Shown here one piece after another: positions 1 to 45,877 of a stretch of 45,877 bases of DNA. The position numbers were made by a program, and so were the translations under genes. The notes under the pieces were generated by a model. That model saw nothing but the letters and a program-made list of their open reading frames with translations, did no database searches and was not told the DNA's origin. Origin of the DNA: Clostridia bacterium (lineage in GTDB: Bacteria > Bacillota > Clostridia > UBA1381); NCBI GenBank assembly GCA_017935675.1, contig JAGBHE010000002.1, positions 1 through 45,877 of the forward strand. The letters run 5' to 3'. How positions within the stretch are numbered: position 1 is the stretch's first letter; each line of letters opens with the position of its first letter.

Positions 1-127
1 ACCATTCAGTTAAGCGTAAATCCATTTCAGCAAATATGCGCAAATGCTTGCTAAATCCGAGGTATCTTGAAGACGTTCTACGATATTTTTGCAGACAATC
101 TGCTTTGTGACATTTTTATTACATGCG

Positions 128-2263
128 TTATTTCGCCGTGCCCGAAAGCAAAGTAATCTGTTCTTTTACCGTTTCCGTGTTTTCGTCATATACATCGCAT
201 ATATCCGAAACGACAAATAAGTTTGTCGAATTTGTGGAAAAGCCTGATGTTCCTACCATGTCACTTTTAAGAAGCATCGCCTCTGTATATCCGACGTCTG
301 ACGGATCTCCCGTACGATAGCCTTCTATCTTGTATCTTTCCCAATCCTTAAAGAATTGATTACCTTTTGCAATCTGATATGCATCAGGATCATTTTTGTA
401 TTCATCCGATTGCGGTACTACAAACAGCCTGCTCGATGAGTTTATCTGCACAAGAGGACCGATAAGCATCTGTCCCGAGTAAAAATAATACTCCGATTCG
501 GGCGAGGATACGAACAATCCGTTCTGCCTCTTACCCTCATTAACAGTATCTATCAGGCGGATTTTGTTATCGCTGTTTACATCAACAATGACTATCTGTC
601 CGTTCACTTTGCCGTTTGCCACGGACATTGCCGTTTCCGCTTCCTCATAAGTATCACATTTTACGCCGTCAATGTTTACATTTTTCGCCAGCGGAAGGTT
701 TGTTATCTCCCCATTCTCTGTAAAGAGTTTAAGATACATCGCCTCATCAAGCTCTTCCATCCAGTGACCTATTATATATGCGTATATTCCGCCGCTTGCT
801 CCGCCTGCGACAATATCAGCAATCTTTCCGTATGCGTCTATATAACACGTCACTTTCATTCTTACTGCGAGATAATCGGGGTTTGCGGCTATAAACGCGC
901 TGTCAACCACATATTCGCTTTGTCCGATTTTTATTATTGTATTACCGTTTGGGTTTGTTATGCTTGATATGTCTCCGGTTATTGTGCCTGCTGAAACCAC
1001 AAGTCTGTTCATCCTGTTGGAGGCATAAAAGCTTATTACGTTATTCTGCACAATATCGGAAAGAGAACGTTCTTCCCCTGATGCGGTTGTAATTATTGTT
1101 GTTTTTTCGTCATCAGACAAGTCTATTACCTGACTGCCTCTGCCGTAAATCATCCTGTCTTCCAAATCTACAGATCTCACAACAATATTCTCATACGCAT
1201 TGACCATTACCGTCTCGTATGTGCTGTTACTGTCTGCGTTTATAAGGATTATCTCTCCGTTTGAGATATTATCAAATACTGCCGATATGTCTTTCGACGC
1301 ATTCTCGCCGTTCTTTACTATATTTACACCTTTATCCAGTACAACTTTTTTTGCTCTGCTGCCGTCAAAATAATTTATTGTGCAGCTGTCAGCTTCAAAG
1401 CTGACAAAATCATCTATATTGATAACTATGGTATTTGTATTATTATCTCTGACCGAGATATATTTAAGCTCAGGATTTCCGTCTGTTTTATCCGTATAAT
1501 ACACGCTTACGTAACGACCGAGATATTTATACGGGTCGTAAAGATGTGCATTTATAACCGTATCACCCACACAGATCGTATTTTTGTCGTAGCCTGTTTC
1601 GTTAATGAGGCTCGTATCGTTCACAGCGTTTACGATTCCTTCCGTATGGAAAAGGTCATAATATACCTCCATCAGTGTTTCCGAACCCTGCTTTACATTG
1701 AAACCGCCGTAGCCTGTATCCGCATAGGTATTATACATAGGCGTAATAAGAGCATTGTGAAGCAATGTAATTGCGTCAGACCAACAAATCCTTGCATTTT
1801 TCACTCCGTCAAGGACATCCGATCTTCTTGCTATTTCCAGGGTTGTGTTATAGTCAATCCCTTTTACGCCAAGTGCTTTTACTATTACGCATGCCGCTTC
1901 ATCCATTGTAATAATATCATTCGGTCTGAATGTACGCGAATCATCCATCGTAAGAATACCCACCTCAAGCAGTACTCCCGATGCATTCCACGCAATATCA
2001 TCCTGCGTCATATCCTTATAATATCTGTTCTGATTTCCCTCATAGATATTTATTCCAAGCATTTTTGCCGTTGCTATTATAAAATCACGTCTTGTTACCT
2101 CATCGTTTAGTTTTGTTTCATCCGTAATTTCGTCGATTATTCCCAGCTCTGCGAGCAGTTCTGCCTTTGTCGTTGCATCATCATTATATGGCTTTGCCGA
2201 TACAGGAAAGCTAAACGAAAGCAATATACTGATTAATAATATTATACCGGTTATCTTCTTCAT
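128..2263 (-). CDS. Secreted SLH-like surface protein, last gene of the left operon
   Basis: A 711-residue exported protein. The start is the ATG at 2263 (MKKITGI...), because AGGGGTG sits about 8 bases upstream; the GTG three codons earlier is too close to it. A lysine pair followed by a hydrophobic stretch ending in FPVSA is a clear signal peptide. Residues about 30-190 look like degenerate SLH repeats (paired short helices, a TRRDF motif, an FRPND turn), which bind secondary cell-wall polymers. The remaining 500 residues are beta-rich, with no active site I recognise. The whole protein is paralogous to the 962-residue protein at 31170-34058, with the same N-terminal SLH-like part followed by the same repetitive beta region. 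It starts 11 bases after the SLH protein upstream, so the two are probably co-transcribed. A structural or binding role at the cell surface is inference. Confidence 0.75.
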   Translation of the reverse strand: MKKITGIILLISILLSFSFPVSAKPYNDDATTKAELLAELGIIDEITDETKLNDEVTRRDFIIATAKMLGINIYEGNQNRYYKDMTQDDIAWNASGVLLEVGILTMDDSRTFRPNDIITMDEAACVIVKALGVKGIDYNTTLEIARRSDVLDGVKNARICWSDAITLLHNALITPMYNTYADTGYGGFNVKQGSETLMEVYYDLFHTEGIVNAVNDTSLINETGYDKNTICVGDTVINAHLYDPYKYLGRYVSVYYTDKTDGNPELKYISVRDNNTNTIVINIDDFVSFEADSCTINYFDGSRAKKVVLDKGVNIVKNGENASKDISAVFDNISNGEIILINADSNSTYETVMVNAYENIVVRSVDLEDRMIYGRGSQVIDLSDDEKTTIITTASGEERSLSDIVQNNVISFYASNRMNRLVVSAGTITGDISSITNPNGNTIIKIGQSEYVVDSAFIAANPDYLAVRMKVTCYIDAYGKIADIVAGGASGGIYAYIIGHWMEELDEAMYLKLFTENGEITNLPLAKNVNIDGVKCDTYEEAETAMSVANGKVNGQIVIVDVNSDNKIRLIDTVNEGKRQNGLFVSSPESEYYFYSGQMLIGPLVQINSSSRLFVVPQSDEYKNDPDAYQIAKGNQFFKDWERYKIEGYRTGDPSDVGYTEAMLLKSDMVGTSGFSTNSTNLFVVSDICDVYDENTETVKEQITLLSGTAK

Positions 2264-2274
2264 ATATCTCACCC

Positions 2275-4005
2275 CTATTTCCGCAGCAGCGCATAGATTA
2301 TCATCGCAGCCTCTGCTCTCGTTGCATTTTTCAAAGGCGCAAAGTCCATATCGCTTACTCCGTTGATAATCCCCATTGCTTTAAGCGTATACACGCTCTC
2401 TTTTGCGTACTCTGCAATCTGACTGTCGTCCGCAAAGGTCAGCGCATCACCGGCAGAGGCAAGAGTTACATTCTTATATACAGCAGCGTTATGAATAATG
2501 ACCGCCATATCCTGTCTTAAAATCAAATCCCCTGCACCGAACTCCGTATCGCTGTAACCGTTTATTATCCCCGCTGCTTTCGCCTTGGCTATATATTGGT
2601 GTGACCATCTGTCCGCCGGTACGTCATTAAATGCAATTTTTACGCCGTCAACATCACTCAAAAAGGCTGATGCCACAAGCTTGGTAAATTCTTCTCTTGT
2701 TATCATATCATTGGGGCAGAATTTATTATCGCCTTTACCTGCGATAACATTCTTTGACGCAAGCTCAATGACAGCGTCCTTTGCCCACGGAACACTGTCT
2801 AAATCTTCAAATATATCCGTATTCATAGGCTTGGCTGCTTCGACTTGGTTTCCGGGAATCTCCATTCCCGAACCGGCTGAAACGCTTCTGCCTCGGTTTC
2901 CGCCGCCCGAACCTCCGCCGGTGCCTGAACCTCCGGCTCCCGGAGACGACGCTGAATTTACAAGTTCATTGTATCTTGTTACAAGTGCGGTTATATTCTG
3001 AATTTTTTGACCCGCAAGAGATGAATATACACTGTTCTTATCTGTAGGCGAAGATATTCCCGTTATATTGGGAAAGTCCCCGAAAATTTCTTTGATATTC
3101 TCATATCCGTTGGGGTTCTCGACCACATAGAGAATGAGCGCTCCTGTCAGCTCGTCCGAAAGCTTATCTACAGTGGCAATCTTCTTGCCGGATATTGTAT
3201 CCGTAAGGTATTTTTTCGCCTTTTCATCTTTGATATACTTGTTATACCATGTCATAAAGTCGGCATTTTCACGTACAGCATAAAGAAGAATGTCCATGTC
3301 TGCGCTTGCTTTTGCATTAAGGTTTGCCGTTTCTGCGCAGCACAGATACAGAGCCCTGTTATCCCCATAATTATAAGAAAGCGGTTTGCCGTTTAGCTGC
3401 GCAAACAAAATTTCAGCTGCGCTTTCAGCGTTTGTTACACTTTTAAAACCAAGCGTCGTCATCAGCTGCGCATCTGAAAACAGCTCAATAAACTCAGCCT
3501 TATTATTTATCTTCTCATTCAGCTTATCCACAGCCGCAGAATAGTCCCTCGCATTTGAAAAGTCGATATTAAGATATTCGTATATCTTGTTTGTATCTGC
3601 TGACAACAGGTATACATCATATGTACCGCTGTCGGAAACCCCGAATTTTGAGCTGAAGCTTCCGTCCGCACCTGTTTTAAACTGGCTTGTATAAACAAGC
3701 ACTTCTGCAGGATTTCCGACCTCCGCCTTAAGATTCACCTCTGAACCGTCCGCCAATAAACCAACAGCAGTCTTGTTTGTCTTTGCGGACAAGCTCCAGA
3801 CATCTGCCGGTTTTTTGCCCTGAGGGAGCACCATAGCTGTTATCGTTGTATTCGCCGCAGAAACACCCTTAGCAATAATACAGTTATTTGAAAAGTCAGG
3901 CTCTACACTGCAGCTCCACCCGGTATTCTCTGACGCATACACACCTGCACCAAGAAGCATACCCGCTGTCAATGCCCCTATCATAAATTTTTTTAATCTG
4001 TTCAT
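2275..4005 (-). CDS. SLH-domain cell-surface protein
   Basis: A 576-residue exported protein. The ATG at 4005 (MNRLKKFMIG...) is chosen because GAGAGGAGC lies just upstream and a signal peptide ending near GVYAS follows; the longer open frame would add 22 residues with no secretion logic. The N-terminal half (about 30-360) is of unknown fold. A low-complexity Gly/Ser linker (about residues 375-395) separates it from three C-terminal SLH repeats (about 415-576), recognisable by W..DAV.ELASKNVI.G, the TREEF motif, W..QYI.KAKAAGIINGY and TRAEAAMII. SLH triplets anchor proteins non-covalently to pyruvylated secondary wall polymer. It lies between the LamG/Ig protein, from which two strong hairpins separate it, and a second SLH-like protein. 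Its cargo function is unknown. Confidence 0.8.
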   Translation of the reverse strand: MNRLKKFMIGALTAGMLLGAGVYASENTGWSCSVEPDFSNNCIIAKGVSAANTTITAMVLPQGKKPADVWSLSAKTNKTAVGLLADGSEVNLKAEVGNPAEVLVYTSQFKTGADGSFSSKFGVSDSGTYDVYLLSADTNKIYEYLNIDFSNARDYSAAVDKLNEKINNKAEFIELFSDAQLMTTLGFKSVTNAESAAEILFAQLNGKPLSYNYGDNRALYLCCAETANLNAKASADMDILLYAVRENADFMTWYNKYIKDEKAKKYLTDTISGKKIATVDKLSDELTGALILYVVENPNGYENIKEIFGDFPNITGISSPTDKNSVYSSLAGQKIQNITALVTRYNELVNSASSPGAGGSGTGGGSGGGNRGRSVSAGSGMEIPGNQVEAAKPMNTDIFEDLDSVPWAKDAVIELASKNVIAGKGDNKFCPNDMITREEFTKLVASAFLSDVDGVKIAFNDVPADRWSHQYIAKAKAAGIINGYSDTEFGAGDLILRQDMAVIIHNAAVYKNVTLASAGDALTFADDSQIAEYAKESVYTLKAMGIINGVSDMDFAPLKNATRAEAAMIIYALLRK

Positions 4006-4042
4006 ATAAGCTCCTCTCATCGCAACATATAACCTACGCGCA

Positions 4043-4074
4043 GATGTCCCCCGCCTATAAAGGCGGGTCACATC
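4043..4074 (-). repeat. Intergenic GC-rich palindrome
   Basis: An inverted repeat with core CCCGCCT / AGGCGGG (4050-4056 and 4061-4067), loop ATAA, and an outer GATGT / ACATC stem (4043-4047 and 4070-4074). A close variant, with the same CCGCCT...AGGCGG core and an adjoining ACATCTT sequence, occurs at 27594-27616. Both copies lie in operon gaps, so this looks like a dispersed palindromic element of the REP type rather than a gene-specific terminator. Confidence 0.6.
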
Positions 4075-4120
4075 TGACGGTTTTCGGGACGGTCACACAG
4101 TACCGCCCCGAAAACCGTCA
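4075..4120 (-). terminator. Strong intergenic hairpin, possible attenuator or mRNA stabiliser
   Basis: A 19-base stem (4075-4093 with 4102-4120) and an 8-base loop. The one DNA mismatch becomes a G-U pair in RNA made from the minus strand, which fits a transcript in the direction of the genes. No U-run follows; the palindrome at 4043-4074 comes next. It lies between the LamG/Ig gene and the SLH gene, so it may partly terminate transcription or protect the upstream mRNA. That role is inferred. Confidence 0.55.
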
Positions 4121-4137
4121 GCGCTAAGCTCTTGTTT

Positions 4138-7131
4138 TTACAAATCAATCGGATCTGACAGCGGCAGCATTTCACCGAATGCGCTCCATGCCATAATCTT
4201 AACTGCCGTTATATCGCTCATATCCGACAGAACGGTAAAGTCATACTTGTATGTCATAGTAATGATTGAGGCGTCTACATCCTCTGCCTTTATAATCTCT
4301 GCCGTCTTAAGTATATCACCCGAATAATATGCAATAATTACATTAAACGTCTGAGGCGTGCCTGTTGTATTGCTGTAATCAACCTCAACCTGTGCTGTCG
4401 CATTTGCGGTAAGTCCGCTAACGCTTGTCACTTTGGTTCCGCCGATGTTGACTCCAATAAGCTCAGAGGTTCTCTGTCCCATGCCTGTTGTAAAATCAAG
4501 AGATAAATCATCGCTAAGTCCGTCACCCTTCACATTCGTAACGTTCTTTGAAACGAAAATTGTATACGTCGTCTTCTCCGCCAAAGCCTCGGTAAGTCCC
4601 ATTGTATAAACGCCGTTTTGATAGTTTGCGATATATTCAATCTTTTTACTGTCGCCCTTTTTGATAATGTACACATTATCGCTGTTTAAAGTGCTTGTAT
4701 CCATAACAGCACCGAAATCAACGTTTACTGACTTTGTGAGGAGGGCGATATCATTCCAGTTGTTCTGAGCCATACTCTTTGAATCAAGAAGCGTCACGCT
4801 GTCCTTTGTAACAGTCGGAGCATTGTAGGTATAGCTTGTTTTGATATTATCAATATAAATCGGCTCTGATGAAGCTGTGCCCATCAGCAAAGCACGAATA
4901 ATCGCACTCGCATTCATCGCTGCGCTTGCTGCCACAGCGCCTTTCTGCGAAACAGTACCGGTAATTACCTTCGTCTTTGTATCATATTCATACGATACGG
5001 TAAACCAATCCGACGGGTCATCCAAAGACGTTGCAATATTGCCGGCCTGCCCAAACATATTGTAAGCTTTGCCGCCTATACGAATTGCCCATTTTCTTGC
5101 ATTATCCCCGACCAGATAAAACTTATCCTGCACAGAGCTGTCACCGTAAGCTCCTGTTCCTTCCGCTTTCGGATTGCTGAGCTTTACATCATAGGAAATC
5201 GTTACCTTATCCGCTGTGGTATCGGTATCAATATTTGTATATACCACACTCCATGTTGAAGTACCTATTCCGTCCGAAACCGCGGTGCTGCCGCTTGGGT
5301 TGACTGAAAGGTATTTATTGCCGCCGTCTTCGGTCACAAGTGTGGGAGTTGTCTCACTGTTGAACCTAATTATACTATCGTCTGCGGGAAGCGCAGTGAG
5401 GTTGTCAAAATCGAGAAGATAATCCTCTGAATACTGTTCTGACGGAAGAATCTGGCCGCTTACAACCGTAAATTCCACAGTTTTCGGCTCCGCTGCAACA
5501 CCTGCTGCACTTTTTGCGTCCGCTGTTACAACGACCTTATATTTACCTGCCGAGAGTAATGAGGACAATGTCATTGTATAAACCTTGTGCGCAGCGTCAA
5601 ATGATGCGCTGCAGCCTACTTTGCTGCCTGCACCGTCCTCTGCATATACGGAATTCTGCGTTATCGTTGAGGTGTCCATTTCCTCGCTGAAGCTTATTAC
5701 CACCTTATCGGCAAGGGTGCTTACCGCCGTCAGATCCGACTGCACGGCGTTGCCTGCGTAAACAGCTACTGTTGCCTCAGGTATTTTTTCTGCTTCATCA
5801 AATGCGTATGTAACCTTAATATCGTCAACGTCTGTATAATCCATGATTGGAACATCTGTTACCACAAGCTCATAATAGTTTATGGCAGCAGGCGCATAAG
5901 TCGCAGTGTTCGAATGGCTTTTACCGTTGTATGTTATTGTTGTCGTCAGGTTATTTGCTGCTTGTGTGTTGTCAATGACATGCTTGACCGTAAACCAACC
6001 CGTTCCTGCCCAATCCTCGTCACGTACCGCCTTGCTGTTTGCCTGTACTTTATAGTGGCTCACTCTTGCAGCCCACGTATTTGAAGTTCCTTTAAATTTG
6101 GTATTCAAGCTCGGATGCTTCGTATAACTGTCATTGGTGCTGTCTGTTCCGGGGCAGGGATTACATTCGGGAATTCTTGCTCTGTATTCCACGGTAACGG
6201 TATTTGCATTCTTTGCATTGTCAAATGCATTGATCCGGAAAGAATTTTTTGTCGCCGACGAAGAATCCGTACAGGTCATACGGAGGAAGTTTCCGTCCTC
6301 CGGTGTATTCATTACCGTTGAGGTTATATTCTGCTGATATACCTTATCATGCGTAAACGCCTCTCCCGGAGTATTACCATCAAAATTCAGCTCCAGATTC
6401 TTGGGAGCAACAATGCCGTAGCTTACTTTTATATCGTCAATATATATACCTTTGCCTGTTCCGTCACAGCCAATCAGATATTCCGTAAGGAGTGCGGCCG
6501 CAGATACTTCGACGCTGTCAATCAGCTCGGATCCTTGGTAAAGATATGTTGTCCATTTTCCGCCCTTTACCTCCTCGGCTATTGTATACCAATCGCTGTT
6601 GCCTTTAAACTCGGGACGGTCTGTTTTATTCATTAAACCATTGTAATATGGACTCAATCTTGCTGCCCAACCTCTTTTAGTGCCGATATAGCTTTTCGCA
6701 TGCACTCCGCTGTAAGGCGCCCAGTTCCCTGTTCCGTCACCGGTTTCAAGCGTTGTGAACTTAACCTTATATTCAAGCCTTACAGGACTTGTTGCTGCCG
6801 CAGCCGTGTCAAAAGCTCTTACATCAAGGCACCATCGACCCGAAGCTTTATGATTATCAACTTGACTCACTGCGTATGCCGGTGTAAGAGTAAGATATTT
6901 GCCGCCTGTGGGGTCATCGGTCAGTGTCACTGCGCCCTCTCCGGCATTGTAAACCAGATTGCTGTCATCCTCAAGAGCCGTCAGCTTGTCAAAATTAATC
7001 TCATAATACGTCTTCCATAATACGTCATCAGGCTCTGCCGCCTTTACCGATTGAGCGGTGACATTAGGTAACACGCCAAGCATCATCACTCCTGCAGTCA
7101 GATAACTTACAATTTTTTTGTTTTTTACCAT
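4138..7131 (-). CDS. Large secreted LamG-like / bacterial Ig-like multidomain protein
   Basis: A 997-residue exported protein. Translation should begin at the ATG at 7131 (MVKNKKIV...), which has a near-perfect AAGGAGGA site and a signal peptide ending about QSVKA; the 46 extra upstream residues of the open frame translate intergenic DNA. I see three repeats of a concanavalin-like sandwich: residues about 35-245, 250-450 and 565-740, each opening with a NFD or DFD motif and closing with a YIDDIKVSY-like strand. Two Ig-like Big_5 modules (EEMDTSTI... and AVMDTSTL..., each ending in an FT strand) lie after the second and third sandwich. The C-terminal 100 residues resemble the end modules of the 10838 and 29525 proteins. 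No catalytic motif or SLH domain is visible. A carbohydrate-binding or scaffold role in the glycosidase operon is likely. Confidence 0.75.
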   Translation of the reverse strand: MVKNKKIVSYLTAGVMMLGVLPNVTAQSVKAAEPDDVLWKTYYEINFDKLTALEDDSNLVYNAGEGAVTLTDDPTGGKYLTLTPAYAVSQVDNHKASGRWCLDVRAFDTAAAATSPVRLEYKVKFTTLETGDGTGNWAPYSGVHAKSYIGTKRGWAARLSPYYNGLMNKTDRPEFKGNSDWYTIAEEVKGGKWTTYLYQGSELIDSVEVSAAALLTEYLIGCDGTGKGIYIDDIKVSYGIVAPKNLELNFDGNTPGEAFTHDKVYQQNITSTVMNTPEDGNFLRMTCTDSSSATKNSFRINAFDNAKNANTVTVEYRARIPECNPCPGTDSTNDSYTKHPSLNTKFKGTSNTWAARVSHYKVQANSKAVRDEDWAGTGWFTVKHVIDNTQAANNLTTTITYNGKSHSNTATYAPAAINYYELVVTDVPIMDYTDVDDIKVTYAFDEAEKIPEATVAVYAGNAVQSDLTAVSTLADKVVISFSEEMDTSTITQNSVYAEDGAGSKVGCSASFDAAHKVYTMTLSSLLSAGKYKVVVTADAKSAAGVAAEPKTVEFTVVSGQILPSEQYSEDYLLDFDNLTALPADDSIIRFNSETTPTLVTEDGGNKYLSVNPSGSTAVSDGIGTSTWSVVYTNIDTDTTADKVTISYDVKLSNPKAEGTGAYGDSSVQDKFYLVGDNARKWAIRIGGKAYNMFGQAGNIATSLDDPSDWFTVSYEYDTKTKVITGTVSQKGAVAASAAMNASAIIRALLMGTASSEPIYIDNIKTSYTYNAPTVTKDSVTLLDSKSMAQNNWNDIALLTKSVNVDFGAVMDTSTLNSDNVYIIKKGDSKKIEYIANYQNGVYTMGLTEALAEKTTYTIFVSKNVTNVKGDGLSDDLSLDFTTGMGQRTSELIGVNIGGTKVTSVSGLTANATAQVEVDYSNTTGTPQTFNVIIAYYSGDILKTAEIIKAEDVDASIITMTYKYDFTVLSDMSDITAVKIMAWSAFGEMLPLSDPIDL

Positions 7132-7265
7132 GATGTTTTCCTCCTTAAAATTTATTATTTTAATCCATAACGTGGAAAAGAAGCAAGCAGATTGCCTTCT
7201 TGAGGGACGACGGCGTATGTGTATACTCCAAGTCCCGAAAGGAGGTAAGATGCGCCGCTTATTTT

Positions 7266-10200
7266 TCACGTTAAATCTTCCATTAATGATTTACCAAGCA
7301 GATAAAACAAATTATATTCCGCCGAGTTGGTAGAGCCTGTTCCCATTCCGCTTCCGTACTCATAGTATCCTTCTCTCTGATCGCCGTCGTTATCGTTTAT
7401 CAGAAGAGTTATTGCAAGCTCGCCGTTTTTCTCGGCACGATAGCCGCTTGGGAATATAACCTCCCACGGAATTCGTATCTCGTATGTTGTAACATTTCCT
7501 TCTCTTGCAAGTTCAAAGTCAAATTTATCTCTGTCAACCTCGCCTATTGCCGCGGCAACCGGGTTTTTCTCAACCGTCAGCCGATTCTCGCCGTTTATCT
7601 GCGCAAAGTCAAGCTGCGATACCTCCGTCGAACCTTTATAGGGCGAAAACGCAATCTGTATACCGTCTGACCGCCAGAACACACCGCCATAAACCGTATC
7701 ATCCGACAGGACATCATCCGTAACCTTTGCGCCGAGATAAAAGTTATCCCTGTCCCAGGCGGTATATATTGTTCCCGATACGTCCTCCGCTCCGCCATAG
7801 CTATTGCCGGTGATATATACATATTGTCCCTCGGACGGTGTAAGCGCCAGGCCTTCACTCCATTCGCCCTTGCTGATTTTGCCGTCGATTACCGGCGCCG
7901 TTCCGGCCTCCTCGCAGGCGTACAGCATAGCTTCGTTTTCAATCGTCCGTTTTTCACCGCCGGCGAATTCAACATCCGCCTTATACCTTATTTTCTTATC
8001 CTTGAGCAGCCCGTTCGGCAAATTGATTTTTATCTCCTTTGTATTGCCGGCAGGTATGCTGAGCTTAATTTCACCAACATTTCTGCTCAGCTCCTCAGGC
8101 TCGATTAATCGAAACGCGACCCCCTCCGTTTCGCCAAGAGAATGATTTGTAACCTCAGCCACCAGCTGCCACCAGTCTGAGTTATATATATCATGCGGTC
8201 TTGCCTTTATGTTTACATCCGTCTTGGGAATATAATTCACATCAAGCTCGGTTGCAAATATCAGCTTTTCTCCGTCATAAATGTTGATATCGATATCCCC
8301 GTAGGTTTCTCCGTCATTTTCACGGATCGGATTTCCTTTGGAGGCAAACTGCAATCTCGTTACATCCCCGATAAATCCCGAATTGTCCGCAACGGTAATA
8401 TCATCATTTCCGATTACTTCAACTCTGCCCTTTTTATCGGTATACTGATACAGCTTGACAACCGCTCCGTCTCCCGACGGAATTTTAACCGTATCGGTAT
8501 CAAATTCAAAAATCCTCTCCGCCTTCTTCATCTCGGGAAAGCTTCCTATCAGATAGACGGGGGTGGTATCATACCGCACATGGAATGCGCCGTTAAAGCT
8601 TCCAAGCTGCGTTTCGTTGCCATACATATCCATCAACACCGCGCTGTCTGCGCCCAATGATACTGCCGCGATTTCCTCGCCGGCATTTACCTTCCATGCA
8701 ACCACGCAGTCTCTTCCGTCTGCAAGTCTGAATTTGTATGCCGTAATATCATCACCTATATCAGCCTTATCCACGAACTCTGCATTCATCATAGTTTTGT
8801 TATAATTCGCAATGGCAAGATATGCCGGCTTTACGCCGTACGGCACCTTGGTACTGGGTCCCTTAAGCAATCCAAAGTTATATTCCAAACTATTGGGAAT
8901 CTCACCGCCGTCATTTGCTGTATACCAATAGATAGACTCATACATGTCATAAGCGCTGTTTAAAACCTGCTGTCTGACTATATAAGACCCTTGAGTTACC
9001 TTATTCGGAAATGTGCCGTAGTTCATTGCCGAATATCCCCACTCGCTTGCAAGCAGCTTAATATCCCTGTCCGTATACTTCTTTATCAATTCCCTAAACT
9101 CTGCTGTCTGAGCAATCTGACCGCCGTTATCGGGAGTTGTGTTACTGTTATACGGATGCAGCGATATGCCGTCCATATAATCAAGTCCGCCCGCCGCAAA
9201 TACACGTTCCGCCCATGCCATGTCAATCTTATACATATCAAGTCCCCATACAAATACATTTGGATACTTTGCTTTGATTGCCGGATATGTATATTTCAGC
9301 ATATCCGCGTAATTCTCGGGCGTTGCATCAATAGATTTAAAACGGCCATCGGCGTTGTTATATTCATTCCATATCTCCACCTGAAGATTATCACCGTATA
9401 ATTCTACCAAATCGCCGATTACATTTACCGCGTATTCGGCAAAAAGCTTGAGCTCTTTATCCGTAACGGGAGGTAAACCTACACCTAACGCCTTGTTGTC
9501 ATATGCTATAATTTCCAAATGACCTATATTTTTTTCTTTGCGCCGTTTCACCTCTGCCGCGTAGTTTTCCGGAATCGCTCTCTCGCCCGCGACAGGTTCA
9601 TAAAGACTCCACGACACTTCCGAGCGCGCGCCCGAAAAACCTGCTTTGTCAACCATTTCGAGGTTTACGGCGGGGTCTCCCATACGGGCAATACGCACAT
9701 GGTTGATTATGGACGTTTTCGGATTTCTCGTGCCGGCAGGCGGAGCGTTTATAAGCGCAAACTCATAAAAACCGGAGGTTTTCGCCTCTTGATCCGCATT
9801 GCCGTAAACATCAACATATAAATCATAGTAGCCGTACCTGCTTACGCCCGGTATATTAAACTCAATCACGGCGCTTTCTTCGGCACCGACATTTATTACA
9901 TCTTTTCTTTCAAAAAAGCTGCTTCCCGCCCGGCTTCTCGCCGTCATAATTATCTTAAGCTCCTGCGCTTGGCTCAGCTTGTTAAATACGGTAACCTCAG
10001 ACGGAATCTCTTTATTCGGCTCAAATACCGAATTGCCTATCCCTCCGACCTTCGCCGATATATCAACAGTCGCAAGCAACGGTTCCGGAACCGCTAAGCC
10101 GTCCTTTAGCAAATCAGAAATGATTGCTCTGTCAATCTTCATTACCTCAACATTATCTATAGAAAGACCGCTGCCCGTTCTGTTATCATACGAAAACAGC

Positions 10201-10823
10201 ACTCCGTTCAAATCCACAAGCTCATCGGTATTAAATGTGCTTTCACCTATAATCCTGTTATCAATACAATAATAAATTTTACCTACGTCAATTTCCAGCC
10301 ATATAGAAGCATTGTGCCATTCGTTTAAAGTCAGCGACTCTACCGCATTTAAGGTCCATCCTACCGAATTGGAGTAATAACCTGCGCTTCCTCCCACGTT
10401 GATACCGAAGGTTTCAATCATATTGGGGTCATTTGCCGCATTCGCATTGGTGAATGCAGAACTTAAAAGTCTCACATAGCTCAGACTTCCTTTCGACGGA
10501 AGGTTAAGGTCGTAGCTGATAAGCACAACATCCTTATGTGCAGGCTCACTAAACGTTTTCCACTGCGAGCCTTTGCCGGTCATGGCATAGACAGTTCCAT
10601 GCTCCGCGTCAGCCTTCTGCGCGTATTGACTCGTTTTCCTGTTGTCAAACTCAGGACTGCCCTTTTCAAAATTCATAGAGAGTATATTTTCAACCTTGTC
10701 TCCGTATTGCTTTAGCAAATCCGTCCCGGGCTGCATACTCTGCTTCGTCTCGGCACTGTCTGCACACACTGTCATGTTTAACATAAAAACTGCCAGCATG
10801 CCTGCCAAAAACTTTTTGAACAT
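7266..10823 (-). CDS. Secreted clan GH-A glycoside hydrolase with C-terminal CBM9-like module
   Basis: An 1185-residue exported glycosidase. It has a signal peptide (residues 1-21), a LamG-like sandwich at about 45-235, a small beta domain at about 250-360 and a TIM barrel at about 370-700. Catalytic candidates are the acid/base Glu487 in VEIWNEYN and the nucleophile Glu594 in LLASEWGY, the spacing expected of retaining clan GH-A enzymes such as GH39 or GH5-like families. After beta-sandwich linkers, the last 180 residues begin PVIDGKISKGEW and carry YTAWDRDNFYLGAKVTDD, the hallmark of CBM9-like (DOMON-related) sugar-binding modules. The ATG has GGGGGTG upstream and starts 14 bases after the preceding glycosidase gene ends, so the two are co-expressed. 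The substrate cannot be read from sequence. No SLH domain is present, so it is probably released or bound through partners. Confidence 0.8.
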   Translation of the reverse strand: MFKKFLAGMLAVFMLNMTVCADSAETKQSMQPGTDLLKQYGDKVENILSMNFEKGSPEFDNRKTSQYAQKADAEHGTVYAMTGKGSQWKTFSEPAHKDVVLISYDLNLPSKGSLSYVRLLSSAFTNANAANDPNMIETFGINVGGSAGYYSNSVGWTLNAVESLTLNEWHNASIWLEIDVGKIYYCIDNRIIGESTFNTDELVDLNGVLFSYDNRTGSGLSIDNVEVMKIDRAIISDLLKDGLAVPEPLLATVDISAKVGGIGNSVFEPNKEIPSEVTVFNKLSQAQELKIIMTARSRAGSSFFERKDVINVGAEESAVIEFNIPGVSRYGYYDLYVDVYGNADQEAKTSGFYEFALINAPPAGTRNPKTSIINHVRIARMGDPAVNLEMVDKAGFSGARSEVSWSLYEPVAGERAIPENYAAEVKRRKEKNIGHLEIIAYDNKALGVGLPPVTDKELKLFAEYAVNVIGDLVELYGDNLQVEIWNEYNNADGRFKSIDATPENYADMLKYTYPAIKAKYPNVFVWGLDMYKIDMAWAERVFAAGGLDYMDGISLHPYNSNTTPDNGGQIAQTAEFRELIKKYTDRDIKLLASEWGYSAMNYGTFPNKVTQGSYIVRQQVLNSAYDMYESIYWYTANDGGEIPNSLEYNFGLLKGPSTKVPYGVKPAYLAIANYNKTMMNAEFVDKADIGDDITAYKFRLADGRDCVVAWKVNAGEEIAAVSLGADSAVLMDMYGNETQLGSFNGAFHVRYDTTPVYLIGSFPEMKKAERIFEFDTDTVKIPSGDGAVVKLYQYTDKKGRVEVIGNDDITVADNSGFIGDVTRLQFASKGNPIRENDGETYGDIDINIYDGEKLIFATELDVNYIPKTDVNIKARPHDIYNSDWWQLVAEVTNHSLGETEGVAFRLIEPEELSRNVGEIKLSIPAGNTKEIKINLPNGLLKDKKIRYKADVEFAGGEKRTIENEAMLYACEEAGTAPVIDGKISKGEWSEGLALTPSEGQYVYITGNSYGGAEDVSGTIYTAWDRDNFYLGAKVTDDVLSDDTVYGGVFWRSDGIQIAFSPYKGSTEVSQLDFAQINGENRLTVEKNPVAAAIGEVDRDKFDFELAREGNVTTYEIRIPWEVIFPSGYRAEKNGELAITLLINDNDGDQREGYYEYGSGMGTGSTNSAEYNLFYLLGKSLMEDLT

Positions 10824-10837
10824 CCCGTTTACACCCC

Positions 10838-13057
10838 CTATTTTATTGGTTTGGTTATTGCCGGTGCAATCGGCACTATCGAGCTTACTCCGTCCCAGAT
10901 ATAAGCGCGCGCAATATTTGCTTTGTCATCTTTTTTTACCGATACAACAAACTGCTTTTTACCGTCGATTGGATTAAGTGTTATATTCTGCGCTGTCACA
11001 TCGACTAAAACGCCATTTTCATCGTACTGTGCCACAAAGACAACGGGAACGTTCGTTTCAGCCGTGATATTCTCTGCATATACCGATGCAAAAACGTTGG
11101 TTTCATCCAAATTCAGAGTAAAATCATAGACAAGTGTTTTGCCGTTTCCCGTTGTATAATCGACATCGTCTGTCTTAAGTGCTGTATTTCTTCCTCTTAC
11201 ATACAGCGTATAGTGATATGTATGCGGGGTAGACTTTGGAATTTTAAATCTTGTCTCAAACGCTCCGCCCTCACCTGTCCTTACATCTCCTATATATACT
11301 GCATTGGATATACCGGCTTCTGAATTCTTCGGTACAACTAACAGGTTTAACACCTGATTTCCTGCGCCGTCACTGACAGAGCCTGTCAAAGAAACCTCCA
11401 AGCCGTCCGCCTGTTTCTCGGCAGTATATGTTATCCCTATTGCCGCCTCAACACTTCCGTTACGCTTCATTGACATTATTTGCTGCGCATAGCGCGTGCC
11501 GCCCTTTGCTTCTATCTCGGGCTTTCCGACTCTCACAACGTACTCACCGTCACTGTCAACCGAGAAGAACTTTGAGAAATTACCCTCATCATCCACTATT
11601 GCGGTTTCACTCTGAACAAGCTCAGAATCCCTTATAAGTTCTATCGTTACCGTTTCAAAATCCTCCGCTCTGCCTGATACGGTACAGATGTTCTTCTCGC
11701 TGTCATAGTTGATATCCTTAATTTTTGTTTCATAGTCCTTGCAATGCACGAACACGGGAGAGGTATCCGTAAATTTTAGCGACAGCTTTTCTGAGGCTCT
11801 GTTATCCGAACTGATTTTATTGCCTTTATAATCATAAACATAGGCAGCATCGCCCGAAACACTGACATCTATCGCTGATGAGTAATTGCCTTTTTTATAG
11901 GCAATATACACCTTATCGGTTTTATCCTCCGCCTCCCCTTCATAAAGAGCAAGATAGTCATTGCCGTCCGGAGATACTGTCAGACTGACAAATTCCTTAC
12001 CCTCAAGCAGGCTGTTATATGTTTTTGTCGAATAAAATCCGTCCTTTGGTGCGTATCCGTAGGTTGCCAGGCCAAAATTATGCCCCGCCGATGACGCATT
12101 CGTTCCGTCATTTCTCAAATCATACCAGAAAAACTCGCCTTTACGTCCGTTATCTTTCAAATAATTATCCCACGCAATCTTACTGCGTATTATCAAAGAC
12201 GCCTGCTCCTGTTCACTTACGGAATCAGCGGCGCTGCCTGAATAATATCCCGTCTCGGTAAGCCATACCTCACCGCCAAAATTATAGTTTCTGAGCACCC
12301 TTTCAACTCTGTCGCATTCGCTCCTCATAGCTGTTTCGGGATTACTGTCATCATATGTATACACATGAAAAGAAAATGCGTCCATATAATCCCCCGCACC
12401 TGCTCTGAATAAGCTCTCCATCCATCCGCTCGTCACTGTTCCGCCGATTAAAAACGAACCGCCTACAACCTTTGCGTCAGGATCTATTTCTTTTATTGCA
12501 CCGTACGCCGCCTTAAGAAGCTCAAAATAATCGTTTGCCGTATAGCTGTATCTGCTTTGCTTAATCTGATAATTAAAATTCGCATGGTTGGGCTCATTCC
12601 ATATTTCATACGCTTTAACTCTGCCCTTGCACTCACTTGCAACAAACCTGACATATTCTATAAAAGCGTCAAAATACTCTTTATAACTCGTGGTAGGAAC
12701 GTAAATGCCGTCCGTATCATTCACATTGCCGGGATTATAAATCGTATTACCGTAGCCCAGTATTACCAGACCGTTCACCCCGGCTGCCGCAGCGTCATTC
12801 GTCCAGTCTGCCTTTGGCATATTAAGAGTGCCCTTTACGGTTTCCATTCCCCAGCCCCATCTGAGTTCATCCCGCACCCAATCGCTTCCGACGTCACTTA
12901 CAAGTTTTAAAATGCCGTTAATGCTGTTTCCGTTGTGCGGCGCAGCCATATGAGTGCAGACTCCGATATTTGCGGCATAAGCGCCAAGCGGCATTGTCAG
13001 ACTAAGCTGCAACGCTAAAATAGACTTTAAAATCCTGTTTCGGCACGATTTGGTCAT
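10838..13057 (-). CDS. Secreted clan GH-A glycoside hydrolase, first gene of the left operon
   Basis: A 739-residue protein with a signal peptide ending near GAYA (about residue 28), then a TIM barrel beginning immediately (NIGVCTHMAAPHNGNS...). The acid/base is probably Glu155 in YEIWNEPNHANF and the nucleophile Glu268 in VWLTETGYYSG, giving a retaining mechanism of clan GH-A. The general pattern is closest to GH39-like or cellulase-type barrels, but the family is not certain. Residues about 430-739 are Ig-like beta modules, and the last 100 residues match a module found at the C-termini of other secreted proteins in this window. The ATG at 13057 has GGGGGT upstream. The gene diverges from the AraC gene at 13229, which is the obvious candidate regulator. 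The second barrel enzyme follows after 14 bases. Confidence 0.8.
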   Translation of the reverse strand: MTKSCRNRILKSILALQLSLTMPLGAYAANIGVCTHMAAPHNGNSINGILKLVSDVGSDWVRDELRWGWGMETVKGTLNMPKADWTNDAAAAGVNGLVILGYGNTIYNPGNVNDTDGIYVPTTSYKEYFDAFIEYVRFVASECKGRVKAYEIWNEPNHANFNYQIKQSRYSYTANDYFELLKAAYGAIKEIDPDAKVVGGSFLIGGTVTSGWMESLFRAGAGDYMDAFSFHVYTYDDSNPETAMRSECDRVERVLRNYNFGGEVWLTETGYYSGSAADSVSEQEQASLIIRSKIAWDNYLKDNGRKGEFFWYDLRNDGTNASSAGHNFGLATYGYAPKDGFYSTKTYNSLLEGKEFVSLTVSPDGNDYLALYEGEAEDKTDKVYIAYKKGNYSSAIDVSVSGDAAYVYDYKGNKISSDNRASEKLSLKFTDTSPVFVHCKDYETKIKDINYDSEKNICTVSGRAEDFETVTIELIRDSELVQSETAIVDDEGNFSKFFSVDSDGEYVVRVGKPEIEAKGGTRYAQQIMSMKRNGSVEAAIGITYTAEKQADGLEVSLTGSVSDGAGNQVLNLLVVPKNSEAGISNAVYIGDVRTGEGGAFETRFKIPKSTPHTYHYTLYVRGRNTALKTDDVDYTTGNGKTLVYDFTLNLDETNVFASVYAENITAETNVPVVFVAQYDENGVLVDVTAQNITLNPIDGKKQFVVSVKKDDKANIARAYIWDGVSSIVPIAPAITKPIK

Positions 13058-13079
13058 AGCTATACCCCCAGACTAAAAA

Positions 13080-13097
13080 TTGTTACAAAATTGACAA
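13080..13097. promoter_or_regulatory. Possible operator in the divergent araC/glycosidase region
   Basis: An imperfect inverted repeat, TTGTTA-N6-TGACAA, lies just upstream of the glycosidase gene. The octamer TTGACAAC occurs here (13091-13098) and again at 13145-13152 over the araC -35 box, 54 bases apart on the same face of the helix. Such direct repeats are typical of AraC-type binding, but the assignment is inferred from pattern alone. Confidence 0.3.
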
Positions 13098-13144
13098 CGC
13101 TGCGATTATTTTTTTTCAGCGCCAAATATCCCGTAGTTTTCTTC

Positions 13145-13174
13145 TTGACAACTATTATAGCATTATGATATAAT
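13145..13174 (+). promoter_or_regulatory. Sigma-A promoter of the plus-strand AraC gene
   Basis: A consensus -35 TTGACA (13145-13150) and consensus -10 TATAAT (13169-13174) with an 18-base spacer, about 55 bases before the ATG of the AraC gene. Read on the other strand, the same -35 region gives TTGTCA with a weak TATTTG 17 bases on, a possible weak promoter for the glycosidase operon. Confidence 0.75.
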
Positions 13175-13228
13175 TTTTACAATGCATAAAATAAACACAT
13201 TTTATTTACGAAAGGAATAAAAATTGAT

Positions 13229-14077
13229 ATGAAAAATATATCCCATCACCGCACACAGCCGCCTACCGTATTTTCACCTGTTCCGATTGACGACGAATAC
13301 CCTTTCTGGATATCGCAATACGGATATTCGTCAAAAGAATATCCATGGCATGAGATACGCATCAATTCTGATGTGTCATGCCTGCAATACGTCATATCCG
13401 GGTCAGGCGTAATAGTTTCGGGTAATTATTTCTACAGAGTTGGTCAGGGAGACTCTTTTTTACTTATGGAAGGCAGTGACCAGAATTATTACAGCGACAT
13501 AGATAATCCGATAGAAAAGCTGTGGTTTAATTTCAGAGGGATTTTGGGGAAAGAGCTGATAAAAATATATAATCTCGATCAGACTATCATTTTCAGAAAT
13601 GTCTGCACCTCGGATTTGATTACACAGATGCATAATCTGTGCAAAAACGAAAAAAATCCGAAAGAGTTTCAGGATAAAGCAGCACAGCTCTTTCTTAAGA
13701 CGGTACAGTTCCTCGCAAAGAATAATTCAAAAACAAACAAGCCCAATGATATTGAAGAATACATTCGATACTATATTGACAGCCATATAACAGAAAATAT
13801 AAAATTATCCGATATTACTCAATTTATTCATTATACCCCCGAACATATAATAAGAGTTTTTAAACAAAAATACGGAATGACCCCACACCAGTATATTATA
13901 AGCTGTAAATTAAAAATTGCTTCTGCCATGCTTGTCGCAACCAATAAGACAATAGATGAAATTTCAGGCACTCTGAATTATTGTGACCCTCACCACTTTT
14001 CGGCTCAGTTTGAAAAACAAATAGGCTGCCGTCCCTCGGAATACCGTAAAAACAAAAACGGTAAAAAGTCGTTTTAA
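13229..14077 (+). CDS. AraC-family transcriptional regulator
   Basis: A 282-residue cytoplasmic regulator and the only plus-strand gene in the window. Residues about 40-130 form a cupin-like effector-binding domain (YVISGSGVIVSGNYFYRVGQGD). Residues about 180-280 are a double helix-turn-helix of AraC type: IKLSDITQFIHYTPEHIIRVFKQKYGMTPHQYI, then a second helix pair with IDEISGTLNYCDPHHFSAQFEKQIGCRPSEYR (cited here as two pieces of one domain). AAAGGA precedes the ATG. It is transcribed divergently from the secreted glycosidase operon, the usual arrangement for a local sugar-responsive activator, and converges on the glycyl radical enzyme gene with a shared terminator between them. The effector is unknown. 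Confidence 0.85.
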   Translation: MKNISHHRTQPPTVFSPVPIDDEYPFWISQYGYSSKEYPWHEIRINSDVSCLQYVISGSGVIVSGNYFYRVGQGDSFLLMEGSDQNYYSDIDNPIEKLWFNFRGILGKELIKIYNLDQTIIFRNVCTSDLITQMHNLCKNEKNPKEFQDKAAQLFLKTVQFLAKNNSKTNKPNDIEEYIRYYIDSHITENIKLSDITQFIHYTPEHIIRVFKQKYGMTPHQYIISCKLKIASAMLVATNKTIDEISGTLNYCDPHHFSAQFEKQIGCRPSEYRKNKNGKKSF

Positions 14078-14142
14078 TCGCTTGTATGCATGGAAATCAG
14101 GCTCTCTCAAAATTTTGGCATTGTATTTTGAGCTTCTGAAAC

Positions 14143-14181
14143 TTTAAATCGGAGCAATGCTCTGCTTTGCTCCGATTTAAA
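14143..14181. terminator. Bidirectional rho-independent terminator
   Basis: A perfect 15-base inverted repeat (14143-14157 and 14167-14181; arms TTTAAATCGGAGCAA and its complement) with a 9-base loop, placed between two convergent genes. The A/T ends of the stem supply short U-runs on both strands, so it probably stops both the AraC transcript and the catabolic operon. Confidence 0.75.
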
Positions 14182-14188
14182 TATTTAG

Positions 14189-16402
14189 TTATACGCCTTC
14201 CAAAAACCTGTCAACCACAAGCTGCCGAAACCGGGGCGAAAGGCTTGCAAAATATGCGGTAAATCCCGTTACCCTTACAACAAGGTCGGGATGCAAATCA
14301 GGATTTTCGTTTGCCTCTAAAATTTTCTCTTTATCAAGTATATTTATATTGATAAGTGTTCCGCCCTGACTAAAGTGCCCTTTTATAAACCTCCCTATTA
14401 TCTCAATTCCCTTTTCGTCTGCCGAAAGCCCCGGGTCAAACTCTATCTGCAAGGGTGCTGTATTTCCGTATCCGCACTGTACCGATGCAATTCCGTTTGA
14501 CTGTGCTGTCGGAGCACCATCGGTCCTGAAATGCGGATTAGGATTTGCTCCATGTGATATTGGCTCACCTGCTCTTCTGCCGTTTGGTGTTGCTCCGACC
14601 TTTGAGCCGTACTCAATGGTTCTTGCCCAGGAAAACCAACCGGGAACGAGGCATCTGCCTTTTGGCATCTTCTGATTTTTAATATTCCTTACCCAACATT
14701 CTGTAAGGCGTTTTGCCCATTTATCAGAAACAGAATTACCCTCGCAATATTTAGGTGAGCTGTTTAGAATAAGCCTTGTTCTTTCATCTTCAAAGTTATT
14801 TCGGAGTGCGTCATAGACATCATCCCAAGTAAGCACCTTCTCATTTTCAACTCGTGTTTCAAGAGCACCAAAGCTGTCTGCAACAACTGCAAGCCCTGCA
14901 CCGTCAACACCTACTGTGTAAAGAGATGCACACTTTGAAATATCCTCGCCCAGCTCTAAAGTGTTTTCCATCATAAGATTCATAACAAGCTCAGGCGTAA
15001 CCTCTGCCTGATGGTCAATATGAAGGTTTATTCCCTTTGCCGTTATGTCTATTGCGAGCTTTAAATGCTCCTCCCAAAGCTCTAAAAGTCTTTGTGTACT
15101 TCTGTTTTCTTCATTGCGCATTTCATTTAAAGCAACTTCAAAAACCTTTGCAACGTTAATTTTAACTGTGTCATTCATCGGGAATTCTTTTCCCGGAACG
15201 CACATCCAGTTGCAGCCAACCGCAATTCGCTCTCTTGCAGTCTTTTTATCAACGCCGTTTTTCATATAGCCCTCTGAGAGTGCCTTGTCATTACAGAATC
15301 TGGGCCAGCCGTTTTTGTTCTTCAAAAGATAATATACGGCTTTTTTGAAAAACTCCTTATCGCAGTTTTCATGAACTCTTACAGTTAAATTGCAGGCAAT
15401 ATTTATGCTGTCTGCCGCTTCCAATATGAGGTATGACAGGTGATTTGTCATATCCTTATCATTTTCGTCCACGCCTGAAATCTGATAATAATGCGGATCT
15501 ATCAAAAGCAGATTTGCGATTAAAAACTTTGCCTTTTCGTCATCTAAAATACCCGCCTTTATATCCCTTTCATAGTAAGGATACAAAATAGTATCCATCT
15601 GGAAGCCTGCACCGTCACGGGTGCATACTCTTGACGCGCAGTTGAAAAATGCAGTCCACTGGCAAACCTCATGAAAGGTTTTCGGAGGATTTAAGCGAAC
15701 ATTTTCGCAAGCTGTCAGCATATTTTCAAGGCTTTCCTTAATCTCCGGTCTATCCTCTGTTTTCAGCAATTCTTTTATCTTTTCAATGTGTCTGTCAATA
15801 AATCTGATTATCGCATAAACCGTTTTTTCCTCAGCATTATAAAAATCAGATTTTTCGGGATTTTTATTTCGGAACTTTTCTATTTTTTCCAAAAGTCCGC
15901 CAAAGCCAAGCTCAAAGCCAATTCTATAATCACAAGCAAGGTGAGCATCACTGTCTATGCCTGTTTGAATATTGTACTTTTCCTGAAGCGGCTTTAACTC
16001 ATCATATGGAAACCTCTGCTCATCCCAGCGTTTACTCCATTGGTCTGTAGCACTTGCCATAAGCTCCATAATTTTCGGTTTCTTTTTAAGCCAATCGGGG
16101 AGATAGTGAACATCACCGCGGTAGTTTACAAGCATATCACGCCATCTTCCGCAGAGCATTTCCATCGGATCAACGTAAGGCTCGTGGGCATCCATTACAC
16201 GGCAAAAGTTCTCAGCCATTCCGTCATAGCCGTAAAAACTGCCGTTTGAGCTGTTGTACCAAGGCTCAACCTCATACCCTTCTGAAATCGGAACTGTTCC
16301 GAAGTCATCAAGATCGGTATATCCGTTTTGTTTACGCTTTTCAATGGTATGTTTTATCTTTGTTTTGCGCATCGAGTTTAGTCTGTCTGCGTATGAAAGC
16401 AT
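14189..16402 (-). CDS. Glycyl radical enzyme of an unassigned pyruvate formate-lyase-like subfamily
   Basis: A 737-residue cytoplasmic radical enzyme, close to usual family length. The glycyl radical loop is intact near the C-terminus (VRVTGFTAYF, Gly713), as are general landmarks such as GATPNGRRAGEP and PRFCND. The radical-relay cysteine is probably Cys397 in AVGCNWMCVPG. This motif is odd: eliminases and dehydratases (glycerol, choline, hydroxyproline, isethionate enzymes) have GCxE at this point, and pyruvate formate-lyase has adjacent cysteines, but here the residues after Gly-Cys are Asn-Trp-Met-Cys. The substrate is therefore probably not a standard one. The ATG at 16402 has AAGGAG about 10 bases upstream and lies 62 bases inside the activase gene. 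No microcompartment or aldehyde dehydrogenase gene is nearby. The neighbours (three sugar dehydrogenases and a TIM-barrel isomerase) point to a sugar-derived substrate. Confidence 0.88.
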   Translation of the reverse strand: MLSYADRLNSMRKTKIKHTIEKRKQNGYTDLDDFGTVPISEGYEVEPWYNSSNGSFYGYDGMAENFCRVMDAHEPYVDPMEMLCGRWRDMLVNYRGDVHYLPDWLKKKPKIMELMASATDQWSKRWDEQRFPYDELKPLQEKYNIQTGIDSDAHLACDYRIGFELGFGGLLEKIEKFRNKNPEKSDFYNAEEKTVYAIIRFIDRHIEKIKELLKTEDRPEIKESLENMLTACENVRLNPPKTFHEVCQWTAFFNCASRVCTRDGAGFQMDTILYPYYERDIKAGILDDEKAKFLIANLLLIDPHYYQISGVDENDKDMTNHLSYLILEAADSINIACNLTVRVHENCDKEFFKKAVYYLLKNKNGWPRFCNDKALSEGYMKNGVDKKTARERIAVGCNWMCVPGKEFPMNDTVKINVAKVFEVALNEMRNEENRSTQRLLELWEEHLKLAIDITAKGINLHIDHQAEVTPELVMNLMMENTLELGEDISKCASLYTVGVDGAGLAVVADSFGALETRVENEKVLTWDDVYDALRNNFEDERTRLILNSSPKYCEGNSVSDKWAKRLTECWVRNIKNQKMPKGRCLVPGWFSWARTIEYGSKVGATPNGRRAGEPISHGANPNPHFRTDGAPTAQSNGIASVQCGYGNTAPLQIEFDPGLSADEKGIEIIGRFIKGHFSQGGTLININILDKEKILEANENPDLHPDLVVRVTGFTAYFASLSPRFRQLVVDRFLEGV

Positions 16403-17153
16403 ATTTTTTCAGCTCCTTCATATATTCCGCTGACGGAATTTCAAATTCAGTTATATCTTTCTTTAATGCCTTTTGCTTTGCTATCCCTAAAGGATGATAG
16501 GGCAAAAGCTCATATTCTTTGACATTTTCCAGTGTTTTTAAAAATTCTGAAATTTTATCCAATTCCTGATCTATATCAGGAATTATAGGTGTTCTTGCAA
16601 TTATCGGTATTCTGAGAGAATTAAGGCTTTCAAAATTTTCTTTGATTATCTTATTTGAAACACCTGTATATTTTTTGTGCAAATCATCATTCCATATCTT
16701 CAAATCAGCCATTACAAAATCAAGCTTTTTGAAGATCTCTTCATCAAAATATATGAGCGATGTTTCCATTGCACAGTTTATATTGTTTTTCTTGCAAAGC
16801 TCAATCAGTTCTCCTGCAAATTCCTTTTGTGCCATGGGCTCACCGCCGGAGACAGTAACACCGCCGTTATCAGCAAAATACGGTTTATCAAGTATTATTT
16901 GTTCAAATACTTCCTGTGCAGTCATTTCTTTTCCGCAAACAACCTTTGCTCCCGAATAACAGCCCTCACTGCATTTGCCGCAGCCAATGCACTTTTCGGG
17001 ATATTCCATTATCTCCTTTTCAAAGGAAATACATTCGGGGTTATGGCACCAAAGACACGAAAGAGGACAGCCTTTTAAAAACACAGTTGTACGTATTCCG
17101 TCACCATCATGAAGCGAGGTTCTTTGAATATCGGCTACAAGTCCCTTAACCAC
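16341..17153 (-). CDS. Glycyl radical enzyme activating enzyme (radical SAM)
   Basis: A 270-residue radical SAM activase that abstracts hydrogen from the partner's glycine. The SAM cluster motif is CPLSCLWC (Cys29, Cys33, Cys36), followed by one ferredoxin-type motif CIGCGKCSEGC (Cys55, 58, 61, 65) and a SAM-binding VSGGEPMAQ. Activases of eliminase-type glycyl radical enzymes usually carry two auxiliary cluster motifs and the formate-lyase activase none, so the single one is unusual. The start is a GTG at 17153 with GAGGAAA upstream, overlapping the previous gene by 8 bases. Its 3' end contains the ribosome site and first 62 bases of the glycyl radical enzyme gene, which implies translational coupling. 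Pairing with the adjacent enzyme is secure by context. Confidence 0.88.
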   Translation of the reverse strand: MVKGLVADIQRTSLHDGDGIRTTVFLKGCPLSCLWCHNPECISFEKEIMEYPEKCIGCGKCSEGCYSGAKVVCGKEMTAQEVFEQIILDKPYFADNGGVTVSGGEPMAQKEFAGELIELCKKNNINCAMETSLIYFDEEIFKKLDFVMADLKIWNDDLHKKYTGVSNKIIKENFESLNSLRIPIIARTPIIPDIDQELDKISEFLKTLENVKEYELLPYHPLGIAKQKALKKDITEFEIPSAEYMKELKKYAFIRRQTKLDAQNKDKTYH

Positions 17154-18249
17154 GGATTATTTCCTCTTTTCCGCTTTTTGCGCTCTTTATTGCAGCATCC
17201 AATATTGCCATAACCTCCATATTCATATCAAGGGTAAGCATAGGGTAAATATCTTCACCGGCCGCAATATGATTTGCATACTGACAGGGCATATTTTTAA
17301 ATTTATCCGTAAACTCAATTTCCGGAATTTCAACTTCGTTTCCGTAAATATCAAACGCCTTAACATCAGGTTCGTTTTCTGCACCGCCGGTACACATAAT
17401 TACGCCGTCTGTACAAAGCACCATCGGGCCTGACGGAATTACAGCTCTCGGTGTTGTCCATGTTCCCTCTATAACCGACATTTTGCCGTCATACTTAATA
17501 GCCGCCGCAAAGTTATCGTCTGTATCGCCAAAGGGTGTGTTCAGGTTTGCACCCATACTGATTATGCTTTTTGCGCCCTCACCCATAAACCAACGGGAGA
17601 AGAAGCAGCCATAGCAGGCAATATCTAAAAACACTCCGCCGCCAAGACTTTCCTTATGCCACCATGTTTTTCCTCTTTGCTCGTCTGTCATTTCCTCGGC
17701 ATTATCAGAAACGCCTCTGTGCTTTGCACCCTTGCCGAGAGGTCCTGTGTGGCCGTTTATGTATCTTAACTTTATCGGCTCACCGACTAATTTACTGTCA
17801 AGCGCCGCCTTCATTTTCATAACATATTCACGCCAAACAACAGGCCAGTTTACAACAGCTTCAATGCCGTATTTATCGACGCTTGCTTTTATTTTGTCAG
17901 CCTCCTTCAAGGATACTGCTATCGGCTTTTCAATCGACACATTTATCCCGCGCTTTGCACATTCCAAAACCACTTCAGGCTTCTGACAGTTCTCGGTTAG
18001 GATAAATGCAATATCCGGCTTTTCTGTGTCAAGCATTTCTTTGTAATCTTCATATACATTGGAGCAATAATTATCCTTTACATTCTGCAAATTCCACTTT
18101 GGCGTATAACGAAGCGGCGGAATTTCCTCCGCCCCTGCAGACGGAACATCGGAAACTGCCAAAAGCTCCATATCATCTCTTTCGCTTATGTACAACGCAA
18201 CTTCGTTTACATGCATATGTGAAAAACCTATTATAACTGCTTTTATCAT
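17146..18249 (-). CDS. Gfo/Idh/MocA-family oxidoreductase with non-canonical motifs
   Basis: A 367-residue NAD(P)-dependent sugar dehydrogenase-like protein. The N-terminal Rossmann fold starts at residue 1, but the usual GxGxxG loop reads IIGFSHMHV. The EKP motif is present (Glu107-Lys108-Pro109), so the catalytic lysine is kept, whereas the D-x3-H motif of the substrate domain reads FLDIACYG, with no histidine. It may act on an unusual sugar, or with altered chemistry. GGAGGAG precedes the ATG. The gene overlaps the previous one as ATGA and the activase by 8 bases, so expression is tightly coupled. Substrate unknown. Confidence 0.82.
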   Translation of the reverse strand: MIKAVIIGFSHMHVNEVALYISERDDMELLAVSDVPSAGAEEIPPLRYTPKWNLQNVKDNYCSNVYEDYKEMLDTEKPDIAFILTENCQKPEVVLECAKRGINVSIEKPIAVSLKEADKIKASVDKYGIEAVVNWPVVWREYVMKMKAALDSKLVGEPIKLRYINGHTGPLGKGAKHRGVSDNAEEMTDEQRGKTWWHKESLGGGVFLDIACYGCFFSRWFMGEGAKSIISMGANLNTPFGDTDDNFAAAIKYDGKMSVIEGTWTTPRAVIPSGPMVLCTDGVIMCTGGAENEPDVKAFDIYGNEVEIPEIEFTDKFKNMPCQYANHIAAGEDIYPMLTLDMNMEVMAILDAAIKSAKSGKEEIIRG

Positions 18250-19325
18250 TGCAACTCCTCCGTAAATACCTCACGGCCAAGCTCTGCCGAACGATAAAAA
18301 AGCTCTATTATTTTTGTAACATTTATGGTTTCTTCAGGTTTTATAATAAGCTCTGCTTCACCTTTTAAAACTTTTCTCAAATTATCTGCAATATACATAT
18401 GCCCTGCAAAAGGCGTATCATAAGGACATTTTTCTGATTTTAATATTTCTTCGTTTTCTTCACCGCTAAGGACCTTCCCCTCCGGCAAAAAGATACCCTT
18501 TTCCTTACAAACTAATTTTATATCGGCACTTTCCGGCATATTCGTTGCCCAAGCAACCTTAAAGGAAACCTTTGCACCATTTTCAAAGGTAATCATTCCG
18601 CAGGAAAAATCTTCTACATCCATTTCTTCAGGGTCAAACGGTCTGACGCTGTCCACCTGCCCCGTAAGTGCTCCGCTTTTTGAAAAAGAGCCGATTTCAT
18701 ATTTATGATTTTGCATAGCCGTCGCACTTACACTTTTAACCTTTGGGTTTCCCATAAGCCATACAATAGCGTCAAGCATATGTACTCCAATATCTATGAA
18801 TGCCCCTCCGCATGAAATTTTCTTTATATGAAATGTACCCCACGCCGGTGTTCCTCTTCTGCGTGTCCTCGACAATTCTCCGTAATAAAAGTTTTCAAGA
18901 CGATTTTCCTCAATATACTTCTTCGCCGCCATTCTGTCAGGAGTGAACCGCATACTTTGACAGGTCACCAATATTTTATTATTCTTTTTCGCACAGGCAA
19001 ACATTTCTTCTGCATCCTTGACAGAAAACGCAAGAGGTTTTTCGCAAAGAACATTTGCCCCGCTGTTTAAAGCCATAAGAGTATACTGCTTATGATAACA
19101 ATTTGGTACACAAACCGAAACAATATCCGGCTTTTCCTTGTCAAGCATATCCTGCGCATCAGTATACCAACTCAATATCCCGTGTCTTTCCGCCGTATCC
19201 CTTGCAGCTTTTTCGTTTATATCACAAACAGCTGTTATTTCATAATCCTCGCTAAAATGTTTGAATGCCGGAATATGTGCAGAATTTGCAATCATACCGC
19301 AGCTTATTATACATACCTTAAACAA
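18246..19325 (-). CDS. Gfo/Idh/MocA-family oxidoreductase, canonical
   Basis: A 359-residue dehydrogenase with an N-terminal Rossmann domain (CIISCGMIANSAHIPA loop), the EKP motif (Glu95-Lys96-Pro97) and the second-domain DIGVH motif (Asp178, His182). Of the three family members in this operon it is the only one with all standard catalytic residues, so it is the best candidate for a working sugar or inositol-like dehydrogenase. Translation appears to start at a TTG (19325), since AAAGGAGG lies 9 bases upstream and no ATG is suitably placed. It overlaps the isomerase gene by 8 bases and the next oxidoreductase by 4. Family members oxidise sugar hydroxyls (often C1, C3 or an inositol carbon). 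The position here is unknown. Confidence 0.85.
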   Translation of the reverse strand: MFKVCIISCGMIANSAHIPAFKHFSEDYEITAVCDINEKAARDTAERHGILSWYTDAQDMLDKEKPDIVSVCVPNCYHKQYTLMALNSGANVLCEKPLAFSVKDAEEMFACAKKNNKILVTCQSMRFTPDRMAAKKYIEENRLENFYYGELSRTRRRGTPAWGTFHIKKISCGGAFIDIGVHMLDAIVWLMGNPKVKSVSATAMQNHKYEIGSFSKSGALTGQVDSVRPFDPEEMDVEDFSCGMITFENGAKVSFKVAWATNMPESADIKLVCKEKGIFLPEGKVLSGEENEEILKSEKCPYDTPFAGHMYIADNLRKVLKGEAELIIKPEETINVTKIIELFYRSAELGREVFTEELQ

Positions 19326-20088
19326 GAAGCCCTGCCTCCTTTAAAAAACCTAATGTTTCTCCGTCTTTCTTTGTTGCTCTGTACTCAAGACCGATATATC
19401 CGTTATATGAGGTCTTTGAGATTTCTTTGAGTATTGATACATAATCAACCTTGCCTGTTCCCGGTTCGTGTCTGCCCGGTGCATCTGCTATATGAAAATG
19501 CCCGATTAAATCAATGTTTTCTTTTACCTCGTCAATGTCAAAATCACCCATCATATTCTGGTGATAAATGTCATAGAGCATTTTAATGTTTGGACTGCCC
19601 GCTTTCTTTAAAAGCTCAAACACAGGCGCAGCGTAAGGCATTGAATACCCGACTCTGTCGATATTATTAAGCGGTTCAATTATCAAAGTAACATTTTCCT
19701 TTTTAACAACAGGCTTCGCTGCCAAAAGGCATTTCAGAACATTTTCCTCGCAGTATTCCTTATGCTCACCAATTAAAACTATCATAGCCTTAGCACCAAG
19801 CTTTTTGTATACAGGAATACTTTCGGACAATGCCTTCAAAAAATCATCAACTCTGCCGTCATTTAATATCCCTCTTGACAAGTCATAAGAAAGCTGTTCA
19901 TCTTTAGAATCAATGTTAAAAACAGAAACATCCATTCCGCTTTTAATTACTTTATCAATATCCTTATTTGTCCATTTCCAGAACTCTATTGTATCTATAC
20001 CGCAATTTTTTACCTCTGCAAAACGTTCATAAAAATCACAGTATGAAAACATCATGTCAACGCAAGCACTCAACTTCATAATATCCAC
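19318..20088 (-). CDS. Sugar isomerase/epimerase, hydroxypyruvate-isomerase-like TIM barrel
   Basis: A 256-residue protein of the xylose-isomerase-like TIM barrel superfamily. Recognisable blocks are IIEPLNN, MLYDIYHQNMMGD, GHFHIADAPGRHEPGTG and YIGLEY, the pattern of hydroxypyruvate isomerase and 2-oxo-tetronate isomerase relatives; the Glu, Asp, His and Glu of these blocks form the metal site. The open frame starts at a GTG (20088) with GAGG 6 bases upstream; an ATG three codons later (MKLSACVD) is the alternative. Gene pairs of Gfo/Idh dehydrogenase and this barrel type catalyse oxidation followed by isomerisation or beta-elimination in C-glycoside cleavage by gut bacteria, a useful analogy but not proof. 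It overlaps both neighbours. Confidence 0.82.
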   Translation of the reverse strand: MDIMKLSACVDMMFSYCDFYERFAEVKNCGIDTIEFWKWTNKDIDKVIKSGMDVSVFNIDSKDEQLSYDLSRGILNDGRVDDFLKALSESIPVYKKLGAKAMIVLIGEHKEYCEENVLKCLLAAKPVVKKENVTLIIEPLNNIDRVGYSMPYAAPVFELLKKAGSPNIKMLYDIYHQNMMGDFDIDEVKENIDLIGHFHIADAPGRHEPGTGKVDYVSILKEISKTSYNGYIGLEYRATKKDGETLGFLKEAGLLV

Positions 20089-21349
20089 TCATATCCTCAT
20101 AATTATCTTTCATTTCGTATGTAAGCCTCTCCCAATCTGCAGGTGCATCACCCATATCAGGAATATCCATAAGCTCTCCGCCCTTTAATGCTGACTCGTG
20201 AGCAATCAGTCCCGGTATCATATATCTTGCACTGTCCCATGCATTGTTCGGAGGAAGCTTTCCGCTCATAACCGCACGAACAAAGTCATCAACCAAGAAA
20301 GGATGTGAATTGTAGTGGCTGAACTTCGGTGTGTTTCTCATTGTTTTCGGAAGTCTGCTTCTGTCCTGAATTGCAGCAAAGCCTTCAATGTACTTAACAG
20401 ATATAGGATCATGCTCCATATCTATTTTTCCGGCTTTTAAATCCTCGTTATATTCGATGGTGTTAATAAGGTGTCCCAAATCCTCAATGTATGGTTTCTC
20501 TCCGCTTGCTGCACCCTTTTGAAAGGTTTGCTTTGTAACAGAGCACTCATACGCACCCTTATCTCCATAAAAGCAAGTGATATATGATGACGGTTTGTTT
20601 ATGCCAACACGTCTGAACTCGTTAATTCTGACAACGCCGCCGCCCGACATCTGAAACAATGCTGTTTCGTTACTGAACGGATTTTGCCAATTGTTTTTAT
20701 CTTCTCCATAAATATTATCCTCATGATTATCGCGAAGCCCCATGCAAGATACCTTTGTCGCATACTCATTGATGGCCGAAAAAATCATTGAAATCGAATG
20801 TGTCGGGTAATACATAGGCGGAATGCCGGCCACCCTTTGCCAATTCGCACCGCCGGAACGGGAAAAGTCATCATACATTTCACAAATGTCATGATAATAC
20901 TGAGCTTCGCCATACACAAATTTACCCATATCACCACTCTTATACTTTTCACGGCAATAGATTGCACATGGGTAATAATAGCAGGTTTCGCCCATCATAT
21001 ATATGAGTCTTTTTTCTTCAACAAGTCTTACAATTTCTTTTATTTCTTCAACAGTACATCCTATAGGAACAGCACTGTATACATGCTTACCGCGCTTTAG
21101 CGCCTCTATTATCATTGGTCCATGAAGATGTCTTTGTGTAAAAACCGCAATGGCATCAAGCTCAGGTGCTTTATCGAGCATCTCCTCATAAGAGTTAAAT
21201 GCTCTTTTTATGCCGTGCTTTCCCATCGAGGTCTTTATTCTGTTTTCGTCAAGGTCAGCTAAAACAACCTCCTCAATATCGGGATGAATCTTGAATAAAC
21301 GAATAAAGTCATCCGAAAATTTCCCCACTCCTGCAAGCCCTAATTTCAT
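20057..21349 (-). CDS. Gfo/Idh/MocA-family oxidoreductase lacking the EKP lysine, first gene of the catabolic operon
   Basis: A 430-residue protein with a clear Rossmann start (LGLAGVGKF) and a family substrate domain, longer than usual at the C-terminus. Where other members have EKP it reads YSAVPIG (Ala93-Val94-Pro95), so the catalytic lysine is absent; a possible acid is elsewhere, for example in YPTHSISM. Subgroups with such changes are known in the family, so it may still be an enzyme. It starts at an ATG (21349) with AAGGAGAGG upstream and a strong promoter 30-60 bases further back. It is the head of an overlapping six-gene set with the isomerase, two other dehydrogenases, the activase and the glycyl radical enzyme. 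Confidence 0.82.
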   Translation of the reverse strand: MKLGLAGVGKFSDDFIRLFKIHPDIEEVVLADLDENRIKTSMGKHGIKRAFNSYEEMLDKAPELDAIAVFTQRHLHGPMIIEALKRGKHVYSAVPIGCTVEEIKEIVRLVEEKRLIYMMGETCYYYPCAIYCREKYKSGDMGKFVYGEAQYYHDICEMYDDFSRSGGANWQRVAGIPPMYYPTHSISMIFSAINEYATKVSCMGLRDNHEDNIYGEDKNNWQNPFSNETALFQMSGGGVVRINEFRRVGINKPSSYITCFYGDKGAYECSVTKQTFQKGAASGEKPYIEDLGHLINTIEYNEDLKAGKIDMEHDPISVKYIEGFAAIQDRSRLPKTMRNTPKFSHYNSHPFLVDDFVRAVMSGKLPPNNAWDSARYMIPGLIAHESALKGGELMDIPDMGDAPADWERLTYEMKDNYEDMSGYYEVECLR

Positions 21350-21368
21350 ACGTTACCTCTCCTTAATT

Positions 21369-21384
21369 ATGATAAGCTTATTAT
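21369..21384. promoter_or_regulatory. Operator-like palindrome over the catabolic promoter
   Basis: ATGATAAGCTTATTAT is a 16-base near-perfect palindrome (7 of 8 base pairs match) that covers most of the -10 box and the expected transcription start of the glycyl radical operon. A repressor bound here would block the promoter. The neighbouring AraC protein or an outside repressor could be the ligand. No experimental basis. Confidence 0.4.
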
Positions 21385-21408
21385 ACCAATTTAACAGTTT
21401 TATTACAA
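21380..21408 (-). promoter_or_regulatory. Sigma-A promoter of the catabolic operon
   Basis: On the minus strand, -35 TTGTAA (21403-21408), a 17-base spacer and a consensus -10 TATAAT (21380-21385). It lies 31 bases before the ATG of the first dehydrogenase gene and downstream of the terminator of the AraC gene, so the catabolic operon is transcribed separately from its likely regulator. Confidence 0.75.
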
Positions 21409-21450
21409 TTGATAATATAGGCTTTTTATTGTACAAAACGTGCAATTTTC

Positions 21451-21497
21451 AAAAACAAAAAAAATCAAACCCTTTGCGATAGAAAGAGTTTGATTTT
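21451..21497 (-). terminator. Rho-independent terminator of the AraC gene
   Basis: On the minus strand a 15-base stem (21497-21483 with 21475-21461; one G-U pair) with a 7-base loop is followed by a T-rich run (21460-21451). It begins 4 bases after the stop codon of the AraC gene. Confidence 0.8.
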
Positions 21498-21500
21498 TTA

Positions 21501-22313
21501 TCATTCCTTTTCGGTGAAATCAGCCATTTCTTTAGGTGTTTTCCCATATGTTTTCTTAAAAATTTTGTAAAAATACGGAATGTCGGGCATATTAACCGCG
21601 CCGGCCACTTCCGCAATGCTATACTCTTTAGAATTTATAAGCACAAGAGCCTTTTTCATTCTAAGATAGTTTCTGTATTTTATCGGCGATATATTCTTGT
21701 ATTTTTTAAATAATCTTCTGAAATTTCCTTCACTTGTATGACACATATCTGCAAGCTGCTTTATTGTTACGTCCTCCAAGTAATGATTCTCCAAATACAT
21801 AATCCCTTTATAAATGACATTATTCTTGCTTTTGATTTTTCTATATGTCATTTCGCAAAAAACTTGGTGTATCACCTGATATACCCCTGACAATATCTCA
21901 ATTTCATATCCCAAGGCACCTTTAGACCATATATCAAACAATTTCTCAAACATATCTAAAAATGTTCCGTGCCTGTCGTATGCAACCGTACATATTTTTC
22001 CGGGAAAGGTTAAATAACCATCATCAATTACAAAGTTTAATGATATATATTTTCCTCTTTCACTTGTGTCCCATTGCGATTTATATGTAACATCGTTAGG
22101 CAAAAATACTATTTCATTCTTTTTAACACGCAGCTCATTTTCTGTACCTTTATCAAAAATAATTGAACCATTTACCACATAAAAAAATCTGGAAAACTGC
22201 TTATCGTTCTTTCTGCATACATAAGCATCCGGCGGAATAACCTCTGCAGAATAAACTCCAAAGCTTTTATTTGCAGCTTCAAGTTTATTGATTGAAATTT
22301 CATTTATACTCAT
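21501..22313 (-). CDS. AraC-family transcriptional regulator of the catabolic operon
   Basis: A 270-residue regulator with an N-terminal cupin-like sensing domain (residues about 20-120: YVVNGSIIFDKGTENELRV with basic surroundings) and a C-terminal AraC helix-turn-helix pair (about 165-262: VTIKQLADMCHTSEGNFRRLFKKY and IAEVAGAVNMPDIPYFYKIF). The ATG has GGAGAAAG upstream and a strong sigma-A promoter further back. It sits directly upstream of the glycyl radical operon, separated by its own terminator, so it is the natural candidate to control that operon. The inducer is probably a sugar or pathway intermediate; that is inference. Confidence 0.85.
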   Translation of the reverse strand: MSINEISINKLEAANKSFGVYSAEVIPPDAYVCRKNDKQFSRFFYVVNGSIIFDKGTENELRVKKNEIVFLPNDVTYKSQWDTSERGKYISLNFVIDDGYLTFPGKICTVAYDRHGTFLDMFEKLFDIWSKGALGYEIEILSGVYQVIHQVFCEMTYRKIKSKNNVIYKGIMYLENHYLEDVTIKQLADMCHTSEGNFRRLFKKYKNISPIKYRNYLRMKKALVLINSKEYSIAEVAGAVNMPDIPYFYKIFKKTYGKTPKEMADFTEKE

Positions 22314-22389
22314 TTTACTTTCTCCGTTTTGATAAGTTTTTAATCAATCCATGACAATTATACGCAGTTCATTTAAGTATCTGCATAAA

Positions 22390-22418
22390 ATTATACACCA
22401 AAATGAGTATTTAGTCAA
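22390..22418 (-). promoter_or_regulatory. Sigma-A promoter of the AraC gene
   Basis: Minus strand TTGACT (22413-22418), a 17-base spacer, TATAAT (22390-22395). A second TATAAT (22357-22362) lies nearer the gene but has no good -35. Confidence 0.75.
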
Positions 22419-22448
22419 TACTGCTCTCCTTGATTTTTTATAGAATGT

Positions 22449-22523
22449 TTACTGTTTCTTCTCGGCGGACATAATCTTCATCAAAGCAAAAACGTATCTG
22501 TCATTCCACTTCCCGCTGTACCA
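22449..22523 (-). pseudogene. Possible C-terminal coding remnant in the gap after the response regulator
   Basis: One minus-strand frame reads WYSGKWNDRYVFALMKIM and ends at a TAA at 22449, about 26 codons in all. It looks protein-like but has no usable start, because an in-frame stop lies just before it at the end of the response regulator gene. It could be the tail of a lost gene or chance. I do not recognise the family. Confidence 0.2.
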
Positions 22524-22525
22524 AT

Positions 22526-24082
22526 CTACAGCTTATCGTAAAACTTTTTCGGTGACTCGTTAGTGAACTTTTTAAAGCTCCTGCTGAAATGCTCCACGTT
22601 ATTAAATCCGCATTTAGCAGAAATTTCAGTGATATTGTATTTCTTCTCCTTCATTAACTCAATTGCCTTTTCCAGACGTATCTTGATCAGAAATCCGGCA
22701 AAGCCCTGGTGCATTTCTCTTTTGAGAAGCATGCTCAAATAATTAGGGTTCATTTTAAATTCATTTCCCAAATCATTAAGAGAGATGTCCTTGTCATAGT
22801 TTTGAATAACATATTCAATTATTTTTCGCACAATCCCCGATGTTTTCTTCTTCATTTTTGTCAGAGTAAGAATCATATTCATTACAAAATCATTAATTTC
22901 ATATAATCTTCCCCATTTCTTCAAATAAAGATTATAATAATCCAAATCGTCTTTAACATACATATAGAGATTGAGCGTCTTAGAACATTCCAATATCAAA
23001 AAATAATAGTTGTCATATACTGCTCTGCTCTTTTCGATGTCATGCACGGACAGTTTTTGTTCGTCAATAACAAGTTTCGGGGCTATCTCAGAAATATCTC
23101 CCTGCCAATTACTGTTAAGTGCATGCCTTAATTCATCCGTTTTAAGAAATGTAATGCCTGTGCCGCTGTCCAAAAATTCTTTTTTAAAAAATATGGGAAC
23201 CTCCCGAACATTAAAAAAACTCATATCACAAGCTATACACGCTTCACGATATAACTCGCCGATACTTTTTCCTCCCCAAAAGTAACTGCTGATTCCCACG
23301 GAAACGGAACAATTCAAAAATTCCTTTATCGCAGAACATATCAAATGAAACATTCCCGTAATCTCTCTGATCCATTCAGATTCATTGTTCTTTTTGGGAA
23401 GCATAAGAAAAAACACAAACTGACCGCTGTCCATATATACATAGTCACATTGAAAGCGCGTCTCCTGCAGTACCTCGTTAAAAATATTGCTCAATCCGTA
23501 AGTTATAAGCGTTTCGTCACAATCAAACTCCTGTTCGATATTCGTTTCAAAATCAGTGATTTGCAGCGCCATCAGCCGCAGCGCATATTTATCAATGACA
23601 AACCCAAACTGCTCAAGGTCGCTCAAAATCTTCTTTTGATTATTACTCCCCAGCGCCAATGCCCTCAAAAGCGAGGCTTTGACAATACTGCCTCCCGAGT
23701 TCTCCAGCCTTTCCACAGTTGCATCAAGTGCGGCAATAAGCGTTTCATAGTTAAGCTCAGTCTTCATAATATAATCTACTGCACCGCAGCGAAAAGCCTC
23801 ACGGATAAAATCGAAATCATTATAGGCGCTAAGCATAATAAACTGCACGGCAGGCTTAATTTTATGTGCTTCCTTCAAAAGCTCTATACCTGACATTTTG
23901 GGCATTTTTATATCGCTGATTACAATATCAACCTCATTTTTTTTGATAATATTCAAAGCAATTTCACCGCTGAAACAGTCCGCAACAATCTCATATCGTG
24001 CTTTTGCCTCTTCCAAAAGCACGCAGATAGACTCACGCATATATGGCTCGTCATCTACAATTAAAAGCCTGATTTTTTTCAT
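22526..24082 (-). CDS. YesN-type response regulator with AraC DNA-binding domain
   Basis: A 518-residue two-component response regulator. The start is the ATG at 24082 (MKKIRLLIVDDEP), 7 bases after GGGAGGG; an ATG two codons earlier is too close. The receiver domain (1-120) has the acidic pair in VDDEP, phospho-acceptor Asp57 in VISDIKMPKMSG and a conserved Lys in DYIMKTE. A long middle region (about 130-400) is typical of YesN proteins, and the last 100 residues are an AraC helix-turn-helix domain ending GFNNVEHFSRSFKKFTNESPKKFYDKL (given here as its two helices). It overlaps the kinase gene by 32 bases. Such pairs control nearby polysaccharide uptake genes; the target here is probably the surface and ABC block upstream. 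Confidence 0.87.
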   Translation of the reverse strand: MKKIRLLIVDDEPYMRESICVLLEEAKARYEIVADCFSGEIALNIIKKNEVDIVISDIKMPKMSGIELLKEAHKIKPAVQFIMLSAYNDFDFIREAFRCGAVDYIMKTELNYETLIAALDATVERLENSGGSIVKASLLRALALGSNNQKKILSDLEQFGFVIDKYALRLMALQITDFETNIEQEFDCDETLITYGLSNIFNEVLQETRFQCDYVYMDSGQFVFFLMLPKKNNESEWIREITGMFHLICSAIKEFLNCSVSVGISSYFWGGKSIGELYREACIACDMSFFNVREVPIFFKKEFLDSGTGITFLKTDELRHALNSNWQGDISEIAPKLVIDEQKLSVHDIEKSRAVYDNYYFLILECSKTLNLYMYVKDDLDYYNLYLKKWGRLYEINDFVMNMILTLTKMKKKTSGIVRKIIEYVIQNYDKDISLNDLGNEFKMNPNYLSMLLKREMHQGFAGFLIKIRLEKAIELMKEKKYNITEISAKCGFNNVEHFSRSFKKFTNESPKKFYDKL

Positions 24083-25796
24083 CAGCATTCCCTCCCGAAA
24101 GCGGCATCTGCGATATTATAATTTTAAACAATGTATATTCACCCTGTACACTGTCAATCTCTGTCCCGTACCTTTCTCCGAATATCAATCTTACTCTGGC
24201 TGCGACATTCAGAAGCGCAATTCCACTTCCCGTGCCATTATATATGTCCTCCTTGTCCATACCGCTGCCGTTATCATATACCGAAATCAATATATCTTTT
24301 CCTTCGGTTTTTGCCGATATTTTAAGCAGCGCCTCCTGACCAAGATTAATTTTTTCACTCAAGCCGTGAAGAATGGCATTTTCCACAATCGGCTGCAACA
24401 GCAGACACGGTATTGCACAGTCAAGTATCTCTGAATCTACATCATACTGTACATCGATTCTCCTCTTATATCTGAATTGCTGAAGTGCAATAAAGCTTCT
24501 TACATTCTCTATTTCCTGAGCAATTGTAATAAGCTCGTTCGGAGACAGGATATTTCTCATTAAACGAACGAGAATTTCAATCTGCTCCGCCACGTCCGGA
24601 ACCTTGTTTCTAATGGCGCACATCTTAACGGAGCTGAGTGTATTATATATAAAGTGCGGATTCATCTGATATTGCAATGCTCGGATTTCTTCCTTCCGTT
24701 TTTCTTTTTCCATCAGCAGTATTTTCTCCATTGACACAGACAGCTCTTCAGCCAGCCGATTTATGCCATCACAAATTATTTGCAGTTCTCCTGCATCCTC
24801 GCACGTTATATGTATATCAAAATCATTCTGCCCGATTTTATACATTGCCGCCATGATATCCGTAATAGGGCGAAAAATACGCTTTCCCTCACTATAAAAG
24901 ATGATACCGCCGATTATAATCACAATACCCGAAAGAAACAGCATGATACCCGCCAAAAAAACACTTTGCTGCCAAAAATCCGATATTTGCCTAACAATAA
25001 CAAACTTCCAGCCCGCAAGTATTGAACGCTGCGAAAGAAAAAACATTCTCCTTCCGTCTATTCTCTTTTTTACGCTTGCGCCGTCCGGTATCTGCTTGAG
25101 TTCCGCAGCCAAAGGCTCCATACTCAAGTCGCTGAGATAAAGAAGGTCATTATTTGTATTGTAGAACATAACCGTATCGTTGTTCTCTTCATTCCGCAAA
25201 ACGTCATCAATAGACAGATCAAAAATCAAAAAAGCCTCTCCCATATCACTCATAAAACCCGCGTCACTCGGCATATACTTTTTACCTGCTATCAGGTATT
25301 TCCCCGAATAAACTTCGGAATTCTGCACACCGAACCACTTTATTTCTCCGCTTGAAGCTTCTACGGCATTTCTCCAGTCATCGGTTATTAAATCAGCTAT
25401 TGTGCTTTCTCCGGCAGAATAAGAGTATCGTCCTCCTGCTTTAGGATAAAGCACAAAAGCCTTTAAAACGTCCAAATTATACAACAGCCGTTCTGCCTCC
25501 CGATCTATTTGCAGAACATTTAGATAGTACTCACCGCCATACGAATTCCAGTCATTTTCTCGGACTATATCATAAATTGGCGTGCTTTGATACAGTACGT
25601 TAAAATAGTTCTGTGCCATCTGAACACGGCTATCCACAAGGTTTTGCACCTGTTCAAGTCTGGAGCGCATTGTGCTCTCTCCTTCACGATAAATCAATCC
25701 CGATGATATGTAAAAAGAATGTGCATTTATTATGACGATAGCCGTTACAATAAAAATCAGAAAGAAAAACATAAGTTTTTTTTCAATTCTTGTCAT
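24051..25796 (-). CDS. YesM-type sensor histidine kinase
   Basis: A 581-residue membrane sensor. Transmembrane helix 1 is about residues 9-28, an extracellular Cache-like sensing domain about 30-275, transmembrane helix 2 about 278-300, then a HAMP linker (FRPITDIMAAMYKIG) and a cytoplasmic His_kinase domain. His381 in QYQMNPHFIYNTL is the phosphorylated residue; the ATPase domain has the N box VENAILHG and the G box DNGSGMD. This is the HPK family of YesM, LytS-like, paired with YesN-type regulators. It overlaps the regulator gene and has its own promoter within a hairpin. It probably senses an extracellular oligosaccharide or the solute-binding protein encoded just upstream; that link is inferred from position. 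Confidence 0.87.
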   Translation of the reverse strand: MTRIEKKLMFFFLIFIVTAIVIINAHSFYISSGLIYREGESTMRSRLEQVQNLVDSRVQMAQNYFNVLYQSTPIYDIVRENDWNSYGGEYYLNVLQIDREAERLLYNLDVLKAFVLYPKAGGRYSYSAGESTIADLITDDWRNAVEASSGEIKWFGVQNSEVYSGKYLIAGKKYMPSDAGFMSDMGEAFLIFDLSIDDVLRNEENNDTVMFYNTNNDLLYLSDLSMEPLAAELKQIPDGASVKKRIDGRRMFFLSQRSILAGWKFVIVRQISDFWQQSVFLAGIMLFLSGIVIIIGGIIFYSEGKRIFRPITDIMAAMYKIGQNDFDIHITCEDAGELQIICDGINRLAEELSVSMEKILLMEKEKRKEEIRALQYQMNPHFIYNTLSSVKMCAIRNKVPDVAEQIEILVRLMRNILSPNELITIAQEIENVRSFIALQQFRYKRRIDVQYDVDSEILDCAIPCLLLQPIVENAILHGLSEKINLGQEALLKISAKTEGKDILISVYDNGSGMDKEDIYNGTGSGIALLNVAARVRLIFGERYGTEIDSVQGEYTLFKIIISQMPLSGGNADEKNQAFNCR

Positions 25797-25852
25797 GAAA
25801 TATCACTGTTCCTTTAAAATAATTCTTGCTTATAATTTGTACCCTTGCATGA

Positions 25853-25881
25853 ATTATATCACAAACTCATATGAATGACAA
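25853..25881 (-). promoter_or_regulatory. Promoter of the two-component system, embedded in a hairpin
   Basis: Minus strand -35 TTGTCA (25876-25881), a 17-base spacer, -10 TATAAT (25853-25858). The -35 lies in the loop and arm of the 17-base inverted repeat at 25861-25899 and most of the spacer is the repeat's left arm, so transcription start and hairpin are inseparable here. Confidence 0.7.
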
Positions 25882-25899
25882 GCATTCATATGAGTTTGT
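25861..25899 (-). terminator. Perfect 17-base inverted repeat after the solute-binding protein gene
   Basis: Arms 25861-25877 and 25883-25899, loop ACAAG. It lies 6 bases after the stop of the solute-binding protein gene and may end that transcript, although no strong U-run follows. As DNA it is also a 39-base operator-like dyad across the kinase promoter. Confidence 0.6.
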
Positions 25900-25905
25900 A
25901 CCAAA

Positions 25906-27492
25906 TCAGTTAATACTTTCGATAATATCGTCCATGACACCTCTGTCGTTATGATACGCTTCATTATACGCCTCTGTGAGCTCACGTCCACCGGCATCAT
26001 ACCATTCCTTAACGCAGTCATCAAACTTATCAAGCGGCTCCTTACCAACTATAAAGTTGCAGAACCATTTGTCCAGAATAAGCTGACAATTCTCTCCCAA
26101 TTTTTTATGCTCCTGATCCACAAAATAACTTATCCAGCCCGGGGCGACAAACACATTACCCATAACGGCGTATTTATACTGTTCCTCAAAATTATCCGGT
26201 GAATAATAGTTCTGAATTTTCGGAATTGCATAAAATCCGCTAAAGAAGTTTATACCCAAATCACCACAGTTCTCCGGAATATTATACGGTTTTATCATTT
26301 CAACTTTATTATGCTCACCGCGCTTCCAGTTCGTTCCTTCCTCACCGTATTTAAGTATAGCGTAAAGCTCCGGGTCACTCATCATGTCATTTACAATAGA
26401 AACAGCTTTCTTTAACTTCTCCGGATTTTCTTCCAGCTTTTTAGAGAAGGTAGTGCTTGATGTAATTGCGCCGTTACCTTCGTCCTCGATACCGTATCCG
26501 AATGATCCGTCAGGTCCCTTCGGTGCCGGTCCCATTGCTATTTCCGCTTCCGGATTTACCTGTTTGAGCGCCTCATAATGCTCACCGCCCGGTACCATTC
26601 TATACCATGTGCCTGCCGGCATAAATCCAATTTTCCCATTAACCCATTTTTGCTTCAGTAAAGACGAGTCCATTGTAACAAATTCCGGGTCAATCAAGCC
26701 TTCAGCATACCAGCGGCTTAGTGTTTTCAGCGCCTCTTTCGCTTGAGGTCTGACGTTGCCATATACACACTCATCGTTTTCATCAATCATCCATGAGTTC
26801 GGAACTGTTCCATATGCTGCAAAAATAGTTTTAAACACAGACGGAATATTATTCTTTCCCTGATATGTAAGACCTAACGTGTCATCAACTCCGTTGCCGT
26901 CCGGGTCATCATGAACAAAACGGTGGAATGCTTCTTCATACTCATCAATAGTTTCGGGGACTTTATCAATTCCTACATTTTTCAGCCAATCCATTCTCCA
27001 CGAATCGGTGCTTGGATGGCTCTGGTTAGGCTGTAAAAACGGCAATCCGTAGTTCTTGCCGTCAACATTACATGACAACCATACAGACTCTCCATACTCC
27101 TTGCTTGCTTCCATAATATCGGGTGCACATTCCTTCACCATGTCAAACGGAATTTCAGCAAGAAGATTTTGCTTTACATATTCAATAACATAGTAGTTAT
27201 GATCGCGATATATAATATCGGGAATATCTCCTCCTGCAATTCTTGTGTTTAACTGCTGCTGCCATGTGTCACGCTCCAACGGAATGAATTCAAAATCAAA
27301 ATCACTGTAACGCTTCTCAAGCTCGCGTTCCGCCACGCTGCCCTGCTTTACGATTCCCGTCACCCATGCGGCAATCGTTAATTTCTCCTTTCCTGCTGCG
27401 CTCTCCTTGCCATTCGTGCCCGAACATCCGGCTGTGCCTGCGCAAAGCGCGCCTGCCAATGTACATGCAATAAATATTTTCCCCTTTTTCAA
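25906..27492 (-). CDS. ABC transporter solute-binding lipoprotein (family 1, LplA-like)
   Basis: A 528-residue lipoprotein. Translation should start at a TTG at 27492, with AAGGAAGG 8 bases upstream and a short lysine-rich signal peptide whose lipobox is TAGCSG; the open frame extends 26 codons further only because it runs into a dispersed repeat. The mature protein has features of oligosaccharide-binding proteins of the LplA type: DIIYRDHNYYVIEYV, DPDGNGVDDTLGLTYQG (a calcium-loop-like motif seen in these proteins), AAYGTVPNSW and KQKWVNGKIGFMPAGTW. It lies downstream of the two permease genes with a repeat-rich gap in between, which could set its level separately. The likely ligand is an oligosaccharide from the locus substrate. 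Confidence 0.87.
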   Translation of the reverse strand: MKKGKIFIACTLAGALCAGTAGCSGTNGKESAAGKEKLTIAAWVTGIVKQGSVAERELEKRYSDFDFEFIPLERDTWQQQLNTRIAGGDIPDIIYRDHNYYVIEYVKQNLLAEIPFDMVKECAPDIMEASKEYGESVWLSCNVDGKNYGLPFLQPNQSHPSTDSWRMDWLKNVGIDKVPETIDEYEEAFHRFVHDDPDGNGVDDTLGLTYQGKNNIPSVFKTIFAAYGTVPNSWMIDENDECVYGNVRPQAKEALKTLSRWYAEGLIDPEFVTMDSSLLKQKWVNGKIGFMPAGTWYRMVPGGEHYEALKQVNPEAEIAMGPAPKGPDGSFGYGIEDEGNGAITSSTTFSKKLEENPEKLKKAVSIVNDMMSDPELYAILKYGEEGTNWKRGEHNKVEMIKPYNIPENCGDLGINFFSGFYAIPKIQNYYSPDNFEEQYKYAVMGNVFVAPGWISYFVDQEHKKLGENCQLILDKWFCNFIVGKEPLDKFDDCVKEWYDAGGRELTEAYNEAYHNDRGVMDDIIESIN

Positions 27493-27520
27493 ATTAATTA
27501 CCTTCCTTTCAAATTCAATA

Positions 27521-27626
27521 AGGGGCAAAGCCCCGTCATTCAACGTTTCAGTGGGGGATTGTACCCCCACCCCAAAAAAGTAAGTGGAACCCGCCGCCTA
27601 TAGAGGCGGGGACATCTTGCTTTTAG
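27521..27626 (-). repeat. Composite of intergenic hairpins between permease and binding-protein genes
   Basis: Three palindromes in 106 bases: GGGGC-AAA-GCCCC (27522-27534), GTGGGGG-N6-CCCCCAC (27551-27570) and CCGCCT-ATAG-AGGCGG (27594-27609). The last is a variant of the element at 4043-4074. The combination resembles a dispersed intergenic repeat; no gene start or clean terminator is seen in it. Confidence 0.6.
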
Positions 27627-27648
27627 TTATAATATAAAATATTTTTTC

Positions 27649-28557
27649 TTATCCTTTCACTGCTCCAAGCATAACTCCCTTTGAAAAATATTTCTGCACA
27701 TAAGGATATACCAAAACAATAGGTAAGGTGCTGATTATAATCATAGCAGACTTAACACTTTCCTCCGTCGAAACCAAACCTTCGACATCTGATACATACA
27801 TACTTGACTGATTATCTATCAGCATACGTCTTAACAGAACAGGAAGAACATATTTGTCAGGGTCTGTCATATAAATCAATGCGTCAAGATATGCGTTCCA
27901 CTGTACCACAGATACCCATAGGGCAACAGTAGCAAGCACCGGCTTTGACAACGGAAGAATAATCTTCATCCAAATATAGAACTCTCCCGCACCATCAATC
28001 AAAGCCGACTCTACCAGGCTGCTCGGTATAGACTTCATAAAATTCCTTGTAATTAAAATATTATACGCCGACGCCACACCCGGAAGAATCAGCGCCCACA
28101 CGGTATTAAGCAATCCAAGCCCTTTAATTACCAGATATGTAGGAATCAATCCGCCGGTAAACATCATAGTAAACAAGAATATCCATGTAATCCCCTTTTT
28201 GAACGGTAAATCCTCCTTAGACAGCGGATATGCGGTCAGTGACACTATCAGCAGATTTGCCAGAGTTCCTATAACACATCTTACCACACTGTTTTTCAGG
28301 CTGTTCCAAAAGCTCTGGGATTGAAGTATCTGCAAATACGCAGTTATTTCAATTCTTTTCGGCCAAAGGTGCAGTCCCATTTCCATCGCTGACTTTCTGT
28401 CACTTATCGACAGCACAACAGTCTGCCAAAAGGGATATACTGTTATGACAAAAATCATAGGCAAACAAATATATATAATCGCCATCATAACCTTATCCTG
28501 CAAGCAAACAGAATCCTTGATTTTACGTTTTTTCATCATCATTTCTCCCTTTACCAT
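27649..28557 (-). CDS. ABC sugar transporter permease (YtcP-type)
   Basis: A 302-residue inner permease subunit with six predicted membrane spans and the EAA-loop motif in ESALIDGAGEFYIWMKIILPLSKP (its key DGAG and P are conserved), which contacts the ATPase. The C-terminus KGVMLGAVKG is the standard ending of this family. The coordinate uses the first ATG (28557; AAGG 6-7 bases upstream), but the ATGs at 28539 and 28536 have a better-spaced GGGAGA and are real alternatives. It overlaps the partner permease gene by 7 bases. With the solute-binding protein it forms an importer that must borrow an ATPase (MsmX/UgpC type) from elsewhere. Confidence 0.9.
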   Translation of the reverse strand: MVKGEMMMKKRKIKDSVCLQDKVMMAIIYICLPMIFVITVYPFWQTVVLSISDRKSAMEMGLHLWPKRIEITAYLQILQSQSFWNSLKNSVVRCVIGTLANLLIVSLTAYPLSKEDLPFKKGITWIFLFTMMFTGGLIPTYLVIKGLGLLNTVWALILPGVASAYNILITRNFMKSIPSSLVESALIDGAGEFYIWMKIILPLSKPVLATVALWVSVVQWNAYLDALIYMTDPDKYVLPVLLRRMLIDNQSSMYVSDVEGLVSTEESVKSAMIIISTLPIVLVYPYVQKYFSKGVMLGAVKG

Positions 28558-29504
28558 ATACTGCCTTCATTTTCGGTCAGCTTCCGCGATATTGTATTTA
28601 CCGTAATCAACATTATAAGTCCCGTAACGGATTTAAACAACCCGACCGCCGAAGAAAAGCTATATGACATTTCCACAATACCCATTCGGTAAACGTAAGT
28701 ATCAATAATATCCGAAACCTCTTGTACCATACTGTTTTGCATATTGAATACCTGGTCAAAGCCGGCGTTTAAAATATTACCGCACGCCAATATTGTCACA
28801 GTTACAACCAGTGATGTCAGCGAAGGAAGTGTAATATGCCGGATGCGCTGCATACGGCTTGCGCCGTCCATAGAGGCTGCCTCGTAAAGCGTTACATCTA
28901 TTCCCGACAACGCCGCCATATAAATTACGCTGTTCCAGCCTGCTTCTTTCCAGATTTCCGTAATAACAAGCAAGCCTCTGAAAATCTTTGGCTCAGTCAT
29001 GAGCATAACATTATCCAAATTGAGAAGCTTCGCTACAATTCCCGTCGGTGATAATATATTGCTCACCATGCCTGCCACAACAACCCACGAGATAAAATGC
29101 GGAAGATAGCTCACAGTCTGAACCGTCTTTCTCATCCACGTAACCTTGACCTCGTTTAATGCCACTGCCAAAAAAATAGGGAAAGGGATGCCGCAAATAA
29201 GCTTATACATACTGATGATAACAGTATTTTTTATTACATTTAAGCATGTCGGGTCGGAAAACAGCTTTCTGAAATTCTCAAAGCCTATCCATGGGCTGCC
29301 AAAAACACCGGCGGTAAGGTTATAATCCTTAAAAGCAATCATTAGTCCTCCGATAGGCGCATAGTTAAACAGTATAACGCACACCAGAGCAGGAACAAGC
29401 ATTAGATACAGTGCTTTATAACGTACCATACGCCTGAAAATCACATTATTTTCTTTCTTTCTGACAGCTGATCGTCCGGCTGTCCCTGACAAAACTGAGT
29501 TCAT
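28551..29504 (-). CDS. ABC sugar transporter permease (LplB-type)
   Basis: A 317-residue permease with six spans, the first at about residues 32-52 (LMLVPALVCVILFNYAPIGG). The EAA loop is EAASMDGASRMQRIRHITLPSL (core DGAS and LP). It begins 20 bases after the lectin-like protein gene ends, so uptake and surface proteins share a transcript. With the next permease it makes the heterodimeric channel of an LplABC-type oligosaccharide importer. Confidence 0.9.
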   Translation of the reverse strand: MNSVLSGTAGRSAVRKKENNVIFRRMVRYKALYLMLVPALVCVILFNYAPIGGLMIAFKDYNLTAGVFGSPWIGFENFRKLFSDPTCLNVIKNTVIISMYKLICGIPFPIFLAVALNEVKVTWMRKTVQTVSYLPHFISWVVVAGMVSNILSPTGIVAKLLNLDNVMLMTEPKIFRGLLVITEIWKEAGWNSVIYMAALSGIDVTLYEAASMDGASRMQRIRHITLPSLTSLVVTVTILACGNILNAGFDQVFNMQNSMVQEVSDIIDTYVYRMGIVEMSYSFSSAVGLFKSVTGLIMLITVNTISRKLTENEGSIW

Positions 29505-29524
29505 TTATATTGTCAACCCTTTCT

Positions 29525-31129
29525 TTAACGGATTCCCACCGCATCAAAGCTTGTCACATTGTCCAGCGGAATGAGAGTTTCTGTATTCTTCCATCTGAAC
29601 ACCCGAATTTGCGCTGTATCGGGATTGTTAATTTCAAAATCAAATGTAACCGTTCCGACTTTGTTCCTCTCTGCTGAAAGAGCTCCAATCTTCGCGTCCG
29701 TCATTACATCATTTTCATAGAGTGCTGCAATAAGAGTTTCTGTATAAGTGTATCCAAACCCTGTATTTAATGCCTTGCATACCACTCTGACTTTCTTTTC
29801 ACCGGCGATACCGTCGGCACTGATATTACGAAAATGTCCGTTGCTTTCACCCAAAAAGGTAACATCTCTGCGAACAGGTTCTCCGATCCATGCAATCGTA
29901 ATCGGATCAGTCGTTATTTGGGGACCCTGCTTGTAATCGGATGAGGTTGCCACGCTTGATGGCTGTACCATAAGCTTAAAGCCTTGTTTTTGATCAAATC
30001 CGGGTACTGTGCCCGTGATAGTTTTATCTGATGAACATGCATTCCAATCATAAGGAATATTATTGGCTGCATTTATAAACCTGTATCTTGATGCTTGGGC
30101 ATCCTCTGTCCTCGTTGCAGCATAAAATTCATATCCTGCTGTAAATTCGGCATCTATTCCGGAAGCTTTAAAAATTTTATCGCATACTTCGTTCTCAACC
30201 GTAACATTATATGCCACAGGTCTTCCGTCAGTTGCCTTATAAACCGACCAGTCATCGTAGTACATTACATCGGTTCCTTCCGTTTTCAAACCTCTGAGCA
30301 ACGACATTGTTTGACTGACTAATCCTGTTACATCTGCCGAATAAACTGATATACCGTCGATAAATACATTGAGTGTATTATAACGCGTGGCGTCAAATAC
30401 CACCTGATGCCAGCCCTTACTGCGCTTGATCTTTGTAGCCTGCTCCGACACCGGAATTTTTGTATCCTTCAGATAATAACAGTCCTGCGAAATGCTTGTA
30501 TCTACTCCCACAGTCATATTCCATTTCCGTTTATCGGATGCGGTGGCATCATTGCTGCATAAAATTCCGCCCGCGTGAGTTTCCATGTTATCATAAAACC
30601 ACATTTCACAAAGTGTAGCGCCCAAGGCGGAGGCATACGCATTAAAATTACCGGACAATTCGTTTGATACAAGCCCCTTAGAACCGTTTCTTCCTGCATT
30701 CTCCTTTGCCTCAGTCTCGTTTTCAAAATTGTAGATCACTTTATCGTTGTCATAGTGCCTTATCAATACAGAGATACTCTTTGAGCAAAATGTACCATCC
30801 GGATTTTGATAGGTCGCAATAATCTGTGCTGTTCCGCTGGTAATTGCTGTTACTACACCAATCTGACTTACATCAGCTGTCGGAAACATACTTTTAAATT
30901 TAAGATTTTTATTGCTGTTATCAATCTGCTCCCACTCACCGCTTTCTGTCTTACCTTTTACAACAAGCGTCGTTTGAGTAGTACCGATTCCGTAAGATAA
31001 ATTTGTTAAAACAGTATCGTCAAAATTCAATTCCGTATAGACCGTGTTACTGTCCGCCGCAACCGCAATACTAAACATCAGAGTTGTTAGAACCCCCACT
31101 AAAAACATCGCTATTCCTCTTTTTTTCAT
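29525..31129 (-). CDS. Secreted protein with BIG2-like, lectin-like and Ig-like modules
   Basis: A 534-residue exported protein. The ATG at 31129 (MKKRGIAM...) has AAGGAGGA 8 bases upstream and opens a signal peptide ending AVAAD; the 12 residues before it are not needed. Residues about 25-110 resemble a BIG2 Ig fold, about 115-300 a lectin-like sandwich with EMWFYDNMETHAGG, IKRSKGWHQVVFD and VMYYDDWSVY, then Ig-like modules and a C-terminal module with RVFRWKNTETLIPL. The lectin-like block is homologous to that in the SLH protein at 34059-36752. No catalytic residues are evident. It is probably a carbohydrate-capturing protein; it lacks an anchor of its own. Confidence 0.75.
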   Translation of the reverse strand: MKKRGIAMFLVGVLTTLMFSIAVAADSNTVYTELNFDDTVLTNLSYGIGTTQTTLVVKGKTESGEWEQIDNSNKNLKFKSMFPTADVSQIGVVTAITSGTAQIIATYQNPDGTFCSKSISVLIRHYDNDKVIYNFENETEAKENAGRNGSKGLVSNELSGNFNAYASALGATLCEMWFYDNMETHAGGILCSNDATASDKRKWNMTVGVDTSISQDCYYLKDTKIPVSEQATKIKRSKGWHQVVFDATRYNTLNVFIDGISVYSADVTGLVSQTMSLLRGLKTEGTDVMYYDDWSVYKATDGRPVAYNVTVENEVCDKIFKASGIDAEFTAGYEFYAATRTEDAQASRYRFINAANNIPYDWNACSSDKTITGTVPGFDQKQGFKLMVQPSSVATSSDYKQGPQITTDPITIAWIGEPVRRDVTFLGESNGHFRNISADGIAGEKKVRVVCKALNTGFGYTYTETLIAALYENDVMTDAKIGALSAERNKVGTVTFDFEINNPDTAQIRVFRWKNTETLIPLDNVTSFDAVGIR

Positions 31130-31169
31130 TTTTAATTTCCTCCTTATTTTTATTAATATTTTCATATAA

Positions 31170-34058
31170 TTAATCTCTGAATATAACTATTTCCTTTGTG
31201 TTATTCCACATACTTCTGATAAACACAGTATCCATCAAGCTCACATCAGAAAGCCGTGCCCTCTCTATCGTTACACCGTTCCTGGACTTTTGACAAATAT
31301 AAATACTTGTATTGATGGTTCCGTACGCCTTATCATACGCATCGTTAGAGCCATCTCCGTTACAGTTTACAATAAGTGTATTGCCGAACTTTTCCTTTAC
31401 TGTGCCATAAGCTGTGTGCAGCAATGCCATTTTGGTATCAGGTGTAATGTCTTGCGTCTTATTCCACTTTTCTTCAAATTCAGACTCAGACATTCTGAAC
31501 AGCAATCTAAAGGAAATAATTGTATCATAGACGTCGGTAGTTATCTGTATAATATCTCCCGGCTTCAACTCGTCCGCGCGGATATTACTGCTGTCCCACA
31601 AGTCATTACCTCCTATTCCGGTAAGCTCAGGTGAATCAACCAGATATGCCGCCCGTGCACCTTCTCGTACACCATTTATTTGAAGAGCCGCTATATCATC
31701 CTCTGTCACGGTATAGCTCAAACTTTCAACTGCCATAACAGCGCCCGCCGGATCAACGTCCTCCTCTACATTTCTTATCACTATCATATATTTTGCGACA
31801 CGATCCTCTCCTACTTCATAGATACGAAGATGTGAAATATATTCATCGCCCGGATTGGAAAACATCTGTATTGAACCGACACGGAACTGTTTTTTATTCA
31901 CACCGCCGGACACGTCAGATGGCACAAAGAATACCTTTGTATTCTCATTTGCAAACATTCTTGCTCCAAGTGTGTTTTGATATAACCGCATCTGGACATC
32001 TTCCTTTGCGACATAATCAAGCGAAAAATTCTCTTTGTCAAGACCCGCGTATCCATTTTGCGCTGCAAGATTATCCGAAACATATATCTTTTTTATTTTG
32101 TCATCTGCCAGTGTATATCCGATAAGAGCACCACACCTCCTTCCCTCAAACAGCATTGCACTGTCAATTATACCTTTCAGTTCTGTCATTTCCTGTTTCT
32201 TAAAGGTTTTTTTCTGAGTTGTCTTGGCAGATGTTGTATGTATAAGCTGCGGCTTGTCTGTACAGCTGTACCTATGCCATTCTCCTTTATCGTCCAATAG
32301 ATTCATCCACAAAACATCGTCATCTCCGCCTTCGCTTGACAGCGTTGTACCGACAATATATCCAACCTGATATGACGAAGAACTCATAATGCCTAAAATC
32401 TCACCTCTGTGATTAAGTGCATAGGTGCTGCTGCTTCCCAAGGTTAATTCTGATGTATTTGCATTCTCATAGCCATATGCCATCTTATATGTCTTAGAAT
32501 CTATTACAACACTATCATCTGAAATAAATTTCAGCGTTCCCGATACTTTCTCATCGGATATATATATCCTGTAGTAAACCTTTCCATAGGAATCATCACC
32601 TTTAGCAACCGACAAAACTTCTCCGTCCCGGATATCCTCTAAGGTAGTTAACTCTCCATTTCTGTAAATATCAAACACTTCATTGTCATTTTCCTCATCA
32701 AGCTCCAAATATGGAACTGAATCCAGTAATGCCCCGTTTCTGAAAAATACGCGCTTTGTCGATGTATTGATACTGTCTATAACAAAATACTTATAATCCC
32801 AAACCATCACTACATCATATGTACCGTCTCCATCAACCTCGTTCAGTATCATTTCGCCGGAGTGGAGAATAGTGTCTTTGGCAGGTATATCTTTAAATAA
32901 AGAACGGTAAATTCCGTTATACACCACGTATGCGTCCGGCGAAATACGGACTTTCGCACTCTGCGCACCGGAAGCAGCATACGATATTGTGTTATTTTTA
33001 ATTGAATCTATATCACGATCGGTAATCTGTATAGATTTATACTTCTCATCCGCCAATGCAAGCAGAACACTCTGTTCGCCGCTGTCCGGGTCAATACTGT
33101 AGTAAAGTATTATTCTTCTCCCCAGCAAATCACTTGAAGCTTTTTTCTCAGGGTCAAAATACGGTGCACGGTCAACGTAGATTATATCGTCATTCCCGAG
33201 GGAAACACCGTAGATATTACGTCCGTATATTTCGTTTAAAACGCCTCTTTCCTTATAAACATGATATCTCTCAGCCAACAATGTATTCTCGCCATTTCTA
33301 TAAGTTATGCTTATACCGGGAATTGTCATCTCCGCAGACTCCATATCCAAAGCATTATAAACTGTGCTTACCGCTTCACCCAGCGTTACAGCCGAACCGG
33401 GGGACATTTTAAACATTGTGCACAGCTGCGTATCTTTAATGCCCGCAAAGCTTTCTTTTCCTTCGTCAAGCAAATACTGATATTTTAGCGCATATGCCAG
33501 AACCTTTGCAAGCTCCGACGATGTAACCGTTCCATCGGGAATAAAGTATTGGCTGCTTACCCCATCCACAACACCGTTCTGATAAGCAGCTGCAATATAG
33601 GCATAATTAATGTCATCAGAAGCGATATCAATAAAGGGAAGCTGAACATTTCCGCTTAACGGTAAATTCATCAGTTCAACCGCCAAGCGACTGAGTTGAG
33701 CCCTGGTATACGGAGCATTCGGGTTATCCCCCTCCGCATCTGTCACAAGTCCCAAAGCACGCAAAAGCTGATATTTTTCGTCTGCAGCTGTAAAGCTGCC
33801 CGGTATTATTTCGGTGCCGGTATTTTCCGATTCATCCCCCTCAAAGATGAAACCGTCAAGGCCTTCTATCGTATATGCTTTTTTCTCTATATTTGTCCGC
33901 TCCGGCACAGGATACTTAACATTCTCCTCATTGGAGAGGCTTTCTCCGTCTTCAAACACAAAGCCGTCCGGCAAACCCGCATATGCCGACATTACAGATG
34001 TCGCTGCTATAGCTAACGCGGCTGCATAACATATCCCGCGTTTCAATAAATTCATCAT
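31170..34058 (-). CDS. SLH-domain surface protein, paralogue of the protein at 128-2263
   Basis: A 962-residue exported protein with signal peptide ending MSAYAG. SLH-like repeats cover about residues 95-240 (YTRAQLSRLAVELMN, FIDIASDDINYAYIAAAYQNGVVDG, VTSSELAKVLAYAL). The remaining 700 residues are tandem small beta modules with many Tyr, Asp and Ser, like the beta region of the protein at 128-2263. I see no enzyme motif. GGAGGTG lies 8 bases before the ATG, which directly follows the stop of the SLH protein upstream with no gap. Display of the beta region on the wall is inferred from the SLH part. Confidence 0.78.
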   Translation of the reverse strand: MMNLLKRGICYAAALAIAATSVMSAYAGLPDGFVFEDGESLSNEENVKYPVPERTNIEKKAYTIEGLDGFIFEGDESENTGTEIIPGSFTAADEKYQLLRALGLVTDAEGDNPNAPYTRAQLSRLAVELMNLPLSGNVQLPFIDIASDDINYAYIAAAYQNGVVDGVSSQYFIPDGTVTSSELAKVLAYALKYQYLLDEGKESFAGIKDTQLCTMFKMSPGSAVTLGEAVSTVYNALDMESAEMTIPGISITYRNGENTLLAERYHVYKERGVLNEIYGRNIYGVSLGNDDIIYVDRAPYFDPEKKASSDLLGRRIILYYSIDPDSGEQSVLLALADEKYKSIQITDRDIDSIKNNTISYAASGAQSAKVRISPDAYVVYNGIYRSLFKDIPAKDTILHSGEMILNEVDGDGTYDVVMVWDYKYFVIDSINTSTKRVFFRNGALLDSVPYLELDEENDNEVFDIYRNGELTTLEDIRDGEVLSVAKGDDSYGKVYYRIYISDEKVSGTLKFISDDSVVIDSKTYKMAYGYENANTSELTLGSSSTYALNHRGEILGIMSSSSYQVGYIVGTTLSSEGGDDDVLWMNLLDDKGEWHRYSCTDKPQLIHTTSAKTTQKKTFKKQEMTELKGIIDSAMLFEGRRCGALIGYTLADDKIKKIYVSDNLAAQNGYAGLDKENFSLDYVAKEDVQMRLYQNTLGARMFANENTKVFFVPSDVSGGVNKKQFRVGSIQMFSNPGDEYISHLRIYEVGEDRVAKYMIVIRNVEEDVDPAGAVMAVESLSYTVTEDDIAALQINGVREGARAAYLVDSPELTGIGGNDLWDSSNIRADELKPGDIIQITTDVYDTIISFRLLFRMSESEFEEKWNKTQDITPDTKMALLHTAYGTVKEKFGNTLIVNCNGDGSNDAYDKAYGTINTSIYICQKSRNGVTIERARLSDVSLMDTVFIRSMWNNTKEIVIFRD

Positions 34059-36752
34059 CTATTGTACACCTCCCGCTATACAATCAGACATCAGTCTCAG
34101 CACTGTCATAGCCTGTGCTCTGGTAGCGTAAGCCTGCGGACAGAAATATCCGTCGCCCATTCCTTTTATTATTCCCAATGCCATCGCATTGTCAACATAC
34201 ACTTCATTCCGTGCAGTAAGCTCTTTCCTGTCTGCAATAACTTGTTTTGCGGTGTCATCCATATGATTTCCCGTGATATATGTATACGTTTTCATCAGCA
34301 TGACCACCATATCTTCACGGCTAATGTTTACATCCGGTGAAAATGTCGATTCGGCGTCAATAATCCCTTCATCCTTCAGTGCTGTAATATACTCGGCTGC
34401 CCAGTGCGAGTTATCAATATCATCAAATGAACCGTCATATGCTTTCGGCTTCAATTCCGCAATTCTGGCAAGTAATGCAGCCATCTGCGCTCTTGTCAGA
34501 GTGCCTTCCGGTTCAAATTCCGTATCGGATACACCATATGCTACACCGTTTTCAATCGCCCAACAAATATCCTCATATGCCCAATGGCCTTTAATATCCT
34601 TAAACCGCGCAGGGTTCGCATTGTCTGTCGGTGCAAGACCGGTACTCTCATGCTGTGTGTTTTCCGGAACGGCCGTTGGTACAACCGGCAGAAAACTGTT
34701 TGACTTACCTGACGACGATGACCCTCCTATACTTATACCCCCTCCACCTGAACTGCGGCTCACCACTACATCCTTACTGCATACTTTTTCTCCGTTATAG
34801 GGATAAGCTGCCGCTATGGGTATAACCTCAAACACAAGCTTCTTTCCTGCCATATGGGAGGTTATATCCAAATATATACTACTTCCAATCTGTACGCCGT
34901 CAAGATACCACGCATAAATGCTTTCACCCTCAGGGACGCCCAAATCATGTCTGTATTTATAAGTGCCGATTACACGCTCACCTCTTCTTACACTGCCGGA
35001 GATACTTACATCTTCCGCATACGGCCTTACCAATCCGGCAAACGGTTCGCTGAATACTTCCGCGCCTTCCTTAGGTTCTGCACTTGCAATCGCTTTTACG
35101 CCGAATAGGATTGACGCTTCCACGTCCTCCTCGGTCAGCTTATATTTGGCTCCGTCCGCAATTTTTGTTTTTGTGCCGCTTTTATCAACACGATACCAGG
35201 ACAATATGCTGTTTTCCTCTTTGTCGTTATTCGCATCATAATATGTATAGCTGCCTGCCAATTCCGCACCCAAGGTATGCTCACCGATAATCATAACGTT
35301 CAATGCTTCAGGGCCTTGCGGCATAGATACTACATCAGAGAAAACTTTTTCTCCTGCGCAGGGTTCACTGCCCTCCGTTTTTGGTGTCACGGCAAACTTG
35401 ATATATTTCCCGTTATCCTCATTTCTTACCGAATAACTGCTGCTGTTCTCGCCGGAAATAGGTTTATATTCTCCGTTTTCTTCATCACTGATATACCATT
35501 CCAGAAGTGAATCCGATTCCGCATCACCATTGGCATCATAGTATGTATAATATCCGTTTAATACAGCCCCCGGTGTAACAGCGCCGATAACGTAAACATC
35601 CTTTGCTTCCGGTGCCCTCGGAAACGTAACAGCCGAAGATGTTACGGCATTCCCCGAGCCGCCAAGTGCGGCAGGGATAACGACAAATCTCAAAAATTTA
35701 TCCTCCTCCGTAACAGTATACGTTTTTTCCGTTGCAGCACTGATATCCTCAAAAACTCCGTCCGCCGAATCAGCTCTTTGCCACTGAATTGCAGTACCTT
35801 CCTCATCAGCGCCCTTGGGATGGTAGAATTTATAATTTGCTTCCAGCTCCTGACCAACGGCAAATTCCCCTTCAATCGTCAAATCATAAGCTGTCGGAAC
35901 ACCGCTCACGGAATATATGGAGAACGCATCATAATACATTTCGTCAGGCGCAGTAATATACCGCGTTCTCATCCAGTGAAAGTTTTTGATTGTCTGCGTA
36001 TCTGTAAAGATTACCTCACCATCAAGATAAGCTGTCTGTTCACCGGGAATACTCAAATCTATCAAAACCTGATGCCATCCTTCAGAGCGTTTGATTTCTG
36101 TTGCAAAATTCTTCCCTGCCGCTCCGGAATCGGTCTTCATTGAGTAATACTCCGTAGAAATTGCTTTCAGCACTCCAACCTCGTAATATATTGTTTTATC
36201 AGGGTTTGTCTTAAATACCACAGCACCTGCCTCAGTAGTCATATTGTCATAAAAGAACATTTCAGCAACATCACCGCTGCTTGCCATCACATATTGATCA
36301 GTTGTTGATTTCGTCGCCTGCAAGCTTCCGCTGCCAAGATAGGCGCAGTCGCTTGTAGTTCCCGCACCCGTATCAAACGATTGATGTGTTACTCTGCCGC
36401 CGTCAGAGCTGACTACGGAAATGGCAATTCTTCTGCACATACCGCCGTACTGTGCGGTAACAACAGATACGCCCGCAGCCTTTGCCGTCATGACACCGTT
36501 CTCATCAACTTCCAGCACATACGGACGGCTGCTCACAAATTCAACATCTTGATTGTCCAGCAAAGTTCTGCTTTCATCTGCCTCAACCAAACTGACCGTC
36601 ATTGTTCCGGAGGGTGGTATACTTGTCAGACTGATATAACTCGGAGTCCCCTGAAAATCCAGCCAAGCTTCATCGGCATGTGTTGCAAAAGGGATATTTA
36701 ATGTACACAGCAGCATTATATGTGCTATTATTATTGAAGCTATTCTTTTCAT
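34059..36752 (-). CDS. SLH-anchored surface protein with lectin-like module and four tandem Ig-like repeats
   Basis: An 897-residue exported protein with a signal peptide ending ATHAD. Modules in order: BIG2-like about 35-115; lectin-like about 120-285 (AEMFFYDNM, IKRSEGWHQVLID, EMYYDAFSIYS); four tandem repeats about 290-665, each with an A..V.I.G....G..L.G.Y.YYDANGD pattern and a W that begins a core strand; a Gly/Ser linker about 667-700; three SLH repeats about 725-897 (HWAYEDICWAIENGVAYG, LTRAQMAALLARI, ATRAQAMTVLRLM). Such repeats are common spacers in Clostridial wall enzymes, here holding a lectin out from the wall. It was probably formed from the same lectin cassette as the 29525 protein. 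AAAGGA precedes the ATG. Confidence 0.8.
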   Translation of the reverse strand: MKRIASIIIAHIMLLCTLNIPFATHADEAWLDFQGTPSYISLTSIPPSGTMTVSLVEADESRTLLDNQDVEFVSSRPYVLEVDENGVMTAKAAGVSVVTAQYGGMCRRIAISVVSSDGGRVTHQSFDTGAGTTSDCAYLGSGSLQATKSTTDQYVMASSGDVAEMFFYDNMTTEAGAVVFKTNPDKTIYYEVGVLKAISTEYYSMKTDSGAAGKNFATEIKRSEGWHQVLIDLSIPGEQTAYLDGEVIFTDTQTIKNFHWMRTRYITAPDEMYYDAFSIYSVSGVPTAYDLTIEGEFAVGQELEANYKFYHPKGADEEGTAIQWQRADSADGVFEDISAATEKTYTVTEEDKFLRFVVIPAALGGSGNAVTSSAVTFPRAPEAKDVYVIGAVTPGAVLNGYYTYYDANGDAESDSLLEWYISDEENGEYKPISGENSSSYSVRNEDNGKYIKFAVTPKTEGSEPCAGEKVFSDVVSMPQGPEALNVMIIGEHTLGAELAGSYTYYDANNDKEENSILSWYRVDKSGTKTKIADGAKYKLTEEDVEASILFGVKAIASAEPKEGAEVFSEPFAGLVRPYAEDVSISGSVRRGERVIGTYKYRHDLGVPEGESIYAWYLDGVQIGSSIYLDITSHMAGKKLVFEVIPIAAAYPYNGEKVCSKDVVVSRSSGGGGISIGGSSSSGKSNSFLPVVPTAVPENTQHESTGLAPTDNANPARFKDIKGHWAYEDICWAIENGVAYGVSDTEFEPEGTLTRAQMAALLARIAELKPKAYDGSFDDIDNSHWAAEYITALKDEGIIDAESTFSPDVNISREDMVVMLMKTYTYITGNHMDDTAKQVIADRKELTARNEVYVDNAMALGIIKGMGDGYFCPQAYATRAQAMTVLRLMSDCIAGGVQ

Positions 36753-36786
36753 TTATATCATCCTTTCTCAACATATCTAAATCTGA

Positions 36787-39441
36787 TTAGTCCAGATACC
36801 TTATAAGAAAGGAAATCAGACTATCCGAATATTCCTTATCGGCTGTGTCGGACATAATCACAATACCTCTGTTATCCCAGAAGAAGCTTTTATTTAACAG
36901 TTCTCCCAATGCTCTAATCGGAACAAAAGTGCGTCCGCCTGTTTCTTTTACGGGAACATCAAACGTAACTTGGCTGCCATCATCTAAACGCACAATATTT
37001 GAGCCAAGCTGCATAATCGCAAATCTGTCCCCCATCACAATCGCAATCTCTTTTGTGGATTCCTTCCATCCAACTCTTGCCCCAAGCGCTTCGGATACAA
37101 ACCGCACCGGCACCAACGTTCTGTCATTCTCAATGAAAGGTGCAATAGCTGTGTTACGGTCATCCACATATACCTTTTTCCCTTTTAACGCCGCTGCCGG
37201 AGAGCCGATTTTTAATGCCACACCCGTTCCAAGCTCCTGCAAAATGGAGGCGTCGGCTTCTGGCACGCTTCCCGAAGATGTTTCTCCGGGAGGTACATCA
37301 GGCGTTACCCCTGTGCCGATTCCTGTAGGTGCGCCTATGTCAACCGGCGTATCTAAAAGACCTATCTTTGACATATCTATGATTTCAAATCCTGGTACTT
37401 GCGCCAAAACAGGTGCATCCGCTCTCAGCTGATAATTGCCGTTCGCAAGATCAACAAAACCGGGGTCAGTGCTGCCTATCCAGTTATCCTTTACAGAAGT
37501 CCTCGGATCGTCATAAACCTCCTCTGCAATAGCCATCTCTCGTGCGTTATACATAACGTTCCGCTCAATCATATGCGCGGCTGCAAGAGGAAATTCACTC
37601 TCTACCGCTTCCTTCACCATAGGGTATTTACTCGTCCACAAATCATTTGTATATGTATACTCTCCTTTGATTCTGCCCATTATCTCACTTTTAGGCGCCT
37701 TTATACCGCTGCTTTCAATTCTGATTGTCTGTGCACTTACCGGAAATTCTTTGATAGACTTTGATGTTCTGTCACCGACAAACACATTGTTATAAAACTC
37801 GGAATATGAGCCGTTTGATGAATAATAGAAGTTTCTGTGTACGTTGGCAACAACGTTGCCGTATATCTTGTAGTATCCGGCATCAATGTCAAGATATATA
37901 CCGTTTGTTCCATAGCCTGTGTTTTCGAATACACACGGAATATCGTGAATATAATTATACCGAATTATATTTCCCTGCTGAGACAAGCTTCCTCCGACAT
38001 AAATCGCACCCATATCAGCACATTCATTTGCCGCGTCGTAAATCTCATTATATTCTATAATAGATTCAATCCCTGAGGTAATACACTGCATTGGTACATC
38101 ATACATCTTATTATGCGCAATATATGTACCTACTGTTCCGCCGTTATAACCATGTGTCCAAATAGCGCTCGCCTGCATTTTATTAATGCGTCCGAGCTTG
38201 TGTATCTCATTATTTACCAGTCTAAAACCGCCGGAGGTCAGTGTTTCCGCATTACCTGCCTCTACATTTACAGCCCGGTTACCGATATTATATATTTCCG
38301 AATTTACCACCTGACAGTCCTTAGAGCCCCAAAAATTTGCGCCGGAAACTCCAAAGTTTTTAATTAAGCAGTTATCTACAATTATATCGGTACAATTGGT
38401 TGAATCAATTGCATTGCTTCTTCCGTTTTCCAAAGTGAGATTTTGGAAAATAATGTGGGAAACATTATTCATTGTTATCATATTATCTGTCAGGGAAGTA
38501 AGCTCTACCTTTACATTCTGTACATCCTTAGCAGGATAAAAATAAAGCATTTTTTTATCTCGGTCAATATAATACTCATTGGGAGCATCTATCATCTGCG
38601 GAGCATTCTCCAAATAATACGGATGTCCCTGAGATATTTCATTGATTGGATACTCCAGTTTGATAGTACTTGGCGAGGTGCCGATGTTCTCTATTTTTTC
38701 AAAATCCATCATCCAATACCATTTGAACCAGCCTACAGCCCATATATTCTTTTCTCCTGCAAGCTTAGCAAGCTCAGAATCAAACACTGCCCATTCAGCA
38801 CCGTCATTAACGCCGGACCCCTTTGACTTTATTGAGCCAACCTCCAGGTACTCGTCTTTATTGGGATATCTTGCCACATCCATTATTTCTCCATCGAATA
38901 CCAGTTCACTCCATATTGCACTCTGCGCAGCTCGTTCATTATCCAGATAGTGAAGCTCTCCCATATTTGTTTTAACAAAAGATAAATCCATTTGTATAAT
39001 ATCAGAGCGAACCCCTTCGGGAATCTTATTTAATACATCCGGATCTGAAAGATTTTCAAACTTCTCCCAGCAAAGATTTTCCGAACCTGAAAGTACAACC
39101 TTTTCATTGTTATATCCGCGGTATACAATCGGTGCGCCCTCCCTGCCGGAATCAGCTTGCGTAAAATTTACGGAACGGTCTATTTTATACTCACCCTCTC
39201 GAAGATTGACAACTACACCTCCTTCAGGCACAAACGAAAGCGCCTTTATTGCTTCCTTTGCCTTTTCAATCGTAGCAAACGGCGCTGATATGGAACCATC
39301 ATTTGTATCGCTTCCGTCTGTTGCGACAAAAAACATAACCGTTTCGGCTGCCGAAACGTCCGCTGTCATTACGCCGTGTGTAATCATAGTACACACAAGC
39401 AACATACAAACCATTCTTATGCAATTCATAAATCTTTTCAT
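36787..39441 (-). CDS. Secreted right-handed beta-helix protein with stalk (copper amine oxidase N-terminal type) domain
   Basis: An 884-residue exported protein. After the signal peptide (about 1-32), the opening FFVATDGSDTNDGSISAPFATI is typical of pectate-lyase-fold proteins; residues about 330-590 are parallel beta-helix rungs (FQNLTLENGRSNAID, IIRYNYIHDIPCVFENTGYGTNGIYLD). The pattern is like GH141 and other uronide- or fucoside-active beta-helix families, but no catalytic residues are certain. The last 130 residues are a stalk or wall-binding domain (DRTLVPVRFVSEALGARVGW, TFVPIRALGE) of the Cu_amine_oxidN1 family. It is a tandem paralogue of the next gene upstream. GGAGGG precedes the ATG. 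A surface-attached depolymerase is the likely role. Confidence 0.8.
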   Translation of the reverse strand: MKRFMNCIRMVCMLLVCTMITHGVMTADVSAAETVMFFVATDGSDTNDGSISAPFATIEKAKEAIKALSFVPEGGVVVNLREGEYKIDRSVNFTQADSGREGAPIVYRGYNNEKVVLSGSENLCWEKFENLSDPDVLNKIPEGVRSDIIQMDLSFVKTNMGELHYLDNERAAQSAIWSELVFDGEIMDVARYPNKDEYLEVGSIKSKGSGVNDGAEWAVFDSELAKLAGEKNIWAVGWFKWYWMMDFEKIENIGTSPSTIKLEYPINEISQGHPYYLENAPQMIDAPNEYYIDRDKKMLYFYPAKDVQNVKVELTSLTDNMITMNNVSHIIFQNLTLENGRSNAIDSTNCTDIIVDNCLIKNFGVSGANFWGSKDCQVVNSEIYNIGNRAVNVEAGNAETLTSGGFRLVNNEIHKLGRINKMQASAIWTHGYNGGTVGTYIAHNKMYDVPMQCITSGIESIIEYNEIYDAANECADMGAIYVGGSLSQQGNIIRYNYIHDIPCVFENTGYGTNGIYLDIDAGYYKIYGNVVANVHRNFYYSSNGSYSEFYNNVFVGDRTSKSIKEFPVSAQTIRIESSGIKAPKSEIMGRIKGEYTYTNDLWTSKYPMVKEAVESEFPLAAAHMIERNVMYNAREMAIAEEVYDDPRTSVKDNWIGSTDPGFVDLANGNYQLRADAPVLAQVPGFEIIDMSKIGLLDTPVDIGAPTGIGTGVTPDVPPGETSSGSVPEADASILQELGTGVALKIGSPAAALKGKKVYVDDRNTAIAPFIENDRTLVPVRFVSEALGARVGWKESTKEIAIVMGDRFAIMQLGSNIVRLDDGSQVTFDVPVKETGGRTFVPIRALGELLNKSFFWDNRGIVIMSDTADKEYSDSLISFLIRYLD

Positions 39442-39478
39442 AATACCCTCCTGCTTATATAACAGTTTTTCATCTTAC

Positions 39479-41869
39479 TCACTTGTCCCGTAACATTCTA
39501 AGAATAAAACCATACATTTGCGACTGTGTATTTACTGCTCTGCAATTGCTGTCCACAATCAGAATTTCTCCTCCTTTGGAAATCTGATGTACTGTATAGT
39601 CGTTAAGGCGCCTCTCATCCAAAAATTCTCCTTTAAAGGCTTCACCCTTATTTTGCACCAGTCTTATCGCTGAGCCGCTCAAAAGTCCTTTATCATAAAA
39701 CGGTTGTTCCGAAGTCAGTATTTCTCCTTTTACATAGCATAAACGGGAACCTGTCAGAAAAATAACAGAATCTTCCCATTTATCACGGAGCTGCTTTGTC
39801 AAGGTTCCTATTTCGCTCATATCAATCTTTTTAAAATCCTTGACGGAACAATATGCCGCCGCATTTAATTTGAGCTGATAGTTACCTGCCCGATAATCCA
39901 CAAACCCCGGATTTTCTTCCTTGTTCCATGCGTTTATAATGCTGCTTTTAGGGTTTTTCAAAACGGTATCCAAAACAGCAAAATCTCTGCCTCTGTAGAT
40001 GATGTTGCGGTATATGTTATGATAACCCGATCCCGGATGCTCTGTCTGCAAATCTTCTTTAATCTGCGGATACTTTGAAATCCATGCCGGATCAGTGTAA
40101 GTATACTCGGGAATACTCTCCTTTATCTCTTCTGCACTCATGTTATAGCCATAATCCATAACACGAATGGTCTGGGTGGATGCGGCAAGCAGCGGATTTA
40201 AAAGTGAAGGACTTTTATCATTGCCGACAAACACATTGTCGTGGACCGCCTTATCGCCGCCGCTTGAGGAATAGTAGAAATTTCTGTACACATTCGCTAC
40301 AACATTACCGTAAACATCATATCCGTAACCACCGTCTAAATAAATGCCGTTTGTTCCGAAAGCTGTATAAGAAAAATTACACGGAATGTCATGAATATAA
40401 TTATAACGTATCGTACCTCCTCGGGAGTGAAATCCGCCTCCCGAATAAATAGCGCCCATATCTCCCGTCTCCAGGCATACATCGTATATCTCGTTGTTTT
40501 CGATTATACCTTCAAATCCTGTTCCGACTGCCTGAAACGGCATATCATAAAACTCATTATATCCCACATATCCTGCCGTTCCGCCATCATATCCATGCTG
40601 CCAAATCGCTACCGCCTGATTTTTATTTATTCTGCCTGTTTTATGTACATTACAATTCACCATTTCAAAGCCTGAGGACAACATATTCTCTATACTACCC
40701 CCTTGAGAATTGGCACCTTTTCCTCCCATATTGTATATCTCACTGTCATATATACCGCAGTTAAGGCTGCTCCAAAAATTCACTCCGTCACCTGCAAAAT
40801 TTTTAATATTACAGCCTTCCACCCGTATATTTGTACCTGATTGAACCTCTATACACCCGCTTCTTCCGTTTTCAAGCTCCAAATTTTTAAATACAAGATT
40901 TTTTGCCGAATTTACTCTCACCATACAATCTGAAAGAATCGGAATTTCAATTTTTTCGGGAAGCTCATCCTCAGTCATACAGAAATAAATTTTCTTTGAC
41001 CTCGCATCATAATAATACTCGCCCGAATGTTCCAGCAATGCCAATGAATTTGTGAAGTAATAAGGCATTCGGTCCCCTACGGTTACGACATTCTGTATAT
41101 AGTCAAAAGGTTTTTCACTCTCCACTGTTCCTTTCTCAGCGTTAATTTCTTTTATCCTGTTTTCCTGCCAGTACCATTCATAAATCAAGCTGCCGCCGAC
41201 ATATACATCACTGTCATTTTCCAGCCGATGCAATATCTCTGTATCTGTACAGTGCCATTTCGCACCCTGTCCATTCGAATTACCGCCTTGAATTACTCCG
41301 TTTGTATATAAATACCCCTCCTTCGGGTATCGTGTCCGCTCTAAAATTTCCCCATCAGCTACAAGCTCATAAAGGTTATCACAATAGCTTTTATCCTCAT
41401 AATATTTCGTTTCTGTAAAATCCAAAGAGACCGTGTAAATATTATCTCTGCTTGAAGCAGGAAGCCTTTGGAGTATCGCCGAATCGGTCTCGCGATATAT
41501 ATTTTCCCGCGGAACCTCTGCGGCTCCGTTCAATATCACCCGTTCTCCCGGATAAGCACGGTATGTAACAGTGTAATCCTCCATGCAGTCATTTTTGTCA
41601 AGCTGCAGTGCGGAAGCGACAGAATATTCTCCCTCTCGGAGATATACTGTAATATTGCCTTTATGTCCGCCTTTAATCAAACCGCGAACAATCTGTTTTG
41701 CGCCCTGTAAATCTGCTGCAGGGTGCTCGATACTTCCATCCTGCCTGTTATCGCCTTGCAGCGACACGTAGACAAATACCGTATTATCATCCGCACTCGC
41801 AAAAGCTGACGGCAACAGCTGACAAGCTAAACAAATTAAAATAAATACAGTGACACTGCGGTATCCCAT
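39479..41869 (-). CDS. Secreted right-handed beta-helix protein
   Basis: A 796-residue exported protein with signal peptide ending SAFASADD. Its core is homologous along its length to the 36787 gene product (for example KNLELENGRSG, AIWQHGYDGGTAG, IRYNYIHDIPCNF, GTNGIYLDGGYG), but it has no C-terminal stalk domain, so it is probably released. The rungs place it among pectate-lyase-like or GH141-like beta-helix proteins. The ATG has AAGGAGG 6 bases upstream and an extra promoter in the 165-base gap before it. The substrate is not predictable from sequence, though the fold is used for uronic-acid-containing or branched plant polysaccharides. Confidence 0.8.
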   Translation of the reverse strand: MGYRSVTVFILICLACQLLPSAFASADDNTVFVYVSLQGDNRQDGSIEHPAADLQGAKQIVRGLIKGGHKGNITVYLREGEYSVASALQLDKNDCMEDYTVTYRAYPGERVILNGAAEVPRENIYRETDSAILQRLPASSRDNIYTVSLDFTETKYYEDKSYCDNLYELVADGEILERTRYPKEGYLYTNGVIQGGNSNGQGAKWHCTDTEILHRLENDSDVYVGGSLIYEWYWQENRIKEINAEKGTVESEKPFDYIQNVVTVGDRMPYYFTNSLALLEHSGEYYYDARSKKIYFCMTEDELPEKIEIPILSDCMVRVNSAKNLVFKNLELENGRSGCIEVQSGTNIRVEGCNIKNFAGDGVNFWSSLNCGIYDSEIYNMGGKGANSQGGSIENMLSSGFEMVNCNVHKTGRINKNQAVAIWQHGYDGGTAGYVGYNEFYDMPFQAVGTGFEGIIENNEIYDVCLETGDMGAIYSGGGFHSRGGTIRYNYIHDIPCNFSYTAFGTNGIYLDGGYGYDVYGNVVANVYRNFYYSSSGGDKAVHDNVFVGNDKSPSLLNPLLAASTQTIRVMDYGYNMSAEEIKESIPEYTYTDPAWISKYPQIKEDLQTEHPGSGYHNIYRNIIYRGRDFAVLDTVLKNPKSSIINAWNKEENPGFVDYRAGNYQLKLNAAAYCSVKDFKKIDMSEIGTLTKQLRDKWEDSVIFLTGSRLCYVKGEILTSEQPFYDKGLLSGSAIRLVQNKGEAFKGEFLDERRLNDYTVHQISKGGEILIVDSNCRAVNTQSQMYGFILRMLRDK

Positions 41870-41947
41870 ATTATACCTCCTTCTTCATATCTTATGTTTT
41901 ACGGCGGATATTTCACCCTCAAGAAATTACCGCCCCTCTATATTACC

Positions 41948-42006
41948 ATTATAACATTTGCCTGTTGCCGCTCGCCATGATAAAAAAACACTTTTTTTGA
42001 TTTTTT
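41948..42006 (-). promoter_or_regulatory. Activator-type promoter with 19-base box, beta-helix gene
   Basis: -10 TATAAT (41948-41953) with no recognisable -35 at 17 bases (GGCGAG). The plus-strand box ACACTTTTTTTGATTTTTT (41988-42006) ends 34 bases from it. The same box with ATGAT 6 bases away occurs at the SGNH gene promoter. Confidence 0.6.
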
Positions 42007-42034
42007 TCTTCCAAATTCAAACTGTCTGCAATCA

Positions 42035-45000
42035 TCATCGAAGTAACCCTATTCGATAAAAATCAATATCCTCGAAGTATGTTGTCCTATTTTCTATTCT
42101 TCGTACACAATCTGTCAGATTTCGGACTTTTTGTTCAAACAAATAAGAATCTTTTCTCAATTTAAAGTTAAGATGACTTGGATTTTCGTCTGTAAAATTC
42201 TGATATTGTCCGCTGCATATAAAATTATTATAGTATAGCGTGTGACGGATATAGTCGTTTACATACGTTTCATATAAGTATGGATATTTTTTGCGCCATA
42301 TATCGCTTGTTACGTCCACTCCGCTTAAATCTCTTTCGTCACATGTGTGTACACGTGCGGCAAACACCTCATCGTTGTGCATTTTATCATAAGCATTGTT
42401 TCCCATGTTGGGATTTACTCCCGGATAACAGTCAATGAAAATGTTGTTTGCTACAGTTGTCATTCCTCCTCCGTTCCAATGAACCGTACTAAATAAAAAC
42501 GGACCTCTCTGCACTATGTCATAGAAATAATTTCCGTAGACCTCATTATAAATTGCATAATCATCAAAATAAATAGCTGCAAATCCATACATATCATAGC
42601 TGTGCGGATTTTTTATATCATAAATAAAGTTATGACGTATTTTGTTTCCCACCTCGCTTGGGTCGCGCCCCATATAAATCGCTGCGCCGTCGCTGATTAT
42701 CTTTGCCGCATTATGTATCTTGGTATATTCCAAAAGATGATCATTACCATGAATATAAACCGCAAACCCGTCAAGGTCTTCCAATTCACAATTACGAATA
42801 ATGTTACCTACACCCCAAACATTAACTGCACCTTTATATGTTAAATCCAGTCGGTTCACCTGATATATATGGCAATTATAGACCATATTATTTGCAGGAA
42901 TCAACTTTTTCCGATTTCCTCCACCGAGTAAAATCCCTCCGGCACCCATGTTATAAATCCGGCATCCGGATATCAGATGATTTTTACCGCCATCACCGTC
43001 AAAGGCAGGATATTTGTAAATATACTCATGCCAACTGCCGGGCTGCCCGGATATTTCCTCATATCTGATTCCTTCGCAGCATTTGCCGTGACCATCATGC
43101 AGCCCATCAGGCAGAGGCATGGCACCTTTTCCTATCTGAACTGCCAGCATCCCCAAATTGCGGAACTCACAGTTCAAAATCTGTATATTCTCACCGCCCT
43201 CAATCGTTATTCCGCTTCCACGGGAATTTTCAAATGTAATACCGCAAAATGTGATATTTGAAGCGTTTTTAAAGGACAGCATAGGTCCATCTGTCACCGA
43301 AAGCTGTATCAGCGATTTTGAAACATCATACGGCGGATAGAAGTACAGCTTTTTTGTTTCTGCATCAATGTAGTATTCTCCTTTTTCACCTATCTCCTCT
43401 AAAAGATTGACAATTCGCCACCGCTGTTCGGCACCGGGCCGGAACCCGTATAAAGTCGGAGCAGCAGTATACATTCTTCTCTGCTGCGTATCAATGCGTT
43501 CTAATTTCACTGTGTCATCGGCATATGCGTTACCAAAAAAACCGGATATATAAGCATTTTTTGCATTTATCCATTTATCTCCTCGTTCGACTTCATAGCC
43601 GATACAGCCGCCGCGCATTGAAAAATCCCCTTCACGCGGTATGCTGCCGCAATCATAAATCAAGCTCAGCGGCAAATAACCACACTTAGGGTAGCTTGCT
43701 GTTTTTTGCGCGTTTCCATCAATAAACAGCTCATTCGGCGCCGCGATATAAGGTCTGCGAAAACCTCTGTTTCCGTATTCTCCGATATCGAAAGAATATT
43801 CGGACAAATCTATCTCTTGTATAAATTCACGTGCACTCTCTTCAATGATGCAGGCAAGGATTTCTTCATCTGTTGTCTTTTTCACACGCTCCGGAGGTAT
43901 CACTATTCCTCCGTCAAAAAAAACCTGCCCGCTCTCTTGTGCGGCATAGATGACATTCTTTCTGTCATCTTGATCAAAATGTATGGTGCGGTCAATAAAA
44001 TACCTTCCATTGCAAAAAATCACACAAACCTCTGTATCCGATGGTAAATCTTTAATATATTCCTTTGCCTTACTAAAGCTCTGAAAGGGCATTTCCTTAG
44101 AACCATCGTTCAAATCATTACCTGTCGGCGAAACATAAATCTTCATTTTTTCCTTCTCTTTCTTACCGAGAAGAAACGCTCCTATACGAATCCATGTCCC
44201 TTCCGAGCATTCATCCTTCGCACCAAGCGCACGAAGGATAAGTGTATGCTTTCCGCATGACAGAGAATCTGCCAAAATTTTATAATTTGCGCGATTAAAT
44301 TGCATAGCGTATTTGTCCCACATATTTTCTTTTTGAAACTCTCCGCCATCCACAGACCATTCAATATATCCCGTATCTCTTTCTATCGCATAGTAAAGTC
44401 CTATCGTTGTGCCGAAGAACTCAAGCTTCAGCTGTTGTCCGCATCTGTCAGCGCATATCATATGCGGATATCTGCCGTACATAGATTTATTTATACGTTC
44501 AAAATTTGTATCACACTCCCATGCGTCAACAAGCTCTGCGCTTATATAAAACGGATTGAAGCAATGCTTCGGCAAAACGCGTTTTTCCCGGTTGCCGGTA
44601 CAAAAATGCTGTTTCAGATAGTTGATAATCTGCTCCGCATAAATGGCATATCCCTTATCTGTCGGATGTACATTATCAATTGTAAGCTCTTCCCATTCAC
44701 ATTTATGCTCATCCACATTTTTCATGAACGTCTCGCCTACATTTATAGAAGGAATATGATAATGTTCGCTCAATCGCTCATGTATTGAAACGCTCGGTAA
44801 ACGTTTTTTATTCTTCACCCACTCGTGCATTACCTTTGTCGCGGTATAAATAAAAATTATATCTGCATAAGGATTGGCGGTTAGAATGGCACGTACTATA
44901 TATTCCATAGAGCACATCACGCTTTGCTCCTCGGTTTTAAAATCATTGACAGCAAATTCCACAAACACCAAATCCGGCTGATATTGAAGCAGATCATACT

Positions 45001-45223
45001 CCAAACGAAATGCTCCCAAATCCGAGCCGGTTCCTCCTATTGCCGCCCTAATCTCACTCACCTCGGCATCAGGATAACTTTCGCGAAACCATTTTGTTAC
45101 CAAAGCTCTCCAACTTGTTTTTTCTCCATCCGAAGCACCCGCGCCCTCCGTAATCGAGCCACCGAAATATCCTATGCGAAGTTCCCCGTCACACTGCAAT
45201 CTGTATAAACTATTTTCAAGCAT
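42035..45223 (-). CDS. Intracellular SGNH hydrolase fused to a right-handed beta-helix protein
   Basis: A 1062-residue protein with no signal peptide, so cytoplasmic. The ATG at 45223 is preferred because AAGGTGG lies 11 bases before it and none precedes the GTG at 45238. Residues 15-205 are an SGNH/GDSL esterase: GGSIT (Ser23), GGT (Gly64), FAVND (Asn93) and DNVHP (Asp183, His186) form the four blocks. Residues about 225-355 are a beta domain. Residues 362-1062 are a pectate-lyase-like beta helix starting MKIYVSPTGNDLNDGS, with rungs like RHNFIYDIKNP. The first half would remove acyl groups and the second would act on the sugar backbone. It heads the surface/uptake block and is a distant relative of the next two beta-helix proteins. 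Confidence 0.8.
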   Translation of the reverse strand: MLENSLYRLQCDGELRIGYFGGSITEGAGASDGEKTSWRALVTKWFRESYPDAEVSEIRAAIGGTGSDLGAFRLEYDLLQYQPDLVFVEFAVNDFKTEEQSVMCSMEYIVRAILTANPYADIIFIYTATKVMHEWVKNKKRLPSVSIHERLSEHYHIPSINVGETFMKNVDEHKCEWEELTIDNVHPTDKGYAIYAEQIINYLKQHFCTGNREKRVLPKHCFNPFYISAELVDAWECDTNFERINKSMYGRYPHMICADRCGQQLKLEFFGTTIGLYYAIERDTGYIEWSVDGGEFQKENMWDKYAMQFNRANYKILADSLSCGKHTLILRALGAKDECSEGTWIRIGAFLLGKKEKEKMKIYVSPTGNDLNDGSKEMPFQSFSKAKEYIKDLPSDTEVCVIFCNGRYFIDRTIHFDQDDRKNVIYAAQESGQVFFDGGIVIPPERVKKTTDEEILACIIEESAREFIQEIDLSEYSFDIGEYGNRGFRRPYIAAPNELFIDGNAQKTASYPKCGYLPLSLIYDCGSIPREGDFSMRGGCIGYEVERGDKWINAKNAYISGFFGNAYADDTVKLERIDTQQRRMYTAAPTLYGFRPGAEQRWRIVNLLEEIGEKGEYYIDAETKKLYFYPPYDVSKSLIQLSVTDGPMLSFKNASNITFCGITFENSRGSGITIEGGENIQILNCEFRNLGMLAVQIGKGAMPLPDGLHDGHGKCCEGIRYEEISGQPGSWHEYIYKYPAFDGDGGKNHLISGCRIYNMGAGGILLGGGNRKKLIPANNMVYNCHIYQVNRLDLTYKGAVNVWGVGNIIRNCELEDLDGFAVYIHGNDHLLEYTKIHNAAKIISDGAAIYMGRDPSEVGNKIRHNFIYDIKNPHSYDMYGFAAIYFDDYAIYNEVYGNYFYDIVQRGPFLFSTVHWNGGGMTTVANNIFIDCYPGVNPNMGNNAYDKMHNDEVFAARVHTCDERDLSGVDVTSDIWRKKYPYLYETYVNDYIRHTLYYNNFICSGQYQNFTDENPSHLNFKLRKDSYLFEQKVRNLTDCVRRIENRTTYFEDIDFYRIGLLR

Positions 45224-45270
45224 TTTAGAACCATCCACCTTACAAAAATTCTCATTATGCTACTAATAAA

Positions 45271-45328
45271 ATAATATCACTTTAAAGACCTTGCGAAAAT
45301 GATGAATAGACACTTTTTTTGATTTTTT
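45271..45328 (-). promoter_or_regulatory. Activator-type promoter with 19-base box, SGNH fusion gene
   Basis: Probable -10 TATTAT (45271-45276), no -35 consensus (TTTTCG at 17 bases). The plus-strand box ACACTTTTTTTGATTTTTT (45310-45328) is identical to that at 41988-42006, 33 bases from the -10, and ATGAT lies 6 bases closer to the gene in both. Confidence 0.55.
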
Positions 45329-45339
45329 CAATAAAAAAC

Positions 45340-45530
45340 TGTACAACCGGACTATTGTAAACATAATATGTGCGTGGGGATTATGTCCGTCTATATCGTG
45401 TATGCAAACATTGGCACACATTCCGTCATAATCGTTATATACAAGAACAACTCATATATGCAGATGCGGCAACGGCACTTCTGCCGACACCTCGACTTAT
45501 GACTTTTGCTTCCAAATGATAAATTGCCAT
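45340..45530 (-). pseudogene. MobA/MobL-type relaxase remnant
   Basis: From an ATG at 45530 (AAAGGAG 9 bases upstream) the frame reads MAIYHLEAKVISRGVGRSAV then AASAYMSCS, the characteristic N-terminus of MobQ-family (MobA/MobL) relaxases, and stops at TAA (45435-45437). Another frame resumes with YNDYDG and then HDIDGHNPHAHIMFT, the conserved HxH metal-binding motif, with the residues normally between them missing. So there is a frameshift, an internal deletion and a truncation where homology stops at the promoter of the SGNH gene. It is a non-functional scar of a mobilisable element. Confidence 0.75.
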
Positions 45531-45572
45531 AGTGATTTACTCCTTTCGTATCCGATCAACTAACCCACGTCC

Positions 45573-45612
45573 AAAGAGCCTGACTTAGTCCATAGACCAT
45601 GTCAGGCTCTTT
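45573..45612 (-). terminator. Terminator-like hairpin after the transposase remnant
   Basis: Perfect 12-base arms AAAGAGCCTGAC (45573-45584) and its complement (45601-45612), loop 16 bases. It overlaps the stop codon of the IS66-like remnant. Confidence 0.55.
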
Positions 45613-45736
45613 TAGGTAGCTTACAGTATTCCGGTAACGTCTCCGACCACGGCAGCAGCTTGGTCAGCTGTTCCTTGCTCGGCTTTTCTCCCAGCTGGGG
45701 CAAGCTGTACCGGTACGTAAGCGTCAAAGACGATTT
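45602..45736 (-). pseudogene. C-terminal remnant of an IS66-type transposase
   Basis: A 44-codon minus-strand frame, preceded by an in-frame stop, reads ...LPQLGEKPSKEQLTKLLPWS then ETLPEYCKLPKRA. The LLPWS-x-LPE-C signature and the preceding LPQL are typical of the very end of IS66 family transposases. Everything upstream is gone. It is evidence of past insertion-sequence activity at the edge of the locus. Confidence 0.6.
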
Positions 45737-45770
45737 TCAGGGAAGAGTGAATAGTGAAGAGGTAATACGT

Positions 45771-45808
45771 AAAAATCGACAAGATTCTTGCGAATCTTGT
45801 CGATTTTT
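45771..45808 (-). terminator. Terminator of tRNA-Asn
   Basis: Perfect 17-base arms (45771-45787 and 45792-45808), loop TTGC. On the minus strand it starts at the last base of the tRNA and ends with a five-T run. Confidence 0.85.
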
Positions 45809-45877
45809 GGCTCCTCGAGTCCGGCTCGAACGGACGACCCTGCGGTTAACAGCCGCATGCTCTGCCAACTGAGCTAT
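45808..45877 (-). tRNA. tRNA-Asn (GTT), 5' end cut by the window edge
   Basis: On the minus strand, D arm (TAGCTCAGTTGGCAGAGCA), anticodon loop CTGTTAA giving anticodon GTT, T arm GTTCGAGCC, an acceptor 3' strand TCGAGGA plus discriminator G, and encoded CCA at 45810-45808. About six or seven 5' bases lie outside the window. The 3' end faces the locus, the usual side for integrative element insertion. Confidence 0.9.

What the first reader, a model, noticed from the sequence alone, without database searches (positions are those of the whole stretch)
14189..21349. Candidate new sugar pathway: three Gfo/Idh dehydrogenases, one TIM-barrel isomerase and a glycyl radical enzyme in a chain of overlapping genes
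Every gene in this six-gene set overlaps the next (4 to 62 bases), so the proteins are probably made together. Gfo/Idh plus TIM-barrel pairs are known to oxidise a sugar and then eliminate or isomerise it. Adding a glycyl radical enzyme, with no microcompartment or aldehyde dehydrogenase, suggests oxidation and isomerisation followed by an anaerobic radical dehydration or carbon-carbon cleavage of an unusual sugar. I know of no described pathway with this set.
Basis: partly seen in the sequence, partly recalled or inferred. Interest (0 to 1): 0.78.

Follow-up and report, generated by a model that had tools for sequence, protein, structure and literature searches.

The report
Sugar operon with Glu-less radical enzyme
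Six overlapping bacterial genes encode a glycyl radical enzyme that belongs to a separate clade whose usual catalytic glutamate is a tryptophan, plus its likely activating enzyme, three sugar-dehydrogenase-family proteins and a TIM-barrel protein, and together they are predicted to break down an oxidised plant sugar without oxygen by a chemistry that would be new for this enzyme family.

Summary
In detail: six minus-strand genes (14189-21349) overlap by 4 to 62 bases and encode a glycyl radical enzyme (GRE), a radical-SAM activase, three Gfo/Idh-fold proteins and a TIM barrel. Two residues after the thiyl Cys, where 42 of 45 other GREs have Glu, it has Trp, as do all 240 listed homologues; the 45 GREs aligned with this motif form one fully supported group. 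It fails the CXE motif of GRE eliminases, the PFL Cys pair and all NCBIfam equivalog cut-offs. A Gfo/Idh gene lies within 6 kb of 18 of 24 close relatives, 10 of 24 distant ones and 0 of 43 other GREs. Close GRE and GFO_A co-occur in 8 of 291 genomes and each occurs alone in one. Best reading: Gfo/Idh oxidation supplies a carbonyl, and the Glu-less GRE then cleaves a C-O bond of the keto sugar, perhaps opening a 1,5-anhydro ring. Substrate and product are unknown.

The parts
14189..16402 (-). Glycyl radical enzyme (737 aa), GC[NH]W clade
15170..15217 (-). Cys loop G396-D411 (GCNWMCVPGKEFPMND): thiyl Cys C397, Trp W399 in place of the CXE Glu, clade-specific E406, D411
   Evidence: 240 of 240 listed proteins (window's own among them) carry GC[NH]W and PGxE; column comparison with 45 other GREs
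14261..14275 (-). Glycyl radical loop RVTGF (residues 710-714, radical G713)
   Evidence: RVTGF in 240 of 240 listed proteins
16341..17153 (-). Radical-SAM GRE activase with one auxiliary ferredoxin-type Cys motif
   Evidence: Pfam Radical_SAM, TIGR02494 over its cut-off; short form in the close clade, long form in most others
17146..18249 (-). GFO_A: Gfo/Idh protein, EKP lysine and DIxCY motif kept; partner of the GRE
   Evidence: Pfam; orthologue near 18 of 24 close GREs; co-occurrence 8 of 9 each way
18246..19325 (-). GFO_B: Gfo/Idh protein, EKP and DIGVH kept, nearest solved relative DgpA (C-glycoside 3-dehydrogenase)
   Evidence: matches at E 1e-60 in 12 of 291 genomes, 11 of which hold a GRE of this clade
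19318..20088 (-). TIM-barrel protein of the hydroxypyruvate/2-oxo-tetronate isomerase group with conserved E138, D173, H199, E235
   Evidence: matches of 54% or more in 7 of 291 genomes, all with the close-clade GRE
20057..21349 (-). GFO_C: Gfo/Idh fold without the EKP lysine (AVP); YPTH segment aligns with GH109
21501..22313 (-). AraC-type regulator; relatives lie beside GFO_C in several homologous loci
21380..21408 (-). Promoter-like site (TTGTAA-17-TATAAT) before the six-gene unit, behind a terminator-like stem at 21459-21499
   Evidence: consensus match only; in this region 37 promoter-like sites against 28 expected and 4 terminator-like against 7 expected

Best explanation
The six overlapping genes encode a glycyl radical enzyme of a separate clade, in which Trp stands where eliminases of the family have their catalytic Glu, together with its likely activase, three Gfo/Idh-family proteins and a TIM-barrel protein, and they likely form one pathway in which Gfo/Idh oxidation of a glycan-derived sugar supplies a carbonyl and the radical enzyme would then cleave a C-O bond of that keto sugar. 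Shown: gene order, families, intact Cys and Gly radical loops, conserved Trp, the single clade, and genomic linkage to Gfo/Idh genes. Inferred: GFO_B (nearest DgpA) and perhaps GFO_C oxidise the sugar at C3; the TIM barrel isomerises it or beta-eliminates it to a 1,5-anhydro-enulose or keto sugar; GFO_A adjusts its redox state; the thiyl radical takes the H next to the carbonyl, so that the hydroxyl there is acidic enough without a Glu base; then the neighbouring C-O bond breaks. That bond would be the ring ether, as YbiW and PflD break in phosphorylated anhydrosugars, or a hydroxyl. The joint occurrence of 'Glu lost' and 'Gfo/Idh partner gained' is the core of the argument.
For: At the CXE Glu column the 45 motif-defined clade members have Trp and 42 of 45 other GREs have Glu; the 45 form one group, SH-aLRT 100, stem 1.89 (quick method). 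Thiyl Cys and RVTGF in 240 of 240 listed proteins. Gfo/Idh gene within 6 kb: 27 of 36 against 0 of 43 (p 9e-14 and detector recall 17 of 17); with 12 more loci, 28 of 48. TIM gene: 13 of 36 against 4 of 43, p 0.006. Co-occurrence in 291 genomes: close GRE and GFO_A 8 shared with one alone on each side; GFO_B 11 of 12; TIM at 54% or more 7 of 7, in G043 and G071 on other contigs than the GRE. TIM-Gfo/Idh fusion directly upstream of activase-GRE in L066. GFO_B to DgpA 184 bits. Known parallels seen as passages: oxidation-elimination by Gfo/Idh plus TIM proteins, GRE opening of 1,5-anhydrosugar phosphates.
Against: No substrate or reaction is known. Of 24 close relatives 6 show no Gfo/Idh gene nearby: 3 have less than 3 kb upstream, 3 do not (L008, L020, L021). 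Of 24 distant ones 14 show none (7 of the 15 with 3 kb upstream), and in 5 of the 10 that do it is on the other strand. Two of 9 genomes with the close GRE lack a TIM match of 54% or more (G012, G198). The TIM barrel is nearer to hydroxypyruvate isomerases than to keto-sugar enzymes, which would also fit a C3/C4 acid product. GFO_A's best solved match is a myo-inositol 2-dehydrogenase, weakly (40.2 bits). The anhydrosugar step rests on analogy; the FAD-dependent oxidoreductase of some loci is not in this operon.
Confidence: 0.35

Rival explanations
1. The radical enzyme cleaves a C-C bond (retro-aldol-like, PFL-like or decarboxylating) of an oxidised sugar or sugar acid, and the hydroxypyruvate-isomerase-like TIM barrel handles the small keto acid that results.
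Confidence: 0.2
2. The pathway degrades a cyclitol or another polyol: Gfo/Idh and TIM proteins act as inositol dehydrogenase and inosose isomerase or dehydratase, and the GRE dehydrates the inosose.
For: Weak matches of the Gfo/Idh proteins to inositol 2-dehydrogenase (TIGR04380) and of the TIM to IolO and IolE models; GFO_A's best solved match is a myo-inositol 2-dehydrogenase at 40.2 bits.
Against: All model matches are far below cut-off (best 95.7 bits for GFO_B against 355); GFO_B is nearer to DgpA (184.4 bits) than to the best solved inositol dehydrogenase (71.6 bits); window and some related loci carry glycoside-hydrolase-type genes.
Confidence: 0.12
3. An ordinary GRE eliminase of a diol that uses another residue as base, with Gfo/Idh partners that only process its product.
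For: H154 and D411 align with the His and Asp of glycerol dehydratase that are recalled as acting on the leaving hydroxyl; highest-ranking (tied) fold matches are PflD, CutC and glycerol dehydratase; clade-specific acids E406 and D500 could serve as base.
Against: The Glu is Trp in every listed homologue; in the alignment H281 and S282 of glycerol dehydratase are lost too; no known equivalog.
Confidence: 0.2
4. The GRE and the Gfo/Idh-TIM genes are separate functions that happen to share a polysaccharide locus.
For: The order varies, and the GRE occurs without them in L008, L020, L021 and over half of the distant members.
Against: 0 of 43 other GREs have such neighbours; co-occurrence persists when the genes lie on other contigs; five overlapping gene junctions.
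Confidence: 0.08

Closest known systems
YbiW and PflD, GREs for 1,5-anhydroglucitol-6-P and 1,5-anhydromannitol-6-P
   Different: PflD has the CXE Glu (YbiW's loop was not seen); they use PTS-made phosphates (passage) and are about 20% identical; here Trp replaces Glu and Gfo/Idh genes are the partners
DgpABC C-glycoside deglycosylation, O-glycoside beta-eliminase and levoglucosan pathways
   Same: Gfo/Idh oxidation at C3 plus a metal-dependent TIM-barrel protein; GFO_B is nearest to DgpA (passages)
   Different: No GRE in the passages seen; no DgpB-like small subunit here; the TIM protein here is of the hydroxypyruvate-isomerase group
GRE eliminases: glycerol and propanediol dehydratase, CutC, HypD, IslA, HpsG
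   Same: Fold, thiyl Cys, glycyl radical loop, activase
   Different: CXE motif absent; other conserved residues (E406, D500, N607, H617) that are rare or unseen in the 45 other GREs
Pyruvate formate-lyase
   Same: GRE without a Glu two residues after the thiyl Cys
   Different: PFL has a Cys-Cys pair and must score 994.2 bits on TIGR01255; this protein has 77.9 bits
GH109 NAD-dependent glycosidases (for GFO_C)
   Same: VP in place of the EKP lysine and a YPTH segment in the alignment with 6t2b
   Different: GFO_C has no GGHGG loop, the feature named in a GH109 paper title seen in a reference list; only 40.6 bits

Membership tests
Glycyl radical enzyme superfamily | PFL-like domain and Gly_radical domain | tested here: met
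   325.2 and 47.1 bits, both over cut-off
Glycyl radical enzyme superfamily | Radical-bearing Gly loop RVxG[YF] and thiyl Cys | tested here: met
   RVTGF and the Cys in 240 of 240 listed proteins
Glycyl radical enzyme superfamily | Radical-SAM activase partner | tested here: met
   Adjacent overlapping gene, TIGR02494 248.1 bits against a cut-off of 174.35; in 3 related loci (L016, L018, L053) none was detected beside the GRE
Glycyl radical enzyme superfamily | Glycyl radical seen by EPR | not testable with these tools
   needs protein
GRE eliminases (dehydratases, lyases) | CXE motif in the Cys loop (PMC7077986, passages seen) | tested here: not met
   C-N/H-W in 240 of 240 listed proteins; Glu in 42 of 45 other GREs
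Known GRE equivalogs (PFL, PflD, HypD, CutC, HpfG, HpsG, 4-hydroxyphenylacetate and indoleacetate decarboxylase) | NCBIfam curated cut-off | tested here: not met
   best equivalog 225.6 bits against a cut-off of 1000
Pyruvate formate-lyase | Adjacent catalytic Cys pair | tested here: not met
   Gly precedes the Cys
Gfo/Idh/MocA oxidoreductases | Rossmann domain PF01408 | tested here: met
   61.0, 103.2 and 61.9 bits for GFO_A, GFO_B and GFO_C
Gfo/Idh/MocA oxidoreductases | EKP catalytic lysine (motif recalled) | tested here: inconclusive
   kept in GFO_A (19 of 19 aligned) and GFO_B (13 of 13); absent (AVP) in GFO_C (15 of 15)
DgpABC-type C-glycoside cleavage | DgpA-like 3-dehydrogenase | tested here: inconclusive
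   184.4 bits to DgpA over nearly full length; activity unknown
DgpABC-type C-glycoside cleavage | DgpB small subunit beside the TIM protein | tested here: not met
   no further minus-strand ORF of 80 aa or more within the operon; elsewhere in the genome not searched
GH109 glycosidase (GFO_C) | GGHGG loop | tested here: not met
   absent from the translation; feature taken from a reference title seen

The most novel reading that the evidence does not exclude
A Glu-independent mechanistic class of glycyl radical enzymes: a dehydrogenase first installs a ketone on a sugar, the ketone takes over the job of the missing catalytic glutamate, and the radical enzyme opens or dehydrates the keto (1,5-anhydro) sugar. 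This would be an anaerobic, phosphate-free route for plant-glycan sugars, widespread in herbivore gut Clostridia.
Probability: 0.27. Interest if true: 0.88.

Novelty: new variant of a known kind. Interest (0 to 1): 0.7.

Why it matters
GRE function is usually read from the Cys loop, and the eliminases share the CXE Glu as proposed base or binding residue (passages). A deep clade with many members that has Trp there and is tied to Gfo/Idh genes marks a GRE chemistry not described in the papers searched here. It also offers a direct test of whether prior oxidation of the substrate can replace an active-site base. The 16 of 240 listed members that bear a source's name are called formate acetyltransferase or pyruvate formate lyase family protein, so the pathway is hidden in present annotation.

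Tried and rejected
Known dehydratase or PFL: rejected by cut-offs and motifs. Dead GRE: rejected, since both radical loops are conserved and an activase gene adjoins. Aminoacyl radical enzyme (PMC11528403, one passage seen): not this case, since the radical Gly is kept. The complete six-gene set as the fixed unit: rejected; all six share one locus in 7 of 24 close relatives (L007, L012, L013, L014, L015, L052, L056), and 3 more lack only a detected activase gene (L016, L018, L053). 'Three dehydrogenases': qualified, because GFO_C lacks the lysine. The first structure model had its Cys loop (397-411) under pLDDT 50; a second with a more diverse alignment averages 85, with 68 and 83 for residues 391-400 and 401-410, but coordinates could not be read, so there is no pocket analysis. 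Foldseek and VIA do not single out one relative: the top rows are tied. The FAD oxidoreductase idea (it would reduce an enone) was not adopted, since the nearest one in this genome is 38% identical on another contig. Papers: no hit for 'Gfo' with 'glycyl radical'; 'formate acetyltransferase' with 'Gfo' gave 3 papers, unrelated by title and abstract start; the listings gave background only or nothing. No Rfam match in the window but a tRNA at its end.

Limits of the counts: the two protein searches list only their best 120 each (of 1736 and 3011 matches). The 45 clade rows were picked by the GC[NH]W motif, so the Trp there is by definition; the finding is that they form one group and that the others have Glu. 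The 40 control regions were picked by me from the list, not at random; two of the 43 control rows (L160) may be one gene. The Gfo/Idh HMMs were built from the target loci (recall 17 of 17). Identity thresholds for the co-occurrence counts were set after seeing the gaps in the lists, and the genome search scored only its best few candidates per genome. Eight of the 12 loci added are contigs under 8 kb. The RVxG column is an unreliable regex and was not used. The tree is a quick one with long branches flagged.
Full report
OBSERVATION. The six ORFs exist as described, and their successive overlaps are 32, 8, 4, 8 and 62 bases. Pfam names them Gfo/Idh (GFO_C), AP_endonuc_2 TIM barrel, Gfo/Idh (GFO_B), Gfo/Idh (GFO_A), radical SAM and PFL-like plus Gly_radical. 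A promoter-like site and a terminator-like stem lie between GFO_C and the AraC-type gene upstream; such sites are about as common in shuffled sequence. The window around them holds an ABC transporter with a solute-binding protein, a two-component system and glycan-type proteins such as a GH39-like and a CBM9 protein.

WHAT THE RADICAL ENZYME IS. It is 16-25% identical to solved GREs in the fold comparisons, and it scores below every NCBIfam equivalog cut-off, the best being 225.6 bits where 1000 is required. Its Cys loop is GCNWMCVPGKEFPMND. The best 120 proteins listed by each of two searches, the window's own among them, all keep GC[NH]W, PGxE and RVTGF: 240 of 240. In an alignment of 45 GREs picked by the GC[NH]W motif with 45 others, the column two after the thiyl Cys holds Glu in 42 of the others, Ser in 2 (PFL-type) and Asp in 1. 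Columns E406, D500 and H617 are invariant in the 45; among the others E406 is seen in 3 and H617 in none, and D500 is not among the residues listed. A 90-row tree makes the Trp group one side of one branch, SH-aLRT 100, branch length 1.89 (quick method, midpoint root, long branches flagged by the tool). The eLife paper on HypD (passages seen) states that CXE is conserved among GRE eliminases and that its Glu is the proposed base that makes the ketyl radical in most of them. In the pairwise alignment with glycerol dehydratase, H164 and D447 of that enzyme are kept (H154, D411), E435 is W399, and H281/S282 are lost. What those residues do in glycerol dehydratase, beyond the Glu, is recalled, not taken from a call.

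IS IT LINKED TO THE SUGAR ENZYMES? In 36 loci with a GC[NH]W GRE, 27 have a Gfo/Idh gene within 6 kb; of 43 other GREs in 40 regions from the same class, none has (Fisher 9e-14). For TIM genes the contrast is weaker, 13 of 36 against 4 of 43 (p 0.006). The Gfo/Idh detector found 17 of 17 known Gfo/Idh genes of this genome outside the operon. Adding the remaining loci and two from outside the class (12 loci, 8 of them contigs under 8 kb) gives 28 of 48: 18 of 24 close relatives (18 of 21 with at least 3 kb upstream), all 18 with the GFO_A orthologue, and 10 of 24 distant ones (8 of 15 with 3 kb upstream), 5 of them on the same strand. In 291 genomes the close GRE is in 9, GFO_A (53% or more) in 9, shared 8. 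In the two exceptions, G012 and G204, the gene that is present lies at a contig end. GFO_B matches at E 1e-60 are in 12 genomes, 11 with a GRE of this clade. TIM matches of 54% or more are in 7, all with the close GRE; G012 and G198 have the close GRE without one. In G043, G071 and G275 TIM and GFO_B sit together but away from the GRE, so two sub-modules co-occur without being neighbours. In L066, a distant member, TIM and Gfo/Idh are one fused protein directly before activase and GRE; a protein of the same cluster lies near the GRE of L065, on the other strand.

THE OTHER PROTEINS. GFO_B keeps EKP and DIGVH; its nearest solved relative is DgpA, the C-glycoside 3-dehydrogenase, at 184 bits. 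GFO_A keeps EKP and a DIxCY motif; its solved matches are weak, a myo-inositol 2-dehydrogenase at 40.2 bits before DgpA at 35.1. GFO_C has AVP in place of EKP and a YPTH segment that lines up with GH109, but no GGHGG loop. The TIM barrel keeps E138, D173, H199 and E235 and is nearest to the hydroxypyruvate and 2-oxo-tetronate isomerase group. The close clade's activase has one of the two auxiliary Cys motifs that most distant relatives have.

MECHANISM. Known systems pair Gfo/Idh oxidation at C3 with TIM-barrel beta-elimination to 2-hydroxy-3-keto-glycal or 1,5-anhydro-hex-1-en-3-ulose, in some followed by hydration and reduction (passages). Separately, the GREs YbiW and PflD open 1,5-anhydrosugar phosphates to 1-deoxyfructose-6-phosphate (passage in a review). 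I propose that here the two are combined: the dehydrogenases make a keto sugar, the carbonyl makes the neighbouring C-H weak and its hydroxyl acidic, and a GRE without the Glu base can break the next C-O bond. The joint occurrence of 'no Glu' and 'Gfo/Idh partner' (28 of 48 against 0 of 43) is what this predicts. The exceptions (L008, L020, L021 and 14 of 24 distant members) mean either partners elsewhere in the genome, cut contigs, or other uses of the same chemistry; they also leave room for the rivals. Substrate, bond and product are untested.

NOVELTY. No paper in the held library has both 'Gfo' and 'glycyl radical', and searches on GRE diversity and the CXE motif gave no description of this clade (titles and abstract starts seen). 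Subscription papers and preprints were not searchable. Of the 16 carriers, 7 have record titles that name a ruminant's gut sample; three RUG and one 'Lapin' record are read as rumen and rabbit from memory. I file it as a new variant: a GRE by every sequence criterion tested, but outside the eliminases and PFL by their defining residues.

Noticed in passing
L066:11961-13847: A natural fusion of a xylose-isomerase-like TIM barrel and a Gfo/Idh dehydrogenase, directly upstream of an activase-GRE pair; a protein of the same cluster is in L065.
   Followed up: partly
L062:3736-11735 and L063:1256-9262: Distant-clade cassette: activase, GC[H]W GRE, cupin-like protein (below Pfam cut-off), phosphomannose-isomerase-like protein, TIM barrel, Gfo/Idh and a GFO_C relative, in the same order in two genomes.
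   Followed up: partly
L006:12358-13557, also L009, L010, L015, L065, L066: FAD-dependent oxidoreductase (PF12831 in L006, the others by similarity) beside or near the GRE; it might reduce an enone intermediate.
   Followed up: partly
L007, L015, L017, L019, L055, L057: Additional Gfo/Idh genes, relatives of GFO_A and GFO_B, before GFO_A in the GRE locus.
   Followed up: no
L020:7043-12211 and L021:7054-12211: Two GREs in tandem, a GCGE type and a GCNW type, with one activase gene between them.
   Followed up: no
window 16341-17153: Activase with one auxiliary ferredoxin-type Cys motif; most distant-clade activases have two.
   Followed up: partly
L016, L018, L053: GRE loci in which no activase gene was detected next to the GRE.
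   Followed up: no
window 45811-45877: tRNA gene cut off by the window end.
   Followed up: no
L170:6216-8480: PFL-like protein with Asp in place of the CXE Glu (GCWD), the only such row among the 45 other GREs aligned.
   Followed up: no
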